Notes under the pieces: generated by a model | What the model was told of the DNA's origin: nothing | Seen by the model: the letters and a program-made list of their open reading frames with translations, nothing else | Databases searched by the model: none | Origin: Methylocella silvestris | GTDB lineage: Bacteria; Pseudomonadota; Alphaproteobacteria; Rhizobiales; Beijerinckiaceae | DNA: 64,000 nt | Assembly: GCF_002891535.1 (NCBI RefSeq) | Contig: NZ_PDZR01000001.1 | Location: 434,001 to 498,000 of the forward strand | Reading direction: 5' to 3' | Translations under genes and position numbers: made by a program | Shown here: positions 1 to 64,000 of the stretch, in pieces | Position numbering within the stretch: position 1 is the stretch's first letter | Layout: every line of letters begins with the position of its first letter

Positions 1-1
1 G

Positions 2-2572
2 CAGACGCCGCGGCTGAAGGCGCTGCGCAAGGGCGTGATGGAGCTTTATATCTCCGACCATCCGCTCGATTGCCTGACCTGTTCGGCCAATGGCGACTGC
101 GAATTGCAGACGCAGGCGGGCGCGGTCGGCCTGCGCGACGTCCGCTACGGCTATGAGGGCGCCAACCATTTCGACAACGTCAAGGACCTGTCCAATCCCT
201 ATTTTGCCTATGACCCGGCCAAATGCATCGTCTGCAACCGCTGCGTGCGCGCCTGCGAGGAAGTGCAAGGCACTTTCGCCCTGACAATCGACGGGCGCGG
301 CTTTGGCAGCCGGGTCGCCGCCGGCCAGGACGAGCCGTTCCTCGAATCGGAATGCGTCTCCTGCGGCGCCTGCGTCCAGGCCTGCCCGACGGCCACGCTG
401 ATGGAAAAATCGGTGATCGAGATCGGTCTGCCCGAGCATTCGGCGGTGACAACCTGCGCCTATTGCGGCGTCGGCTGCACTTTCAAGGCCGAAATGCGCG
501 GCGAGGAGCTCGTCCGCATGGTTCCGCACAAGGACGGCAAGGCCAATCATGGCCATTCCTGCGTCAAGGGCCGCTTCGCCTATGGCTATGCGACGCATCG
601 CGACCGCATCCTGAAGCCGATGATCCGCGCCTCGATCGAGGATCCGTGGCGCGAAGTGTCCTGGGAGGAGGCGATCAATTACGCCGCCTCGCAGTTCCGG
701 CGTATCCAGGCGGAGCATGGCAAGCATGCGATCGGCGGCATCACCTCCTCGCGCTGCACCAATGAAGAGACCTATCTCGTCCAGAAGCTGATCCGCGCCG
801 GTTTCGGCAATAATAATGTCGACACCTGCGCGCGCGTCTGCCACTCGCCGACCGGCTACGGCCTCAAGACCGCCTTCGGCACCTCGGCCGGCACGCAGGA
901 TTTCGACTCCGTCGAAGAAACCGATGTGATGCTGGTGATCGGCGCCAATCCGACCGATGGTCATCCGGTCTTCGGCTCGCGCATGAAGAAGCGGCTGCGC
1001 GCCGGAGCGAAGCTGATCGTCATCGATCCGCGCCGCATCGATCTTGTCGAGACGCCGCACGTCAAGGCGGATTTCCATCTGCCGCTTCAGCCGGGCTGCA
1101 ATGTTTCGGTGGTGACGTCGCTCGCCCATGTCATCGTGACAGAAGGACTCGTCAATGAGGCGTTCGTGCGCGAACGCTGTGACTGGTCGGAGTTTCAGGA
1201 CTGGGCGGCTTTTGTCTCCGAGCCGCGCCATAGCCCCGAAGAAGTCGAGAAGATTTCAGGCGTTCGCGCCGACCTCATCCGCAGCGCCGCGAGGCTTTAC
1301 GCGACCGGCGGCAACGCGGCGATCTTCTATGGCCTTGGCGTGACGGAGCACAGCCAGGGATCGACGACCGTGCTCGCGATCGCAAACCTTGCCATGGCCA
1401 CCGGAAATCTCGGCCGGCCGGGCGTCGGCGTTAATCCGCTGCGCGGTCAGAACAATGTCCAGGGGGCCTGTGACATGGGCTCTTTCCCGCATGAATTCGC
1501 GGGCTACCGCCATGTGTCGGACACGGCCGCCCGCGACGTCTATGAAAGTCTGTGGGGCGTCGCGCTCGAGCACGAGCCGGGGCTGCGCATTCCAAACATG
1601 CTAGACGCCGCCGTCGAGGGAACGTTCCGCGGCATTTATATCCAGGGCGAGGACATTCTGCAGTCGGACCCCGACACGCATCACGTCGCTTCCGGCCTCA
1701 AGGCGATGGAATGCGTCGTCGTCCAGGATCTGTTCCTGAATGAAACGGCCAATTACGCCCATGTCTTCCTGCCGGGCTCGAGCTTCCTTGAGAAGGATGG
1801 CACCTTCACCAACGCCGAGCGCCGCATTCAGCGCGTGCGCAAGGTGATGAGTCCGAAGAACGGTTACGGCGATTGGGAGATCACCATGCTGCTCTCCAAC
1901 GCCATGGGCTTCAAGATGTCCTACAAACATCCAAGCGAGATCATGGACGAGATCGCGCTGACGACGCCGAGCTTTGCCGGCGTCTCCTACGCCAAGCTTG
2001 ACGAGATGGGCTCTGTGCAATGGCCCTGCAACGCGGCCGCCCCCGACGGCACTCCGGTCATGCATATCGGCGGCTTTGCCGGCGGCAAGGGCAAATTCGT
2101 GATCACCGAATATGTCGCGACCGACGAGCGCACGGGGCCGCGCTTCCCGCTGCTGCTGACGACGGGGCGTATCCTCAGCCATTATAATGTCGGGGCGCAG
2201 ACGCGGCGGACCGCCAATGTCGCCTGGCATCCGGAGGATCTTCTCGAAATCCATCCGCACGACGCCGAGCTGCGCGGCGTCAAGGGCGGCGATTGGGTGA
2301 AGGTGCAGAGTCGCGCCGGCGATACCACGCTGCGCGCGCTGATTACCGACCGGGTCGCCCCGGGCGTTGTCTATACGACGTTCCATCACCCGATGACGCA
2401 GGCCAATGTGGTGACGACGGAATTTTCTGACTGGGCGACCAATTGTCCGGAATTCAAGGTGACGGCGGTGCAGGTTTCGCCCTCAAATGGTCCGTCCGAA
2501 TGGCAGGAGAGCTACCGCCAGCAGGCCGAGCAAAGCCGCCGCATCTTGCAGGAGGCGGACGCGGCGGAATGA
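2..2572 (+). CDS. fdsA: NAD-dependent formate dehydrogenase alpha subunit (5' partial)
   Basis: Catalytic subunit of the soluble molybdenum formate dehydrogenase, which oxidises formate to CO2 and passes electrons to the NAD-reducing subunits. The frame is open to the window edge, so the N-terminus lies outside. Visible in order: a NuoG-like cluster (HPLDCLTCSANGDC), two ferredoxin-type [4Fe-4S] sites (CIVCNRCVRAC and CVSCGACVQACP), the molybdopterin-oxidoreductase [4Fe-4S] motif CAYCGVGC, then the large bis-MGD domain with ARVCHSPT, whose Cys (not selenocysteine) is the expected Mo ligand. The C-terminal molydopterin-dinucleotide-binding domain ends normally. The stop overlaps the start of fdhD (ATGA), so the two are translationally coupled. 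fdsGB would be expected just upstream. Typical of methylotrophs and formate users. Confidence 0.96.
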   Translation, partial: QTPRLKALRKGVMELYISDHPLDCLTCSANGDCELQTQAGAVGLRDVRYGYEGANHFDNVKDLSNPYFAYDPAKCIVCNRCVRACEEVQGTFALTIDGRGFGSRVAAGQDEPFLESECVSCGACVQACPTATLMEKSVIEIGLPEHSAVTTCAYCGVGCTFKAEMRGEELVRMVPHKDGKANHGHSCVKGRFAYGYATHRDRILKPMIRASIEDPWREVSWEEAINYAASQFRRIQAEHGKHAIGGITSSRCTNEETYLVQKLIRAGFGNNNVDTCARVCHSPTGYGLKTAFGTSAGTQDFDSVEETDVMLVIGANPTDGHPVFGSRMKKRLRAGAKLIVIDPRRIDLVETPHVKADFHLPLQPGCNVSVVTSLAHVIVTEGLVNEAFVRERCDWSEFQDWAAFVSEPRHSPEEVEKISGVRADLIRSAARLYATGGNAAIFYGLGVTEHSQGSTTVLAIANLAMATGNLGRPGVGVNPLRGQNNVQGACDMGSFPHEFAGYRHVSDTAARDVYESLWGVALEHEPGLRIPNMLDAAVEGTFRGIYIQGEDILQSDPDTHHVASGLKAMECVVVQDLFLNETANYAHVFLPGSSFLEKDGTFTNAERRIQRVRKVMSPKNGYGDWEITMLLSNAMGFKMSYKHPSEIMDEIALTTPSFAGVSYAKLDEMGSVQWPCNAAAPDGTPVMHIGGFAGGKGKFVITEYVATDERTGPRFPLLLTTGRILSHYNVGAQTRRTANVAWHPEDLLEIHPHDAELRGVKGGDWVKVQSRAGDTTLRALITDRVAPGVVYTTFHHPMTQANVVTTEFSDWATNCPEFKVTAVQVSPSNGPSEWQESYRQQAEQSRRILQEADAAE

Positions 2573-3426
2573 GCGATCTCGACCGCGATGGCGCCTTGGC
2601 GTGCGAGGCGCCGGCTCCGGTCATGCGGGCGCCCTGCCTCGCGCAGCGCGGCGCGATGTTTTCGCCCGCCGCGCGAGACGTGCCGGAAGAGACGGCGATC
2701 GCCTTGACCTTCAACGGCGCGACGCACGCCGTCATGATGGCGACGCCGGCCGATTTTGAGGATTTCGCGATCGGCTTTTCCTTCACGGAAGGTCTCATCG
2801 ACAAGGTCTCGGACCTCTCGGGGTTCGAAATGATTCCGACTAAACTCGGCGTCGAATTGCGCTCCTGGCTGCCGGCGGAGCGCGCCAGCGATCATGCAGC
2901 GCGCCGCCGCGCCATGGCCGGCCCGACCGGCTGTGGCCTCTGCGGCATCGAAAGCCTCGAGCAGGCGATGCGCGCCGCGCCGCCCGTCTCGAGCGCGCTG
3001 ACCTTCGGCCGCCGCGACATCTCGGAGGCGATCGCCTCGCTCGGGGCGGGGCAATTTTTGAACGAACAAACGCATGCGGTTCATGCCGCGGGGTTCTGGA
3101 CGCCAGCGCGGGGCCTCGTCGCCGCGCGCGAGGATGTTGGCCGTCATAATGCACTGGACAAGCTCGCCGGCGCGCTGCTGCGCGCGGGCGTCGCGCCGGC
3201 CGAGGGGCTCGTTCTCCTGACGAGCCGCGTCTCGGTCGAACTCATTCAGAAGATTGCGCGCATGGGCGCCGCCGCCGTTGTCGCCATCTCCGCGCCGACC
3301 GCAGCCGCGATTCGGCTCGCCGACGCCTGCGGCGTCACCCTTGTCGCCGTCGCGCGGGGCAAGGATTTCGAGGTCTTCACGCATCCTGCGCGTATTATCG
3401 ATCGGGTCGCCGCCAATGTCGCCTAG
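2569..3426 (+). CDS. fdhD: Formate dehydrogenase accessory sulfurtransferase FdhD
   Basis: FdhD transfers sulfur (from IscS-type desulfurase) to the molybdenum cofactor of formate dehydrogenase, a step needed for activity. The 285-residue protein shows the family motif CGLCG within GPTGCGLCGIESLE and the conserved VGRHNALDKL block. The start is the ATG that overlaps the fdsA stop; the reading frame is open further upstream, but that part lies inside fdsA and has no family similarity. It overlaps fdsD by 11 bases at its 3' end, fitting the canonical fdsGBACD order in which this chaperone gene is the C gene. Confidence 0.95.
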   Translation: MSDLDRDGALACEAPAPVMRAPCLAQRGAMFSPAARDVPEETAIALTFNGATHAVMMATPADFEDFAIGFSFTEGLIDKVSDLSGFEMIPTKLGVELRSWLPAERASDHAARRRAMAGPTGCGLCGIESLEQAMRAAPPVSSALTFGRRDISEAIASLGAGQFLNEQTHAVHAAGFWTPARGLVAAREDVGRHNALDKLAGALLRAGVAPAEGLVLLTSRVSVELIQKIARMGAAAVVAISAPTAAAIRLADACGVTLVAVARGKDFEVFTHPARIIDRVAANVA

Positions 3427-3673
3427 CAACAAACTTGTCTATATGGCCAATCAGATCGGGAAATATTTTTCCTCGCAAAAGCACACTGATCCGGCCGCGG
3501 GCATCGCCGATCATCTGCGCAAGTTCTGGGATCCGGCGATGCGGGCGAAGATCGTCAAGCATCTCGACGAGGGCGGCATGGATCTCGATCCCGACGTCAG
3601 GCAGGCGGTGCGCCTGCTGCAAGCGACAAGCCGCGTCGACGCCGGCGCGCTTGAAAGCGCCGCGGGCAAGTAG
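3416..3673 (+). CDS. fdsD: Formate dehydrogenase delta subunit
   Basis: Small (85 residue) FdsD subunit of the NAD-dependent formate dehydrogenase, which is needed for full activity of the complex, probably in assembly. Recognised from the family pattern LVYMANQIGKYF near the N-terminus, followed by IADHLRKFWDPAMRAKI and a C-terminal helical LDPDVRQAVRLL segment. I start it at the ATG inside the end of fdhD because the protein family begins here; the longer open frame upstream is a shadow of fdhD. It is the last gene of the operon and is followed 17 bases later by a strong hairpin. Confidence 0.92.
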   Translation: MSPSNKLVYMANQIGKYFSSQKHTDPAAGIADHLRKFWDPAMRAKIVKHLDEGGMDLDPDVRQAVRLLQATSRVDAGALESAAGK

Positions 3674-3690
3674 CGCACGCCACTCCGCGT

Positions 3691-3724
3691 ATAAGGCTGC
3701 GCCCGGACGCCGCCGCAGCCTTAT
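3691..3724 (+). terminator. Hairpin after the formate dehydrogenase operon
   Basis: Perfect 11-bp inverted repeat, ATAAGGCTGCG and CGCAGCCTTAT, with a 12-base GC-rich loop, starting 17 bases after the fdsD stop. There is no clear T-tract, so it may be Rho-assisted or serve as an mRNA 3'-end stabiliser. The remaining bases up to ccoN hold only promoter-like sequence. Confidence 0.6.
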
Positions 3725-3836
3725 CGCTTGCGGCGCCTTATGGCCTTATTTTGTGCGCCGCAGCTCAGCCTGTTGTCCGTCCGTAGCCTGCGACTGTAGT
3801 CGTATTGCTGCGACGCGGCGACCTTTTGGCGCAATT

Positions 3837-3850
3837 TTGAATTGATTTAA
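3837..3850 (+). promoter_or_regulatory. Candidate FNR/FixK-type box upstream of ccoN
   Basis: TTGAATTGATTTAA fits the TTGA-N6-TCAA core of Crp/FNR-family oxygen regulators with one mismatch (TTAA for TCAA). It lies about 100 bases before the ccoN start, where an anaerobic activator site is expected for cbb3 operons. Only a motif match; no regulator gene is in the window. Confidence 0.35.
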
Positions 3851-3949
3851 CGCATTGCTTCATCCCTATGATTCGTCCAAGTTCCGCTTCTCTCCGCAGG
3901 CAGTCTCTGAGCTGTCTCAATAATTGAACGCTGCGAACGGGCGCCTTTC

Positions 3950-5623
3950 ATGTCTCAAACGCTTTCTCCCGCCGCCGCCAAAACTCCAAGATTCGGCGAA
4001 ATTGGCCTCGCGGGCGTGCTTGCTGTTCTCGCCTTGCTGACGGCCTTTATCGCCGTCAAGGCGTGGACGCCGGGCTACGCCTTCCACATGGTCGTGCTTT
4101 GCCTCGCCAGCGTCGCGGGCATTTATGCGATCTATCTGCGCTACCAGAAGCGCGAGGCCGCCTGGCCGCCGCAGGAGCTGGACGGCGTTCCCAACTATAA
4201 TTTCGGCCCGATCAAATTCTGCACCCTCGCCTCGGTATTCTGGGGCATAGCGGGCTTCACGGTCGGCCTTTACATAGCGCTGGAACTGGCCTTTCCCGAC
4301 CTCAATTTCGCGCGCTGGGTCAATTTCGGACGCCTGCGGCCGCTGCACACCTCGGCCGTCATCTTCGCGTTTGGCGGCAATATCTTGCTCGCGACTTCGC
4401 TCTATATCGTTCAGCGGACCTCCCGCGCCCGCCTTCCCGGCGACCTCTCGCCCTGGTTCATAGCGCTTGGCTATAATCTTTTCATCGTCATCGCCGGCAC
4501 TGGCTATCTGCTCGGCATTACCCACTCCAAAGAATACGCCGAACCCGAATGGTACGCGGACCTTCTGCTCGTCGCCGTCTGGCTGACCTATTTCGGCGTC
4601 TTCCTCGGCACGATCATGAAGCGGTCCGAACCGCATATCTATGTCGCCAACTGGTTCTTCCTCGCTTTCATCGTCACCATCGCGGTCCTCGTTCTCGGCA
4701 ATAATGCGGCGATCCCTGTCTCGTTGTTCTCGCCGAAATCCTACATCGTGTGGTCGGGCGTCCAGGACGCCATGATCCAGTGGTGGTACGGCCACAACGC
4801 GGTCGGCTTCTATCTGACGGCCTCCTTCCTCGGCATGATGTATTATTTCGTGCCGAAGCGGGCAGGGCGGCCGGTCTATTCCTATCGCCTGTCGATCATC
4901 CATTTCTGGGCGCTGATCTTCCTCTATATCTGGGCGGGTCCGCACCATCTCCACTTCACGGCGCTTCCCGATTGGGCGCAGACGCTGGGCATGACCATGT
5001 CCATCATCCTGTGGATGCCCTCCTGGGGCGGCATGATCAACGGAATGCTGACGCTTTCCGGCGCGTGGGACAAGCTGCGCACCGATCCCGTGCTGCGACT
5101 GCTCGTTGTCTCGATCGCCTTTTACGGAATGTCGACGTTCGAAGGGCCGTTGATGTCGATCAAGACGGTCAACTCGCTCAGCCATTACACGGACTGGACC
5201 ATCGGCCATGTCCATTCCGGCGCGCTCGGATGGGTCGGCTACATTTCCTTCGGCGCGCTCTATTGCATCGTTCCCTGGCTCTGGAACCGCCGCGGCCTCT
5301 ATTCGCTCAAGCTCGTCAATTGGCACTTCTGGATTTCGACGATCGGCATTGTCTTCTACATTAGCTCGATGTGGGTCGCCGGCATCATGCAGGGTCTGAT
5401 GTGGCGCGCCTATACTTCGCTTGGCTTCCTCGAATATTCCTTCATCGAGACCGTCGAGGCGATGCATCCGATGTATGTGATCCGCGCGCTCGGCGGCTTC
5501 CTGTTCCTCGTCGGCGCCCTGATCATGGCCTACAACCTCTACATGACGATCGTCTCGCCCGACGCCGCAGAGGTGCCGGAATCGCGGCCCTCGCCGCAAC
5601 CGCGTCTCGTTCCGGCCGAGTAG
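3950..5623 (+). CDS. ccoN: cbb3-type cytochrome c oxidase subunit I
   Basis: Catalytic subunit of the high-affinity cbb3 oxidase, an inner-membrane heme-copper oxidase that reduces O2 at low oxygen. The 557-residue protein is a 12-helix type C subunit I. Metal ligands are visible: His282 in [12 protein letters not shown] (CuB/active site), the CuB pair His332-His333 in GPHHLHF, and His420/His422 in [11 protein letters not shown] for the hemes. The early [14 protein letters not shown] segment carries the low-spin heme His. The N-terminus has an extra hydrophobic segment common in alphaproteobacteria. First gene of ccoNOQP; ccoO follows after 12 bases. A long open frame on the opposite strand here is a codon-bias shadow. 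Confidence 0.97.
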
Positions 5624-5635
5624 GAGACTTATAGC

Positions 5636-6403
5636 GTGTCCGCGACAAACCAAGCTCCGACGCCGAAGCGCTCGCTGTGGGATTACCATGCGATCTTCGA
5701 GAAGAATTCGATCATTCTGGTCCTCGGCATTCTGGTCGCTATTTCGATCGGCGGCCTCGTCGAGATCGTCCCGCTGTTCTTCCTCAAGGCCACGATTGAA
5801 AAGGTCGACGGCGTCCGTCCGAAGACGCCGCTGGAGCTCGCCGGCTTCGACATCTATGTCCGGGAGGGCTGCTATCTGTGCCATTCGCAGCAGGTCCGCG
5901 CCTTGCGTGACGAGGTCGAGCGCTACGGCCATTACTCGCTCGCCGCCGAGAGCATGTATGATCATCCTTTCCAATGGGGCTCGAAGCGCAACGGCCCGGA
6001 TCTCGCTCGCATCGGCGGCAAATATTCGGACGATTGGCATCGCGACCATCTGCGCCATCCGCAAGCGGTGGTGCCGGCCTCAATCATGCCGCGCTACGGA
6101 TTCCTTGAGGAGACGCCGCTCGACGGCGCCCATATCGCCGACAATATGAAAACGCTCGCCCTCGTCGGCGTCCCCTATACGCAGGACATGATCGACAAGG
6201 CGCAGGAGGATCTTTCGGCGCAGGGCTCGCCGGATTCGCCGGGCGTCGCCGATCTGCAAGCGCGCTATCCCAAGGCGAGCGCGCATGAGTTCGGCGCGGA
6301 CAAGCGACCGCTGACCGAAGCCGACGCTGTAATCGCCTATCTGCAGCAGCTCGGCACGCAGATCGACTTCAAGATTTACGACAACAAGGCGAACATCCGG
6401 TGA
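5636..6403 (+). CDS. ccoO: cbb3-type cytochrome c oxidase subunit II (monoheme c)
   Basis: Membrane-anchored monoheme cytochrome c subunit of the cbb3 oxidase, located in the periplasm and passing electrons towards CcoN. It has 255 residues with one transmembrane anchor at about residues 25-50 and a single heme motif CYLCH at 79-83; [13 protein letters not shown] and the axial-Met region ([11 protein letters not shown]) follow the family pattern. The start is GTG, supported by GGAG about 10 bases upstream; no better ATG is in frame. Sits between ccoN and ccoQ. Confidence 0.96.
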
Positions 6404-6412
6404 GGCGCTTCA

Positions 6413-6565
6413 ATGTCCACCTATGAAATTTTGCGACAGTTCGCGGCGACCTGGGGTCTTGCCTACTTCAGCGTGATCTTCATCGTCGTCGTCGTCTATG
6501 CGCTTTGGCCGTCGAAAGGCGCCGCCTTCGACGAGGCGGCTCGCATTCCCCTCAGAGAGGATTGA
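6413..6565 (+). CDS. ccoQ: cbb3-type oxidase small subunit CcoQ
   Basis: Fifty-residue membrane protein beginning MSTYEILRQFAATWGLAYFS, with a single transmembrane helix at about 14-32 (VIFIVVVVYALWP) and a short charged tail ending RIPLRED. Size, position between ccoO and ccoP, and the YALWPSKG boundary identify it as FixQ/CcoQ, which stabilises association of CcoP with the oxidase core. It is shorter than many gene-calling cut-offs and easy to miss. Confidence 0.93.
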   Translation: MSTYEILRQFAATWGLAYFSVIFIVVVVYALWPSKGAAFDEAARIPLRED

Positions 6566-6569
6566 TCCC

Positions 6570-7454
6570 GTGGCCGATCATGCTCACGGCGGCGATTATG
6601 ACGCCGCGACCGGAAAAACAACAACGGGCCACAGCTGGGACGGCATCTCGGAGCTGAACACGCCATTGCCGCGGTGGTGGCTCTACACGCTTTACGGCTG
6701 CATCGTCTGGGCGATCATCTACTGGGTGCTGTTTCCGGCGTGGCCTTGGTTCGGCGGCGCGACGAAGGGTCTTCTTGGCTGGAACTCGCGCACGGTTGTC
6801 GCGCGCGAGTTGGACGAGCTCAGGGCTTCGCGCAGCGCCATGAACGACAAGCTCGCCGCCGCCTCGCTGCAGCAGATTGAGGCGACGCCAGAACTGCTCG
6901 CTTTCGCTCGCGCCGAGGGCGCGGCGGCCTTTGCGCAGAATTGCTCGCCTTGCCATGGCGCCGGCGCTCAGGGGTCGCGGGGCTATCCGAACCTCAACGC
7001 CGATCGCTGGCTGTGGGGCGGCACGCTGGATCAAATCCACACGACCATCACCCATGGCGCGCGATGGACCGCCGATCCCGACACCCATGCCGGCGTCATG
7101 CCGTCTTTCGGCCGCGACGGACTCCTGAACAAGGAGGAAATCTCGACGATCGCCGATTATGTTCGCACACTGTCCGGCAACGCTCCTGACGCTGGAGCCG
7201 ACCTCGCCAAGGGCAAGCAATTGTTCATCGACAATTGCTCGCCCTGTCATGGCGAGGACGGCAAGGGCAATGTTGATGTGGGCGCGGCGAATCTCACGAC
7301 GCAGGTCTGGCTTTACGGCCCGACCAAGGCAGATATCATGCACCGCATCGAGGTTGGCGGCGGCGGCGTGATGCCCGCGTGGAAGGGCCGTCTCGACGAA
7401 AGCACGATCAAGGCGCTTACTGTTTTCGTCCATACGCTTGGCGGCGGCAAATAG
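6570..7454 (+). CDS. ccoP: cbb3-type cytochrome c oxidase subunit III (diheme c)
   Basis: Diheme cytochrome c subunit that receives electrons from the bc1 complex or soluble cytochrome c. Reading from the GTG at 6570 (AGAGAGG just upstream, 4 bases after ccoQ) gives 294 residues. A TDG-like N-terminal region HSWDGISELNTPLPRWW precedes one transmembrane helix (about 37-55). Two heme motifs, both CSPCH, lie at 125-129 and 223-227, each in a cytochrome c domain with its own distal Met (GVMPSF and GVMPAW). The frame is open upstream of the GTG, but that stretch overlaps ccoQ and does not look like CcoP. Confidence 0.95.
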   Translation: MADHAHGGDYDAATGKTTTGHSWDGISELNTPLPRWWLYTLYGCIVWAIIYWVLFPAWPWFGGATKGLLGWNSRTVVARELDELRASRSAMNDKLAAASLQQIEATPELLAFARAEGAAAFAQNCSPCHGAGAQGSRGYPNLNADRWLWGGTLDQIHTTITHGARWTADPDTHAGVMPSFGRDGLLNKEEISTIADYVRTLSGNAPDAGADLAKGKQLFIDNCSPCHGEDGKGNVDVGAANLTTQVWLYGPTKADIMHRIEVGGGGVMPAWKGRLDESTIKALTVFVHTLGGGK

Positions 7455-7469
7455 CCGCTCGCCACACAT

Positions 7470-7514
7470 GCATGATTTCCGGAAACGGATCGCGTTTTCG
7501 AGTAGAAATCAAGC
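7470..7514. repeat. Imperfect inverted repeat between ccoP and ccoG
   Basis: GCATGATTTC and GAAATCAAGC form a 10-bp inverted repeat with one mismatch around a 25-base loop (TCCGGAAACGGATCG...). It lies in the 123-base gap between ccoP and ccoG. It could lower read-through from the structural genes into the assembly genes, or be a member of a dispersed intergenic repeat family. Confidence 0.45.
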
Positions 7515-7577
7515 ATTGAAACAAAAAGGAGCGTGGCGCGGAGATGCGCGTTCGCTCCGGCAGGCCGAAGCTGGACA

Positions 7578-9023
7578 ATGACGCAAGCACAAGCGAGCGA
7601 TCTCGGAGACGACTCACCTCTCTACGCCTCCGCCCCAAAGATCTACCCCCAAAAGGTGACCGGAACCTACCGGCGCATCAAATGGATCCTCCTCGCGGTG
7701 ACGCTGGGGATCTATTATTTTCTTCCGTTTGTGCGCTGGGATCGCGGTCCCGATGCGCCAAACCAGGCCGTGCTGATCGATTTCGCCAATCGAAAATTCT
7801 ACTTTTTCTTCATCGAGATCTGGCCGCAGGAAATCTATTATCTGACCGGGCTTCTGATCCTGGCGGCGATGACCCTGTTCCTCATGAACGCGCTCGCCGG
7901 GCGCGTTTGGTGCGGCTATCTCTGCCCCCAGACCGTTTGGACCGACCTGTTCTTCTGGACCGAGCGCCTTTTTGAAGGCGATCGCCGCGAGCGGATGCGC
8001 AAGGACGCCGGGCCCTGGACCTTCCAGCGCGTGCGCGAGAAAACCTTAAAGCATGTCGTCTGGCTCGCCGTTGCCTGGTGGACCGGCGGCGCATGGGTGC
8101 TCTATTTCGCCGACGCGCCGACGCTCGTCGGCAAGATGGCGCGATTCGAGGCGCCGCCCACAGCGCTGATCTGGATCGCGATTTTGACCACGACGACCTA
8201 TGTGCTCGCCGGCTTCATGCGCGAGCAGGTCTGCCTTTATATGTGTCCGTGGCCGCGCATCCAGGCCGCGCTGACTGACGAAAACGCGCTGAACGTCACC
8301 TATCGCTACGATCGCGGCGAGCCGCGCGAATCGCTCAAGAAAGCGAAGCTGCTGCGTTCGGGAGGTGAGAAGATCGGCGACTGCATCGATTGCGGTCAGT
8401 GCGTGGCCGTATGCCCGACCGGCGTCGATATCCGCCAGGGGCCGAGCCTCGGCTGCATCCAATGCGGTCTTTGCATCGACGCTTGCGATACGGTGATGGC
8501 CAAGATTGATCGTCCGCCCCGGCTCATCGCCTATGACACCGACCTCAATGTCGCGCGCCGCCTCGCGGGCAAGCCCAACGCGTTCAAATTGATCCGCGGC
8601 CGCACGATCCTTTACGCCGTCGTCATCTCAGCCGTCGGCGGCATTATGATTGCGGCCCTGGTCGGCCGCAAGGATGTGAGCCTGTCGGTCATGCACGACC
8701 GCAATCCGATGTTTGTCAAAACTTCGGATGGATCGATACGCAACGCCGTCACCGCGCATATTGTCAACCGCCACTCGACCGCGCGCAGCTTCTCGATCGA
8801 AGTCGAGCGGCCGGCGGGGGCGAGGGTGGCCGTCGTCGGCGGCGACAATGCGGAAGCGGCGCCGATCATTGAAGTCGGGCCGGACCAGGTTCGGGAAGTG
8901 CGCGTCTTCGTCATCATGCCGCGCAACGACGCGCTGCCGGCGAGCCAGGAGCTGGTCCTCAAGTTGAAGGACGCCGCGAGCGGCGCATCGACGACGGCGA
9001 CGGACAATTTCTTCGCGCCCTGA
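7578..9023 (+). CDS. ccoG: cbb3 oxidase assembly protein CcoG (FixG), cupric reductase type
   Basis: Inner-membrane polyferredoxin-like protein of 481 residues. CcoG-type proteins reduce Cu(II) to Cu(I) for insertion into the cbb3 CuB site. Several transmembrane helices fill the N-terminal half, with a NosR/FixG-like VWCGYLCPQTVW motif; two [4Fe-4S] motifs (CIDCGQCVAVCP and CIQCGLCIDAC) begin at Cys269; a C-terminal Ig-like periplasmic domain follows one more helix. The start is set at the ATG giving MTQAQASD, because the 15 upstream in-frame residues are Arg/Ala-rich and not family-like. First gene of the ccoGHIS assembly set. Confidence 0.95.
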   Translation: MTQAQASDLGDDSPLYASAPKIYPQKVTGTYRRIKWILLAVTLGIYYFLPFVRWDRGPDAPNQAVLIDFANRKFYFFFIEIWPQEIYYLTGLLILAAMTLFLMNALAGRVWCGYLCPQTVWTDLFFWTERLFEGDRRERMRKDAGPWTFQRVREKTLKHVVWLAVAWWTGGAWVLYFADAPTLVGKMARFEAPPTALIWIAILTTTTYVLAGFMREQVCLYMCPWPRIQAALTDENALNVTYRYDRGEPRESLKKAKLLRSGGEKIGDCIDCGQCVAVCPTGVDIRQGPSLGCIQCGLCIDACDTVMAKIDRPPRLIAYDTDLNVARRLAGKPNAFKLIRGRTILYAVVISAVGGIMIAALVGRKDVSLSVMHDRNPMFVKTSDGSIRNAVTAHIVNRHSTARSFSIEVERPAGARVAVVGGDNAEAAPIIEVGPDQVREVRVFVIMPRNDALPASQELVLKLKDAASGASTTATDNFFAP

Positions 9024-9040
9024 AAACTGGAGCATAGCCG

Positions 9041-9550
9041 ATGTCAAAGCGGGATCTCTCGTTTCCCGAAATTCGCGGGCCGCTCACCGGCTGGATGGTG
9101 CTGGCGATGACGCTCGCCGCTTTCGGGGTCGTCTTCGCGGTCAATGGCGTAATGGCCTATTACGCGGTCTCGACGTTCACGGGCCTTGCCGATCCGAGCC
9201 CATATGAGCATGGGCTCGCCTATGAGAAAGACATACTCGCCGCCAAGGCGCAGGACGCTCTCGGCTGGGATGTCGCCGTTCACCTTGGCCGCGACGTCAG
9301 CGGCAAGGAGGCGATCGAGGCGCGCTTCAAGGATCGCGGCGGCGCTCCGGTGCCGGGCCTTGCGGTCTCGGCCGGATTGGACTCGCCCGCCGATATAAAA
9401 CTCGACGCCGATCTGACGCTGAAGGAAATCGAACCCGGCGTTTATCTTGGCCTCGTCGCAGCGCGGCCGGGGCAATGGGATCTCCTGATCGACGCGCGCC
9501 GCGAGGGAGAACGCGTGTTCAAGTCCAACAACCGGATCGAGATTCGCTAG
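9041..9550 (+). CDS. ccoH: FixH/CcoH family cbb3 assembly protein
   Basis: Membrane protein of 169 residues with one N-terminal transmembrane helix (about 18-42, MVLAMTLAAFGVVFAVNGVM) and a periplasmic domain ending with an Ig-like fold that finishes SNNRIEIR. FixH/CcoH is required for stable assembly of the cbb3 complex and contacts CcoN and the assembly intermediates. Starts 17 bases after ccoG. The 208-base gap that follows, before ccoI, is unusually long for this operon and may hold a separate promoter. Confidence 0.93.
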   Translation: MSKRDLSFPEIRGPLTGWMVLAMTLAAFGVVFAVNGVMAYYAVSTFTGLADPSPYEHGLAYEKDILAAKAQDALGWDVAVHLGRDVSGKEAIEARFKDRGGAPVPGLAVSAGLDSPADIKLDADLTLKEIEPGVYLGLVAARPGQWDLLIDARREGERVFKSNNRIEIR

Positions 9551-9758
9551 CGCTCTCAAGACGGGCTGGGCGGCCTCGTCATTATTGCGTCATCGCATAG
9601 ACGCAGCGGCGCGGCGCGCGGTAAATAGATGAAATTATGCGATGGCCCTTGCGGCCGGCGGCGGCGCTGAAGCTGCCCGCCGCGCAATCCGTTGGATTTT
9701 GGTTGGCGCAACCTCCCGTAGAAAAATCCCTCGGGACGATCGCGGCGGAAAGGCGATC

Positions 9759-12008
9759 ATGACCGAGGCGCTCGATCTTTCCGCTTTTGTGCAGCGCCTT
9801 GAGGAAGGCGGCTGCCGGATCGAATTCGCCGTCGAGGGCGTCAAGGACGCCGCCGCGATCCATGCGATCGAACATGCGCTCCGTGCTCTGCCCGGACTGA
9901 CCAAGGCGCGGGTCAATTTTTCCGAGCAGCGCCTTCTGGTCGAATGGACGGACGGCGTCGATCCTGCGTCGATCGTCGAACGGGTCCGCGCGCTCGGCTA
10001 TCGCATCTATCCCTTCTCGCCGCGTCTGCGCGAAGAGGACGTCGAGGCGTCGCAGGCGCGCTGGCTGCTGCGCTGCCTCGCCGTCGCGGCTTTCGCGGCG
10101 ATGAACATCATGCTGCTGTCGATCTCGGTCTGGGCCGGCAACGTCAGCGACATCACGCCGGAGACGCGCGATTTCTTTCATTGGGTGTCGGCGCTCATCG
10201 TCCTGCCGGCCGCGGCTTTCGCCGGGCAGCCCTTCTTCCGCAGCGCGATCCGCGCCCTTGGACGGCGCTCCCTCAATATGGACGTGCCGATCTCGCTCGG
10301 CGTCTTGCTCGCTTTGACGATGTCGGTGTTTGAGACTCTGCGCCACGCCGAGCACGCCTATTTCGACAGCGCCATCATGCTGCTCGTCTTCCTGCTCGCC
10401 GGCCGTTATCTCGATTCTGCGATGCGGCGCAAGACGCGCTCCTACGCCGCCAATCTGTCGGCCCTGCGCGCGCCGACCGCCTCGCGCATCGACGCCGATG
10501 GAACTGTCGGGCTCGTGCCGGCGGCGGCGCTCCGGCCAAGCGAGATCGTCCTGCTCCGTCCGGGCGAACGCGCGCCGGTCGACGGGATCGTCGTTGAAGG
10601 CAGATCCGAGATCGATCAGAGCCTCGTCACCGGCGAAACCGCGCCGGTCCCCGTCGGGGCTGGTCATGAGATCTATGCCGGTTCGCTGAATTTCAGCGGC
10701 GCTCTCACCATTCGCGTCAAGGCCGCCGGCGGGGGTACTTTCCTCGACGAGATCGAGCGGCTGCTGGACGGGGCGATCCATGAGAAAAGCGCCTATGTTC
10801 GCCTCGCCGACCGGGCCGCTCGTCTCTATGCGCCTGTGGTGCATTCGATGGCCGCGCTGACCGTCATCTTCTGGCTTATCGCCGGCGCATCGGTCCATGA
10901 CGCCATCATCGCCGCCATCGCGGTTTTGATCATCACCTGCCCCTGCGCCCTCGCTCTCGCCGTTCCTGCGGTGCAGGTCGTCGCCGCGGGCGCGCTGTTT
11001 CGCGCGAAAATCATCCTCAGCGCCGGCGACGCCATCGAACGCTTCGCCGACGTCGACATGGTGGTGTTTGACAAGACCGGCACGCTGACCTTGCCGGAGC
11101 TTGGCGTCGAAGTCGACGACGATGCGCCGCCCGGCCTTGTCGAACGGGCGGCCCGCCTGGCGCTCGCCTCGCATCACCCCCTCGCCGCGGCGCTCGCCCG
11201 CCTGTCGCGGGCGCAGGCGCCTGTCGCGGACGCGCAGGAGGTTCCGGGCTCCGGTGTGCAGGCGACGATCGACGGCGCCGAGGCTCGTCTTGGCTCGCCC
11301 GGTTTTTGCGGCCTCGAGGCTGACGCCGCACGCCTCCGGCTGATTCATCCGGGCGCCTCCCTGATCGCTTTTCGCCATGGCGGCGAGGCGACCATCTTCC
11401 GCATCCGGCAGAAGCTGCGCGCTGACGCGGCTTCTGTCATCGCTGCGCTTCGGCGCCGCGGGCTTGCGATCGTCATCCTGTCGGGCGACGCTGATCCCGC
11501 GGTGCGTTCCTGCGCGCTGGCGCTCGGGGTGGCCGAATGGCGCGCCGATATGCGGCCGGGCGAGAAACTCGCATTTCTGGCCGAACTCAAGAAAAACGGG
11601 CGCAAGCCGCTGATGGTCGGCGACGGCATGAACGACGCCCCTGCGCTCGCCGCCGCCCATGCTTCGCTGTCGCCGATCACCGCCTCGGGCCTCGCGCAAG
11701 CGGCGGCGGACGCGCTGTTCCTCGGCGACCTGCTCGGCCCCGTGGATGCGGTCCTTGACGTCTCGCGACGCGCAAAAAACCTGATGCGGCAGAATCTCGG
11801 CTTCGCGGTCGTCTATAATATGGTCGCCGTGCCGCTCGCGGTGGCGGGACTGGCGACGCCGCTCATCGCGGCGGCGGCGATGTCGGGGTCCTCGATTATC
11901 GTCACCCTCAACGCGCTGCGGGCGAGGGGCGCTGCGCGGGCCATCGCGCCCGGCGGCGCGCCCGCAGCAGCCCGCAGCGCAAGCCGTCTCAACGAGGCCC
12001 GGCCATGA
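9759..12008 (+). CDS. ccoI: P1B-type copper-exporting ATPase CcoI (FixI)
   Basis: Copper-translocating P-type ATPase that delivers Cu(I) to the periplasmic side for cbb3 assembly. The product has 749 residues from the ATG at 9759, which has GGCGGAAAGG upstream; the frame continues upstream to 9642 but that part is basic and unlike the family. Motifs: transmembrane metal site CPC at 394-396, phosphorylation site DKTGT with Asp438, HP motif in SHHPLAAAL, and the hinge GDGMNDAP at 621-628. Odd point: the N-terminal ferredoxin-like metal-binding domain (about 20-65) has lost its CxxC; the aligned positions read Asp30 and Ala33 (GVKDAAAIHAIE). The stop overlaps ccoS. Confidence 0.95.
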   Translation: MTEALDLSAFVQRLEEGGCRIEFAVEGVKDAAAIHAIEHALRALPGLTKARVNFSEQRLLVEWTDGVDPASIVERVRALGYRIYPFSPRLREEDVEASQARWLLRCLAVAAFAAMNIMLLSISVWAGNVSDITPETRDFFHWVSALIVLPAAAFAGQPFFRSAIRALGRRSLNMDVPISLGVLLALTMSVFETLRHAEHAYFDSAIMLLVFLLAGRYLDSAMRRKTRSYAANLSALRAPTASRIDADGTVGLVPAAALRPSEIVLLRPGERAPVDGIVVEGRSEIDQSLVTGETAPVPVGAGHEIYAGSLNFSGALTIRVKAAGGGTFLDEIERLLDGAIHEKSAYVRLADRAARLYAPVVHSMAALTVIFWLIAGASVHDAIIAAIAVLIITCPCALALAVPAVQVVAAGALFRAKIILSAGDAIERFADVDMVVFDKTGTLTLPELGVEVDDDAPPGLVERAARLALASHHPLAAALARLSRAQAPVADAQEVPGSGVQATIDGAEARLGSPGFCGLEADAARLRLIHPGASLIAFRHGGEATIFRIRQKLRADAASVIAALRRRGLAIVILSGDADPAVRSCALALGVAEWRADMRPGEKLAFLAELKKNGRKPLMVGDGMNDAPALAAAHASLSPITASGLAQAAADALFLGDLLGPVDAVLDVSRRAKNLMRQNLGFAVVYNMVAVPLAVAGLATPLIAAAAMSGSSIIVTLNALRARGAARAIAPGGAPAAARSASRLNEARP

Positions 12009-12154
12009 CGATCCTGCTTTTTCTTTTGCCGCTCGCCCTCGCGCTCGGATTTCTGGGCCTTGCCGCTTTTCTTTGGGCTTTGCGCAACGGCCAGTACGAA
12101 GACCTCGACGGCGCCGCCGTGCGGGTGCTGTCCGATGACGATCTGCCGCCATGA
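12005..12154 (+). CDS. ccoS: cbb3-type oxidase assembly protein CcoS
   Basis: Forty-nine-residue protein, MTILLFLLPLALALGFLGLA at the N-terminus, one transmembrane helix, then the family signature LWALRNGQYEDLDG. CcoS is needed for cofactor (heme b and CuB) insertion into the cbb3 catalytic subunit. Its ATG overlaps the ccoI stop and its own stop overlaps the start of the next gene (both ATGA), so the three genes are translationally coupled. Confidence 0.95.
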   Translation: MTILLFLLPLALALGFLGLAAFLWALRNGQYEDLDGAAVRVLSDDDLPP

Positions 12155-13266
12155 CCGCCCTGCGCGACCGCCGGGCCGGCCTCCTCAGCTGCGCCTGCGA
12201 CTTTGACGTTCCAGACGACGGGGCTGTCGATGCGCCTGCGCAGCCGCTCGCGCTGATCGCCGCGGGCTTTGCCTTTTCCGTGCTGGCGCAGGCATTGGCT
12301 TTCGCCGCACTGCCGATCGCTGGCGCCGTGCTCGCGCCGCGGCCGGAGGCAGCGACGGCGCCGGTCGCGCTGATGCTGGCGGGAGCGGCGACGGCGACCT
12401 TTCCGGCGGCGTTCCTGACCGGGCTGTTCGGCCGCCGCTCGGCCTTCGCGCTCGGCGCCAGTCTTGGCGTCGCCGGCGCCGCGCTGGCCGCCTTCGGCCT
12501 CGCCGCGGGCGAGTTCGGGGCGCTCTGCCTCGGCGCTTTCTGGCTTGGCGTCGCGCAGGGTTTTGGACTGTTCTATCGCCATGCCGTCGGCGGCGGAGCT
12601 CGCGCCGCGGCAATTGTGCTCGGCGCGGCGAGCCTTGCCGCTTTCGCCGCGCCAGCCGTCGTCGGGCTCTCCCAGGCCGTGGCGGGGCCGCTCGCGCCGG
12701 CCGGCGCGCTGATCGGCGCGGCGCTGGCGCAATTGGGCGTTCTGGTGCTCGCGGCGCCGCTGCCAGCGACGGTCGAGCTGTCGCCGCCGGAGAGCGGCGG
12801 CGATTCAGCGCCTACGGATTTCGTCCAGCGCTTCGCCGCGATCACCAGCGCGGCGGCGCTCGCCTGGTTCGGCATGATGGCCTTGATGGCCGGCGCGCCG
12901 CTGGCGATGGCTGGCTGTGGCCTCGGCCTTGGCGCAGCTTCGGGCGGGATCGCCTGGCATTTGCTGGCCATGTATGCGCCCGCCGCCGCCATCGCCGCCT
13001 CCGGCTGGCGCCCGCCCGCGGCGGCGACGACCCTCGTGGGGCTGGCTCTATTAGGCCTCGGCGTCCTCGCGGCGCGCGGACAAAACAGCGCCTTCGGCTT
13101 CGATCTGGCGCTGATTATTGGCGGCTGCGGCTGGTCGCTGGCCACCCTCGGCGCGACGCAATGGCTGCATCAGCGCGGCGCGCCGCGGGCGATGCTTGCG
13201 CTCCATGATTTCATTCTGTTCGCGGCCGCCGTCGCCGGCGCGCTGCTCGGCGCTGTCATCGTCTAG
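12151..13266 (+). CDS. ccoA: CcoA-like MFS transporter (probable copper importer for cbb3 oxidase)
   Basis: Polytopic, Ala/Gly/Leu-rich membrane protein of 371 residues with about ten to twelve hydrophobic segments after a soluble N-terminus of about 30 residues. It overlaps ccoS by an ATGA junction. Two motifs stand out: Met242-x3-Met246 (GMMALMAG) and His270-x3-Met274 (WHLLAMY). In the Rhodobacter capsulatus copper importer CcoA the functional motifs are M233xxxM237 and H261xxxM265; the 24-residue spacing between motifs is the same here. Location at the end of ccoGHIS supports copper supply for CuB. The stop codon lies in the CTAG target site of the adjoining IS element, so the protein is not truncated. 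A generic MFS permease is the alternative. Confidence 0.75.
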   Translation: MTALRDRRAGLLSCACDFDVPDDGAVDAPAQPLALIAAGFAFSVLAQALAFAALPIAGAVLAPRPEAATAPVALMLAGAATATFPAAFLTGLFGRRSAFALGASLGVAGAALAAFGLAAGEFGALCLGAFWLGVAQGFGLFYRHAVGGGARAAAIVLGAASLAAFAAPAVVGLSQAVAGPLAPAGALIGAALAQLGVLVLAAPLPATVELSPPESGGDSAPTDFVQRFAAITSAAALAWFGMMALMAGAPLAMAGCGLGLGAASGGIAWHLLAMYAPAAAIAASGWRPPAAATTLVGLALLGLGVLAARGQNSAFGFDLALIIGGCGWSLATLGATQWLHQRGAPRAMLALHDFILFAAAVAGALLGAVIV

Positions 13267-13733
13267 GTCCTGTTGACAAATACCCTCATCCATAGTCGGA
13301 CGGCGGCGATGAGGACGAAGCCGCGGTAGCTTTCGGCGGTCTTGTCGTAGCGGGTCGCCAAGCGGCGCCAGTTTTTCAGTTTGTTGAAGCAGCGCTCGAT
13401 CCGATTTCTGAGGGCGTAGATGTGGCCATCGACGGGAACCTGAACCTTGCGACTGCGCCGTGTCGGAATGATCGGCGTGACAGCTCGTGCGACCATCGCG
13501 TCGCGGATCGCATCGGCATCGTACCCGCGATCGGCGAGCAGAACCCCGGGTTCCGGTCCGTCGGCTTCAAGGAGTGGCAACGCACCCGTGTAGTCGGAGG
13601 CCTGGCCGGGGGCGATATCGACGGCTACGGGGAGGCCAATTCCGTTCGTTCGGAGATGAATTTTCGTCGTAAAGCCACCTCGCGAGCGCCCGAGACCCTG
13701 AATATGAGTCCCCCCCTTGCGCCGGCGGCGCAA
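13263..13733 (-). CDS. IS5-family transposase, C-terminal frame (OrfB)
   Basis: C-terminal half of the same transposase, joined to OrfA by a -1 shift on the G7 run. Contains GLGRSRGGFTTKIHL, the second catalytic Asp in LLADRGYDAD and the catalytic Glu in RNRIERCFNKLKNWRRLATRYDK. The last codons lie in the terminal repeat, and the TAG stop is supplied by the CTAG target site outside the element. A separate start is doubtful; it is probably made only as the OrfA-OrfB fusion. Confidence 0.88.
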   Translation of the reverse strand: MRRRRKGGTHIQGLGRSRGGFTTKIHLRTNGIGLPVAVDIAPGQASDYTGALPLLEADGPEPGVLLADRGYDADAIRDAMVARAVTPIIPTRRSRKVQVPVDGHIYALRNRIERCFNKLKNWRRLATRYDKTAESYRGFVLIAAVRLWMRVFVNRT

Positions 13734-14115
13734 TGATGGGCCCGGATCACAGTGCTGTCGATCATCTGGACCGTTTCCCCGACGCCTTCGGTGTCGTTCA
13801 GCACCTCAAGCAGCAGATCCCAAAGTCCCGAGAGGCTCCAGCGGCGGAACTGACGGTAGACCGTACCCCACTTGCCGAAGACTTCGGGCAGATCTCGCCA
13901 CTGGGCGCCGGTGCGGGCGATCCAGAACACGCCGTCGAGCACCAGCCGATGATCCCGAGGCGGCCGGCCGCTGTGCGCACCGCGCGTGGTCACAAACGGC
14001 TCGAAGAACGCCCACTCCTCGTCGCTCATCATGTCCCGAATCAAAGCCGCCTCCCTGAGAAAGCAACGTTGAATCACCGAAAGCCGGGACTGGGAATCTT
14101 ATTTGTCAACAGGAC
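13267..14115 (-). mobile_element. IS5-family insertion sequence (two-frame transposase), 849 bp
   Basis: Bounded by perfect 16-bp terminal inverted repeats: GTCCTGTTGACAAATA at 13267-13282 and its complement at 14100-14115. Each end abuts CTAG (13263-13266 and 14116-14119), the probable target duplication; because CTAG is itself palindromic it extends the apparent repeat. Inside lie two overlapping transposase frames on the minus strand. Layout and protein features fit the IS5 family, IS427-like group. The ends are intact, so it may be active. Confidence 0.93.
13625..14044 (-). CDS. IS5-family transposase, N-terminal frame (OrfA)
   Basis: N-terminal half of an IS427-like transposase: the DUF4096-type start SDEEWAFFEPF, then GAQWRDLPEVFGKWGTVYRQFRRW and IDSTVIRAHHCAAG, which carries the first catalytic Asp of the DDE triad. 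I start at TTG 14044, directly after AGGGAGG; the ATGs at 14032 and 14029 are alternatives. The frame runs out of family similarity at a run of seven G (plus-strand C13710-13716), where the second frame takes over one base back. Confidence 0.85.
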   Translation of the reverse strand: MIRDMMSDEEWAFFEPFVTTRGAHSGRPPRDHRLVLDGVFWIARTGAQWRDLPEVFGKWGTVYRQFRRWSLSGLWDLLLEVLNDTEGVGETVQMIDSTVIRAHHCAAGARGGLIFRVSGAREVALRRKFISERTELASP

Positions 14116-14277
14116 CTAGTTTCCGCGGCGAATGGATCGCGCGTCATCCCCGCATCACCTGATTTTGAGCCGGGGCCCGGCGATCGAGCGGAATAGAAGC
14201 GCCGATCCGGAGTCTTTGCCGCAAGGGCCGCAGCGCCGCCGGCGCATCGCCGGCTCGACCCGACGACGGAGACGACA

Positions 14278-14526
14278 ATGAAATTTTTCAATATCGCGCT
14301 GATCGGCTGCGGGCTTTTGATTTCCGGAGCAGCCCTGGCGAAAGATAGGCGCCGGGCGCCGCCGCCCGCCCGCGCCGATCAATATTATGGCCTGTATCAG
14401 GGCCCCTCCGCGGGCGGGGCGCCGGACTTCGCGGTTCAATATGGCGCCGTCACGAACCCGCGCGGCGCGAGCGGCAGCCTCGGCGCAATTCTGGAAGGAA
14501 GAAATCCGGCGCCTGGCCTCAATTGA
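14278..14526 (+). CDS. Small exported protein of unknown function
   Basis: Eighty-two residues with a clear signal peptide (MKFFNIALIGCGLLISGAALA, cleavage after ALA at about residue 21) and a short mature part with a basic start (KDRRRAPPPARADQYYGLYQG) and a Gly/Ala-rich tail ending GAILEGRNPAPGLN. GGAGA lies about 8 bases before the ATG. The cysteine in the h-region is followed by Gly-Leu-Leu and is not a lipobox. I do not recognise a family. It follows the IS element after about 160 bases without other features. Confidence 0.65.
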   Translation: MKFFNIALIGCGLLISGAALAKDRRRAPPPARADQYYGLYQGPSAGGAPDFAVQYGAVTNPRGASGSLGAILEGRNPAPGLN

Positions 14527-14695
14527 AAGAGCCGGCGCTGATTTCCCCTCGCCGGCGGCTCCGGTCGACGGCGACCTTCGGAGCTTCCGGATGTGTCCAT
14601 CCAAAGGCATCGTGATCTAAAGCGCTTACCGACCGAATGGAGTCATGCGGTCGATAAGACATCGCCCCTGCTTCGAAGGTGAGGCATATTCCGTT

Positions 14696-14720
14696 CGATC
14701 AGTTTGACTCAAACTGATCG
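14696..14720. terminator. Perfect hairpin between convergent genes
   Basis: CGATCAGTTTG-ACT-CAAACTGATCG is a perfect 11-bp stem with a 3-base loop, 9 bases beyond the stop of the minus-strand peroxidase gene and about 170 bases after the small exported gene. No T-run on either side. Probably a bidirectional terminator or a copy of an intergenic palindrome. Confidence 0.55.
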
Positions 14721-14729
14721 GAACAGGCT

Positions 14730-15755
14730 CTAGTGCGGGATGGGCGTCTCTTTCGTGCGCGGCGGCAGCAGCGGATATTCGATCCGGGGCTGTTCTCCCG
14801 TCAGGCTGCCCAGAAAAGCTGTGACGTCCTTGACCTCTTGCGGCGTCAACTCTGTTCCAAGCTGTGCGACGCCCATGACGGCGACCGCCTGTTCAAGGCT
14901 CCAGACTTGGCCCGAATGGAAGTAGGGAGCCCTCAGCGCCACATTGCGCAGCGGCGCGACGCGGAACACGTAATCGTCCGAGGCGGTTTTGGTGACCATG
15001 AAGCGGCCGTGGTCGTCTCGCGGGAGGACGTCTGCGCCGGGCTTTTCGATCACGCCGAATGGGAAATAGCCGTCGCCGCCGATGTTTACGCCATTGTGGC
15101 AGGCCGAGCAGCCCTTATCCATGAACAGGCGCAAGCCGGATTTTTGCGTGACGGTGAGAGCGTTGTCGTCGCCCGCGAGAAACTGGTCGAAGGGCGAGGC
15201 CGGCGTGATTAGCGTCGCCTCGAACGCTTCAAGCGCCTTCGCGACATTGTCGAACGTCACGGGGTCGGCGACTTTGGGAAAGGCGCGCTGAAAGTCAGCG
15301 ACATATTCCGGCATCGATTTCAGCACGGCCAGAAGGACATCCGCGGTCGCGTTCATCTCGATCGGATTTTGCAGCGGCCCTTTCGCCTGCGCCGCGAGAT
15401 CCGCAGCGCGGCCGTCCCAAAATTGGGCGATGTTAAACACGGAATTGAACACGGTCGGCGCCCGGCGCGGACCGCGCTGCCAGCCATGGCCGACCGAGGT
15501 CGGACCGGCGTCCGAACCGCCCGCGCCAACGTCGTGGCAGCTGTTGCAGCTGAGCGCCTGACTGCCCGACAGCCGCGGATCGAAAAACAGCTTTCGGCCA
15601 AGAGTGATTTTTTCGGGGGTAACCGGATTTCCGCGGACCTCCGGAACCGTGGATGGAATGGGCTTGAAAACCGCCAGCGCGTCGTTGCGCAAGTCATCCG
15701 CCGAGGCGATTTGCGCACAAAGGATCGCCGCCGCCGCGACTGCCAAGCGCTTCAT
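14730..15755 (-). CDS. Diheme cytochrome c peroxidase
   Basis: Periplasmic peroxidase of the CcpA/MauG superfamily, which reduces H2O2 with electrons from cytochrome c. The product has 341 residues from the ATG at 15755, chosen because AGGAG sits just before it; a signal peptide (MKRLAVAAAAILCAQIASA) follows. Two heme motifs are present, CNSCH in the N-terminal domain and CSACH in the C-terminal domain, with the family blocks LGRKLFFDPRLSGSQALSC, FNSVFNIAQFWDGRA and LRNVALRAPYFHSG. Length and motifs fit classical bacterial CCP rather than MauG. A palindrome resembling an Irr/iron-control site lies about 65 bases upstream. Confidence 0.88.
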   Translation of the reverse strand: MKRLAVAAAAILCAQIASADDLRNDALAVFKPIPSTVPEVRGNPVTPEKITLGRKLFFDPRLSGSQALSCNSCHDVGAGGSDAGPTSVGHGWQRGPRRAPTVFNSVFNIAQFWDGRAADLAAQAKGPLQNPIEMNATADVLLAVLKSMPEYVADFQRAFPKVADPVTFDNVAKALEAFEATLITPASPFDQFLAGDDNALTVTQKSGLRLFMDKGCSACHNGVNIGGDGYFPFGVIEKPGADVLPRDDHGRFMVTKTASDDYVFRVAPLRNVALRAPYFHSGQVWSLEQAVAVMGVAQLGTELTPQEVKDVTAFLGSLTGEQPRIEYPLLPPRTKETPIPH

Positions 15756-15820
15756 TGTCAACTCCTTTAGACCCAATCGAAAATCGAGATAACTCTTAAG
15801 CTAGCGCTTTCAGAGCTGTC

Positions 15821-15835
15821 TTAGATTTGATCTAA
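15821..15835. promoter_or_regulatory. Palindromic operator candidate upstream of the peroxidase
   Basis: TTAGATTTGATCTAA, a perfect 6-bp inverted repeat with a 3-base centre, about 65 bases before the peroxidase start. The TTAGA-N5-TCTAA shape resembles the iron-control element bound by Irr in related bacteria, and an irr gene is in this window. Motif resemblance only. Confidence 0.35.
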
Positions 15836-15966
15836 ATTAATCCGATGTTGTTTTTATATAGCCGCGCAAACGAGCGGTCGTCCTGCGTCTTGAAGCCGCG
15901 AGCGAATGGTTCAAAGCCGCGGCGCCTTCGGGTAAATTGCCGCGAGCTTATCGATTCGGGATCCCC

Positions 15967-16155
15967 ATGCGTTTCAGACTGTCGCCTCCGGGCTTTCCCG
16001 TTTTCCTTGTTTCCGTCGTTCTCGCCGGGCTCGCCATCGCGACGCTTTATTGGCGGGTGCCGGTGGTGGGCGCCTATGTGAGCTCGCATCGCTTCTGGGT
16101 TCTGGCGGGCGCCTATCTGGCGCTTCTGCTGGGGGTTATCGTCGAGGGGTTGTAA
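15967..16155 (+). CDS. Small two-helix membrane protein of unknown function
   Basis: Sixty-two residues from the ATG at 15967: a basic start ([10 protein letters not shown]), a transmembrane helix at about 11-27 ([16 protein letters not shown]), a short loop [14 protein letters not shown] and a second helix ([19 protein letters not shown]). An in-frame ATG 10 codons earlier is possible but leaves a polar extension. It precedes uvrB by 76 bases. I do not know a function for this protein. Confidence 0.6.
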
Positions 16156-16231
16156 CCGCCGCAGCCGCGCTCGCCTTTCCGGGCCGGTTCGCACCCTTCC
16201 AACACCGGCCGATTCACCCCATATTGGGACG

Positions 16232-18871
16232 ATGTCGAAGCCGCCCCAATCTTCCGTCCCCGCTAAGCGCGCCGCCGCCAAGGCGACGAAAACGCCCCGC
16301 TCCAAGGCCTCGAAGCCCGAGGTCAAGCCGCTCGGCGAACATCTTGCCGCCTTGCTGAACCCGGCGCTGAACCAGAAGCAGCCGGGTTTTTCCGAGGCGC
16401 CCGCGGCCTATGACGCCGGCCCGGCATCCCGCATCGACGCGCAGCTTGCCGAATCGCTTGGCCGTTCTCCGGACCGTGGCGCGAACGGGTCTTCGGCTCC
16501 GCTCTATCAGCCGCCCGGCCTCAGCGGCGCCGTCGCCACCGTCGAATCGCTAAAGGACCTGCTTGAGCGCGGCGATCCCAATCTGCGCGAGACAAAGCCC
16601 TGGACTCCGCATCGCCCCGACCGCCCCGACAAGAGCGAAGGCGGCGTCAAATTCAAGCTCGTGTCCGAATATGAGCCGAAGGGCGATCAGCCGGCGGCCA
16701 TCGCCGAACTGGTCAAGGGCATCGCGGCGCATGAGCGCGATCAGGTTCTGCTTGGCGTCACGGGCTCCGGCAAGACTTTCACCATGGCGCAGGTGATCGA
16801 GCGGACCAACCGCCCGGCGCTGGTGCTCGCCCCGAACAAGACCCTTGCGGCGCAGCTCTACGGCGAATTCAAAAGCTTCTTTCCCGACAACGCCGTCGAA
16901 TATTTCGTCTCTTACTATGATTACTATCAGCCGGAAGCCTATGTGCCGCGCTCCGACACCTATATCGAGAAGGAAAGCTCGATCAACGAACAGATTGACC
17001 GCATGCGCCACGCCGCGACGCGCGCGCTGCTGGAGCGCGACGACGTCATTATCGTCGCCTCGGTGTCCTGCATCTATGGCATCGGCTCGGTCGAAACCTA
17101 TACGGCGATGACCTTTACGGTGAAGGCCGGCGAGCGGATCGACCAGCGCCAGCTCATCGCTGACCTCGTCGCGCTGCAATACAAGCGCTCGGCCGGCGAT
17201 TTCTCGCGCGGCGTGTTTCGCGTGCGCGGCGACACCATCGACCTCTTCCCGGCCCACTATGAGGACCGCGCCTGGCGCATCAATTTCTTTGGCGATTCGA
17301 TCGAAACCATTTCGGAATTCGATCCGCTCACCGGGAAAAAAACGCAGGATCTCGAATTCGTCAAAATCTACGCCAATTCGCATTATGTGACGCCGCGCCC
17401 GACCCTGTTGCAGTCGATCAAGGGCATCAAGATCGAGCTGAAGCAGCGCCTCACCGAGCTTTACGCGGGCGGGCGCCTGCTCGAGGCGCAACGGCTCGAA
17501 CAGCGCTGCATGTTCGATCTCGAAATGCTGGAGGCGACCGGCTCATGCGCCGGCATCGAGAATTACTCGCGCTATCTTACCGGCCGGCGCCCCGGCGAGC
17601 CGCCGCCGACGCTGTTCGAATATTTGCCCGACAACGCTCTCGTCTTCACCGATGAATCGCATGTGACGGTGCCGCAGATTGGCGCCATGTATCGCGGCGA
17701 TTTTAGGCGCAAGGCGACGCTCGCCGAATATGGCTTTCGGCTGCCGTCCTGCCTCGACAACCGGCCTCTGCGCTTCGAGGAATGGGAGGCGATGCGGCCG
17801 CAAACGGTGCATGTCTCGGCGACGCCGGGCTCATGGGAAATGGAGCGCACCGGCGGCGTCTTCGTCGAGCAGATCATCCGGCCGACCGGCCTCATCGACC
17901 CGCCGGTCGAGATCCGTCCCGCCCGCAGCCAGGTCGACGATCTTCTCGGCGAGGTGCGCGAGGTGGCGTTGCGCGGCTATCGCAGCCTGATTACCGTGCT
18001 GACCAAGCGCATGGCCGAGGACCTCACCGAATATCTGCATGAGCATGGCGTGCGCGTGCGCTACATGCATTCGGACATCGACACCATCGAGCGCATCGAG
18101 ATCATCCGCGATCTGCGGCTCGGCGCCTTCGACGCGCTGGTCGGCATCAATCTGCTGCGCGAAGGCCTCGACATCCCGGAATGCAGCCTTGTCGCCATTC
18201 TCGACGCCGACAAGGAAGGGTTTTTGCGCAGCGAAACCTCGCTGGTGCAGACCATCGGCCGCGCTGCCCGCAATATCGACGGCAAGGTCATCTTGTACGC
18301 CGATCGCGAGACCGGCTCGATGCAGCGCGCCATCGCCGAAACCTCGCGGCGGCGCGACAAGCAGACCGCCTATAATCTTGAGCACGGCATCACGCCGGCC
18401 TCGATCAAGCGCGGCATTCAGGACATTCTGGGCTCGGTCTATGAGCGCGACCATGTGACGGTCGACGCCGGCCTCGTCGGGGCGCAGTCGCTCGTCGGCC
18501 ATAATTTCAAGGCGACCGTCACGGACCTCGAAAAGCGCATGCGCGCCGCAGCCAGCGATCTCGATTTCGAGGAGGCCGCGCGGCTGCGCGACGAGTTGAA
18601 ACGGCTGCAGGCGGTGGAGCTTGCGATCAGCGCCGATCCGATGGCGAGCCAGCGCGACGTCGAAGCCTCGGCCGGCGCCTATGCCGGCGAGCGCAAATAT
18701 GGCGCGGCCGCCAATATGCCGGCCAATCGGCCGCACAAGCCGACCGACGACGAGATGGGGCCGCATAATTTCGGCGGCGGCGAAGCCAAGCCGCGGGCAG
18801 GGGCGCGGCCGGCGCCAAGAAGTACGGGAGGGAAAAGCGGGACAAGGGTGTTCAAGGGGAAGTCGCGGTGA
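16232..18871 (+). CDS. uvrB: Excinuclease ABC subunit B
   Basis: DNA-damage recognition helicase-like subunit of nucleotide excision repair. The 879-residue product carries Walker A GVTGSGKT at 175-182, the beta-hairpin [12 protein letters not shown] that verifies lesions, the DEAD-like DESH in VFTDESHVT, helicase motif [11 protein letters not shown] and the C-terminal UVR domain ([25 protein letters not shown]) that binds UvrC. About 140 residues precede the canonical [14 protein letters not shown] start; this Ala/Pro/Lys-rich extension and a Gly/Arg-rich tail make it longer than the about 670 residues of E. coli UvrB. Such extensions occur in related alphaproteobacteria. Confidence 0.97.
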
Positions 18872-19152
18872 GGCGCGGTTTGGCGGCGCTGGCCTTGTTT
18901 TTTGCCGCCAGCGCCGCCGCCGACGCCGCCCAGCAGCTGATCCCCGCGCCCTATCCCGAATCATTCGGCAATACGGCGATCCTGCCGGAAGGGGCGCCGC
19001 GCGCGTCCAGGCATCAGCATCTGAAGCCCGATCCGGTCCCGCAATCGCTGGGGCCGAACGCGCTCGGCAATCCGCAGACGGGCGGCGTCAGAAAGCATCA
19101 GAAACTGATTCCGACGCCCTATTGGCGGCAGTATCACCAGTTCCCGCGGTAA
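18868..19152 (+). CDS. Small exported protein with a repeated LIPxPY motif
   Basis: Ninety-four residues starting at a GTG that overlaps the uvrB stop. A signal peptide ([20 protein letters not shown]) precedes a Pro/His-rich mature chain. The segment [13 protein letters not shown] near the start is echoed near the end by [12 protein letters not shown], suggesting an internal repeat. No recognised family. Coupling to uvrB may only mean co-transcription. The call rests on the signal peptide and the overlap. Confidence 0.5.
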
Positions 19153-19308
19153 GGGCCGGCTTGTGCCCCCGATCCGCCGCCTTGCCTGCGCCGCATTTTT
19201 GACACGGGCGGCGCGGCGGGCTATGCGCGGGGCGCGGGATCGCGCTCTATCCCGGCAAGGGACGCAAGCCGGCATGTCGTCCGGCGCAAGGGCGCGCAGG
19301 GGGATCAG

Positions 19309-20127
19309 ATGATCAAGGGCGGCCAGTTCGGTGCATTTGTTGTCGCGGCCATGATCGGGTTCTCGTCCGCGCCCGGCGGCGCGAGCGCCGCGCAATGCGG
19401 CAACAACAGCGCAGGCTTTGAGGCGTGGAAGGGCCAGTTCGCCAATGAAGCCAAAGGCCGCGGCGTCGGCGCGGCGGGCGTCGCCGCCCTCCAGGGGACG
19501 CATTACAACGGGGCGACCATCGGCGCCGACCGTGGTCAGCATGGCTTCCGTCTCTCGCTCGATCAGTTCATGGCCAAGCGCGGCGGCTCGACCATCGCCG
19601 CGCGCGGGCGGTCGCTGAAGCAGTCCAATGCCGGGCTATTCGCCTCGATCCAGCAGCGCTATGGCGTGCCGGCGGGGCCGCTGATCGCCATCTGGGGCTT
19701 TGAGACCGGCTTCGGCGCGGTGCACGGCAATCAGCACGCGCTTTCGGCGGTGGCGACGCTCGCCTATGACTGCCGCCGCTCGGCCTTTTTCACCGACCAG
19801 CTTTATGCGGCGCTGACCCTGATCGACAAGGGGCTGATGTCAGCCAATGAGCGCGGCTCGATGCATGGCGAGATCGGCCAGACCCAGTTCCTGCCGAAAA
19901 ATATTCTGGCCTATGGCGGCGGCGCCAATCTCGACACGCCGTCTGGCGCGCTCAATGCGACGGCGGCTTTCCTGAAAGCGCATGGCTGGCAGGCCGGCGC
20001 GGGCTATCAGCCGGGCGAGGCGAATTTCGCGGCGCTTCAGGCCTGGAACGCGGCGAGCGTCTATCAGCAGGCGATCGCGATGGTCGGCCAGAAGATCGAC
20101 GGCGGCGACGCGGCCGCGCGGCGCTGA
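19309..20127 (+). CDS. MltB-type lytic murein transglycosylase
   Basis: Periplasmic enzyme that cleaves peptidoglycan glycan strands with 1,6-anhydro product formation. It has 272 residues with a signal peptide (cleavage near GGASAAQ). The catalytic Glu132 lies in WGFETGFG, followed by the family blocks ALSAVATLAYDCRRSAFF, HGEIGQTQFLPKNILAYG and HGWQAGAGYQPGEANF. It is not a lipoprotein and lacks a peptidoglycan-binding extension. A paralogue of nearly equal length is encoded convergently 40 bases downstream. Confidence 0.9.
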   Translation: MIKGGQFGAFVVAAMIGFSSAPGGASAAQCGNNSAGFEAWKGQFANEAKGRGVGAAGVAALQGTHYNGATIGADRGQHGFRLSLDQFMAKRGGSTIAARGRSLKQSNAGLFASIQQRYGVPAGPLIAIWGFETGFGAVHGNQHALSAVATLAYDCRRSAFFTDQLYAALTLIDKGLMSANERGSMHGEIGQTQFLPKNILAYGGGANLDTPSGALNATAAFLKAHGWQAGAGYQPGEANFAALQAWNAASVYQQAIAMVGQKIDGGDAAARR

Positions 20128-20167
20128 GGCCGACACAAGCCAGGTCGCAGCCATGCCGGGCCGCGGT

Positions 20168-20983
20168 CTAATAGGTCGCAGCCAGCTTCGTCGCGAAGGC
20201 TGCGACCGTCTTCGCGTAAATCTCTGATTCGTTCCATTTCTGAATGACTGCGAAATTCGGCTCGCCCGGCTGATAGCCCGCGCCGGCCTGCCAGCCATAG
20301 CCTTTCAGATAGTTCGCCGTAGAGGCGAGCGCATCGAGCGGGTCGCGGATCAGGTCGCGCCGGCCGTTGCCGTTGAAATCGACGGCGTATTTCAGATAGG
20401 ACGAGGGCATGAACTGGGTCTGGCCGAGTTCGCCCGCCCAGGCGCCGCGCATCGCGGCGGGCGCAAGGTCGCCGCGCGCGACGAGGCGCAGGGCGTCGAG
20501 CAATTCGGCCTGAAACTTCTCCGTACGGCGGCAATCGAAAGCCAGCGTCGCCAGCGCCTGCAGCGTTGGCTCGTCGCCGTTGACGGCGCCGAAATCCGTC
20601 TCGAGCCCCCACAGCGCGACGAGGACCGGGCCGGAGACGCCATAGGCGGCCTCGATCCGGCTCAGCGCCGAGGCGTATGTTTTCAAAAGCGTTGCGCCGC
20701 GGCGCAGGCGATCGGGGCTGATCATCCGCGCCGAGAATTGCTCGAAGCTTTGTTGGAAGACGCGCTGGCCGTGATCCTTGGCGAGGATGCTCGGGCTGTA
20801 GGCGACGCCATCGAGCGCGGCGATCGCGGCGCTTGAAATGCCTTGCGCCGCGGCCTCGGTCTTGATGGACGCGATAAAGGCGGCAAATCCAGCCGGGTCG
20901 CGGCAGGTCGCGGCTGAGGAGGAGGAGAGGCAAGGGCCGGATAGAGCGAGGGCGAGGATCATAAGACGAATCATGGATCGCAT
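20168..20983 (-). CDS. MltB-type lytic murein transglycosylase (paralogue)
   Basis: Second MltB-like transglycosylase, 271 residues from the ATG at 20983, chosen for CTGGAG about 8 bases upstream; the frame is open 13 codons further. A signal peptide (IRLMILALALSGPCLSSSSA) precedes the domain, with catalytic Glu128 in WGLETDFG, GELGQTQFMPSSYLKYAVDFNGNGRRD and GYGWQAGAGYQPGEPNF. It aligns along its whole length with the plus-strand neighbour, so the pair looks like an inverted duplication. The EF-hand-like DFNGNGRRD stretch present here is absent from the neighbour. Confidence 0.9.
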   Translation of the reverse strand: MRSMIRLMILALALSGPCLSSSSAATCRDPAGFAAFIASIKTEAAAQGISSAAIAALDGVAYSPSILAKDHGQRVFQQSFEQFSARMISPDRLRRGATLLKTYASALSRIEAAYGVSGPVLVALWGLETDFGAVNGDEPTLQALATLAFDCRRTEKFQAELLDALRLVARGDLAPAAMRGAWAGELGQTQFMPSSYLKYAVDFNGNGRRDLIRDPLDALASTANYLKGYGWQAGAGYQPGEPNFAVIQKWNESEIYAKTVAAFATKLAATY

Positions 20984-21215
20984 GCGATCAGCTCCAGGAC
21001 GGGATTGGACAAGGCGAGACAAACGGCGCGCGACCCCTCTCTAAGGGCGCTGGCCGCGCCGGACAATCGCCGCGCCCGCCGGGCCCGAAGAATCGCAAGG
21101 ACAGACGCAAGCGCCGCAAAAAGCACATCGGCGCATCCCGGCATGTTCTGCCGCATTCGCGCCGGGCCAAAAACGCTATAGCTTGCGTCCGGAATGCGGG
21201 CTTTGCGGAGAGAAC

Positions 21216-21701
21216 ATGATGAATCGGACCTTCAGGATGCGATGGGGGGTTGCTGCGCTGGCAGCGGTCTCGATGGGGGCTTTGGCCTTCGCCGATGACG
21301 TGCCTTTTGCTCGGTCCGCGCGGCCGGGCGACTCCTATCTTATGAGCCTTGCCGACATCATGACCTTCGTGCAGCTCCGCCATATCAAGCTCGGCGAGGC
21401 GATTTCGGCGGGAAATGCGCCGCTCGCCGCTTTCGAGGCGCGCTTGATGGCGGATAATTTGGTCGCTTCGGCGATGCTCTATCAGTCGATCCCGATCGAA
21501 TTCGTCGAGGCGGCGGCAAAGCCGCTTGTCGCGTTGCAGGATCCGGCCACACAAAAGGATCAGACGAAGGCGAAGCTCGCCTTCGCCAATCTCACGACGG
21601 CGTGCAACGCCTGCCACAAGGCCGCCGGCGTTGGTTTCGTGACCATCGCCCCGCCGAAATCCTCACCTTTCGGCAATCAGAGTTTGGCGCCGCAGCAATA
21701 G
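21216..21701 (+). CDS. Exported monoheme cytochrome, c'-like
   Basis: Protein of 161 residues with a signal peptide (RWGVAALAAVSMGALAFA) and a single CNACH heme motif near the C-terminus. A heme site at the end of a helical chain (long segments around residues 45-115) is the layout of cytochrome c'. The conserved function is unknown here. Start ATG at 21216 with GGAGAG upstream; a second ATG follows directly. The following 280 bases hold no recognised feature. Confidence 0.7.
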   Translation: MMNRTFRMRWGVAALAAVSMGALAFADDVPFARSARPGDSYLMSLADIMTFVQLRHIKLGEAISAGNAPLAAFEARLMADNLVASAMLYQSIPIEFVEAAAKPLVALQDPATQKDQTKAKLAFANLTTACNACHKAAGVGFVTIAPPKSSPFGNQSLAPQQ

Positions 21702-21981
21702 GAGGGCGGCGGCGAATCTGCGCGGAATAGAGGCGGCTTGCCTAACGCCGCGCCTCTTCAAATATCCGGCGCGTATTGAAAGTCGCCAAGGTCGCCTCCC
21801 GCTTGCGCCTGCGGTCAAACGACGTATTGTCGCGCGCCCCGCGATATGACTTCTGGTAAATTAATTTTCGTGGATAGCCGACGCAAGCGGCGCGGCGCCT
21901 GTCTTTTTGCCGGAGGGATCTGTTCGCTTTGAGCTATAACAAGGCCGGCGCGGGAACGGGCGAGCGCCATGAGGCAACGTA

Positions 21982-22527
21982 ATGGCGGGTGACGACAAGC
22001 GCGTGGCCACAATCGGCGTCGTGACGATCTCCGATCGCGCCAGCGCGGGTATTTATGAGGATTTGAGCGGACCTGCGATCGTCGCCTATCTGACGAAGAT
22101 CCTGATCTCGCCTTTCGACATCCTCCGCCGCATCATTCCGGACGGGTTCGACAGCGTGCGCGACGAATTGATCCATCTTGCCGACGAAGCTGGCTGCGAC
22201 CTCATCCTGACGACGGGCGGAACCGGCCCTTCGCCGCGCGATCTGACGCCGGAAGCGACCGAGGCGGCGGCGCCCCGCGTGCTGCCGGGATTTGGCGAAT
22301 TGATGCGGCAGGAAAGCCTGAAGCAGGTTCCGACCGCCATTCTGTCGCGTCAGATCGCTTCGCTGAGGGGCGCGTGTCTCGTCATCAATCTGCCGGGAAA
22401 ACCGGCCTCAATCGCAACCTGTCTCGATGCGGTGTTTCCTGCGGTCCCTTATTGCCTCGATCTCATCGGCGCGGCGCGGCTCGAGACGGACGCCGCAGTG
22501 CTTAAATCCTTTCGGCCGAAGCAATAG
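21982..22527 (+). CDS. mogA: Molybdopterin adenylyltransferase
   Basis: MogA/MoaB-fold enzyme that adenylates molybdopterin before molybdenum insertion, in the cofactor pathway that also serves the formate dehydrogenase of this window. The 181-residue protein has IGVVTISDRAS at the N-terminus, the MPT-binding TTGGTGPSPRDLTPEA block and the C-terminal INLPGKPASI motif. MoaB-type proteins are the alternative, but the ISDRASAGIYED and PRDLTPEAT patterns favour MogA. It is followed 6 bases later by the ATP-grasp fusion gene; the functional link is unclear. Confidence 0.88.
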   Translation: MAGDDKRVATIGVVTISDRASAGIYEDLSGPAIVAYLTKILISPFDILRRIIPDGFDSVRDELIHLADEAGCDLILTTGGTGPSPRDLTPEATEAAAPRVLPGFGELMRQESLKQVPTAILSRQIASLRGACLVINLPGKPASIATCLDAVFPAVPYCLDLIGAARLETDAAVLKSFRPKQ

Positions 22528-22533
22528 ATTGGC

Positions 22534-25050
22534 ATGAGCATCAGCGACGCCCCTCCCACCACAGAGACGACGGCGGCCGAGCGGCTGACGGCGATGATCG
22601 CCGGCTATAAGCCGCTGCCGGGGATTCCTGACGAATTCATTGGCGCCGATGGGCGCCCCCGCGACTATTGGCTGCGCTATCTGAATTCGCTGACGGGCCT
22701 TGGCGAAGATGACATTGGCCGCCGTTTCGCCGCGGCCGACCGCCATATCCGCGACGTCGGCGTCTCCTATCGCAGCTATGGCGACACGCGCGAGCGCACC
22801 TGGCCGCTGTCGCATCTGCCGCTGCTGATCGAGGCGACCGAATGGGACCAGATCGCGCGCGGCGTCGAGCAGCGCGCCGAACTGCTTGAGCGGATCATCG
22901 CCGACATCTATGGACGGGGCGACCTCATCACCGCCGGCGATCTGCCGGCGGCGGTGGTCGCGAGCTCCGCCGATTTTTTGCATCCGCTGCATGGGGTGAC
23001 GCCGCCGGGCGGCAAATTCCTGCAATTCATCGCGGTCGACCTTGGCCGCGGCCCGGACGGGCGCTGGTGGGTTCTTGGCGACAGAGCGCAGGCGCCGTCG
23101 GGCGCCGGCTATTCGCTCGCGAACCGGCTGGTGCTGTCGCGCGCCTTTCCGGCCCTCTACCGCGACATGAACGTCGAACGGCTCGCGCCCTTCTTTCAGG
23201 CCTTCCGCTACGGCCTGACGGGGCTCTCGGAACGCTCCGATCCGCGTATCTGCCTGTGGACGCCGGGGCCCCTCAACGAGACCTATTTCGAGCAGGCTTA
23301 CCTCGCCCGCTACCTCGGCTTCATCCTCGTCGAAGGCGGCGATCTTACCGTGCGCGACGGCAAGGTTCATGTGCGCACCATCGCCGGGCTGAAACGCGCC
23401 GATGTGATCTGGCGGCGCATCGACGGCGATTTCGCCGATCCTCTGGAGCTGAACAGCCAGTCGCGGCTGGGCGTCGCAGGTCTTGTCGACGCGGTGCGCG
23501 AGAATGGCGTTGTGCTCGCCAATGCGCTCGGCTCCGGCGTGCTCGAGGGCCCGGCCATGCTGAGCTTCATGCCGAAACTCTGCCGCAAGCTGCTCGGCGA
23601 GGATCTGCTGTTGCCGAACATCGCCACCTGGTGGTGCGGCCAGCAGAAAGAGCGCGCCTCGGTCATCAAGGATTTCGACGACCTCGCCATAGCGGGCGCC
23701 TTCGGCAATCCGGTGCTGCGCTTTCCGCAGAATCAGCCGGTGATCGCCGGGCTTCTCAACGCCGACGAAAAGACGAGGCTGATCGCCGCCATCAAGGAGC
23801 GCGGCATCGATTATGTCGGGCAGGAAGTCGTCAATCTGTCGACCACCCCGGTCTGGAACGAGGATCGCCTGACGCCGCGGCCCTTCGTGCTGCGCGTCTA
23901 TGCGGCGCGCACGGCCAATGGCTGGTCGATCATGCCGGGCGGCTTCTGCCGCATCTCCGATCGCGCCGACGCGCGCGCGGTTTCGATGGGCGCTGGCGTT
24001 CAATCGGCGGATGTCTGGGTGCTGGCCGACAAGCCGGTCGAAATGATCACCCTGTTGCCGACCCATGAGACCGCGCGCATACGCCGCCTGATGGGTAATC
24101 TGCCGAGCCGGGCCGCGGACAATCTGTTCTGGCTCGGGCGCTACCTTGAACGGGTCGAGGCGACCTTGCGCCTCATTCGCTGTCTCGCCGGCCGGATGAT
24201 CAATATCGACGCCGAGACTGGCCTCGCCGGCTGGACCATCAAGAAGGTGACGGGTCTTCTCGTCGCCTGGCACGCCGCGCCGAAGGCGGCGGCGCGCGAT
24301 CTTCTGAAGCTTTGCAGCATAGCTTTGCACAGCGAGGCGGATTACGGCTCCGCGCTCTCGCTCGTGCGCGACGCGCGCCGCGCTGCGTCGGTCATTCGCG
24401 AAAGGCTGTCGCCGGATACGCTGAGGCTGATCGACGAACTGCATCAATCGATCGGCGAGAACCGCAAGCCGGTGCTCAGCGAGGCCGACGCCTACGAGCA
24501 GGCCGACGCCGCGCTGCGGACCATCGCGGCGCTGTCCGGGCTGGCTCAGGAAAACATGAACCGCGGCGCCGGCTGGCGTCTGTTCGATATCGGCCGGCGC
24601 CTCGAGCGGGCGATCAACTCCTGCCGCTTCGCCCGCCAGTTCTCCGGCGCGAACGCGCCCGCGGACGATCTCGAGGTGCTGCTCGATCTGGCCGACTCGC
24701 AGATCACCTACCGTTCGCGCTATCTAATGGGAGTCGAGCTCAATACGGTGCGCGACATGGTCGTGCTCGATCCGTTCAACCCCCGCTCGGTCGCCTTCCA
24801 GCTGGAGCGGCTTGGCGAGCATCTCGAAAATCTTCCTGTTCTCAGCGACGACGGCATGCTGGAAAAACCGCGTCGGCAGATCATCAAGATCGCGGCCGAG
24901 GTCACGACGGCGGTCGCCGCCGATCTCGACACCGATCTCATTCTCAGCTTCGAAAAACGTCTTCTTGAACTGGCGGAAGCCGTCGCGGCCCGCTATTTCC
25001 TGCAAGGTCCGCACAATACGCGCGCGGATCGCTGGAGCGGCCTCGCTTGA
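22534..25050 (+). CDS. Circularly permuted ATP-grasp / alpha-E domain fusion protein
   Basis: Protein of 838 residues that fuses two families usually encoded separately. Residues of about 50-520 form a circularly permuted ATP-grasp type 2 domain (GDRAQAPSGAGYSLANRLVLSR, VEGGDLTVRDGKVHVRT, KRADVIWRRIDGDFADPLEL, NLSTTPVWNED). From about 524 (SRAADNLFWLGRYLERVEATLRLIR) runs an all-helical alpha-E domain (DUF403). Comparative studies predict that such clusters make or modify peptides through ATP-dependent ligation; the substrate is unknown. The TGA stop overlaps the TTG start of the transglutaminase gene, so the pair is coupled. Confidence 0.88.
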   Translation: MSISDAPPTTETTAAERLTAMIAGYKPLPGIPDEFIGADGRPRDYWLRYLNSLTGLGEDDIGRRFAAADRHIRDVGVSYRSYGDTRERTWPLSHLPLLIEATEWDQIARGVEQRAELLERIIADIYGRGDLITAGDLPAAVVASSADFLHPLHGVTPPGGKFLQFIAVDLGRGPDGRWWVLGDRAQAPSGAGYSLANRLVLSRAFPALYRDMNVERLAPFFQAFRYGLTGLSERSDPRICLWTPGPLNETYFEQAYLARYLGFILVEGGDLTVRDGKVHVRTIAGLKRADVIWRRIDGDFADPLELNSQSRLGVAGLVDAVRENGVVLANALGSGVLEGPAMLSFMPKLCRKLLGEDLLLPNIATWWCGQQKERASVIKDFDDLAIAGAFGNPVLRFPQNQPVIAGLLNADEKTRLIAAIKERGIDYVGQEVVNLSTTPVWNEDRLTPRPFVLRVYAARTANGWSIMPGGFCRISDRADARAVSMGAGVQSADVWVLADKPVEMITLLPTHETARIRRLMGNLPSRAADNLFWLGRYLERVEATLRLIRCLAGRMINIDAETGLAGWTIKKVTGLLVAWHAAPKAAARDLLKLCSIALHSEADYGSALSLVRDARRAASVIRERLSPDTLRLIDELHQSIGENRKPVLSEADAYEQADAALRTIAALSGLAQENMNRGAGWRLFDIGRRLERAINSCRFARQFSGANAPADDLEVLLDLADSQITYRSRYLMGVELNTVRDMVVLDPFNPRSVAFQLERLGEHLENLPVLSDDGMLEKPRRQIIKIAAEVTTAVAADLDTDLILSFEKRLLELAEAVAARYFLQGPHNTRADRWSGLA

Positions 25051-25946
25051 TCTACGACATTCACCATGTGACGACCTATGAATATGGCACGCCGGTGCGC
25101 TATGCGCATTGCTCGCTGCGGCTGTCGCCGATCGATCTGCCGGGTCAGAAAGTTCTGTCGAACCGGCTGATCATCGATCCGACGCCTTCGCAGCTGATCG
25201 AGCGGGTCTGCTTCTTCGGCAATCGCGTCTCTTCGATGACGATTTCGACCGAGCATAGCGAGCTCGTCGTCGAGGTCGACACCAGCGTCGACGTCGATCG
25301 TCCGCCGCCGCCCGAGCCGTCGTCGACGCCGCCATTCGAGGACGTCCGCGAAGAAGCCTATGACAGCGAGTCGCTCGACAAGGACTCGCCGGTGCATTTC
25401 CTGCAGCCGAGCCGCTACGTGCCGCGCTTCGCCCCGGCGGTCGACTATGCGCGGGAGAGCTTTACGCCCGGACGGCCGGTGCTGGAAGGCGCAGCGGAGT
25501 TGATGCGGCGCATTCGCAGCGACTTCAAATATGATCCGAAAGCGACCGTCGTCTCGACCCCGATCTCCGAGGCGTTCGAAAAGCGCCGCGGCGTCTGCCA
25601 GGATTTCGCCCATATCATGATCGCCGCGCTGCGCGGGCTTGGCCTGCCGGCGGCCTATATCAGCGGCTATATCCGCACCATTCCGCCGCCGGGCAAGAAG
25701 CGGCTCGAAGGGGCCGACGCCATGCACGCCTGGGTCTCGGTCTGGTGCGGCGCAGAGGTCGGCTGGGTCGATCTCGATCCGACCAATTCGATGATGATCG
25801 GCAACGACCACATCACCCTCGCCAAGGGCCGCGACTACGCCGATATCTCCCCCGTCGCCGGCATCATCCTCGGCGCCAAGGAGCAGGATGTCGACGTGCA
25901 GGTCGACGTCATCCCGCGCGACGAAGTCGAGGTCGAGGTGGAGTAG
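25047..25946 (+). CDS. Transglutaminase-like cysteine peptidase family protein
   Basis: Protein of 299 residues with an N-terminal bacterial transglutaminase-like beta domain (YDIHHVTTYEYGTPVRYAHCSLRL) and a C-terminal transglutaminase core. The catalytic triad can be read as Cys184 (RRGVCQDFAHI), His227 (DAMHAWVSVW) and Asp242 or Asp244 (WVDLDPTN). No signal peptide, so it is cytoplasmic. It starts at a TTG overlapping the preceding stop. In this gene neighbourhood such proteins are thought to act as peptidases or amide-forming enzymes on the ATP-grasp product; this is inference. Confidence 0.87.
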   Translation: MIYDIHHVTTYEYGTPVRYAHCSLRLSPIDLPGQKVLSNRLIIDPTPSQLIERVCFFGNRVSSMTISTEHSELVVEVDTSVDVDRPPPPEPSSTPPFEDVREEAYDSESLDKDSPVHFLQPSRYVPRFAPAVDYARESFTPGRPVLEGAAELMRRIRSDFKYDPKATVVSTPISEAFEKRRGVCQDFAHIMIAALRGLGLPAAYISGYIRTIPPPGKKRLEGADAMHAWVSVWCGAEVGWVDLDPTNSMMIGNDHITLAKGRDYADISPVAGIILGAKEQDVDVQVDVIPRDEVEVEVE

Positions 25947-26023
25947 GGGCTGCCGCGCAGGCCCCGGCTCCTCCCGCGGCGAGATTCCTCGACGCGGCAA
26001 GGCTCCTCCCCCCGCGCCGCGTC

Positions 26024-26317
26024 TTACGACAGTGAGGCGATGATCTCGCGATAGGCCGTCTCTGGAAACGCCTTCAGCGTTTGTGTCCGGACATTGCCGA
26101 GCATGCCGAGCTGCATGGCGAAGCGCGCCGCCACGGCGTCATCGGGCGCCTCGTAGACGCCGATGAGGTCGAAAGCCCCCATCGTCAGAAAGACATGCTT
26201 GAAATCGCCGCCCATGTCCTTTAGCGCGCGTTTGGCGGCGTCGAGCCGCCGCGGCGAATCCTTGACCTGGGCGGCGCCCTGATCGGTCCAGTTCAGCAAC
26301 AGAACATAGGTTGTCAT
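26024..26317 (-). CDS. GYD domain protein
   Basis: Small cytoplasmic protein of 97 residues, MTTYVLLLNWTDQGAAQVKDSPRRLDAAKR..., with the GYD-type ferredoxin-like fold seen as LLNWTDQG, FLTMGAFDLIGVYEAPDD and a C-terminal RTQTLKAF block. Family members are uncharacterised dimeric alpha+beta barrel proteins. Transcribed towards the transglutaminase gene and divergently from the fzlA cluster, 225 bases away. Confidence 0.85.
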   Translation of the reverse strand: MTTYVLLLNWTDQGAAQVKDSPRRLDAAKRALKDMGGDFKHVFLTMGAFDLIGVYEAPDDAVAARFAMQLGMLGNVRTQTLKAFPETAYREIIASLS

Positions 26318-26542
26318 AGCAGACCTCCCGGCTGTAGGGCCGGCGTCTTGAGCGCGCCGGCTCTGTTTTGGGCTTGGACCGCCGATTTGATTGCGCGGGC
26401 CGCGCCCGACGACGAAGACTCCACAAATTCTTTCTTAACGAATTCTTCACCCTAAATTGGGAAGCCTGTCCCGGCGAATTTATTCCGCCGCAAAGATCCG
26501 ATCTGCTGAGGACAGCCGTCCCACCCCGATCCCGAAAGCTGA

Positions 26543-27235
26543 ATGATAACTCTTTATCATCATCCCCTCTGCGCCCATTCGCGTTTCGTCAGGCTGCTGC
26601 TGGGGGAATATGGGATCGAACCACGCCTGATCGAAGAGGACTCCTTCGAGCGCCGCCGTGATTTTCTGATCCTCGACCCCGCCGGCCAGACGCCGGTGCT
26701 GATTGAGCATCCGTCCGTCGTCGTGCCGGGGGCGGCGACAATCGCCGAATATTTCGACGAGACGCGCGGCGTCTCGCTCGGCAAGCATCGGCTCTTGCCG
26801 GAAGATCCGCTGTCGCGCGTCGAAGTGCGGCGCCTCTCCGACTGGTTCGGCCAAAAATTCTTCGCCGAGGTCACCAATTGGCTCGTGACCGAAAAAGTCT
26901 ATAAGCGCTTTCGGCCGCGCGAGCGCGGCGGCGGCGCGCCGGACATGGATCTCGTGCGCGCGGCGCGCGCCAACATCCGCACCCATTTGCGTTATATTGA
27001 ATATCTGGCGGGCGGGCGGAAATGGCTCGCGGGGGAGCGGCTGTCGCACGCCGACCTTGCCGCCGCCGCCCAATTGTCCTGCGTCGATTTTCTGGGCGAC
27101 GTCCCATGGGAAGACTATGAAACGGCGAAGCTTTGGTACTCGAGAGTGAAATCACGTCCGGCGTTCCGCGCGCTGCTCGCCGATCGCCTGCCGGGGATGA
27201 GCCCGGCGCCGGTCTACGCGGATCTCGACTTCTGA
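26543..27235 (+). CDS. fzlA: FzlA-like glutathione S-transferase family protein
   Basis: GST-fold protein of 230 residues: a thioredoxin-like N-terminal domain (PLCAHSRFVRLLLGEYGIEPRLIEED, DPAGQTPVLIE) and an all-helical C-terminal domain ending RPAFRALLADRLPGMSPAPVYADLDF. The N-terminal pattern, the overall length and the conserved extreme C-terminus ending in ADLDF match FzlA, the alphaproteobacterial FtsZ-binding protein that links Z-ring curvature to septal wall synthesis. The next gene, queG, starts inside its 3' end. If not FzlA, it is another GST of the same subfamily. Confidence 0.75.
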   Translation: MITLYHHPLCAHSRFVRLLLGEYGIEPRLIEEDSFERRRDFLILDPAGQTPVLIEHPSVVVPGAATIAEYFDETRGVSLGKHRLLPEDPLSRVEVRRLSDWFGQKFFAEVTNWLVTEKVYKRFRPRERGGGAPDMDLVRAARANIRTHLRYIEYLAGGRKWLAGERLSHADLAAAAQLSCVDFLGDVPWEDYETAKLWYSRVKSRPAFRALLADRLPGMSPAPVYADLDF

Positions 27236-28392
27236 ACGAGCGCCTTGCGGCGCGGCTCGAAGCGAAAGCGAAGGAACTCGGCTTTGACGTCTTGAAAATC
27301 ACGCAGCCTTCGGTGGGCGGCGCCGGCGCGCGCCTCGCCGAGTGGATCGAGGCGGGCTTTGCCGGCGAGATGGACTGGATGGCGGAGACGGCAGAGCGCC
27401 GCGCCGACCCTGCGTTGATTTTCCCGCAGGCGCGCTCAGCGATCATGCTCGGCGTCAATTACGGCCCGGCGGCGAACCCGCTGGCGGGCCTTGCGCAAAA
27501 GAGCGCCGGCAATCTCTCGGTCTACGCCCGCAATCGCGACTATCACGATCTTATCAAGGGACGCCTCAAGCAGCTTGCGGGTTTTCTCTCGGCCGCCGCG
27601 CGCGCCGCCGGGCTGGAGGCGCCGCAGATCAAGGTTTTCGTCGATACCGCGCCCGTGATGGAAAAGCCGCTGGCGCAGGCGGCGGGGCTCGGCTGGCAGG
27701 GCAAGCACACCAATCTGGTCTCGCGCGAATTCGGCTCCTGGCTTTTCCTTGGCTCGATCTTCACCAGCCTCGAATTGCCGGCGGATCAGCCGGAGCGCGA
27801 TCATTGCGGCAATTGCAGCGCCTGTCTCGACATTTGCCCGACGCAGGCGTTCCCGGCGCCCCATGTGCTCGATGCGCGGCGCTGCATTTCCTATCTGACG
27901 ATCGAGCACAAGGGCCATATCGCGCCAGAATTTCGGGAGAAGATCGGCAACCGCATCTACGGTTGCGACGATTGCCTCGCGGTCTGCCCGTGGAATAAAT
28001 TTGCGCAGGACGCGCGCGAGATCAGGCTGCAGCCGCGGGACGATATGAGCGCGCCGCCGCTGGCCAAGTTGCTGCGGCTCAATGAGGCCGCGTTCAGAGA
28101 TCTGTTTTCGGGCAGTCCGGTCAAACGCATCGGCTTTGCGCGTTTCATGCGAAATGTGCTGATCGCGGCGGGCAATTCGGGCGCGCCGGAGCTTGGCCCG
28201 GAGGCCCTGCGCCATCTTGACGCCGCCTCGCCATTGATGCGGGCGATGGCCGTCTGGGCGCTGTCGCGCCTCGCGCCGGACTTGCTCGCGGATCATAACG
28301 CTCTGGCGGCGCGCGAAACGGATGTCGGGGCGCGCCGGGAATGGGCTGCGGCGCAAAACGCTCCGGATATTGAAAAGGGTCGGCTGTCATGA
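27133..28392 (+). CDS. queG: Epoxyqueuosine reductase QueG
   Basis: Cobalamin- and iron-sulfur-dependent enzyme for the last step of queuosine synthesis in tRNA wobble positions. Core motifs: YARNRDYHDLIKGRLKQL, FVDTAPVMEKPLAQAAGLGWQGKHTNLVSREFGSW, and two [4Fe-4S] sites CGNCSACLDICP and CDDCLAVCPW, followed by a HEAT-like C-terminus. The start is uncertain. The only canonical in-frame start is TTG at 27133, inside fzlA, and gives a 33-residue extension; homology begins around 27232, where the codon is CTG. It may be translated by coupling to fzlA. The stop overlaps the next gene. Confidence 0.92.
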   Translation: MVLESEITSGVPRAARRSPAGDEPGAGLRGSRLLNERLAARLEAKAKELGFDVLKITQPSVGGAGARLAEWIEAGFAGEMDWMAETAERRADPALIFPQARSAIMLGVNYGPAANPLAGLAQKSAGNLSVYARNRDYHDLIKGRLKQLAGFLSAAARAAGLEAPQIKVFVDTAPVMEKPLAQAAGLGWQGKHTNLVSREFGSWLFLGSIFTSLELPADQPERDHCGNCSACLDICPTQAFPAPHVLDARRCISYLTIEHKGHIAPEFREKIGNRIYGCDDCLAVCPWNKFAQDAREIRLQPRDDMSAPPLAKLLRLNEAAFRDLFSGSPVKRIGFARFMRNVLIAAGNSGAPELGPEALRHLDAASPLMRAMAVWALSRLAPDLLADHNALAARETDVGARREWAAAQNAPDIEKGRLS

Positions 28393-29264
28393 AGCTTTTT
28401 GCGTTTGGTCTTGGCTATTGCGCGCAGGATTTCATCGCGCGCTTCGGCGATTTGTTCGATCAGATTTGGGGCACCGTGCGCAGCGCCGACAAGGCGAAGG
28501 AGCTGGCGAACGAGAACGTCGAGGTCTTCGTGTTCGGGCCGGACCGCGAGGACCCCGGCATCACGGAGAAGATGCTCGCCGCCGATGTGCTCTTGATCTC
28601 GATCCCGCCCGGCGTCTCGGTCGATCCGGTTCTGGCGCGCTACGGCCAAAAAATCGCCAGCCTACGCACGCCGCAAATCATCGTCTATCTTTCGACGATC
28701 GGCGTCTATGGCGACCGGCAGGGCGAATGGGTCGATGAGAGCGGCGTTCCGACGCCGACCTCGCAGCGCTCGAAGACGCGGCTCAATGCCGAAAAATCCT
28801 GGGCTGCGATTGGCCGCAGCCGCGACAAGACGGTGCACATCCTGCGCCTCGCCGGCATTTACGGCCCCGGCCGCAACGCGCTTTTGAACCTCAGGGACGG
28901 CAAGGCGCACCGGTTGATCAAGCCCGATCAGGTGTTCAACCGCGTCCATGTCGAGGACATCAGCCGGGCCATCGCCGCCGCCATCGCGCATGAGGGACCG
29001 GGAGGCGTCTGGAACGTCTCGGACGATGCGCCCTCGCCGCCGCAGGATGTCGTCGCCTATGCCGCGAGCCTGATGGGGATCGAACCGCCGCCGGAGCAGC
29101 CGATCGAACTGGCTGAAAATATCTCGCCCATGACGCGCAGCTTTTACGCGGAGAACAAGCGCGCCTCGAACCGCAAGCTCAAGGAGGAGCTGCACGTCGA
29201 CCTCGCCTTCCCGACCTATCGCGTCGGGCTTGAGGCGCTGTGGCAGGCGGGCGAGGGGCGCTGA
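28389..29264 (+). CDS. NAD(P)-dependent epimerase/dehydratase family protein (extended SDR)
   Basis: Protein of 291 residues with an atypical nucleotide-binding start (MKLFAFGLGYCAQDFIARF) and the extended-SDR blocks YLSTIGVYGDRQGEWVDE and LRLAGIYGPGRNALLNLRDG, then a substrate part with FNRVHVEDISRAI. This YeeZ-like subgroup lacks the standard YxxxK; TQRSKTRLNAEKSW occupies that region. It is coupled to queG through an ATGA overlap, and the fzlA-queG-SDR order recurs in alphaproteobacteria. Substrate unknown. Confidence 0.85.
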   Translation: MKLFAFGLGYCAQDFIARFGDLFDQIWGTVRSADKAKELANENVEVFVFGPDREDPGITEKMLAADVLLISIPPGVSVDPVLARYGQKIASLRTPQIIVYLSTIGVYGDRQGEWVDESGVPTPTSQRSKTRLNAEKSWAAIGRSRDKTVHILRLAGIYGPGRNALLNLRDGKAHRLIKPDQVFNRVHVEDISRAIAAAIAHEGPGGVWNVSDDAPSPPQDVVAYAASLMGIEPPPEQPIELAENISPMTRSFYAENKRASNRKLKEELHVDLAFPTYRVGLEALWQAGEGR

Positions 29265-29270
29265 GGTCGC

Positions 29271-30161
29271 TCAGCCGTCGGTCTTGATGAAGTCGACAAA
29301 GGCCCGCAGCGGCGCCGGCATGTGGATCCGGCTTGCATAATAGAGGAAGGGGCCGGAAAAGCTCTGGCCCCAGGGCTCGAGGATGGCGACAAGCTCGCCG
29401 GTCTCGAGCCGCGGCAGCAAAAACTCCTCAAAGCCATAGATCACGCCAAGCCCCGCGACCGCCGCGGCCACTTCGAGTTCGGCCGTGTTGGCGACGAGCG
29501 GGCCTTCGGGGCTGATCTTTACGACCTCGCCGCCGCATTCGAATTCCCAGGGCGATGTAACGCCGCTCTCGAAACGATGGCGGATGCAGCGATGGTTGAC
29601 GAGCTCTTTCGGATGCGCCGGCTCTGCGTGCGCCGCCAGATAGGCGGGCGAGGCCGCCGCGACGAAACGCTGGACGCGCGGCCCAATCGGCACGGCGATC
29701 ATGTCACGCGCGAGGCGCTCCTCATAGCGCACGCCGGCGTCAAAGCCCGCGGCAAGCACGTCGATGAAACTGTCGCTGGCCATGACTTCCAGCGTCACCC
29801 CAGGGTGGGCGGCCAAGAAACGGCAGGCGATCGGCGGCAGGATTTTTGCCGCGACGATCCCTGGCGCGTTGAGCCGCAGCACGCCCCTTGGACTGTCGCG
29901 GAAGCTGTTGACGGCGTCGAGCGCGCCCGCGATATCGCTGAGCGCCGGAGCCAGCCGCTCCATCAGCCGCATTCCAGCTTCCGTCGGCGTCACGCTGCGC
30001 GTCGTGCGGTTGAGCAGGCGCACGCCGAGCCGAGCTTCGAGGCGGCGCAGGGCCTCCGAGAGCGAAGACGCGGAGCCGCCCCGCAGTGCGGCTGCGCCGC
30101 GAAAGCTTCGCGCCTGAGCGACGGCGACGAAAGCGTCGAGCTCGGACAAATTGGGCGGCAT
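29271..30161 (-). CDS. LysR-family transcriptional regulator
   Basis: Protein of 296 residues with an N-terminal winged helix (LDAFVAVAQARSFRGAAALRGGSASSLSEALRRLEARLGVRLLNRTTRSV) and a LysR substrate-binding domain. It is divergently transcribed from an aldo/keto reductase with about 100 bases between them, so it probably controls that gene and itself. A GTTCA-N4-TGAAC palindrome in the gap is a plausible binding site. Its stop lies 7 bases from the epimerase gene end. Confidence 0.92.
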   Translation of the reverse strand: MPPNLSELDAFVAVAQARSFRGAAALRGGSASSLSEALRRLEARLGVRLLNRTTRSVTPTEAGMRLMERLAPALSDIAGALDAVNSFRDSPRGVLRLNAPGIVAAKILPPIACRFLAAHPGVTLEVMASDSFIDVLAAGFDAGVRYEERLARDMIAVPIGPRVQRFVAAASPAYLAAHAEPAHPKELVNHRCIRHRFESGVTSPWEFECGGEVVKISPEGPLVANTAELEVAAAVAGLGVIYGFEEFLLPRLETGELVAILEPWGQSFSGPFLYYASRIHMPAPLRAFVDFIKTDG

Positions 30162-30183
30162 CGTTCGCTCCTCCGTACGCTGC

Positions 30184-30197
30184 GTTCAGAATTGAAC
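30184..30197. promoter_or_regulatory. Palindromic operator candidate between LysR and AKR genes
   Basis: GTTCAGAATTGAAC: a 5-bp inverted repeat around 4 bases in the divergent promoter region, about 23 bases from the LysR start and 67 from the reductase start. It resembles, but does not exactly fit, the T-N11-A LysR box. Confidence 0.35.
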
Positions 30198-30263
30198 GGA
30201 TTATCGCACAGGAGGCCCGGCCCTATAATCATGTCTTCCAGTAAAAGAAATGGGAGCTTGCCA

Positions 30264-31259
30264 ATGAAAACGCGTCAACTTGGGGCCAAAGGGCCGCCGG
30301 TCTCGGCCATCGGCCTTGGCTGCATGGGAATGTCGGATCTCTATGGAAAGTCAGATCGGGACGAAGGCATCGCGACCTTCCATGCGGCGCTCGATGCGGG
30401 CGTGACCCTTCTCGACACCGGGGATTTCTATGGCATGGGCCATAATGAGATGCTGATCGCCGAGGCGCTGCAGGGGGTAAGCCGCGACGCCTTTCAGGTC
30501 AGCGTCAAATTTGGGGCGCAACGCGACCCCGCCGGCGCCTTTATCGGTCTCGACGCCCGCCCGCAGGCGGTCAAGACGTCGCTTGCCTATTCGCTGCGCC
30601 GGATGCGGCTCGACTATATCGACCTCTATCGCCCGGCGCGCCTCGATCCGAATGTGCCGATCGAGGACACGATCGGCGCCATCGCGGATATGGTCAAGGC
30701 CGGCTATGTCAGGCAAATCGGCCTGTCCGAGGTCGGCAGCGAGACGCTGCGGCGCGCGGCCGCCGTGCATCCGATCGCGGATCTGCAAATCGAATATTCG
30801 CTGATCTCGCGTGAGATTGAGAGCGGCGTTCTCTCCACATGCCGCGAACTTGGAATCGCGCTCACGGCCTATGGCGTGCTGTCGCGCGGATTGATTAGCG
30901 GGCATTGGCGCCCCGGGCCGCTCGAGCCGGGCGATTTTCGCGCGCGCAGTCCGCGTTTTCAGGAGGGCAATGTCGACAAGAATCTTCAGCTCGTCGAGGC
31001 GCTGCGGAAACTTGCCGCAGACAAGGGCGCAAGCGTCGCGCAGATTGCGATCGCCTGGGTTCTGGCGCAGGGCGAGGACATCATCCCGCTCATCGGCGCG
31101 CGGCGGCGCGACCGTCTTGCCGAGGCGCTCGGCGCCCTCGACGTTACGCTGACGCCGCGGGAGTTTGCCGCCATCGAGGCGATCGCGCCAAAAGGCGTCG
31201 CCGCGGGCCAGCGCTACGACGCCGCCCAGATGGCACATCTCGACAGCGAGCGGGGATAG
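30264..31259 (+). CDS. Aldo/keto reductase
   Basis: NADPH-dependent reductase of the AKR superfamily, 331 residues from the ATG with GGGAG 7 bases upstream. The TIM-barrel shows MKTRQLGAKGPPVSAIGLGCMGMSDLYG, then catalytic Asp51, Tyr56 and Lys82. The position of the catalytic His is unusual: instead of the common YQHRVD the protein reads YRPARLDPNVPIED (residues 122-135). This variant occurs in a known AKR subset. The frame is open far upstream, but that part is a shadow of the LysR gene. Its end is 3 bases from the convergent phytochrome gene. Confidence 0.9.
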   Translation: MKTRQLGAKGPPVSAIGLGCMGMSDLYGKSDRDEGIATFHAALDAGVTLLDTGDFYGMGHNEMLIAEALQGVSRDAFQVSVKFGAQRDPAGAFIGLDARPQAVKTSLAYSLRRMRLDYIDLYRPARLDPNVPIEDTIGAIADMVKAGYVRQIGLSEVGSETLRRAAAVHPIADLQIEYSLISREIESGVLSTCRELGIALTAYGVLSRGLISGHWRPGPLEPGDFRARSPRFQEGNVDKNLQLVEALRKLAADKGASVAQIAIAWVLAQGEDIIPLIGARRRDRLAEALGALDVTLTPREFAAIEAIAPKGVAAGQRYDAAQMAHLDSERG

Positions 31260-31262
31260 GTC

Positions 31263-33392
31263 TCAGGGCGGTCCACGCAGCGGCGCCGATAGCGTCACGC
31301 GCAGGCCCGGCTTGTTGTCCTCATAGGTGAGCTCGCCGCCGAGCTGCGACACGAGGGCCTCCAGCATTCGCGCGCCAAATCCTTTACGCGCCGCCGGCGC
31401 CTTGCCGGCGCCCCTGTCGGAGAGGACGAGGCGCAGGTTGCCGTGCTCTTCGCTCAGTTTGAGGACGACCGGGCCCGGCGCGCCGCCATAGGCATATTTG
31501 TTGGCGTTGATCAAAAGCTCCGTCAGAATGAGGCCGAGAGCGATCGCCTGATCGGTTGACGCCGAGACCGGCGCAAGGTCGAGCGTGATATTTTCCGTCC
31601 AGCCGGATCCGAGGGCGATGATGGCGTCGGCGACAAGCTCCTCGAAATAGCGGCTGAGTTCGAGGATTTCGATCTGGTCGCCGCGATAGAGGCGCTTGTG
31701 CAACAAGGCGACGGCGCCGATGCGCCGGTTCGCCTCGTCGATCGCGGCGCGCAGGCTGGAGTCCTGCGACTGCATGCCCTGGAGTGTAAGGAAGCTGGAG
31801 ACGAGCTGCAGGCTGTTTTGAACGCGATGGTTCACTTCCCCAATCAGATATTGTTTCTGCTCGAGCAGAAGATCCTTGTCCCGCAGCGTGTCAGTCAAGC
31901 GCCGGTTAAGGTCGCGCACGCGCCAGTTCTGGCGCGCTTCGAGCACGGCGCTGGCGAGCTGCGCCGACGCCTCGATCTCGGCGAGGCTCCAGTCGCGCGC
32001 CCGGCCGAACACCGTCTCGGACCACATCTCGAAGGAGGCGCGCGGCGTCAGCTCGGCGGCCGCGCCGGCTTGGGGATCTTTGTGCGGATTGCCAGCCCAT
32101 TTGACGATTTCGATCTTCTCGGCGCGAAACCACAAGATCAGCCAGGGCTCCTCGAAAGACAGCACCGCCGCGACGACGCCGCTGGCCGGCGCCCGATACG
32201 CCGCGGCCTCGGGATAGAGCTGCGCCAACCGGTCGGTGGAAAAGGACGTCTTTCCGCGCGAAACGATCCAGCGGGCGAGGGCGGATATTTCGTGGTTTTT
32301 CGGACCTTCCCCGCCAGCGATCAGGTCGGCGCCGCGCAGGATGGCGACGCCGTCGCTGCGCAACATCCGCGCGAGCTCGGCGAGATGGTTCGAAACGGCG
32401 TCGTTAAGCGACCCCTCCCGCGCGAGCACCTCGACCAGTCCGGCTGAAAAATTGGTCAGCCGCAGCTGCTCGCGATAGGTCTCAGCCTCTTCCCTGGCCT
32501 TGATCTGCTGCGCGAGGGAGACGGCAAGCGCCCGGCAGACGTTGCGCGCATCATGGGTAAGGCCGAGCGGCTGCATGTTGTGGCAGGCGATCAGCCCCCA
32601 AAGCCGACCGCCCGTCACGATGGAAACCGAGGCGGAGGCGCAAACGCCCATATTGCGCAAATATTGCAAATGGATCGGCGAGACGCTGCGCAGCGCGCAA
32701 TCGCTGAGGTCGAGAGCCGCCGTTGGCCCCGAGGGCCGCAGCGGCACAGCTTGATAGTCGATCGTCGGGATCGTCCTCACGAGATTGCGGACGTAGAGCG
32801 CCCGCGCCTGCCGGGGAATATCGGAGGCGGGAAAGTGATGATGCAGAAAAGACCCAAGATCTTCGCAACGCGATTCCGCGACAACGCGGCCTGAGTCGTC
32901 GTCAAGGAAGCGGTAAACCATCACCCGGTCGAAGCCTGTCAGCGCGCGGAATTTTTCAGCGGCGACGTCGCAAAGCTGCTGAATATTGTCTGTGTTTTGA
33001 AACTCCGTGGTCGCCGCTTCGAGCTCAGAGAGAACAAACGCGGCCGGCGACGCGTCTGTTGACGCTGGCTCGAACTCGACAAAAAGGACGTCCTTCGTGG
33101 CGTGAACACTGACGTCGAGCCGCTCTGCTCCCGCTGTTTCGATCCGCCCCAGAAAAAGACCTGCAGGCCCCTCCGGCGTTTCCGCCGCGCGCGCCGCCCA
33201 CGCCTCGCCGATGAAATCAGACAGGGGGCGGGACAGCCAATCCCCTGCGCCGAGGCGACCTTCCACGTCGCCAGCCGCCATATTTACGCTCAAGCTCTCG
33301 CGCCCGGCGACCAGCAATAGCCCATGCGGCTGGATAGCCCCCGGAACGTGAATCGGTTCGCGGTCGCAGGCGGTGATATTTATGAGATCCAT
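31263..33392 (-). CDS. Bacteriophytochrome sensor histidine kinase (HWE/HisKA_2 type)
   Basis: Red/far-red photoreceptor kinase of 709 residues. The start MDLINITACDREPIHVPGAIQPHG carries Cys9, the biliverdin attachment site of bacteriophytochromes, in a PAS_2 domain. A GAF domain follows with PASDIPRQAR (Asp191 contacts the bilin), VSPIHLQYLRNMGV and WGLIACHN; then a PHY domain. The output is a HisKA_2/HWE kinase with the phosphoacceptor His522 in EVNHRVQNSLQLV and an ATPase domain with LTELLINANKYAYGG. No response regulator lies beside it. The frame is open upstream of 33392 but loses similarity there. It is encoded tail-to-tail with the aldo/keto reductase. Confidence 0.92.
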   Translation of the reverse strand: MDLINITACDREPIHVPGAIQPHGLLLVAGRESLSVNMAAGDVEGRLGAGDWLSRPLSDFIGEAWAARAAETPEGPAGLFLGRIETAGAERLDVSVHATKDVLFVEFEPASTDASPAAFVLSELEAATTEFQNTDNIQQLCDVAAEKFRALTGFDRVMVYRFLDDDSGRVVAESRCEDLGSFLHHHFPASDIPRQARALYVRNLVRTIPTIDYQAVPLRPSGPTAALDLSDCALRSVSPIHLQYLRNMGVCASASVSIVTGGRLWGLIACHNMQPLGLTHDARNVCRALAVSLAQQIKAREEAETYREQLRLTNFSAGLVEVLAREGSLNDAVSNHLAELARMLRSDGVAILRGADLIAGGEGPKNHEISALARWIVSRGKTSFSTDRLAQLYPEAAAYRAPASGVVAAVLSFEEPWLILWFRAEKIEIVKWAGNPHKDPQAGAAAELTPRASFEMWSETVFGRARDWSLAEIEASAQLASAVLEARQNWRVRDLNRRLTDTLRDKDLLLEQKQYLIGEVNHRVQNSLQLVSSFLTLQGMQSQDSSLRAAIDEANRRIGAVALLHKRLYRGDQIEILELSRYFEELVADAIIALGSGWTENITLDLAPVSASTDQAIALGLILTELLINANKYAYGGAPGPVVLKLSEEHGNLRLVLSDRGAGKAPAARKGFGARMLEALVSQLGGELTYEDNKPGLRVTLSAPLRGPP

Positions 33393-33599
33393 GGCGCCTC
33401 TTCGGACATCTACGCATGAATGCGCTTCTTGCGTAAGCCGGGGCGCAGTCGAGGTGGTCGAAACCCAGGAAATAGGGCGGCTCTGGCGGAGCTTCGTGAC
33501 GAGCGTTTCGCGCGCGCCATATTGGCCGCGCCCGACGCGATCGGCTATCATCGTCGCCAAATTCCTGGACCTGCGCAGTTTTGCGCCTGGAGGCCATTG

Positions 33600-35669
33600 A
33601 TGACGAAGTCGCACCCGGGCGAGGCCAATCCTCTGCTCGAACCCTGGACCGGGCCGTTCGAGGCGCCGCCCTTCGACCTCATCCGCTCCGATGAATTTCG
33701 TGCCGCGTTCGATCGCGCGCTGGCCGAGGCGCGGGCCGAAACCGACGCCATCGCGGCCAATCCAGAGCCGCCGACCTTCGCCAATACGATTGAGGCGGTC
33801 GAGCGCAGCGGGAAGAACCTCGACAAGGTCGCCAGCGTCTTTTTCAATCTCGTCGGCACGGATTCCGATGAAACGCTGGAAGCGGTCGAGCGCGACATGG
33901 CGCCGATCCTGTCGCGTCATCGCAGCGCGTTCTTTCTGAACGAGGCCCTGTTCGCGCGGGTGGCGGAGCTGTACGCCAATCGCGCAAAGCTCGGCCTCGA
34001 TCCCGAGCAGGCCCGCGTGCTCGAGCGCTATCATCTGAATTTCACGCGCAACGGCGCCGGCCTGCCGCCAGCGGCCAAGGCGCGCCTCGCCGATATCGGC
34101 GAGCGGCTCGCCAGCCTTGGCGCGCAATTCGGCCAGAATGTTTTGGCCGACGAAAAAGCCTATCTGCTGATTCTCGACATTGAAGATCTCGGCGGCCTGC
34201 CCGATTTTCTGATTGCCAGCGCGGCGCGCATCGCCGCCGAGCGCGGCCATCCCGGCAAATATGGGATCACCCTGTCGCGTTCGAGCATCGAGCCTTTCCT
34301 GCAGTTCTCAAACCGCCGCGACCTGAGGGAACGGGCGTTCCGCGCATGGTCGGCGCGCGGCGAAAGCGACGGCCACACGGATAATCGCCCGATCGCGGCC
34401 GAAATGGTGAGGCTCAGGGCCGAGCGCGCGGCGCTTCTTGGCTATGAGAGCTTCGCCCATTTCCGCCTCGCCGACACCATGGCGAAGACGCCGCAGGCGG
34501 CGCTCGATCTCCTGGAATCGGTCTGGACGCCGGCGGTGCGGCGCGCCGCGGAGGAGGAGGGGGCGCTGCAAAAGCTCGCCGCCGCCGAGGGAGAGAATTT
34601 CGCCATCGCGCCCTGGGACTGGCGCTACTATGCGGAAAAGCAGCGCAAGGCCGAATTTGACCTCGATGAGGGTGAGATCAAACCTTATCTGCAGCTCGGC
34701 AAATTGATCGAGGCCGCCTTCTACGCCGCCAACCGGCTGTTTGGGCTCAGTTTTACTGAACGGTTCGACATTCCGCTCTACAACAAGGGGGCGCGCGCCT
34801 TCGAGGTCGCGCGGGACGGCAAGCCGGTCGCGCTGTTCATCGGCGATTATCTGGCGCGGTCGTCAAAACGTAGCGGCGCGTGGATGAGCGATTTTCGCGG
34901 CCAGCACAAGCTCGATGGCGCGCAATTGCCGATCATCGTCAATGTCATGAATTTTGCGCAAGGCGGGGAGGGCGAGCCGAGCCTGCTCAGCTTCGATGAC
35001 GCGCGCACCTTGTTCCATGAATTCGGCCACGGTCTGCACGGCATGCTGTCCGACGTGACCTATCCGACGCTTTCGGGCACCAATGTCGCGCGCGACTTCG
35101 TCGAATTTCCCTCGCAGCTCTATGAGCACTGGCTCGAGCAGCCCGAGATCTTGCGCCGCTTTGCGCTGCATTATGAGACGGGCGCGCCGATGCCGGAGAC
35201 GCTGATCGAAAAGCTCGTCGCCGCGCGAAAATTCAATCAGGGCTTCGCGACGCTCGAATATGCCGCCTCGGCGCTGGTCGACCTCAGCCTGCATCTCAAC
35301 GCGACGCCGGAGGATCTCGACGTCGTCGCGCTCGAGCAGAAGGAGCTGGCGCGCATCGGCATGCCGGAGGCGATCGCCATGCGTCACCGCACGCCGCATT
35401 TCCAGCACATCTTCTCCGGCGAATCCTATTCGGCCGGCTATTACAGCTATCTCTGGTCGGAAATTCTCGACGCGGACGGTTTTGAGGCCTTTCACGAGAC
35501 AGGCGACATCTTCCATACGGAGACGGCGCGGCGGCTGCATGATTTCGTCTACGCCGCCGGCGGCAGCCGCGACTATGAGGCGGCCTACGCTGGGTTTCGC
35601 GGACGGGCGCCGTCGCCGGAAGCTCTGCTGCGCAAGCGTGGTCTCGACGGCGCGCCGGCGGAAGGCTAG
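33600..35669 (+). CDS. M3-family zinc metallopeptidase (oligopeptidase A / Dcp type)
   Basis: Cytoplasmic thimet-type peptidase of 689 residues that degrades short peptides. The start ATG at 33600 has CTGGAGG upstream; the longer open frame is not family-like. The zinc motif HEFGH at 473-477, with GTNVARDFVEFPSQLYEHW downstream holding the third ligand Glu, defines the family; FLNEALFARV, KYGITLSRSSIEPFLQFS and GESYSAGYYSYLWSEILDAD are typical of the OpdA/Dcp group. The TAG stop is part of a hairpin stem at 35667-35700. Confidence 0.93.
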   Translation: MTKSHPGEANPLLEPWTGPFEAPPFDLIRSDEFRAAFDRALAEARAETDAIAANPEPPTFANTIEAVERSGKNLDKVASVFFNLVGTDSDETLEAVERDMAPILSRHRSAFFLNEALFARVAELYANRAKLGLDPEQARVLERYHLNFTRNGAGLPPAAKARLADIGERLASLGAQFGQNVLADEKAYLLILDIEDLGGLPDFLIASAARIAAERGHPGKYGITLSRSSIEPFLQFSNRRDLRERAFRAWSARGESDGHTDNRPIAAEMVRLRAERAALLGYESFAHFRLADTMAKTPQAALDLLESVWTPAVRRAAEEEGALQKLAAAEGENFAIAPWDWRYYAEKQRKAEFDLDEGEIKPYLQLGKLIEAAFYAANRLFGLSFTERFDIPLYNKGARAFEVARDGKPVALFIGDYLARSSKRSGAWMSDFRGQHKLDGAQLPIIVNVMNFAQGGEGEPSLLSFDDARTLFHEFGHGLHGMLSDVTYPTLSGTNVARDFVEFPSQLYEHWLEQPEILRRFALHYETGAPMPETLIEKLVAARKFNQGFATLEYAASALVDLSLHLNATPEDLDVVALEQKELARIGMPEAIAMRHRTPHFQHIFSGESYSAGYYSYLWSEILDADGFEAFHETGDIFHTETARRLHDFVYAAGGSRDYEAAYAGFRGRAPSPEALLRKRGLDGAPAEG

Positions 35670-35700
35670 AGCAAAGTCGATCTGACAGACTTTTGCTCTA
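35667..35700 (+). terminator. Hairpin that includes the M3 peptidase stop codon
   Basis: TAGAGCAAAGTC pairs with GACTTTTGCTCTA (one bulged T) around a 9-base loop. The stem begins at the TAG stop of the upstream gene. It may end transcription of this gene and, from the other side, of the convergent DsbA-like gene. Confidence 0.55.
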
Positions 35701-35708
35701 ACCTGTTG

Positions 35709-35752
35709 TTTTAACGCGTCTGCTTGGTCAAAATCTTCAGCTTCCAGGCGGC
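35709..35752. repeat. Dispersed intergenic repeat, copy A
   Basis: The stretch with TTTTAACGCGTCTGCTTGGT, then CAAAATCTTCAGCTTCCAGG and CGGC, matches the sequence at 56603-56650 over about 45 bases with a few changes. Both copies sit next to the 3' end of a minus-strand gene. Confidence 0.45.
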
Positions 35753-35757
35753 AAGCC

Positions 35758-36390
35758 TCACGGCGCGCGCTTCGCCCTCGCGTCGGCGACGGCTTTCTTG
35801 AAGCCGTCCAAATCGAGCGCGGCCGCGACGAGGAAGGGCCCGATCAGATAGACCGGCGTTCCGGCAAAGCTCATGCCGGTCGCCTGCTTGTCGGTGCGCT
35901 TCAATATCGCGTCGATCTCTGCCGCTTTGCCGGCAAGGTCGGCGTCGAGGCGGGCCATGTCGACGCCCGCCGCGGCGACAAGCTGGCGCGCTTCGGCTTC
36001 GCTCGACTTGCGGCGGGACGTCGCCATCAGCGCGTGATGCGCGGCGGCATATTTGCCCTGAAAATTCGCCGCGAGCGCGAGTTTGGCGGCGTAAACGGAG
36101 ACCCCGCCAAAGATCGGCCAGTCCTTGTAGACGAGGCGGACATGTTTATCGGACGCCATCAGCTGCTCCAGCGCCGGCTCCGATTTCATGCAGAAGGGGC
36201 AATTATAATCGAAGAAGGCGACGATGGTGACGTCGCCGTTCGGATCGCCGCCGACGGGGGTTGCGGGATCGCTCAAAAGGGCTTCGCGGCTGAGATCGGG
36301 ATCGTCGGCCGCGAGCGGAGCTGCGGCGGCGCCGACGCAAACGACCATTGCGGCGGCGACCAGCACGCCCCGCCGGGAGACTTTCGCCAT
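35758..36390 (-). CDS. DsbA-family thiol-disulfide oxidoreductase
   Basis: Periplasmic protein of 210 residues with an N-terminal signal (KVSRRGVLVAAAMVVCVGAAAAP) and a DsbA/Com1-like thioredoxin fold holding the active site CPFC in FFDYNCPFCMKSEPAL and a cis-Pro loop GTPVYLIG. Likely oxidises or isomerises exported protein thiols, for example of c-type cytochromes, though no partner is shown. The ATG at 36390 is supported by GCGGAG upstream; 13 further codons are open. First of three minus-strand genes with DUF1178 and grxC upstream. Confidence 0.87.
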   Translation of the reverse strand: MAKVSRRGVLVAAAMVVCVGAAAAPLAADDPDLSREALLSDPATPVGGDPNGDVTIVAFFDYNCPFCMKSEPALEQLMASDKHVRLVYKDWPIFGGVSVYAAKLALAANFQGKYAAAHHALMATSRRKSSEAEARQLVAAAGVDMARLDADLAGKAAEIDAILKRTDKQATGMSFAGTPVYLIGPFLVAAALDLDGFKKAVADARAKRAP

Positions 36391-36446
36391 TTCAATCAGC
36401 TCCGCGCCTGAAGTTGACTTGCCGTCCATCGGAGGCGGCGCGCTTT

Positions 36447-36947
36447 TCAGTTAAATTCCCCCGGCGCGCGCGGCAGCGGCAGGATATTGACGCCCTCCTC
36501 GATCAACAGGCGGACGTTCTCGTAACTCGCCTGACCATGGATCGGCCGATCTGGCGCCAGGCCGTGATGGATCTTCAAGGCCTCCTCGGCAAGTTTGTCG
36601 CCGAGATCGTCGGAGTTTTCGAGGACGCGCTGACGGAACGCGGCGACCATCTCGCGCAATTTTGCGTCTGCGGCGCTGAAGATCTCGACCGGGCCGCCGG
36701 CAACCGCCGGCACATCGGGGGCCGCCGCGCCTTGCGACGGTGCGGCCTGCGCAGAGACGGCGGGCGCCTCGTTAAACCGGTCGCGGCGCGCGAGCGCCGG
36801 AGCCATGATCGCTTTGGACACGGAGGCGCTTTGGCACACCGGACAGGAAATCAGGCCGGCCCCGGCCTGGGCGTCGAAAGCCACGCCCTCTTTGAACCAG
36901 CTTTCGAACTCGTGACCATCGGCGCAACGCAGCGAAAATTTGATCAT
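36447..36947 (-). CDS. DUF1178 family protein
   Basis: Protein of 166 residues with an N-terminal zinc-ribbon-like part (MIKFSLRCADGHEFESWF ... SCPVCQSASVSKAIMAP) and a C-terminal helical region typical of DUF1178 (LREMVAAFRQRVLENSDDLGDKLAEEALKIHHG, IHGQASYENVRLLIEEGV, LPLPRAP). Function unknown. Its start overlaps the grxC stop; in related genomes DUF1178 genes travel with glutaredoxin 3. Confidence 0.9.
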   Translation of the reverse strand: MIKFSLRCADGHEFESWFKEGVAFDAQAGAGLISCPVCQSASVSKAIMAPALARRDRFNEAPAVSAQAAPSQGAAAPDVPAVAGGPVEIFSAADAKLREMVAAFRQRVLENSDDLGDKLAEEALKIHHGLAPDRPIHGQASYENVRLLIEEGVNILPLPRAPGEFN

Positions 36948-37207
36948 CGGGCGTGATCAGCGATCAGCTGCTCGAGCTTGCCGTCGTAGTGAAGCTCATA
37001 CAAATCGTCGCAGCCGCCGACGTGGCTTTCGCCGACAAAGACCTGCGGCACGCTGGTGCGGCCGGTGCGCTCGGCAAGTTCGCTACGAAGCTTCGGGTTC
37101 CCATCGACGGAGATTTCCGTGAACTCGAGATTTTTCTTTTCCAGGAGCGCCTTCGCCCTGATGCAATAGGGGCAGGTGGTCGTGGTATAGATCGTAATTT
37201 GCGCCAT
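36944..37207 (-). CDS. grxC: Glutaredoxin 3
   Basis: Eighty-seven-residue monothiol-disulfide exchange protein with the dithiol active site CPYC (TTTTCPYCIRAKALL), cis-Pro motif TSVPQVFVG and the glutathione-binding GGCDDL. Length and motifs fit GrxC. Coupled to the DUF1178 gene by an ATGA overlap. An AT-rich stretch upstream (about 37225-37250) is shared with the divergent irr gene and probably holds promoters. Confidence 0.94.
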   Translation of the reverse strand: MAQITIYTTTTCPYCIRAKALLEKKNLEFTEISVDGNPKLRSELAERTGRTSVPQVFVGESHVGGCDDLYELHYDGKLEQLIADHAR

Positions 37208-37330
37208 CCGGTGATCCTCTGCGCCTACTATAAAATAAAAAATATCGTTTTCACAAGCGCCGGAGCGGCGAGGTTGCTCATCCGCCGGGGGCGCCCTATT
37301 CTTGATTTTCTGTTTTCATGAGAGCGCTTG

Positions 37331-37807
37331 ATGCCAAGATCGAACTCGAAATCGCGCCGCCTCCCGGGCCAGCTGAAAGCGCCGCTCGGACAACTTCCCG
37401 GTTGCCCATTTCACGAGCTACGCATCAAATTCGCGGACACGGGGCTGCGCCCGACGCGGCAGCGGCTTTCGCTTGGCTGGCTGTTGTTCTCGCGCGGAGA
37501 CCGTCACATTACCGCGGAAAATCTGGCCGAGGAGGCGCAGGCCTCCAATGTCCCGGTTTCGCTCGCGACCATCTATAACAGCCTGCACCAGTTCAGCGGC
37601 GTCGGCCTGCTGCGCGAGGTCGCGGTGGACGGCACGAGAACCTATTTCGACACCAATACGCAGATCCACCATCATTTCCTGATCGATGGGACGCTGGTCG
37701 ACATTCCGGAAGTGAAAATAGATCCCCTCGATCTGCCGCCGACGCCGCCGGGAAAACGCGTCGCGGCAATCGAAGTCGTAGTGCATCTTCGCGACGCGTC
37801 CGCCTGA
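37331..37807 (+). CDS. irr: Iron response regulator Irr (Fur family)
   Basis: Heme-responsive Fur-family repressor of 158 residues that controls heme synthesis and iron genes in Rhizobiales. The DNA-binding part reads LRPTRQRLSLGWLLFSRGDRHITAENLAEEA and VSLATIYNSLHQFSGVGLLREV; FDTNTQIHHHFLIDG holds the His113-115 cluster. An N-terminal GCPFHE (Cys25-Pro26) matches the heme regulatory motif that targets Bradyrhizobium Irr for heme-dependent degradation. The ATG at 37331 is preceded by an in-frame TTG. It lies 15 bases before hemH, a classic Irr-linked gene. Confidence 0.92.
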   Translation: MPRSNSKSRRLPGQLKAPLGQLPGCPFHELRIKFADTGLRPTRQRLSLGWLLFSRGDRHITAENLAEEAQASNVPVSLATIYNSLHQFSGVGLLREVAVDGTRTYFDTNTQIHHHFLIDGTLVDIPEVKIDPLDLPPTPPGKRVAAIEVVVHLRDASA

Positions 37808-37822
37808 GAGAAAACGCCCGCC

Positions 37823-38869
37823 ATGACCGCTGAGACCGAAGCTGTCGACGCGCGTCCCGTCGCCGGGTCTGCCAGGGTCGGCATTCTGCTCGTCAACCTC
37901 GGCACGCCGGACGCGCTCGGCTATTGGCCCGTGCGCCGCTATCTGAAGGAGTTTCTGTCCGACAGGCGCGTCGTCAATACGCCCCGCCTGATCTGGTGGC
38001 CGATCCTCAATCTCATCATCCTCACGACCCGGCCGCAAAAAAGCAGCAAGAATTACGAGACGATCTGGAACAAGGAGCGCAATGAAAGCCCGCTGAAGAC
38101 CGTGACGCGATCGCAGGCGGAGCAGCTCGCCGGCTCAATTGCTTCCGGCGAATTTGGCTCCGGCGGAGACATCGTCGCGGATTGGGCGATGCGCTACGCC
38201 AATCCGTCGATCCGCTCGGCCCTGCAGCGCCTGCGAGAGCAGGGATGCGGCCGCTTGCTCATCGTCCCGCTCTATCCGCAATTTGCCGGCGCCACGACTT
38301 TGAGCGTCACGGACAAGGTGGAAGAATCGCTGGCGCGGATGAAGTGGCGTCCTGAAATGCGCAGCGTCCCGCCTTATTACAATGATCCCGTCTATATCGA
38401 CGCGCTGGCGGAGTCGGTCCGCGCGGGCGTTGGCGCGCTTGATTTCGAGCCGGAAGTCGTCCTCGTGTCGTTTCACGGCATCCCCAAATCCTATGTCGAG
38501 GCGGGCGATCCCTATTACGATCAATGCGTCGAGACCTGGCGGCTTTTGCGCGAGCGCCTCGATTTCTCGCCCGAGCGCTGTCCGCTGACCTTCCAGTCAC
38601 GGTTCGGGCGCGCCGAATGGCTCTCGCCCTATACGGACGAGACCGTCAAGGAACTGGCGCGGAAGGGCGTGCGGCGCATGGCGGTGCTGACGCCGGGCTT
38701 TTCCGTCGATTGCCTCGAGACGATCTCCGAGATAGGCGTCGAAAATCGCGAGTTTTTTATCGAGGCCGGCGGCGAGCAATTCGCGTTGATCCCCTGCCTC
38801 AACGACAGCGCGCTGGGGATGAAGGTCATCCGTCATATCATTGCGCGCGAGATCGACGGCTGGATCTAA
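37823..38869 (+). CDS. hemH: Ferrochelatase
   Basis: Inserts ferrous iron into protoporphyrin IX, the last step of heme b synthesis, at the inner membrane. The 348-residue protein shows GILLVNLGTPDAL, the catalytic-His signature VLVSFHGIPKSYVEAGDPY, LTFQSRFGRAEWLSPYTDET and a second active-site block TPGFSVDCLETISEI. Directly follows irr, probably co-transcribed, so heme status would feed back on it. Its stop lies one base from the end of the convergent bufferin operon. Confidence 0.95.
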   Translation: MTAETEAVDARPVAGSARVGILLVNLGTPDALGYWPVRRYLKEFLSDRRVVNTPRLIWWPILNLIILTTRPQKSSKNYETIWNKERNESPLKTVTRSQAEQLAGSIASGEFGSGGDIVADWAMRYANPSIRSALQRLREQGCGRLLIVPLYPQFAGATTLSVTDKVEESLARMKWRPEMRSVPPYYNDPVYIDALAESVRAGVGALDFEPEVVLVSFHGIPKSYVEAGDPYYDQCVETWRLLRERLDFSPERCPLTFQSRFGRAEWLSPYTDETVKELARKGVRRMAVLTPGFSVDCLETISEIGVENREFFIEAGGEQFALIPCLNDSALGMKVIRHIIAREIDGWI

Positions 38870-38870
38870 T

Positions 38871-39683
38871 CTAGCTTCCGGCCGGGTCCGCCGCGCGGAT
38901 GCCGGCAATGAGCCCGTCGGTGAACCAGCGCCCCAAAAACCCGGCGGCCTCGCCCGCGACGTCCTCGGCGGGGCGATTTTGCGCCAGAACCGCGCAGATC
39001 AGCGCGAAATCCGTCCCGCGTTGCAGCGAGGCCAAAGCGATCTCCTCGTCGCCGCTGAGCGCGCGGTAAAAGGAAAGATCGCGCTGGCGCCAGAACAGCA
39101 CCGTCTCCATCGGCGCGTTGTCCTCGCCGCCCGCATCCTCTTGGTCGGCTGTCTCGGACAGCTCGCTCTGGCTCAACGCATAGGCGCTGCGCGCGCTGCG
39201 CGGAAGTTCGATCATCTGCACCGAAGGGTGCAGGACAAAGGTCAGTTCCGGCCAATCCTCCGGCGTCTGCGCCGCGAGTACGTCAATGGCGAGCTGGGGG
39301 GCGTCCGGCGCGTCGAAGGCGCGCGACAAGGCGCGCTCGAATTCGGCAAGGCCGAGGGCGTTATCCTGTTCGCGCCAATGCGGATCCTCGCGCATGAAAT
39401 CCGGCAGGCCGCGGCAATAATCCTGCGCCGCGAAAGCGCGCGAGGGGCGGCCTTCGAGATAGGCCTCAAACAGCGCGCCGAAGGCCTCGTCGCCGAGGGT
39501 TTCGCGCAGTGCGGGAAATTCAGTGGAGAGGCCTTCGGCAAGCCGCAGCCGATACGCATCGTAATAGATCTTGAAGCGCGCCGCCGCGTTGAGCCTTGGC
39601 CCATCCTCGACGCCCCGCGGGGCGTCCTCGTCGCCGCAAAGAATGGCGCCCTGAAAGGCCGCCTGCATGTCCTTCAGGGTCAT
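38871..39683 (-). CDS. bufC: BufC-like partner protein (DUF2063 / HvfC family)
   Basis: Protein of 270 residues beginning MTLKDMQAAFQGAILCGDED, with the DUF2063 DNA-binding-like N-terminal domain (RFKIYYDAYRLRLAEGLSTEFPALRETLGDEAF, AYLEGRPSRAFAAQDYCRGLPDFM) and a winged C-terminal domain (ALSGDEEIALASLQRGTDF). In bufferin and related systems this protein works with the DUF692 enzyme, probably presenting the precursor peptide. The ATG overlaps the bufB stop (ATGA). The open frame upstream of 39683 is a shadow of bufB. Confidence 0.85.
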   Translation of the reverse strand: MTLKDMQAAFQGAILCGDEDAPRGVEDGPRLNAAARFKIYYDAYRLRLAEGLSTEFPALRETLGDEAFGALFEAYLEGRPSRAFAAQDYCRGLPDFMREDPHWREQDNALGLAEFERALSRAFDAPDAPQLAIDVLAAQTPEDWPELTFVLHPSVQMIELPRSARSAYALSQSELSETADQEDAGGEDNAPMETVLFWRQRDLSFYRALSGDEEIALASLQRGTDFALICAVLAQNRPAEDVAGEAAGFLGRWFTDGLIAGIRAADPAGS

Positions 39684-40522
39684 TCGGCGGCCTCCCGGCG
39701 GATGCGCGCCGCGGCGGCGATGGCCCGGGCGCGATCGAGTTCGCCGACAAGCTCGTGAAGCGGCGGGAAATTGTCGTCGCGCTCGATCATGGTCGAGATC
39801 GCGCCGAAGCGGCGACAGGCGCGTTCGAACAAGGACCACACCTCTTCAATCACCGGCTGGTCGTGGGTGTCGATTTTATGCGTCTCGTGGTCCGAATGTC
39901 CGGCAAGATGTAGCTGGAGCACGCGCTCCTGCGGAATGTCATCGAGAAAGCGGGCCGGGTCGAAGCCATGGTTGAAGCTTGAGACGAAGATATTATTGAC
40001 GTCGAGCAGCAGCCAGCAATCGGCTTTTTCGGCGAGTTCGCGCAAGAAGGCCTCTTCGGTCATCTCGGACTCGGCGAAGGTCACATAGCTCGACACATTT
40101 TCGATGGCGATGCGGCGTTGCAGAAAATCCTCAACGCGCAAAATGCGCTCGGCGACGTGATCCAGGGCTTCGCGCGTGTAGGGGATCGGCAAAAGGTCGT
40201 GCAGATTGACGCCATGGACGCCGGTCCAGCACAAATGGTCGGAAATCCATTCGGGCTCGCAGCGGCGGGCGAGATCCCGCAATTTGCCGAGATAGTCGAA
40301 ATCGAGCGGCGCGGTCGAGGCAATCGACATCGAGACGCCGTGCATGACAATGCGGTAATCGGCGCGGATATCGTCGAGGATGGCGAGCGGGCGTCCGCCC
40401 CGCCCGATGTAATTTTCCGAAATCACTTCGAACCAGTCGATGTCGGGCCGTTCTTTGACGATTTCGGCATGATAGCGGTGCCGAAGGCCGAGACCGAAGC
40501 CAAGAGGGGCAGGCTTTTCCAT
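39680..40522 (-). CDS. bufB: Multinuclear non-heme iron oxidase (MNIO, DUF692) BufB-like maturase
   Basis: TIM-barrel iron enzyme of 280 residues, homologous to MbnB and BufB, which modify cysteines of ribosomal peptides. Candidate metal ligands fit the family: His61 (VMHGVS), His96 (ISDHLCW), Glu141 (IENVSSY), Asp174 with Asn176 (LLDVNNIF), His205/His209 (QLHLAGHSDH) and Asp218-x-His220 (IDTHDQPV). Downstream of a Cys-rich precursor and followed by the DUF2063 partner, it should install thiooxazole- or oxazolone-type groups on BufA. Start ATG at 40522 gives MEKPAPLGFGLGLR; an upstream extension is not family-like. Confidence 0.9.
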   Translation of the reverse strand: MEKPAPLGFGLGLRHRYHAEIVKERPDIDWFEVISENYIGRGGRPLAILDDIRADYRIVMHGVSMSIASTAPLDFDYLGKLRDLARRCEPEWISDHLCWTGVHGVNLHDLLPIPYTREALDHVAERILRVEDFLQRRIAIENVSSYVTFAESEMTEEAFLRELAEKADCWLLLDVNNIFVSSFNHGFDPARFLDDIPQERVLQLHLAGHSDHETHKIDTHDQPVIEEVWSLFERACRRFGAISTMIERDDNFPPLHELVGELDRARAIAAAARIRREAAE

Positions 40523-40563
40523 CGTCGCTCTCGGTGTGACGGTCGCCGCTGGGGGGGGCGCGA

Positions 40564-40594
40564 GGCGCGGGCGGTTCAATCTCACCGCCGCGCC
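40564..40594 (-). terminator. GC-rich hairpin between bufA and bufB (attenuator candidate)
   Basis: Two arms, GGCGCGGGCGGT and ACCGCCGCGCC, pair over 11 bp with one bulge around an 8-base loop (TCAATCTC). It lies within the 93-base gap between precursor and maturase genes. It would allow more bufA transcript than bufBC transcript, or protect the bufA mRNA end. Confidence 0.5.
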
Positions 40595-40615
40595 CCGCAA
40601 AGTTGAGCCGTTATA

Positions 40616-40900
40616 TCAGATAACCGTACCGCCCTTTGACGTGCAGGCGGCGGTTGTCTTGGTCGGTAGCCAGCCATGGCCCTTGCAGCTGTTTTGCCCC
40701 TTGCAGGCGTTTTCCGCCGTCTTGCAGGCGCTCGTTCCCTTGCAAGAGTTGATCCCCATGCAATGAACAATTTTCGCCGATTTGGCGGCGGCCGGGCTCA
40801 AGGCGGCGCCATTCATCGCGAGAGCGATGGCGGCGATGGCGAGGCTTGCGCCAGAGGCGACTTTGCTGGTCCGAATGCCCGAGTCGTGGCTGCTGGTCAT
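40616..40900 (-). CDS. bufA: BufA2-type bufferin precursor (exported Cys-rich peptide)
   Basis: Ninety-four residues from the ATG at 40900 (GTGGAG 7 bases upstream). A long signal peptide (n-region with Arg10/Lys13, hydrophobic 14-36, cleavage near AAAK at 39-40) precedes a core with six Cys at 47, 53, 59, 66, 72 and 86: HCMGINSC, KGTSACKTAENAC, KGQNSCKGHGW and TAACTSKGG. This regular Cys-x5/6-Cys pattern with CKG repeats marks the six-cysteine bufferin family (BufA2), periplasmic peptides whose modified cysteines bind copper. It is followed by bufB and bufC; no bufD/DoxX gene is seen. Confidence 0.88.
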   Translation of the reverse strand: MTSSHDSGIRTSKVASGASLAIAAIALAMNGAALSPAAAKSAKIVHCMGINSCKGTSACKTAENACKGQNSCKGHGWLPTKTTAACTSKGGTVI

Positions 40901-40996
40901 GGTGAACTCCACAGAAAAACCCGCGGCGGCGCGGGCGTTGCGCGAGCCGTTGCGGCCCACACAAGCTCTACGTCGGTCGATGCGGATCGTTACATG

Positions 40997-41012
40997 ATCA
41001 CGCGATTGTGAT
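40997..41012. promoter_or_regulatory. Palindrome upstream of bufA
   Basis: ATCAC-N6-GTGAT, about 100 bases before the bufA start and just beyond the galE 3' end. A possible regulator site; it does not match a copper-regulator box known to me. Confidence 0.25.
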
Positions 41013-41016
41013 AGCG

Positions 41017-42006
41017 TTATCCGGTCTTTCTATTGTGCAGCCGGCGCTCCCACGACAGCGCCTGCTCGACGATCTCGGCGAGATTGTCATGTTTCGGCGT
41101 CCAGCCGAGCTCCTGCCGGACGCGGTCGGCGCCGGCGACGAGCGAGGCTGGATCGCCGGGCCGGCGTCCCTTCAGCCGCACCTCGAAATCGACGCCCGAC
41201 ACTTTTTTCACGACCTCGACGACTTCGAGCACGGAAAGGCCCCGGCCATAGCCGCAATTGCAGGTGAGGCTACCGCCGCCGGCGCGCAGATGCGCCAGCG
41301 CCAGCAAATGCGCGTCGACGAGATCGGTCACCTGAATATAGTCGCGCACACAGGAGCCGTCGCGCGTCGGATAATCGGTTCCAAACACGTCAAGTCCGTC
41401 GCGATGGCCAAGCGCGGCCTGCACCGCGACCTTGATGAGATGGGTCGCGACCGGCGAGGACTGGCCGAGCCGCCCGGCGGGATCAGCTCCGGCGACGTTG
41501 AAATAGCGCAGCACGACATAGCGCAGCTGATGCGCCGCCGCGACGTCGGCGAGCATCCATTCAACCATCAGCTTCGAGCGGCCATAAGGGTTGATCGGCG
41601 CCAGGGCGACATTCTCGAAGACTGGATTTTCCGCGGGCTCGCCATAAACGGCCGCGGTCGAGGAGAAGATGAACTGCTTGACGCCAGCCTTGACCGCGCA
41701 TTCGAGCAGATTGCGCGCCTTGGCCGTATTGTTGAGATAATAGGCGAGAGGGTCCGAGACGGACTCCGGCACGACGATCTTCGCCGCGAAATGGGCGATC
41801 GCGTCGATGCGATGGTCAGCGAAAATCTGATCGACGAGCGCGCTGTCGCCGAAGTCGCCGACGATCAGCTTGGCTGCGGGAGGGACCGCCCAGGCGAAGC
41901 CGGTCGAGAGATTGTCAAGAACGACGACCTCCTCGCCCTGATCGAGCAGCGCCAACGCCATATGGCCGCCAATATAGCCAGCGCCGCCGGTAACGAGTAC
42001 TGCCAT
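41017..42006 (-). CDS. galE: UDP-glucose 4-epimerase
   Basis: Interconverts UDP-glucose and UDP-galactose for surface polysaccharides. The 329-residue extended SDR shows the NAD motif GGAGYIGGH, catalytic Ser in FSSTAAVYGEP, YxxxK as YGRSK, RYFNVAGADP and DGSCVRDYIQVTDLVDAHLLAL. Divergent from galU, 274 bases away, whose product makes UDP-glucose; the two share a pathway. Confidence 0.95.
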   Translation of the reverse strand: MAVLVTGGAGYIGGHMALALLDQGEEVVVLDNLSTGFAWAVPPAAKLIVGDFGDSALVDQIFADHRIDAIAHFAAKIVVPESVSDPLAYYLNNTAKARNLLECAVKAGVKQFIFSSTAAVYGEPAENPVFENVALAPINPYGRSKLMVEWMLADVAAAHQLRYVVLRYFNVAGADPAGRLGQSSPVATHLIKVAVQAALGHRDGLDVFGTDYPTRDGSCVRDYIQVTDLVDAHLLALAHLRAGGGSLTCNCGYGRGLSVLEVVEVVKKVSGVDFEVRLKGRRPGDPASLVAGADRVRQELGWTPKHDNLAEIVEQALSWERRLHNRKTG

Positions 42007-42280
42007 GAACTGCCCCTGTTAAGCGCAAGCGCCAGTTTAATGAAATTGCTGCGAAGCGGAACTGATAATCTCTCGCGATGTCCCGTTGCCGCCTGATGAC
42101 GGTTTTATTGCGGAACCTGAGGCCGCCCCAAGCTTTAGTCCTCTTCGATAAGGCGCGCTTCAGCCATACGACATAATGCTGCGGTTGCGCTCGCTGGTTT
42201 GATGGCCTGATGTTCGTTATGATCACGCCGCCGTTCATTCTGCGCCTTTCCACGGGACGGCGCCCATATAGGGACACTCG

Positions 42281-43168
42281 ATGACGACACGGATTCGCAA
42301 GGCTGTTTTTCCGGTCGCGGGCCTCGGCACGCGGTTTCTTCCGGCGACCAAATCGATCCCGAAGGAAATGCTGACGATCGTCGATCGTCCGGTGCTTCAG
42401 CATGTCGTCGAGGAGGCGGCCGAGGCCGGCATCGAGCACTTCATCTTCGTCACCGGACGCGGCAAGGCGGTCATCGAAGACCATTTTGACATCGCCTACG
42501 AGCTTGACGATACGCTGCAAAAGCGCGGCAAGTTGAAAGAGCTGAACGCCCTCAAGGAGCAATTGCCGGCCGCCGGCGCGACCAGTTTTACGCGCCAGCA
42601 GGCGCCGCTCGGGCTCGGCCATGCGATCTGGTGCGCGCGGGAGCTGGTCGGCGACGAGCCTTTCGCCGTGCTCCTGCCGGACATGGTGACAATGGCCGGG
42701 CCGCAGAGTTCAGGCCGCTGCCTCGCCCAATGCATCGAGGCCTATGAAAAACACGGCGGCAACATCATCGCCGTCGAGGAAGTGGCGCCGGAAGAGACGC
42801 ACCAATATGGAATCGTCTCGATCGGCAAGGATTTTGGCTCATCTTTCGAAATTACCGGCATGGTGGAGAAGCCCCCGCAGGGAACCGCGCCGTCGAACTG
42901 CATCATTTCCGGGCGCTATCTGCTCGGCCCGGAAATCTTCAAGATTTTGGAAAAAGTAGAGAAGGGCGCTGGCGGTGAAATCCAGCTGACAGACGGCATG
43001 AAAGAGCTTGCCGCGACGCAGAGCTTTCATGGCGTGCGCTTCGACGGCAAGACCTATGACTGCGGCTCGAAGATCGGTTTCCTTTCGGCCAATGTCGCTT
43101 TCGCGCTGGCCAACCCGGATATCGCCGGAGCTTTCAAGACCGAACTGAAGAAGTTCGGGCCCTTCTAG
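42281..43168 (+). CDS. galU: UTP-glucose-1-phosphate uridylyltransferase
   Basis: Forms UDP-glucose from glucose 1-phosphate and UTP. The 295-residue protein begins with the nucleotidyltransferase signature [28 protein letters not shown], followed by [35 protein letters not shown] and the C-terminal [21 protein letters not shown]-rich hairpin follows the stop. Confidence 0.96.
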
Positions 43169-43174
43169 CAATTA

Positions 43175-43200
43175 GCGAGGCCGGCGGCGGCCGGCCTCGC
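43175..43200. terminator. Bidirectional GC-rich hairpin between galU and the OYE gene
   Basis: GCGAGGCCGGC-GGCG-GCCGGCCTCGC: perfect 11-bp stem with a 4-base loop, 6 bases after the galU stop and 11 bases before the convergent stop. No T-run. A short CCTCG repeat follows. Confidence 0.65.
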
Positions 43201-43211
43201 CTCGCCTCGCC

Positions 43212-44306
43212 TCAAGCGGTGTCGAGCGCCGGATAGTCTGTATAGCCTTCCGCCGAGCCGCCATAAAATGTCTCGGCGTGGGGCGCGTTCAGCGGCGCGT
43301 TTTCGCGCAGCCGATCGACGAGATCGGGGTTGGCGATGAACAATTTGCCGAACGCGACAAGGTCGGCCCGGCCGGCCTCGAGCGCCTCGATCGCCAACTC
43401 GCGCGTATAGGCGTTGTTGGCGATATAGGCGCCGCTGAAGGATTTGCGCAGCGCCGAAAAATCGAACGACGCGATATCCCGCGCGCCGCCCGTCGCGCCT
43501 TCGATCACGTGGATATAGGCAAGGCCGCGCTCGCTCAGCGCAGCGACGAGCGGGAAGAACAGTTTTTCCGGATCGCTGTCGACCGCGTCATTGAAGGGGC
43601 TGACCGGCGAGAGCCGGATGCCGACACGCGATTTGTCCCAGACGGCAAGGATCGCGTCGGTGACCTCGAGGGCGAAGCGGATGCGGTTTTCCACCGATCC
43701 GCCATAAGAATCCTCGCGCTTGTTGGTCCCGTCCTTCAGGAACTGGTCGATCAGATAGCCGTTGGCGCCATGGATTTCGACGCCGTCGAAGCCGGCGCGC
43801 TTGGCGTTCTCGGCGGCGCGGCGATAGTCCGCAACGACGTGCGGGATTTCATCGAGCGCGAGCGCGCGCGGCGCCGAGACGGGCGCGAGCCCGCTCTCGA
43901 TAAAAGTGTCGGCCTTCGCCGTAAGGGCGGAGGGGGCGACGGGCGCGCCGCCCTGCGGCTGCAGCGACACATGCGAGATTCGGCCGACATGCCAGAGCTG
44001 GATGAAGATCAGCCCGCCCTCGTCATGGACGGCGTCCGTCACTTTTTTCCACCCCTCGACCTGCGCCTCGCTATAAATGCCGGGCGTTGCGATATAGCCT
44101 TGGCCTTCCTGCGAAATCTGCGTCGCCTCGCTGATGATGAGGCCGGCCGAGGCCCGTTGGCGGTAATATGTCGCGTTAAGATCATGCGGGGCGAGCGTGC
44201 CCCTGGCTGCGCGGCTGCGCGTGAGCGGCGCCATTACGATCCGGTTCGGCAGGCGAAGATCGCCGAGAGTGAACGGCGAAAACAAAATCTCGGCGTCGTC
44301 GGTCAT
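43212..44306 (-). CDS. Old yellow enzyme family alkene reductase
   Basis: FMN-dependent ene-reductase (NemA/XenB group) that reduces activated C=C bonds and some nitro compounds with NAD(P)H. The 364-residue TIM-barrel shows LPNRIVMAPLTRSRA, QLWHVGRISH, the substrate-binding GVEIHGANGYLIDQFLKDGTNKREDSYGG with His and Asn for the carbonyl oxygen, and the FMN-phosphate region NNAYTRELAIEALEAGRADLVAFGKLFIANPDL. Convergent with galU and upstream of no partner. Confidence 0.93.
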   Translation of the reverse strand: MTDDAEILFSPFTLGDLRLPNRIVMAPLTRSRAARGTLAPHDLNATYYRQRASAGLIISEATQISQEGQGYIATPGIYSEAQVEGWKKVTDAVHDEGGLIFIQLWHVGRISHVSLQPQGGAPVAPSALTAKADTFIESGLAPVSAPRALALDEIPHVVADYRRAAENAKRAGFDGVEIHGANGYLIDQFLKDGTNKREDSYGGSVENRIRFALEVTDAILAVWDKSRVGIRLSPVSPFNDAVDSDPEKLFFPLVAALSERGLAYIHVIEGATGGARDIASFDFSALRKSFSGAYIANNAYTRELAIEALEAGRADLVAFGKLFIANPDLVDRLRENAPLNAPHAETFYGGSAEGYTDYPALDTA

Positions 44307-44410
44307 CTATTGCTCCAACTTTCGGTAATTCTCAGGGCAGGATGACTGAGAACGCAGAAGCGCCCCTTGCGTTGCCGCAAAGCAGCATAGGCCCGGCGTT
44401 TTTAAAGCCC

Positions 44411-44665
44411 TTATTTCATGTTCAGCGCGGACATATAGAGTTCGAGAATCGCCTCCATCTCCATCCGCTCGGCGTGATCCTGCTTGCGCAGCCGGACGAT
44501 CTGGCGAACGACCTTGACGTCGAAGCCGCGGGCTTTCATCTCCGCATAGACGTCGCGGATGTCGTCGGCCAACGCCTTCTTTTCTTCCTCGAGCCGCTCC
44601 ACGCGCTCGACGAACTGGGTGAGTTCGGCGGCGGCGACGCCGCTTTCGGCGATATCTTTCGTCAT
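44411..44665 (-). CDS. gapR: GapR family nucleoid-associated protein (DUF2312)
   Basis: Eighty-four-residue coiled-coil DNA-binding protein: [50 protein letters not shown] then a C-terminal helix [13 protein letters not shown]. The family member GapR of Caulobacter binds overtwisted DNA ahead of forks and RNA polymerase. I chose the ATG at 44665 (MTKDIAES); an in-frame ATG at 44704 would add 13 residues. Conserved across alphaproteobacteria. Confidence 0.9.
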
Positions 44666-44781
44666 TGGCGAAGGTCCTTCAGGATTGGTTCTAGCGTCCG
44701 CCATGTGGCGTTGCGGCGCGCGCGTCAAGGCGCGAGGGGCCGTCATCCCCGCTATTTGCGCTTTCGGTCCAGCGAATGCCC

Positions 44782-45606
44782 TCAACGCTCCGCATGCCGC
44801 CCCGTGCGGCTTGGCAAAAAGGCGAGCTGGCGCAATTCCGGCAGCGCCAGCACCGAGGCGAAGATCGGCGCGAGCCGATCGGCGTAGCGCTCCGCCTGTT
44901 CGTTTGTCGAAATCAGATCCTGACGAACCTCGACGAGCAGCCCGGCGAGGCCGCGCCGTGTCACTTCCTCGTCGAGCGTATCGCCGACAAGGGCGCCGTC
45001 GTATGGCTCATTGTCGCCGGTTTCGATCCCCGCCTCGCGGAGCGCGGCGATCAGGGGCGCGGCAAGACGCGCATCGCTGTCCCACAAAATTCCAACCTCC
45101 CAGGGCCGCTTTGCGCCGCGCCAGCAGGGCGTGAAGGAATGGATTGACAAGACCACGGGAAGCGGGCCGGCGGCGGTCATAGCATCGACCGCATGGGAGA
45201 CGGCATCGCGGTAAGGGCACCAATAGAGGGCGATGCGGCGCTCGATTTCCTCCGCCGCGATCGCCGCATTGCCCGGAACGATCGCGCCGTCGGACAATTG
45301 CATGACCAGCGTCGGGTCGTCGGCGCCGCGATTGGGATCGATCAGCAGCCGCGAAAAGCGCGAGAGAATCGCCGGCGCGCCGAACAGCGCGGCGAGGCGG
45401 AGCGTCAGCGCCCGCGCGCCAATATCAAAGCCGATATGGCGTTCGAGCTCGCTTTGCGGCAGGCCGAGCGTTCCATAGGCGGGCGGCAGCGCGTTCGAGG
45501 CGTGATCGCAGATAAAAAGCACGCCGGCCTCGCGTGCGCCCGCGATCCGCTCGACCGGCTCGAACGCGGCGGCCTCCAGGGCCGATGCGGGCTTGGTCAA
45601 GGTCAT
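44782..45606 (-). CDS. N-formylglutamate amidohydrolase family protein
   Basis: Protein of 274 residues of the FGase family of zinc hydrolases. Visible blocks are [58 protein letters not shown] and [10 protein letters not shown]. Members cleave N-formylglutamate in histidine breakdown, but no hut genes are nearby, so the substrate is open. gapR follows in the same direction after 116 bases. The 266 bases upstream, shared with the divergent DUF1036 gene, show no gene. Confidence 0.87.
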
Positions 45607-45872
45607 CGATGCGTCTCCTTCAAAAAGAGGCGCGGCGTCTTGCGCTCAGGACGGCGAAAATAACCTGCAGGCGCGCCGCCGCAACTCGTTTTTGCCGGGA
45701 TTTGCGACTATCGGCGCGGGGGGGCGGCTCATTCATCGGCGGGGGCGCGCGCTCGGGCGCGGTTTGCTGGTCAATCCCTTGTCGCCGGGATAGAAGCGCC
45801 GTAGCGGCGGCAAGAATATCGTTCCAGAAAAGAACCCATGTCCGGCCAATTTCAACCACGACCTTGACGGCG

Positions 45873-46304
45873 ATGAAACAAGCGATTACTCCCGCGATCA
45901 TAGGGCTTGGGCTTCTTCTGGCCTCGGTCTTCCCTGCGTCGGCCGACTTTCGTCTCTGCAATAACACCGCGAGCAGGACCAGCATTTCGCTGGCCTACAC
46001 CGACGGCGAGATTTGGGTGAGCGAGGGCTGGTGGAATTTGAAGCCCGGCGCCTGTGAAACCCTCGTTCGCGGGCCGCTTGCGGCTGAATTCTACTATGTC
46101 TACGCGATGGATGAGCGTGGCGGCGAATGGAAGGGCAAGGCTTTCATGTGCACGCGCGACCGTGAATTCCGCATCCTGGGGCGCGAGGACTGCTACGTCC
46201 GCGGCTTCGACCGGACCGGCTTTTTTGAGGTCGATACGGGCAAGGAAGCCAAGAACTGGACGGTGCAGCTGACCGATCCCGCGCCTCAAAAGCCAACTCC
46301 CTGA
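45873..46304 (+). CDS. DUF1036 family exported protein
   Basis: Secreted or periplasmic protein of 143 residues with a signal peptide (MKQAITPAIIGLGLLLASVFPASA) and the DUF1036 domain: FRLCNNTASRTSISLAYTDGEIWVSEGWWNLKPGACETLV, YVYAMDERGGEWKGKAFMCTRDREFRI, EDCYVRGFDRTGFFEVDTG. Function unknown. Start at the ATG giving the signal peptide; the upstream open frame is a shadow. It precedes pyk by 22 bases, an arrangement seen in other Rhizobiales. Confidence 0.88.
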   Translation: MKQAITPAIIGLGLLLASVFPASADFRLCNNTASRTSISLAYTDGEIWVSEGWWNLKPGACETLVRGPLAAEFYYVYAMDERGGEWKGKAFMCTRDREFRILGREDCYVRGFDRTGFFEVDTGKEAKNWTVQLTDPAPQKPTP

Positions 46305-46326
46305 CTTATTTTACGAAGAGGCTGTC

Positions 46327-47811
46327 ATGCGGCGACTGCGACGGTGCAAGATCATTGCGACGATAGGACCAGCTTCCGCGAAGCAGGAGACGCTGGCGGC
46401 CTTGTTCAAGGCGGGCGCTGACGTCTTCCGCATCAATATGAGCCACGCCTCTCACGACGCCATGCGCGAGCAGGTGCGGATGATCCGCGCCGTGCAGAAG
46501 GAATTCAAGCGGCCGATCGGCATTCTGCTCGACCTTCAGGGGCCGAAGCTGCGCATCGGCCTGTTCAAGGACCGCGCCGTCAAGCTCGCGCGCGGCGCGA
46601 CCTTCACGCTCGACTCCAATCCGGAGCCCGGCGATGAGACCCGCGTCTGCCTGCCGCATCCCGAGATCCTGCGCGCTCTCGTGCCCGGCCATACGCTGCT
46701 GATCGACGACGGCAAGGTGCGCCTCCATGTCGTGACCGCCGACGCCTCGCACGCCGTCGCCGTTGTCGACGTCGCCGGGGAAATATCGAACCGCAAGGGC
46801 GTCAGCCTGCCGGACACTGAAATTCCGGTCTCGCCGATGACCGACAAGGACCGCGCCGATCTTGAGGCGGGGCTTGAGGCCGGCGTCGACTGGGTCGCGG
46901 TCTCCTTCGTGCAGCGGCCGGAGGACGTCGCCGAGGTCAAGAAACTGACCCGCGGCCGCGCGGCAGTGATGTCGAAGATCGAAAAGCCGCAGGCAATCGC
47001 CAAGCTCGAGGAGATCGTCGAAATCTCCGACGGGCTGATGGTCGCGCGCGGCGATCTTGGCGTCGAGATGCCGCTGGAAAAAGTGCCTGGCCTGCAAAAG
47101 CGCATCAGCCGCACCGCCCGCCGTCTCGGCAAGCCGGTGGTCGTTGCGACGCAGATGCTGGAATCGATGATCAATGCGCCGGTTCCAACCCGCGCCGAAG
47201 TATCCGACGTCGCGACGGCGGTGTTCGAGGGCGCCGACGCCGTAATGCTCTCGGCCGAAAGCGCCGCCGGCCATTATCCGGTCGAGGCCGTCTCGACCAT
47301 GAACCGCATCGCCGAAGAGGTGGAGCGCGACGCTTACTTTCGCGGCATCATCAATGCGCAGCGCACGACGCCCGAGGCGACCGGCGCCGACGCCATCGCG
47401 GTCGCGGCGCGCAACGTCGCCGAGACGCTCGATCTCAAGGCGATCGTCGCCTGGACCGCGTCCGGATCGACTGCGCTGCGGATCGCCCGCGAGCGGCCCG
47501 CCGCGCCGATCCTTGCGTTGACGCCTTTTCCCGAGACGGCCGGCCGTCTGGCGCTGGCCTGGGGCGTCCACGCCGTCGTCACCAAGGACGCGAACGACAT
47601 CGCCGACATGTCGGCGCGCGCCTCGAAATTCGCCTTCCGCGAGGGCTTCGCCTTTGTCGGCGACCGCATCATTATCGTCGCCGGCGTCCCCTTCGGCACG
47701 CCGGGCGCGACCAATATGGTGCGGATCGATTTCGTCGAGGAAGCGGCGACGCTGAGTTCAAGCGATTCGACCGCGACCCCGCTGGAACAGGCCGCGCAGG
47801 CGCAGCAATAA
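46327..47811 (+). CDS. pyk: Pyruvate kinase
   Basis: Glycolytic enzyme converting phosphoenolpyruvate and ADP to pyruvate and ATP. The 494-residue protein has RRCKIIATIGPAS, FRINMSHAS, LDLQGPKLRIG, the active-site block SKIEKPQAIAKLEEIVEISDGLMVARGDLGVEMP, and ATQMLESMINAPVPTRAEVSDVATAVFEGADAVMLS; a C-terminal alpha/beta domain with TASGSTALRIARERP follows. Probably co-transcribed with the DUF1036 gene. Convergent with the PBP gene, 10 bases apart. Confidence 0.96.
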   Translation: MRRLRRCKIIATIGPASAKQETLAALFKAGADVFRINMSHASHDAMREQVRMIRAVQKEFKRPIGILLDLQGPKLRIGLFKDRAVKLARGATFTLDSNPEPGDETRVCLPHPEILRALVPGHTLLIDDGKVRLHVVTADASHAVAVVDVAGEISNRKGVSLPDTEIPVSPMTDKDRADLEAGLEAGVDWVAVSFVQRPEDVAEVKKLTRGRAAVMSKIEKPQAIAKLEEIVEISDGLMVARGDLGVEMPLEKVPGLQKRISRTARRLGKPVVVATQMLESMINAPVPTRAEVSDVATAVFEGADAVMLSAESAAGHYPVEAVSTMNRIAEEVERDAYFRGIINAQRTTPEATGADAIAVAARNVAETLDLKAIVAWTASGSTALRIARERPAAPILALTPFPETAGRLALAWGVHAVVTKDANDIADMSARASKFAFREGFAFVGDRIIIVAGVPFGTPGATNMVRIDFVEEAATLSSSDSTATPLEQAAQAQQ

Positions 47812-47821
47812 AAACCTTCGC

Positions 47822-49963
47822 CTAACCGCCGCCGAACAGATTTTCAAAAAAATTGCGCTCGCGCGGCGCTGGCCGCGCCGCCGCTGACTCGCCCGGGCTG
47901 GGAATAAGACCGGGCGGCACGAGCCCGCCGTTGCGTCCGCGCGGAGAGGCGTCGGCCTCGGCCCGGCGCGGCTGCGCGGAAGGAAAAGCCGGATAGCCGG
48001 TCGGAGCTGCAGGCCCGCCCGCGTCCGCCACGGGCGGGGGAGAGCCGACGGACGTCGGCGCATCTGGCCAGAAGGGCGGCGGCGCGACGAGCGGCGCCTG
48101 CCACAGCCCGCCCGGCAGCGGCTGGGGCGGAATTCCCTGATGCGCCGCGCGCATGAAACGCGACCAGATCTCCACCGGCAGCGTGCCGCCGGAGGCCTTT
48201 TTCGTCGGCGAACTGTCGTCATTGCCGAGCCACACGCCGGTGACGAGATGGCTCGTGTATCCGACGAACCAAGCGTCGCGCCAATCCTGGCTGGTGCCGG
48301 TCTTGCCCGCCGCCTGCCAGCCCGGCACATCGCCCTTGCGCGCGGTGCCGGTCAGCAACGTCTCCTGCATCATGACGTTCATCATCGGCAGATAGGCTGC
48401 GTCGATGACGCGGCCGTTGCTCGACCCTTTGCGCACATAGAGCAGTTTTCCGGCGGCGGTCTTGACGCGGACGATGATATGCGGCTGCACGCCGATGCCG
48501 CCATTGGCGAAGGGCGCATAGGCGGCGACGAGTTCGAGCGGGCTCACCTCCGACGTGCCGAGCGCGATCGAGGCGTTGGGGCTGAGCTCCGAGACGATCC
48601 CCAGCCGATGCGCGGTGGCGACCACGGTTTTGGGGCCGACCTCGACGCCGAGCCGCACCGCCACCGTATTCAGGGACAGCGAAAGCGCCTTGGTGAGAGT
48701 GACAGGGCCGAAATATTGCCGCGAGTAATTTTCCGGCTGCCAGCCATGCACATTGATCGGGCCGTCTTCACGGATGGTCGCCGGGGTCAGCCCATGTTCC
48801 AGCGCGGCGAGATAGACGAAGGGCTTGAACGCTGATCCCGGCTGGCGCCTTGCGGCGGTCGCGCGGTTGAATTGGCTGTCGGCGTAATTGCGCCCGCCGA
48901 CCAGCGCCTTGATGCCGCCGGTCGGATCGAGCGACACCAGAGCGCCTTGGCCGACGCCGAATTTCGCGCCTTTCTGGTCGAGTTCCTCGGTCAGCGCCTT
49001 TTCGGCATTGGCCTGCAGCGCCGCGCTGATCGTCGTCGCGACGGTGATATCCTCCTCGATCGCGCCGACCGTATCGTCGAGAACGTCCATCACATAGTCG
49101 GCGGCGTAATTGGCCGTGCCCGCGCCATCCGATTTTGTCGCCGCCGCCGGATGGGCGAGGGCGAATTTTCCCATCGCGTCAGTAATAAAGCCCTCATCGA
49201 CCATGGCGGCGATGACTTGGCCCGCGCGCTCGCGCGCTCCGGCGGCGTTGCGGTTTGGCGCGAGCTTAGTCGGCGCCTTCATAAGGCCGGCGAGCGTCGC
49301 CGATTCGGCCAGCGTCAGCGCGCGCGCGCCATGGCCGAAATATTTCTGCGCCGCCGCCTCGACGCCATAGGCGCCGGAGCCGAAATAGACGCGATTGAGA
49401 TAGAGTTCGAGGATCTGGTTTTTCGAATATTTATGTTCGAGCCAGACCGCGAGGATCGCCTCCTGAATCTTGCGCGAAACCGTCCGCTCCTGCGTCAGGA
49501 ACAGATTTTTCGCAAGCTGCTGCGTCAGCGTCGAGCCGCCCTGCGTCGCCCCGCCGGCGGCGTTGCGGGTCAAAGCGCGCAAGATGCCGATCGGATCGAC
49601 GCCCAAATGGGAATAAAAGCGCCGGTCCTCGATGGCGACGAAGGCCTTTGGCAGATAGGGCGGCAGATCGGCGATCCGCACGCTCGCGCCGCCGGTGTCG
49701 CCGCGATTGGCGATGAGACTGCCGTCATCGGCGAGGATCGCGATGTTCGGCGGGCGCTTTGGCACCGCGAGCTGGTCGATCGGCGGCAGTTTTGTCGCGT
49801 AAAAGGCGATGATCGCCGCGCCCGCGACGCCGGCCCAGACCGCCAGCGTCAGCAGCAGCGAGGCCGCTCCGGCGAGGGTCAAGCCGCGTCGGCGCGGCTT
49901 CTTGCGCGGCGGGCCGCTGCGGGCGGGGCCGCGCTCTCCGCGGCTGGAGCCTTGAGTGGCCAT
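47822..49963 (-). CDS. Class A penicillin-binding protein (PBP1)
   Basis: Bifunctional peptidoglycan synthase of 713 residues: short cytoplasmic basic N-terminus, one transmembrane anchor (about 30-55), GT51 glycosyltransferase domain (IEDRRFYSHLGVDPIGI, GGSTLTQQLAKNLFL, RKIQEAILAVWLE) and transpeptidase domain with Ser377 in GSAFKPF, SLSLNTV as the SxN motif and AGKTGTSQD. The Pro-rich tail ends ERNFFENLFGGG. It is shorter than E. coli PBP1a and resembles the PBP1 copies of Rhizobiales. Confidence 0.93.
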   Translation of the reverse strand: MATQGSSRGERGPARSGPPRKKPRRRGLTLAGAASLLLTLAVWAGVAGAAIIAFYATKLPPIDQLAVPKRPPNIAILADDGSLIANRGDTGGASVRIADLPPYLPKAFVAIEDRRFYSHLGVDPIGILRALTRNAAGGATQGGSTLTQQLAKNLFLTQERTVSRKIQEAILAVWLEHKYSKNQILELYLNRVYFGSGAYGVEAAAQKYFGHGARALTLAESATLAGLMKAPTKLAPNRNAAGARERAGQVIAAMVDEGFITDAMGKFALAHPAAATKSDGAGTANYAADYVMDVLDDTVGAIEEDITVATTISAALQANAEKALTEELDQKGAKFGVGQGALVSLDPTGGIKALVGGRNYADSQFNRATAARRQPGSAFKPFVYLAALEHGLTPATIREDGPINVHGWQPENYSRQYFGPVTLTKALSLSLNTVAVRLGVEVGPKTVVATAHRLGIVSELSPNASIALGTSEVSPLELVAAYAPFANGGIGVQPHIIVRVKTAAGKLLYVRKGSSNGRVIDAAYLPMMNVMMQETLLTGTARKGDVPGWQAAGKTGTSQDWRDAWFVGYTSHLVTGVWLGNDDSSPTKKASGGTLPVEIWSRFMRAAHQGIPPQPLPGGLWQAPLVAPPPFWPDAPTSVGSPPPVADAGGPAAPTGYPAFPSAQPRRAEADASPRGRNGGLVPPGLIPSPGESAAARPAPRERNFFENLFGGG

Positions 49964-50270
49964 CGGCGGTCCCGCGTCGATCCGATCAGAACAGAGATTT
50001 TGGAGCTGAAGGCTGCAAAATCATGACGCTGATCTAGAGGGTTTGAGCTTAACGGGACGTAAACCGCGCGGGTGCGGCGATTTTGCGGCCTATCCCCACT
50101 CGCCTCGTCTGTTGACTAGATCGAGGATCGGCGCGGGGACAGGCGATCGCGAAGCCCTTGAAAACTCCGCCCCGGCGCTTGCGCATTTTGCAGCGCCGCG
50201 CCAAAGTCTCGCCCCCGGCGGGAGGCGATCTGGCTTGCGCGCGGCAATAATTGAATGGATTGGACGCGCT

Positions 50271-51389
50271 ATGAAAGTCACCCTTGAGCGAGCGGCCCTG
50301 CTCAAATCGCTTGGCCATGTTCATCGCGTGGTCGAGCGCCGCAACACCATTCCGATCCTGTCCAATGTGTTGCTGCGCGCCGAAGGCAAGGCGCTGCTGC
50401 TGAAGGCGACCGACCTTGACCTTGAGGTCACCGAGCGCCTCGCCGCCGATGTCGGCGTCGCCGGCGGGACGACGCTGCCGGCCCATACGCTCTATGACAT
50501 TGTGCGAAAGCTCCCCGACGGCTCGCAGGTCAGCCTGGAGATCGCCGGCGACAGCGGCCAGTTGCTGCTGCGCTCGGGCCGCTCGCGCTTCAATCTGCAA
50601 ACCCTGCCCGACAGCGATTTTCCCGATCTTGCGGCGGGCGACTTCAGCCATGATTTCCTGCTGCCCCCGGCCGATCTCAAGCGCCTGATCGAAAAGACGC
50701 AATTCGCCATCTCCAATGAAGAGACGCGCTATTATCTCAACGGCATTTTCATGCATTCGATGGAGGCGGAGGGCGCCTCGGTGCTGCGGGCGGTCGCGAC
50801 CGACGGCCACCGGCTGGCGCGCGTCGAGATCGCCTGCCCGAAAGGCGCCTCCGGCATGCCGGGCGTAATCGTGCCGCGCAAGGCGGTCACCGAGGTCCAG
50901 AAGCTGATCGAGGATCTCTCCGCCGATATCCGCGTCGAGCTGTCGACGACAAAGGCGCGCTTTACGTTTGGCGATGTGGTGCTGACCACAAAACTGATCG
51001 ACGGCACCTTTCCGGACTATATGCGGGTCATTCCGGCCGGCAATGACAAGCGGCTGATTGTCGAGCGCGGACCCTTCGCCGCCGCGGTCGACCGCGTCTC
51101 GACGATTTCCTCCGAGCGCGGCCGCGCCGTGAAACTCGCCATCGCCGACGGCAAGCTGACGCTGTCAGTCACAAACCCCGATTCCGGCTCGGCGCAGGAA
51201 GAACTCGACGTCGACTATGATTCGACGCCGCTCGATATCGGCTTCAACGCGAGATATCTGCTCGACATCACCGAACAGCTCGACAGCGACACGGCGCTCT
51301 TCAAACTCGCCGATCCCGGCTCCCCGACGCTGGTGCAGGACCGCGACGGGGCCAGCGCGCTTTATGTGCTGATGCCGATGCGGGTTTAA
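50271..51389 (+). CDS. dnaN: DNA polymerase III sliding clamp (beta subunit)
   Basis: Sliding clamp of the replicase, 372 residues, beginning MKVTLERAALLKSLGHVHRVVERRNTIPILSNVLL. Three repeated clamp domains with LPDSDFP, RYYLNGIFMH, ATDGHRLA and the C-terminal ALYVLMPMRV, whose surface binds clamp-interacting peptides. The frame is open to 50043, but similarity starts at the ATG at 50271. No dnaA or recF is beside it, and the next gene belongs to an accessory patch. Confidence 0.96.
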   Translation: MKVTLERAALLKSLGHVHRVVERRNTIPILSNVLLRAEGKALLLKATDLDLEVTERLAADVGVAGGTTLPAHTLYDIVRKLPDGSQVSLEIAGDSGQLLLRSGRSRFNLQTLPDSDFPDLAAGDFSHDFLLPPADLKRLIEKTQFAISNEETRYYLNGIFMHSMEAEGASVLRAVATDGHRLARVEIACPKGASGMPGVIVPRKAVTEVQKLIEDLSADIRVELSTTKARFTFGDVVLTTKLIDGTFPDYMRVIPAGNDKRLIVERGPFAAAVDRVSTISSERGRAVKLAIADGKLTLSVTNPDSGSAQEELDVDYDSTPLDIGFNARYLLDITEQLDSDTALFKLADPGSPTLVQDRDGASALYVLMPMRV

Positions 51390-51430
51390 GGGTCAATCGA
51401 TTTTGCGGTTAATTTTGGTGCATACTAGCC

Positions 51431-52621
51431 ATGTCGGATTTAGAGTTTGCAAATGTGGTTTTGCGCGGCCTAGTAGCTGAGCGCATAGAAGAAACCGATC
51501 ATACGAACATTCGGGCCTATTACAAGGGGCGGCAAATTAATGTGAGTAGATCGGAGTTAAATAGATATCGGTCACAAAAGGACACAATAAAGAAGCAAGG
51601 AGAGACCGATCTATGGATGCCGGAGTATTACGAGCACGCAGTTCAATTCGAGGGTGGTTTGAGAAGGCCTTTTAGCAGAATGGCCGACAACATAAGTGTC
51701 CAGTCAGATGAAGGTACATTAATCTCTGTTGAGAGGGCCTCTGAATTTTTTTGTATTAGTCTTCTAGATGTCGATGTTCTTGGGGGTGGCTTAAGACGCC
51801 TGCTGTCTCGCCCTTTCGGCTCAGGTGAAACAAGTGTGGCTGACTTGTTTCGTATCAATACAATTAAGGTGATTGGAGTGCGAGACGCGTTCGGTCGAAG
51901 CGCTGCACGTATGCACGAACTCGCCGGAGCTGCTATTTTTCATTTTGCTTACGGAAAAGGCGTACCGATATCATTCACTAAATCTTGGGAGCGTACAAAT
52001 TACTGGCTCGGTCGAAAGGAGCATGAAAGCATCCAATTTCCAGTTCGGACCTATAATTCGGAGCTGATCAGTTACTACAATCTAGCGCTCGCGAGCGACA
52101 GCCTTGTGCTTGGATATCTAGCTTTATACAAAATACTTGAGTATTTTTTTACATCTGTTTCGGAAGATGTGCTGCACCGTAAAATAAAAGATCATTTGGC
52201 TTCTCCAGATTTTGCACACACCAAAACAAAGAAATTACGCGAGTTGGTCAAGCTGATAACTGCATTCGAGACGCGCCTTGACGAAGTCGGGGCACTAAAA
52301 ATGGTTTTGTCGACCTACTTTGAAAAAAGTGATTTGCGCAATTGGATAGAACAATATCAAAATAAAAATGGGTGTTATTTCACAGAAAATGCAAATGTCT
52401 TCAATAAAGAAACAAGAATAGATTTATCAGAAAATACAATAATAAATAATATTTCGTCTAGGATTTATGCGGTAAGAAATGCACTTGTCCATAATAAGGA
52501 GGGAGAAATCGCGCGCTTTATTCCTTATTCTGGACAAGAGGATGTGCTCCATAAAGAAATTCAAATCCTAATATATCTTGCGGAGCAATTAATTATTAAG
52601 ACTGGGAAGGACATAGGCTGA
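51431..52621 (+). CDS. Uncharacterised protein with a HEPN-like C-terminus
   Basis: Protein of 396 residues that I cannot assign to a known named family. The gene is markedly richer in A+T than all neighbours (runs such as AAAATACAATAATAAATAAT near 52430), a sign of horizontal acquisition. The N-terminal 200 residues are mixed alpha/beta with no motif known to me. From about 205 the chain is helical: SYYNLALASDSLVLGYLALYKILEYFF, then helices, and RNALVH at 349-354. The last is an R-x4-H motif, the RNase signature of HEPN domains, in the usual late-helix context. HEPN proteins are common in toxin-antitoxin and antiphage systems; that role is inference. The start ATG has no strong Shine-Dalgarno. 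Confidence 0.75.
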   Translation: MSDLEFANVVLRGLVAERIEETDHTNIRAYYKGRQINVSRSELNRYRSQKDTIKKQGETDLWMPEYYEHAVQFEGGLRRPFSRMADNISVQSDEGTLISVERASEFFCISLLDVDVLGGGLRRLLSRPFGSGETSVADLFRINTIKVIGVRDAFGRSAARMHELAGAAIFHFAYGKGVPISFTKSWERTNYWLGRKEHESIQFPVRTYNSELISYYNLALASDSLVLGYLALYKILEYFFTSVSEDVLHRKIKDHLASPDFAHTKTKKLRELVKLITAFETRLDEVGALKMVLSTYFEKSDLRNWIEQYQNKNGCYFTENANVFNKETRIDLSENTIINNISSRIYAVRNALVHNKEGEIARFIPYSGQEDVLHKEIQILIYLAEQLIIKTGKDIG

Positions 52622-52837
52622 GTTTAGTTTTTTTGTCGCTAAGTGCGTAGAAACATGAAGTCAGTTGCTGGGGCACTTTAATACAATCACACAAAATACT
52701 TGCCGTGAAGAGTTGCCCGCAACAAGCGAGACGTCGTCGTTAAAAATGGGGAGCGCGTCGCGATAGATCCATCTTGTGCTGTCCTCCATGTGTTTTGAGC
52801 TCCAGCGCCTTGCGTTTGGAAATGCTCACTTCCTCCC

Positions 52838-52865
52838 GCAGCGCTCATGATGCAGCGCTCATGAT
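52838..52865. repeat. Tandem direct repeat of 14 bases, two copies
   Basis: GCAGCGCTCATGAT occurs twice head to tail without a gap, directly before the palindromic element. Each unit contains the CTCAT end of that element, so it may be a partial duplication of its border. Confidence 0.7.
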
Positions 52866-52970
52866 GAGGAGGGCTCGAAGAGACCGTCTCGAACCACGAG
52901 GGCGTCAACAACGTGCACTGAACGCATCCTTCGAGACGCCATTTCTCACGAAATGGCTCCGAGATGAGGG
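52858..52970. repeat. REP/RPE-like composite palindromic element
   Basis: The element starts with CTCATGATGAGGAGGGCTCG and ends with GAGATGAGGG. Inside, GTCTCGAA (52886-52893) is repeated inverted as TTCGAGAC (52930-52937), and GCCATTTC-TCAC-GAAATGGC (52938-52957) is a perfect 8-bp hairpin. Similar CCTCAT...GTCTCGAA...GAGG palindromes are dispersed in Bradyrhizobium-like genomes. Confidence 0.6.
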
Positions 52971-53077
52971 AAATGGAGTTTTCAAGATTGTCGCCGCCCG
53001 TAAGGAGCACAAGCTCCTGATCGGGACCGGCGCCGGCACAAGGCCGGCATCGTCGCACGGCCGCGGAGGAGGCAGCC

Positions 53078-53467
53078 TCAAACCACCCGCAGCCCCAGAT
53101 GCTCCGCCATCGGCGCAAAATCGCGTTCGTCGTGGAGCAGCGCGTGGCCGCGGGCGAGGCAAAAGCTTCCGATGATGAGGTCGATGGTCTTGCGCACGGT
53201 CGCGCCCTTTTCGCGCAGCGCGCGATAATTTTGCGCGGCGCGAACGGCAAGCCCGGCATCGAGCAGGGGCTCGATCCGGAACTGGCGCAAACTGGCTTCG
53301 ATCCGCGCCGCATGCGCCTCGCTCCGCGCGCCTTGCAGCACTTCCAGCAAAATGAGGTCGCCGACCAAAATTTCGTTGGGGTCTTCGATCGACCGCAGCA
53401 GGCGCACCGCTCGCGTGTCGAGATCGCGGAGATTGGCGATCCACACCGAGCTGTCGACGACGATCAA
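53078..53467 (-). CDS. vapC: VapC-type PIN domain ribonuclease toxin
   Basis: Type II toxin of 129 residues. The PIN-domain acidic site can be read as Asp5 (VVDSSVWI), Glu42 (LILLEVLQG), Asp96 (RKTIDLIIG) and Asp113/Asp116 (LHDERDF), which bind the metal ions used to cut RNA. Its start overlaps the vapB stop by four bases (ATGA), the classic antitoxin-first operon. The composition is GC-rich like the chromosome, unlike the neighbouring HEPN-like gene. Confidence 0.92.
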   Translation of the reverse strand: MIVVDSSVWIANLRDLDTRAVRLLRSIEDPNEILVGDLILLEVLQGARSEAHAARIEASLRQFRIEPLLDAGLAVRAAQNYRALREKGATVRKTIDLIIGSFCLARGHALLHDERDFAPMAEHLGLRVV

Positions 53468-53676
53468 GATTTTGGATCGTCGGATCGGCCTTGCCGCGAC
53501 GCGTCAAGATCGCCCTGCCAGCCAAGGCCGATCATGTCGGCGATCGCGCGGCTCTGACGCTTTTGCCGCACAAGCTCGCGCAAAGCCTCCTCGACGGTGG
53601 CTTTCTTGGTCGAAAGCCCGGTCGCTGCCATGGCCTCGGCCAGCAGCTCGTCGTCAATCTCGATATTGGTGCGCAT
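53464..53676 (-). CDS. vapB: VapB-type antitoxin
   Basis: Seventy-residue antitoxin with an N-terminal DNA-binding ribbon-helix-helix-like start (MRTNIEIDDELLAEAMAATGLSTKKATVEEALRELVRQKRQ), as in the VapB/DUF2191 group, and a C-terminal tail that wraps VapC. It neutralises VapC and represses the operon. A perfect 7-bp-arm palindrome lies 12 bases upstream of its start. Confidence 0.92.
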   Translation of the reverse strand: MRTNIEIDDELLAEAMAATGLSTKKATVEEALRELVRQKRQSRAIADMIGLGWQGDLDASRQGRSDDPKS

Positions 53677-53687
53677 GCGTCTCTTTG

Positions 53688-53715
53688 TGTGTATAATTTA
53701 TTCTATTCATACACA
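53688..53715 (-). promoter_or_regulatory. Operator palindrome of the vapBC operon
   Basis: TGTGTAT-N14-ATACACA, perfect 7-bp arms with an AT-rich centre that can hold a -10 element, ending 12 bases before the vapB start. Fits autoregulation by a VapBC complex. Confidence 0.6.
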
Positions 53716-53775
53716 TTAAGACTGCAAGGCGCAATCAGGGCTCCATTGCTTGACGCCTCGCGTCGCCCAATTGGT

Positions 53776-54174
53776 CTAACGCTTCGCGTTCGCGGCCAAA
53801 AAGGCGTTGTAGCCGCGCTCGTCCATGGCGCCTGAAGCGAGGGCGAGGACGGCGTTCGCCGCGTCTTCCGGCGCCGCGCTGAAGACGTAGCCGTTAAGTT
53901 CGAGAAACAGCACGCCGAGCAGGAATCCCGTGCGTTTGTTTCCATCGACGAAGGGGTGGTTCTGCACGATGGCCGCCGCATAGAGCGCGGCCAGGGTCAA
54001 AATGTCCCGCGCGTCGGCGTAAGCCGCATATTGGCGCGGCCGGGCAAGCGCCGATTGCAAAAGCGCCGCCTCGCGCAGGCCCTCGGCGCCGCCGTGTTCA
54101 GCCAGGAGGCGTTCATGAAGCATGACAGCGTCGCGCTCGTCGATCCAGACGAGCCGGTCATTTGGCGAGGACAT
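53776..54174 (-). CDS. doc: Doc-type toxin (Fic/Doc fold)
   Basis: Toxin of 132 residues, from the ATG at 54174, carrying the motif HPFVDGNKRTG (His73 to Arg81). The GNKR form, in place of the GNGR of AMP-transferring Fic proteins, is that of Doc, which phosphorylates EF-Tu and blocks translation. Other blocks are GLREAALLQSALARPRQYAAY and LFLELNGYVF. It overlaps the antitoxin gene upstream by 17 bases. P1-like Doc is paired with Phd, but here the partner is an AbrB-type protein. Confidence 0.9.
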   Translation of the reverse strand: MSSPNDRLVWIDERDAVMLHERLLAEHGGAEGLREAALLQSALARPRQYAAYADARDILTLAALYAAAIVQNHPFVDGNKRTGFLLGVLFLELNGYVFSAAPEDAANAVLALASGAMDERGYNAFLAANAKR

Positions 54175-54385
54175 GCAGCGTGTCGCGATAGCGGCGCATG
54201 ATATCCTCGGCCTTTTCCATTTTCTTCGCAAAGTCAAAGTCGTAAGGCGTCAGACGATAGCCGCCTTCCGGCGCTTCGGTCAGAAAGAGCGGCGCGCCGT
54301 CATGCGTCTTGAGGCGGGCGATCGCCTCTTTCGGGAGTACGACGCCGAGCGAATTACCGAACCGCCGGACTTTGAGCTCAACCAT
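54158..54385 (-). CDS. AbrB/MazE-type antitoxin
   Basis: Seventy-five-residue protein starting MVELKVRRFGNSLGVVLPKEAIARLKTHDG, a SpoVT/AbrB swapped-hairpin DNA-binding domain, with a C-terminal helix (FAKKMEKAEDIMRRYRDTLHVLAK) that likely binds Doc. First gene of the pair and overlapping doc, so it is the expected antitoxin and repressor. Confidence 0.88.
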   Translation of the reverse strand: MVELKVRRFGNSLGVVLPKEAIARLKTHDGAPLFLTEAPEGGYRLTPYDFDFAKKMEKAEDIMRRYRDTLHVLAK

Positions 54386-54524
54386 GGCAAGTCCCTCACG
54401 TTATCACTGAAGTAATAACTTTCGAAAGCCGGGACAAGAGGCGCGAAATCCGCGCGCCTTGACCTGCGCGCCTCGACAGGGCAAACCGCAGCGGCTCCCG
54501 CCGCGAGCTCCAAGCGAAAGTCCA

Positions 54525-55094
54525 ATGCCCAAAATCAACGGAAACCAGATCACGCCCGGCGCGGTCGTCAGCCATGACGGCGGCCTTTGGGTTGCGGTCA
54601 AGACCAATAGCGTCAAGCCCGGCAAGGGCGGCGCCTTCAATCAGGTCGAGCTCAAGAATCTCATTGACGGCCGCAAGCTGAATGAGCGGTTCCGCGCCGA
54701 CGAGACCGTCGATACGGTCGATCTGGAGCTGAAGGACTTCAGCTATCTTTACGCCGAGGGCGACAATCTCGTCTTCATGGATCTTGAATCCTATGATCAG
54801 ATCGAACTCCCCAAGCATTTTGTCGGCGAGCGCGCGGCTTTTCTGCAGGACGGCATGAAGGTCACGCTGCAGATGCATGAGGCGCGGCCGATCTCGATCC
54901 GGCTGCCGCAGCAGGTGACGCTCGAAATCGTCGAGGCGGACCCGGTCGTGCGCGGCCAGACGGCGGCCTCCTCCTACAAACCCGCCATTCTCGAAAACGG
55001 CCTGCGCGTGCTCGTGCCGCCCTTCATCGGCGTCGGCGAGAAAATCGTGGTCGACACCAATGAGGTCGCCTATTTGCGCAGGGCCGAAGCATGA
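54525..55094 (+). CDS. efp: Elongation factor P
   Basis: Translation factor that relieves ribosome stalling at polyproline stretches. The 189-residue, three-domain protein has Lys34 in VKPGKGGAF, the position that EpmA beta-lysylates in E. coli, and [36 protein letters not shown] in domain III. Start at the ATG giving MPKINGNQI; upstream codons are shadow. Coupled to suhB by an ATGA overlap. Confidence 0.96.
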
Positions 55095-55882
55095 TCCGCT
55101 CCGCCCTCATGAATGTAATGACCGGCGCGGCGCTAAAAGCCGGGCGCGGGCTGAAGCGCGACTTCGGCGAGGTTGAAAATCTGCAGGTCTCGGTGAAGGG
55201 GCCGGGCGATTTCGTCTCCGCCGCCGACAGGCGCGCCGAAAAAGTGCTGTTCGAGGAGCTGTCCAAGGCCCGCCCGGGCTATGGCTTCATCATGGAGGAA
55301 TCGGGCGCGGTCGAGGGCTCGGACAAGAGCCACACTTTCATCATCGATCCGCTCGACGGCACCACCAATTTTTTGCACGGTCTGCCGATCTTTTCGATCT
55401 CGATCGGCCTCGTGCGCGAGGGACAGGTCGTCGCCGGCCTCGTCTATAATCCCGCCAATGACGACATGTTCGTCGCCGAAAAAGGGCAGGGGGCCTATCT
55501 CAACAACCGGCGGCTGCGCGTCGCCGCCCGCCGCGAGCTTTCCGATGCGCTGATCGGCTGCGGCACGCCCCATATCGGCAAGGCGAGCGGCCACGCCCGC
55601 TTCAAGCAGGAATTTTCCGCCGTGATGGCGAATGTCGCCAATATCCGCCGGCTCGGCTCGGCGGCGCTCGATCTCTGCTATGTCGCCGCCGGCAATTACG
55701 ACGGGTTCTGGGAGCGCGACCTGCAGCAATGGGACATCGCCGCCGGGATCATCATGATCAAGGAGGCTGGCGGCTATATTACCGACGCTGACGGGGGCCC
55801 CGATCCGCTGGCCAAGGGCACGGTCTGCGCCGGCAACGACATCATTCACCGCGCGCTGCTGGCGCTGGTGAAGCAGGGATAG
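55091..55882 (+). CDS. suhB: Inositol monophosphatase family protein (SuhB)
   Basis: Mg-dependent phosphatase of 263 residues with the family metal-site motifs: Glu pair in [24 protein letters not shown] and the C-terminal [22 protein letters not shown]. Related proteins dephosphorylate inositol phosphates and also act in ribosome biogenesis and transcription antitermination. It overlaps the efp stop, and the efp-suhB pair is conserved in alphaproteobacteria. Confidence 0.93.
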
Positions 55883-56046
55883 CCTTACCACCAGGCGCGC
55901 GATGCGGGCGCGCCGGCAGGACGGAGCGGGCGGCGCAATTATTAAATTTTACGCGCCCAATCTCGACGAAAGCAAAAAGCCTCCTACATCTTGATCATCA
56001 CCGGTCCGCGCGAAGCGGGCGTCCCGGCGATCAGGAGCTTTTGTCG

Positions 56047-56541
56047 ATGAGCGAAGACATGGGAAGAAAACCTTACGATCCGGGCTTTTCCCGAGCCAGC
56101 GCCCGCGCGGCTGTGTGCGGCGCCGGATGGAAGCCTCTTGAGATCGCCGCGATGGTGTTCGGCTTTGCCTTGTACTGGCCGCTCGGCGTCGCCGTGATCG
56201 GCTTCAAATTCTGGCAGAAGCGCAGCGGTTACCAGGGCGATCTGTTCTCGTTCGGTCGCGAAAAATGGGAAAGCGCCTCGTCCTGGCGGTTCTCGGGCTC
56301 GGCCCGCGGCTTTGCCGAACGCGGCTGGCGCAGCGCGGGCTTCGGCTCCAGCGGCAATCGCGCTTTCGACGACTGGCGCAATAGTGAACTCGCCCGTCTC
56401 GAGGAAGAGCGCCGCAAGCTTGTCGCCGCCGAGCGCGAATTTACGGAGTTCATGGAAACTCTGCGCCATGCGCGCGATCGGGAGGAGTTCGACCGCTTCA
56501 TGCAGGAGCGCCGCTCGCGCGACAATACGACCTCGGTCTAA
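56047..56541 (+). CDS. DUF2852 family protein
   Basis: Protein of 164 residues with one transmembrane segment (about 32-52, EIAAMVFGFALYWPLGVAVIGF), the WKP(L/I)EIA start of the DUF2852 domain, and a charged helical C-terminus (NSELARLEEERRKLVAAEREFTEFMETLRHARDREEFDRFM) that could form a coiled coil. Start ATG at 56047 has AGGAG 10 bases upstream; the TTG two codons earlier is too close to it. Function unknown. Followed by a textbook terminator. Confidence 0.88.
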   Translation: MSEDMGRKPYDPGFSRASARAAVCGAGWKPLEIAAMVFGFALYWPLGVAVIGFKFWQKRSGYQGDLFSFGREKWESASSWRFSGSARGFAERGWRSAGFGSSGNRAFDDWRNSELARLEEERRKLVAAEREFTEFMETLRHARDREEFDRFMQERRSRDNTTSV

Positions 56542-56562
56542 GACCGCCGCAAGGCAACTCAA

Positions 56563-56587
56563 GGCGCCGCGAAAGCGGCGCCTTTTT
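56563..56587 (+). terminator. Rho-independent terminator of the DUF2852 gene
   Basis: GGCGCCGC-GAAA-GCGGCGCC: perfect 8-bp GC stem with a GNRA-type loop, followed by TTTTT. The clearest intrinsic terminator in the window. Confidence 0.88.
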
Positions 56588-56602
56588 CATGCGCGCCAGA
56601 GC

Positions 56603-56650
56603 ATATTTCAACGCATCCGCTGGTCCACAAAGCTTTCAGCTTCGGGCGGC
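56603..56650. repeat. Dispersed intergenic repeat, copy B
   Basis: TTCAACGCATCCGCTGGTCC followed by ACAAAGCTTTCAGCTTCGGG and CGGC matches copy A at 35709-35752. It lies directly before the 3' end of the minus-strand arfB gene, as copy A does before the DsbA-like gene. Confidence 0.45.
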
Positions 56651-56653
56651 TGC

Positions 56654-57076
56654 TCAATCATCCGGGGCGCGGCGCAGCTTCTTGACCGTTCCCCGCGCGG
56701 TCTTTGCGTCCGTACGCTTGTTGCGCGCGCTCAGCGATGGGCGGGTTTTGACGCGGAACTTTGGCTGTTTTGCCGCGGCTGCGATTAGCGCCAGCAGCCG
56801 CGCTATGGCATCCTTGCGGTTCATCTCCTGCGAGCGAAAGCTTTGCGCGAAAATGACGATCTCGCCTTCTTTCGTCGCGCGCGCGCCGGCAAGACGCAGC
56901 AGGCGACGCTTCACCGGCGCCTCGAGCGAAGGTGAGTTTTCAGCGTCAAACCGCAGCAGCGCCGCCGTCTCGACCTTGTTGACGTTTTGGCCGCCCGGCC
57001 CGGAGGCGCGCGCATAGGAGAGGGCGATCTCGTCCTCGTCGATGAACAGATGCGGACCCGCTGCGACTTTTGCCAT
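56654..57076 (-). CDS. arfB: Alternative ribosome-rescue factor / peptidyl-tRNA hydrolase ArfB
   Basis: Release-factor-like protein of 140 residues that hydrolyses peptidyl-tRNA on ribosomes stalled without a stop codon. The catalytic GGQ lies at residues 28-30 in RASGPGGQNVNKVET. The basic C-terminal tail (KFRVKTRPSLSARNKRTDAKTARGTVKKLRR) fits the ArfB tail that enters the empty mRNA channel. Start at the ATG at 57076; a GTG three codons upstream is possible. Confidence 0.93.
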   Translation of the reverse strand: MAKVAAGPHLFIDEDEIALSYARASGPGGQNVNKVETAALLRFDAENSPSLEAPVKRRLLRLAGARATKEGEIVIFAQSFRSQEMNRKDAIARLLALIAAAAKQPKFRVKTRPSLSARNKRTDAKTARGTVKKLRRAPDD

Positions 57077-57174
57077 GGCGTTCACTCTTGGCCGCTCCCG
57101 GCGGCGCTAAATTTCAACCCTCGTTAACCTACTTGCTTTAGCGGGGGTTAAAGAATCGCAGCCAATCTGCCGCA

Positions 57175-58203
57175 ATGGCGCGCCGGATCCTGCTCCTCGC
57201 CTTTGTTGCAGCCCTGATTGGATCGCTGGCCGGCTGCTCCAACTATGAGCGCGCGCGCCGGCCGGTCTGGCGCGAGCAGGCTGAAAACGCCTGTTTCGCG
57301 CGCCGCCCGTTCGAGCTCTCAAATTATATCCAGCCGGCGCGCGAGATCAGCGGCCCTGGCATTTGCGGGCTGACGCGGCCCCTCAAAGTCTACGCCCTCG
57401 ACAATGGGACGGTTGGATTTCAGACCGGCTATACGCTCGATTGTCCGATGGTCGCAGCGCTTAACGAATGGGTGCGCGAGGTCGTGCAGCCGACGGCGCA
57501 GGCCCGCTTCGGCCAGCGCATCGTCGAAATCATCGGCATGGGCTCCTATTCCTGCCGCGGCATCAATGGGTCCGCCTATGGGCGCCTGTCGGAACATGCG
57601 TTCGGCAACGCCCTCGACATCGGCGGCTTCCGGCTGGCCGACGGACGCGAGATCACCGTGGTGCGCGACTGGACGCGCGGCGACGATCAGGCCCGCGCCT
57701 TTTTGCAGGAGGTCCATATGGGCGCCTGCTCCCATTTCACGACGGTGCTCGGGCCGGGCTCCAATGTCTTCCACTACAATCATATTCACGCCGATCTTGC
57801 GATGCATGGCGCGACTTCGACCGGACCGCGCCGCATCTGCAAGCCGTTCCTGCAGCTCAATCCTGCCGTGGCGCCGCCGGCGGCCGCCCCCTCCGACGGA
57901 CTGCCTGAGGCGCCGGACATCGACGACGATCTCGAGGTCGCGCATAATAATGTTTTGAAGCAGAATGCCGAAGCGCTTCAGGTTGGCCCCGGGCCAGGGC
58001 CGACGGCGCGCATCCCCGACGCTTATTTCGCCGCGGCGATGCGTCCGCCTGCGGCGATCCCGACGCGGCCTGCCGCCGCCAGCGCTTATGCGCCAGTCGC
58101 GCCAATGGGCCGGCCTTCCTCCGCGCCGGCGGCAAGAGGCGGGGCGCCGGAAGGCGATCCGTCGCAATGGGATCTGACCTCGACTGTCGCGCCGCGCCGC
58201 TAG
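57175..58203 (+). CDS. Extensin-like domain lipoprotein
   Basis: Exported protein of 342 residues with a lipobox (LAGC, Cys21). Residues of about 60-225 form the extensin-like C-terminal domain, related to D,D-peptidase/LAS enzymes: a His/Asp metal-type pair in SEHAFGNALDIGGF and HYNHIHADL. This suggests peptidoglycan hydrolase activity. The last 110 residues are Pro/Ala-rich and low in complexity. Divergent from arfB. Confidence 0.88.
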   Translation: MARRILLLAFVAALIGSLAGCSNYERARRPVWREQAENACFARRPFELSNYIQPAREISGPGICGLTRPLKVYALDNGTVGFQTGYTLDCPMVAALNEWVREVVQPTAQARFGQRIVEIIGMGSYSCRGINGSAYGRLSEHAFGNALDIGGFRLADGREITVVRDWTRGDDQARAFLQEVHMGACSHFTTVLGPGSNVFHYNHIHADLAMHGATSTGPRRICKPFLQLNPAVAPPAAAPSDGLPEAPDIDDDLEVAHNNVLKQNAEALQVGPGPGPTARIPDAYFAAAMRPPAAIPTRPAAASAYAPVAPMGRPSSAPAARGGAPEGDPSQWDLTSTVAPRR

Positions 58204-58204
58204 A

Positions 58205-58247
58205 GCATCCGCCCGGAAGTGGCAGCGTTTTCGGGGAGAGCGGATGC
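58205..58247. terminator. Inverted repeat after the extensin-like gene
   Basis: GCATCCGC and GCGGATGC form a perfect 8-bp inverted repeat around a 27-base loop, two bases after the extensin-like stop and before the convergent LysR gene end. Starts with the same TAGAGCA as the hairpin at 35667. Confidence 0.4.
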
Positions 58248-58305
58248 ATTGGAACAATGAGTTCGAGCAAGCGCGTTTCAATCGGATCGGTTTTTGTTCT
58301 GACGA

Positions 58306-59172
58306 TCAGGCTGCGGTGCGGATACGGCTGGCATTGTCGAGGATCGCGCGGCCGAGCGCTTCGGCCGCCGCATTGCCGTGGCCGCCGCCGACGACCACGA
58401 ATTCGATATGTCCCAAGGCGGGCAACGCGCGGGAGGCAGGCAGCGGCGCGAGGCCTTCCGGAATGAGGCGCTCCGAATGGGCGGCGACGCCGAGCCCCGC
58501 GAGAGCCGCCGCCCTGATGCCACTGAGACTGTCGGCGGTGCAGACGATGCGCCAGCTCCGCTTGGCCTTCTCCAGAGCCGCAAGCGCATGGGCGCGGGTT
58601 ATGCTCGGCGGACGCAGCGCGATCAGCGGCAGCGGCGCGGCCGTATTCATCTCGAAACCAGGCTGGCCGACCCAGACCAGCTCTTCCTTCCAGCCAAATC
58701 GGCCGCGCTCGTCGCCGCGCCGCCGCTTCACGAAAATGAGGTCGAGTTCGCCGGCGTCATAACGCTCATAGAGAATGCCGCTGAGGCCGACCGTCAATTC
58801 GAGATCGACGGCGCTGTGCTGCTTGGTAAATTCGGCCAGCACTTGCGGCAGAGCGGTGAAGACGAAATCCTCCGATGTGCCGAACCTCACATGTCCGCGC
58901 AGATCCGAGCCTGCGAGCAGGCTGGCGATGCGCGCATTGGCTTCGAGCGCCTGCCGCGCGAAAGGCAGCACGGCGTCGCCGTCCGGGGTCAGAGTCACGG
59001 AATGGGTGTCACGCGAAAGCAGACGCCGCGCGGTTTTCAGCTCGAGCCTGTTGATATGCTGGCTGACGGTTGACTGGCTGAGGCCGAGCTGCCGGGCTGC
59101 AAGGGTAAAGCTCTTCGCCTCGGCGACCGCGACGAGGCTGCGCAGAAGGACGGGATCAATCGGATCGGCCAT
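58306..59172 (-). CDS. LysR-family transcriptional regulator
   Basis: Protein of 288 residues: HTH LRSLVAVAEAKSFTLAARQLGLSQSTVSQHINRLELKTARRLLSRDTHSV and a LysR effector domain. Divergent from the SBF-type transporter gene with about 100 bases between; probably its regulator. No convincing T-N11-A box was singled out. Confidence 0.93.
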   Translation of the reverse strand: MADPIDPVLLRSLVAVAEAKSFTLAARQLGLSQSTVSQHINRLELKTARRLLSRDTHSVTLTPDGDAVLPFARQALEANARIASLLAGSDLRGHVRFGTSEDFVFTALPQVLAEFTKQHSAVDLELTVGLSGILYERYDAGELDLIFVKRRRGDERGRFGWKEELVWVGQPGFEMNTAAPLPLIALRPPSITRAHALAALEKAKRSWRIVCTADSLSGIRAAALAGLGVAAHSERLIPEGLAPLPASRALPALGHIEFVVVGGGHGNAAAEALGRAILDNASRIRTAA

Positions 59173-59274
59173 GGGTTCTTCATCACATTTCTAAATGACT
59201 GTTATCAAATCTATCACGTTTCTTCATAACGGCGTGCGTGTTAGAAAAAACGCTCTCCTAATTTTGGTGACGCC

Positions 59275-60306
59275 ATGTTCGACCGGCAGCTCTTGTCCCG
59301 CTTCGGGGTTGACCCTTATCTCTTCGCGCTCATCGCCACGGTGACGCTTGCGCTGATTTTTCCGGCGCGGGGGGCTGCGGCGGAGACAATGGGCTACGCG
59401 GCCTATGGCGCTGTTTCGCTGCTGTTTTTTCTTTATGGCGCGCGCCTCGCGCCTCGGGCCGTCATAGAGGGATTTTCCCATTGGCGGCTGCAATCCATCG
59501 TGCTTTTTCTGACCTTTATTCTGTTTCCGGCGATCGGCCTCGCACTCACAACGGCTCTCCGCCCCTTCCTGTCGTCGCCGCTTGCGGTTGGTCTTTTGTA
59601 CCTCTGTCTGATGCCGTCGACGATCCAGTCCTCGATCGCCTTTACCTCGATCGCGCGCGGCAATGTCGCGGCGGCGCTCTGCAGCGCGTCGGCGTCCAAC
59701 GTGCTTGGCGTTTTCATCAGCCCGGCGCTTGTCGCTTTGCTTCTGTCGACGCAGAGCCACGGCTTCAACGTCGCGGCCGTGGAGGACGTCGCCTTGCAGC
59801 TTCTGCTGCCTTTCGCCCTCGGGCAGCTCGCCCGGCCGCTGATCGGCCGCTGGCTCCTGGCGCATAAGCTTCTGACGTCGATCGTCGATCGCGGTTCGAT
59901 CCTGCTCATCGTCTATGTCGCCTTCGCCGAGGGGACGGCCGCGGGCGTCTGGGCGCAGCTCAGCTGGCAGGGGCTGGCGCTGATCCTCGCGCTCGATTTT
60001 CTGATCCTGGCGATTGTCCTCGTCGCTTCAACGTTGCTCAGCCGCCGGCTCGGTTTTTCGAAAGAGGACGAGATCGCTATCGTCTTCTGCGGGTCGAAAA
60101 AAAGCATGGCGGGCGGCCTGCCGATGGCGAGCATCCTGTTTCAGGGGCAGCCCCTTGGCCTTATCGTTCTGCCGCTCATGCTGTTTCATCAGGTTCAGCT
60201 GTTCGCCTGCGCGATTTTGGCGCAGCGCTACGCCCGCCGCCCGGCGGCGACGGAGCGCCCCGATGCGTCGGCCTCGCCGGCGGAGCGGCGCATGGCCGCT
60301 GAATAG
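59275..60306 (+). CDS. Bile acid:sodium symporter-like transporter (SBF-like, YfeH type)
   Basis: Polytopic inner-membrane protein of 343 residues with about nine to ten hydrophobic segments and the SBF-like pattern FLYGARLAPRAVIEGFSHWRLQ, LCLMPSTIQSSIAFTSIARGN and FCGSKKSMAGGLPMASILF. The YfeH subgroup is not characterised; substrates are probably organic anions. Controlled most likely by the divergent LysR gene. The Ala/Pro tail is cytoplasmic. Confidence 0.88.
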   Translation: MFDRQLLSRFGVDPYLFALIATVTLALIFPARGAAAETMGYAAYGAVSLLFFLYGARLAPRAVIEGFSHWRLQSIVLFLTFILFPAIGLALTTALRPFLSSPLAVGLLYLCLMPSTIQSSIAFTSIARGNVAAALCSASASNVLGVFISPALVALLLSTQSHGFNVAAVEDVALQLLLPFALGQLARPLIGRWLLAHKLLTSIVDRGSILLIVYVAFAEGTAAGVWAQLSWQGLALILALDFLILAIVLVASTLLSRRLGFSKEDEIAIVFCGSKKSMAGGLPMASILFQGQPLGLIVLPLMLFHQVQLFACAILAQRYARRPAATERPDASASPAERRMAAE

Positions 60307-60368
60307 ATTTCTGGCTCACCTCCGGCTGCGGTCGGCGCGGTTGACGTAAAAGTCAGCATTGAGACGGC

Positions 60369-61094
60369 CTAAGCCGGATCGGCGCCGGTGAGCCGCGCCG
60401 ACCAGTCTTCGATTGTCCGCATCGCGAGGCGCCGCTCGGCGATGCGCCGCCACCCGTCCGGGAGACGGGCGAGAGCGGCCATCGCGGCGAGTTCCTCGCT
60501 GTTTTGCGAATCGACATAGAGCGCGCGCCAAAGGCGGCTGATCGGCCAGTCGGGCGAGCGGCGGTCGATGAGGCGCAATTCATCTCCGGGCGCGACAAAG
60601 CCATCCTCGAGGACGCGATAATACCAGCCTGTGCGCCCGCTTTTCTGCACCCGCATTGCCATGTCGGGGATTGCGAAGCGGACGTTGAGCTTCCAGCAGG
60701 GCTGGCGTCCCTGCGAGACCTCGATCAAAGCCGCGCCGACCCGGAAGACGTCGCCAAGCGCGACGCTATCCTCGTCGAGCCCTCGCGTGGAAAAATTCTC
60801 GCCGAAAGCGCCCGGCTGATCGAGACGCGGCAGGGCGCCGATTTCCGTCCGCCACGTCGCATAATGCTCGAAGGGATAGTGATGCGCCGCCTTGTCGGGG
60901 CCGCCGTGATTCTTGCGATCGCCCTGAAAATCGCCCTCGAACCCCTCGCGACCAAGTTTCAAGCGACGGCGGGCCGGATGCTTGTCGATGCCGCTTGGCG
61001 CGCGCTTGTCGCCAAGCGGGGCGAGCGCGCCGATCAGCAGATGATCGATTCGCGCGCTTGATTTTGGCGGCGGCGGCGGTTCAGCGACGATCAT
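60369..61094 (-). CDS. MOSC domain protein (YiiM-like)
   Basis: Protein of 241 residues with an N-terminal MOSC domain: GDRKNHGGPDKAAHHYPFEHYATWR, GAFGENFSTRGLDEDSVALGDVFRVG and the conserved Cys in SQGRQPCWKLNVRF that is expected to bind a Mo cofactor or sulfide. YiiM-type proteins reduce N-hydroxylated bases and confer resistance to hydroxylaminopurine. Start at the ATG at 61094. It follows the TetR gene by 16 bases on the same strand, so both are likely one operon. Confidence 0.88.
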   Translation of the reverse strand: MIVAEPPPPPKSSARIDHLLIGALAPLGDKRAPSGIDKHPARRRLKLGREGFEGDFQGDRKNHGGPDKAAHHYPFEHYATWRTEIGALPRLDQPGAFGENFSTRGLDEDSVALGDVFRVGAALIEVSQGRQPCWKLNVRFAIPDMAMRVQKSGRTGWYYRVLEDGFVAPGDELRLIDRRSPDWPISRLWRALYVDSQNSEELAAMAALARLPDGWRRIAERRLAMRTIEDWSARLTGADPA

Positions 61095-61110
61095 CGGCGC
61101 GATCCTGGTT

Positions 61111-61701
61111 TCAGGCGGCGACGAGGGGTCGCGCCAGAATGAGGTCAAAGGCGCAGGTTAAAAAGTCATCGAGCGGCGCGCGGCTTTTCGTCAGCCGGGA
61201 TCGCATCACTGCGCCCTGCCAGGAGTTGATGAGGAAACGCGCCACAACCTCCGGATCACGGTCCTGCGCAAGCTCGCCCTCGGCCTGGGCCTGACGCAAT
61301 AACGAGCCCACAGCGCCGCTCCACCGGGCAAGCGTCTCGTTCAAAGCCTCGCGCATGACCGGATAGTCGTCAGCCATATCCGCCGCAAAATTGCCGATCA
61401 TGCATCCGCGCGCGAACGCCCAGCCTTCCGATCTTGCCGCCAGAAATTCGAAATGCGCCCGCAGCCTCTCCAGCGGCGGCTTGTCGCCCTCAAACAGCAT
61501 GCCCATCCGGCTGTCGTCGCGATAGCGCGCGAGCGCCTCCAGCGCCAGCAGCTCCTTCGTCTTGAAATGATTGTAGAATGATCCCTTGGGCGCGCCGGCG
61601 GCCTCGGTGATGTCCTGCACGCTGCAGCCATTAAAGCCCTGGGCGTGAAAACGCTCCAGCGCGGCGTCGACGATGTTTTCGCGTAGGCTGGCTCTGGCCA
61701 T
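61111..61701 (-). CDS. TetR-family transcriptional regulator
   Basis: Repressor of 196 residues with the TetR HTH ENIVDAALERFHAQGFNGCSVQDITEAAGAPKGSFYNHFKTKELL and a helical ligand domain of the TetR_C_11-like type. Two related 20-bp palindromes upstream are likely operators. The gene is cotranscribed with the MOSC gene; the inducer is unknown. Confidence 0.92.
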   Translation of the reverse strand: MARASLRENIVDAALERFHAQGFNGCSVQDITEAAGAPKGSFYNHFKTKELLALEALARYRDDSRMGMLFEGDKPPLERLRAHFEFLAARSEGWAFARGCMIGNFAADMADDYPVMREALNETLARWSGAVGSLLRQAQAEGELAQDRDPEVVARFLINSWQGAVMRSRLTKSRAPLDDFLTCAFDLILARPLVAA

Positions 61702-61734
61702 CCCCTTCTCCCTATTTTATCTTCTGTTGCCGTA

Positions 61735-61754
61735 TAATATGACCGGTCTGATTA
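61735..61754. promoter_or_regulatory. TetR operator candidate, site 1
   Basis: TAATATGACCGGTCTGATTA: a 20-bp palindrome with two mismatched pairs, 34 bases upstream of the TetR start. It shares TAATATGAC and GTC..ATTA with site 2. Confidence 0.55.
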
Positions 61755-61837
61755 ATTGCAAGAAAAGTTTCGTGAAAACGCCAAATTTCGCTGGGAGCAA
61801 AACGAAATGCGAGCCGATGAAGCGGGGATATCGGAAT

Positions 61838-61857
61838 TAATATGACTAGTCATATTA
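61838..61857. promoter_or_regulatory. TetR operator candidate, site 2
   Basis: TAATATGACTAGTCATATTA, a perfect 20-bp palindrome, 103 bases from site 1 centre to centre. The surrounding 61702-61940 stretch is AT-rich and holds no gene. Confidence 0.6.
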
Positions 61858-61940
61858 TTAATTAATTACATAGAATTGGGCCGCGCCTCATATTCTTCGT
61901 CCCGGACGAGGCTGCTCGCCGAGCTCCTCGGGACCGCTGC

Positions 61941-62471
61941 CTATCGCTTTTTTGATTTCAGCTTGATCGTCTCGCCATCCACAACGAACCGGCCATATCC
62001 ATGATGATGGATTGTCTTGGGCTGCTTCTGCGCCGGATCGCGCCAGGCCTTCAGCACTTCGAGAATGAAGAGATTGTATTGGCGCATGAGCCGCGTATCG
62101 ACCACCTTGCATTCGAGATTGGCGAAACACTCGGCAATCAGAGGCGCCGCCACGCGCTTGGCGGGCGTCGGCGTCAGGCCGAACCTCTCGAACTTGTTCA
62201 CATCGCGGCCCGAGCAATTGCCGACTTCCGCGACCTTGGACGCCAGCTCCAGCGCCGGAACAGGGATCACGCATTCTTTCGTCGCCTTCAACGCGGCAAA
62301 GCTGTGATTGGCGCTGCCGACGACGCAGGCGACGTAAGGGGGCTCGAATTCGACCATCATATGCCAGGACATCGTCATGACGTTGGCGCAGCCCTTGGCG
62401 GCGGTCGTCAGCAGGACCACAGGGCCAGGTTCGAGCAACTGGTAGACCTTCGACAGCGGCAGATCTTTCAT
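61941..62471 (-). CDS. Flavin reductase-like domain protein
   Basis: Protein of 176 residues with an FMN-binding split-barrel of the flavin reductase family: LEPGPVVLLTTAAKGCANVMTMSWHMMVEFEPPYVACVVG, KECVIPVPALELASKVAEVGNCSGRDVNKFERFGL and CFANLECKVVD. Such proteins reduce free flavin or act as small oxidoreductases. The ATG at 62471 has TTGGAG about 9 bases upstream, which decides against the TTG five codons earlier. About 190 bases between it and the next gene show no feature. Confidence 0.87.
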   Translation of the reverse strand: MKDLPLSKVYQLLEPGPVVLLTTAAKGCANVMTMSWHMMVEFEPPYVACVVGSANHSFAALKATKECVIPVPALELASKVAEVGNCSGRDVNKFERFGLTPTPAKRVAAPLIAECFANLECKVVDTRLMRQYNLFILEVLKAWRDPAQKQPKTIHHHGYGRFVVDGETIKLKSKKR

Positions 62472-62661
62472 CGCGCGCGTCTCCAATCATCGCTTTGGCG
62501 CTGAGCCGCGAGCTTCTATGCGTTCCGATGAACGAACGCGTCGGTCGATTTCCGGCCGCGCGTCCCACCCGGTCCATGCTCGGGCGGGGCCGTCGGTTTG
62601 CCGCGTGCATAACTGCAAGGCGCGGGACCGCGACATGCGTCGCGGTCTGTTGAATTTCGCA

Positions 62662-63999
62662 TCAGAGGCCGAAGGGATAGGTCTCATCCTCGCCGGCGGT
62701 TACCTTCGTCGGCAAAGGTATCACCGCATGAGTCTCGTCGAACCATACAAAAGCGTCGTACTGGTCGGGAAGCGTCGCGTAGCTGTAGTGGCTCCAGCGC
62801 TCCGTCTCGGGCCGATAGATGACGCCGATGTAGCGTTCAAGTCGTGGTTCGGCCATGACGCGGCGAAGATCGTCATGCTGCCCGGCTCGTAAGTCCAGCA
62901 AGAAGCGTTCGGCGCCTACCTCGTGGCACAAGGCCTCGTAACTGCCCGGACGCGACGGCCTGACAGCCTTGACCTCCATCGGCGCGTCCCATTCGGACGC
63001 AGCCGCGACGGTGCCGGTATGCGTGCCAAAACCGATCAAGGCAGCGCCGCGCCCATACGTCTGACGGCACAACTGGCCAATGTTCAGCTCGCCGCGCTCG
63101 GCGCCCATGTCGGTGAATCGTGCGTCCCCGATGTGGGAGTTATGCGCCCAGACGACGGCCTTCTTGTCCGGACCGGCCTGTGCGAGAATATTCTGCAGTG
63201 TATCGAACATGTGCTGGTCGCGCTGATTCCAGGATTCGTGGGCGCCGTAATACATGGCCCGGTAATAGCGCTCCGCGTCGGCCACCAGACGGGCGTTCTG
63301 CGTGGCGTCGAAAAAATACCCGCCATCGAGGCGCGCGTATTGGAGTTCCTTCTCCAAAAGATCAACGAGAATGCGCGTCACCGGCTGTTCGCACAGCGCG
63401 TAGCCTTCGGTGAGCGAGGCCCGCCCATAGGCCGCCGGCTCCCGCGACCAGGGCGACAGGCAGGCGTAGCGCGCCCGCGCCGCTTCCGCAGCCTTGGGAT
63501 CGACGCGATCGAGATAGGCGAGCACGGCGGCTATCAAGGCCGTCATGTTGTAGAGGTCGAGGCCATAGAACCCCACCTTGTCGCCGGGCAACGTCGTGGC
63601 GTTGTGGCCGCGCAGAAAGCCGACGAAGGCGTCGACATCCTTGTTGCGCCACATCCAGGTTGGGAAGCGGGCGAATGGCGTTGAGCTCATCGGCTGATGC
63701 GGGCTGCGCCGCACATAGCGGTCGATTGCGGCGGCGTCCGGCCAATCAGCCTCGACAGCCACGATCGTGAATCCGTGCCGCTCGATCAGCCGACGCGTGA
63801 TGGCGGCGCGGGCGCGGTAGAATTCCGAGGCGCCGTGCGAGGCCTCGCCAAGCAACACGACGCGGGACTGGGCAAAGCGGTCAAAGGCGGCAGCGAAGGT
63901 AGGGTCATCCAACGAAAGCAACGGTTCGGCGGCGGCGCGCAGCACGGCCGCCGTCGATATCTGTGGCGCCGGCCGCGCTGCCGGGGGCGCCGGCGCACG
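62662..63999 (-). CDS. Erythromycin esterase family protein (5' partial)
   Basis: Protein of at least 445 residues, related to EreA/EreB and to the wider Ere-like hydrolases. Family blocks: VVLLGEASHGASEFYRARAAITRRLIERHGFTIVAVEADWPDA, WMWRNKDVDAFVGFLRGHN, KAVVWAHNSHIGDARFTDMG with the catalytic-type His and Glu residues, and the C-terminal VIYRPETERWSHY. A GTG at 63945 could start it, but the frame is open to the window end with a Pro/Ala-rich stretch. This resembles the linker of proteins in which a phosphoribosyltransferase domain precedes the esterase domain. Macrolide resistance cannot be assumed. Confidence 0.85.
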   Translation of the reverse strand, partial: RAPAPPAARPAPQISTAAVLRAAAEPLLSLDDPTFAAAFDRFAQSRVVLLGEASHGASEFYRARAAITRRLIERHGFTIVAVEADWPDAAAIDRYVRRSPHQPMSSTPFARFPTWMWRNKDVDAFVGFLRGHNATTLPGDKVGFYGLDLYNMTALIAAVLAYLDRVDPKAAEAARARYACLSPWSREPAAYGRASLTEGYALCEQPVTRILVDLLEKELQYARLDGGYFFDATQNARLVADAERYYRAMYYGAHESWNQRDQHMFDTLQNILAQAGPDKKAVVWAHNSHIGDARFTDMGAERGELNIGQLCRQTYGRGAALIGFGTHTGTVAAASEWDAPMEVKAVRPSRPGSYEALCHEVGAERFLLDLRAGQHDDLRRVMAEPRLERYIGVIYRPETERWSHYSYATLPDQYDAFVWFDETHAVIPLPTKVTAGEDETYPFGL

Positions 64000-64000
64000 G

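Follow-up and report, generated by a model that had tools for sequence, protein, structure and literature searches.

Three open reading frames on the minus strand, arranged in the order bufA-bufB-bufC, form a compact operon within the window, i.e., the whole stretch of 64,000 nucleotides that was analysed. The first gene, bufA (40616..40900), starts with an ATG at 40900 and is coding down to 40619, its stop codon ending at 40616; translation might alternatively begin at an in-frame GTG at 40960. The gene encodes a bufferin precursor of the BufA2 family with a length of 94 amino acids. After a gap of 93 nt, bufA is followed by bufB, read from 40522 to 39680 and coding for a predicted bufferin maturase of 280 amino acids that belongs to the MNIO (former DUF692) enzymes. 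The ATG start of bufB is our choice; a longer frame starting with TTG at 40600 is also listed. The ATG of bufC (39683–38871) overlaps the stop codon of bufB, which ends at 39680. The bufC product, a protein of 270 amino acids, is a putative partner protein with a DUF2063 domain and an RRE-like domain (PME-type 1).

Upstream of bufA, on the same strand, lies galE. On the other side of the operon, hemH (37823–38869, plus strand) is convergent with bufC, with 1 nt separating the two stop codons, and irr is located upstream of hemH, on the other strand. A preliminary description of this DNA had proposed a complete bufABC operon of the bufferin type, and three minus-strand genes with profile scores far above the cut-offs were indeed found at this place. 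Since these scores are well over the curated cut-offs, and since the same ordered trio occurs in 54 of the 80 named loci from other genomes (the best 80 of 413), the operon is beyond chance.

The precursor and its cysteine register

When checked against the bufferin profiles, the precursor passed the NCBIfam BufA2 model NF050166 with a score of 100 bits (cut-off 60). A match to DUF2282 (Buf1) was not obtained at an E value of 0.1, and the EGKCG motif is absent from the BufA peptide of the window. Pfam yielded no BufA2 match, and DUF7640 appeared below its cut-off only (18.9 vs 28.1). A hydrophobic stretch and an Ala-rich run ahead of the core, judged by eye, may make up a Sec-like signal region.

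In the translation, the cysteines occupy positions 47, 53, 59, 66, 72, and 86, exactly as first described. All six are invariant in an alignment of 24 BufA2 sequences, which represent 24 of the 29 distinct over-cut-off matches from relatives and class genomes. The register C-x5-C-x5-C-x6-C-x5-C, with the last cysteine 13 or 14 residues further on, was kept in 103 of the 104 BufA2 frames of the window and the 80 named loci, which are the best 80 of 413 confirmed loci; the only misfit, the second BufA2 frame of locus L112, is truncated where its stretch ends. In the 103 frames of this set, the last cysteine follows at a spacing of 14 (80 frames) or 13 residues (23 frames). Lysine follows Cys2, Cys3, and Cys5 in all 103 and Cys4 in 102 frames, and the residues after Cys1 and Cys6 are mixed; these lysine and register counts are biased, because the search pattern itself required CK at Cys2 and Cys3 and because the loci are the best 80 of 413. 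The 24-sequence set was gathered without any lysine pattern. Inspected by eye, it has lysine after Cys53 and Cys72 in 24, after Cys59 in 22, and after Cys66 in 20 sequences. Six conserved cysteines have been reported for 90% of Buf2 peptides (PMC12452194).

The preliminary description had seen a possible new modification pattern in the isolated sixth cysteine. This suggestion did not hold: given the invariance of this residue in 24 of 24 aligned sequences and the register kept across the frames of the family (103 of 104 in the window and the best 80 of 413 loci), the sixth cysteine is ordinary, and a new cysteine pattern was rejected in favour of one that is family-wide.

The AlphaFold model of BufA2 was poor, with a mean pLDDT of 60.5 and a pTM of 0.33, and due to this low confidence it neither supports nor excludes a disulphide between Cys47 and Cys86. 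The BufA2 model matched nothing in Caulobacter vibrioides, whose genome served as a control, even at an E value of 10. C. vibrioides is the published source of Buf2 (PMC12452194), and its Buf2 may either fall outside the NCBIfam BufA2 model or have been missed by the first-pass search. Silent in this organism, the model possibly recognises just a portion of Buf2.

The maturase BufB and the partner protein BufC

BufB scored 371 bits with PF05114 (cut-off 25) and 370 bits with the NCBIfam bufferin-maturase model NF050167 (cut-off 310), and stayed below the cut-offs of the HvfB (281 vs 360 bits) and MbnB (60.6 vs 325 bits) models. The residues H61, H96, E141, D174, N177, H205, D218, H220, and E247, which we take to be metal-site residues, are identical in all BufB2-like (58–59) and BufB1-like (17) frames aligned. 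BufB frames below 150 bits were left out of the motif and residue counts, and those below 300 bits out of the tree described below. One frame of locus L160 was scored as BufB2-like in the residue counts, yet sits in a Buf1-type operon.

The BufB protein contains the motif E247-R248-D249-D250 (ERDD), which aligns with ERDF of 3bww. In MNIO enzymes acting on Cys-Lys motifs, Asp replaces Phe250 of FonB, which adjoins the catalytic base Asp249, and Phe is found in the Lys-Cys types; the Asp residue of the Cys-Lys enzymes has been modelled as contacting a lysine of BufA2 (PMC13097082). Helped by the alignment with 3bww, we infer that D249 and D250 of BufB are probably the sites equivalent to Asp249 and Phe250 of FonB. 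At this presumed selecting site, Asp is present in 35 of 58 BufB2-like frames vs none of 17 BufB1-like frames, the remaining BufB2-like frames having Ala (22) or Gly (1). As a marker, Asp is therefore not strict.

With 66 bits towards PF09836 (cut-off 27.2), the bufC product proved to be the DUF2063 protein that had been postulated. The NCBIfam HvfC model matched BufC only below its cut-off (18.4 vs 142), and a sequence search of the PDB gave no match to BufC. An AlphaFold2 model of the protein, calculated from 36 aligned sequences, had a mean pLDDT of 91. Lower-ranked Foldseek matches of this model include TbiB1 with its leader peptide, and the TbiB1 domain matched is presumably an RRE. The three matches under an E value of 0.001 were TglI (8hci, 8hi7) and NGO1945 (3dee), which are partner proteins of MNIO enzymes (PMC12452194). 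Both the profile match and the fold match of the model identify BufC as a putative PME-type 1 partner, composed of a DUF2063 domain and an RRE-type domain.

Leader region and neighbouring genes

The leader between galE and bufA (40901..41016, minus strand) contains the palindrome ATCAC-N6-GTGAT (40997–41012), located just after galE, and a terminator-like hairpin (40936–40919); both elements are kept in the sister genome G009. The 18-nt stretch around the palindrome is present a single time without mismatch in the genome and at four further places with 3 mismatches, as compared to none for the reversed control. Scanning of the region 38700–41200 for promoters yielded three sites (vs 0.3 in shuffles), none of them inside the bufA leader, while two terminator-like sites in the region, as compared to 2.4 in shuffles, do not represent an excess.

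The operon had been described as lying back to back with irr-hemH and in the same window as a cbb3 oxidase. In fact, hemH and bufC are arranged tail to tail and share no promoter region, and the cbb3 cluster is present in the window but about 27–35 kb away from bufC. This cluster comprises a ccoN-like frame (3911–5620), so called by its GHNA motif alone, a FixG_C domain (7506–9020), and a frame carrying the DKTGT motif of P-type ATPases (9633–12005). Since hemH is convergent and cbb3 is about 27–35 kb distant, co-regulation of the buf genes with irr-hemH or cbb3 finds no support and was rejected, the links being by position only.

Distribution and origin in the genus

Among 60 relatives, 8 have a BufA2 match over the cut-off; the corresponding figures are 3 of 15 for the genus and 16 of 289 for the class, the own genome being included each time. 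An MNIO enzyme occurs in all 15 genomes of the genus. The sister genome G009 has the same operon at the same place, with the flanking genes in the same order on both sides. Apart from G012, all of the other 14 genomes in the genus (G009 and 12 more) were compared over the hemH region; among the genomes compared, a buf operon between hemH and galE is present only in this genome and in G009. No buf genes were found near hemH in the 12 other congeners. In three of them (G014, G002, and G011) hemH adjoins galE, and in two (G008 and G003) it adjoins galU, without a buf gene between, while seven have neither galE nor galU beside hemH in the stretch compared. In a tree of 66 BufB proteins, the window and G009 were grouped with a support of 1.0; they belong to a clade (0.998) with Methylocystis, Rhodoblastus, Methylosinus, Methylovirgula, and unnamed loci, the node between having a support of only 0.265.

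Those congeners in which the hemH junction holds no buf genes favour a gain, and the lineage leading to this genome and G009 probably acquired the operon next to hemH, in addition to a buf1 operon. The gain rests on parsimony, and loss elsewhere is possible.

In genome G004, the buf2 genes are located on another contig, and bufB is split over two frames (L038, 8344–9131), owing either to gene decay or to a fault in the assembly. In another congener, a 45-residue match to the C-terminal part of MNIO enzymes, contained in a 66-residue open frame (G005:C14:77437-77571), may be what is left of a second enzyme.

Buf2 loci in other genomes and the occurrence of DoxX

Among the named loci (the best 80 of 413), 54 show bufA2, bufB2, and bufC in this order and three show A-B and then end. 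In another seven, BufA2 precedes a Buf1-type operon and no BufB2 of its own was found nearby, and 16 have BufA2 without a bufB gene within the limits; six of these 16 have less than 3 kb left, and one (L098) is followed further on by a Buf1-type operon. The seven loci that place BufA2 before a Buf1-type operon are from Methylocystis (L090, L091, L094, L099, L101, L103, and L117), and there a single enzyme of the Buf1 type may act on both kinds of precursor. In L114, L129, L131, L136, L138, and L158, a single bufBC pair is preceded by three or four BufA2 frames in tandem, the hosts being Reyranella, Rhodospirillales, and a MAG titled Enhydrobacter. In Chelatococcus (L139, 8064–9152), hemH is convergent with bufC; among the best 80 of 413 loci, this is the only one in whose available stretch hemH was found.

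DoxX genes have been counted as part of the core of bufferin clusters, in a passage that does not split Buf1 and Buf2 (PMC12452194). The preliminary description had pointed out that DoxX is lacking here, and PF07681 indeed has no match within the 64-kb window; all three PF07681 matches of this genome are located outside the window, one of them belonging to a distinct buf1 operon (contig C43). The absence is, however, not distinguishing. Using a 12-sequence profile, a same-strand DoxX gene within 1.5 kb after bufC was found in none of the 54 loci with the order A2-B2-C (taken from the best 80 of 413), the full 1.5 kb downstream of bufC being present in 41 of them, and for the loci compared, absence of DoxX was rejected as a distinguishing mark. 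Four of the 54 loci have DoxX at other positions. In L115 it directly follows bufC on the opposite strand, and in L150 it precedes bufA2, in both cases within neighbouring buf1 operons. In L160 it is found upstream on the other strand, and L164 has a weak DoxX match upstream.

Comparison with known systems

The operon corresponds to Buf2 (BufA2B2C2, Buf_6/12Cys; NF050166, NF050167), known from C. vibrioides, in its precursor model, six cysteines, Cys-Lys motifs, MNIO subtype, PME-type 1 partner, and the gene order ABC, and its coding sequences show nothing that sets it apart. Buf1 (DUF2282) has in common with it the MNIO enzyme and DUF2063 partner as well as an outer cysteine pair and inner cysteines, but differs in its DUF2282 precursor with four cysteines, in a sigma-70/ECF gene and DoxX nearby, and in a BufB protein that is about 41% identical. 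The buf1 operon of this genome on contig C43 (L002, L044) comprises genes for a DUF2282 precursor, an MNIO enzyme, a DUF2063 partner, a sigma-70/ECF protein, and DoxX. The EGKCG peptides oxazolin, fontiphorin, and gonophorin share the predicted thiooxazole class and the MNIO-PME1 enzymes (PMC13097082). Their repeat is of the Lys-Cys kind and their selecting site is occupied by Phe, in contrast to Cys-Lys and Asp in the system described here, the BufB of which does not reach the cut-off of the HvfB model. Methanobactins (MbnABC) likewise are copper peptides formed by the MNIO superfamily; however, the enzyme subfamily (60.6 of 325 bits with MbnB), the partner type, and the role are different.

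A published description of this Methylocella operon was not found in the titles, abstract openings, and passages searched. The locus is a typical Buf2 (captophorin) operon, real and well identified, and not new in kind.

Proposed function and alternative explanations

Taken as a whole, we consider it very probable that the operon directs the formation of four Cys-Lys thiooxazoles by BufBC and of a Cys47–Cys86 disulphide, yielding a peptide for periplasmic copper buffering. The BufA2 precursor would be synthesized with its Sec-type signal region and, in the cytoplasm, would be presented by BufC, with its DUF2063 and RRE-like domains, to the iron oxygenase BufB. This enzyme would oxidise the four central Cys-Lys cysteines (53, 59, 66, and 72) to 5-thiooxazoles, whereas Cys47 and Cys86 would stay unmodified and be joined by a disulphide bond once exported. 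In its mature form, the peptide would then bind excess copper in the periplasm. Export, thiooxazole chemistry, and copper binding of this particular peptide are predicted by analogy. In Buf1, modification affects the central cysteines and a disulphide links the outer pair (PMC12452194, Fig. 3 legend), and it is by analogy with Buf1 alone that four modified cysteines and a Cys47–Cys86 disulphide are proposed here. We infer four thiooxazoles and one disulphide from this Buf1 pattern, together with the Asp site of BufB and the lysines present after Cys53, Cys59, Cys66, and Cys72 but absent after Cys47 and Cys86.

Alternatively, BufBC might convert all six cysteines including Cys86, resulting in a hexa-modified peptide without a disulphide. 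The invariance of all six residues would fit such a conversion, and the available passages of PMC12452194 do not state the number of modified cysteines for Buf2, but the lysine that marks Cys-Lys substrates does not follow Cys1 and Cys6, and the outer pair of Buf1 is a disulphide (PMC12452194), so that we regard this as unlikely. Even if it were true, the same six cysteines occur family-wide. A response to another metal or stress than copper excess, i.e., to iron or haem via irr-hemH or in assembly of the cbb3 oxidase, could be considered because MNIO enzymes need iron and because the operon adjoins hemH, which is also convergent in one named locus, that of Chelatococcus (L139; best 80 of 413). 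Such a role is nevertheless quite improbable in view of the convergent orientation of hemH, the position of irr upstream of hemH on the other strand, the 12 congeners that keep hemH without buf genes beside it, and the distance of about 27–35 kb to the cbb3 genes. A methanobactin-like chalkophore for copper uptake seems hardly conceivable: the host encodes a soluble methane monooxygenase, and MbnB is a member of the same enzyme superfamily, but BufB scores far below the MbnB cut-off (60.6 bits vs 325), the precursor is a BufA2 match, the partner belongs to the DUF2063 type, and no methanobactin operon has been reported for Methylocella BL2 (PMC3621798).

Buffering of excess copper by a Buf2 peptide would take place in a methane-oxidising host. 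An MmoX protein encoded in the genome matched methane monooxygenase structures over its whole length in a PDB search, while NCBIfam did not name it at an E value of 1e-10. Subunits of AMO/pMMO had no match in the genome, a result for which there was no positive control, since the control genomes were also without a match. In a methanotroph with soluble methane monooxygenase and no AMO/pMMO detected, Buf2 might conceivably have been gained beside hemH as a second copper-buffering system in addition to the sigma-factor-linked buf1 operon and be expressed from its own leader with the conserved palindrome, Buf1 and Buf2 thereby answering different copper or stress signals in the same cell; we put this forward as a tentative idea that is rather less probable than not.

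The operon adds a clean example of Buf2 for a methane-oxidising group. The peptide described here provides a test case, for which the Cys-Lys rule singles out the four of its six cysteines that would be modified.
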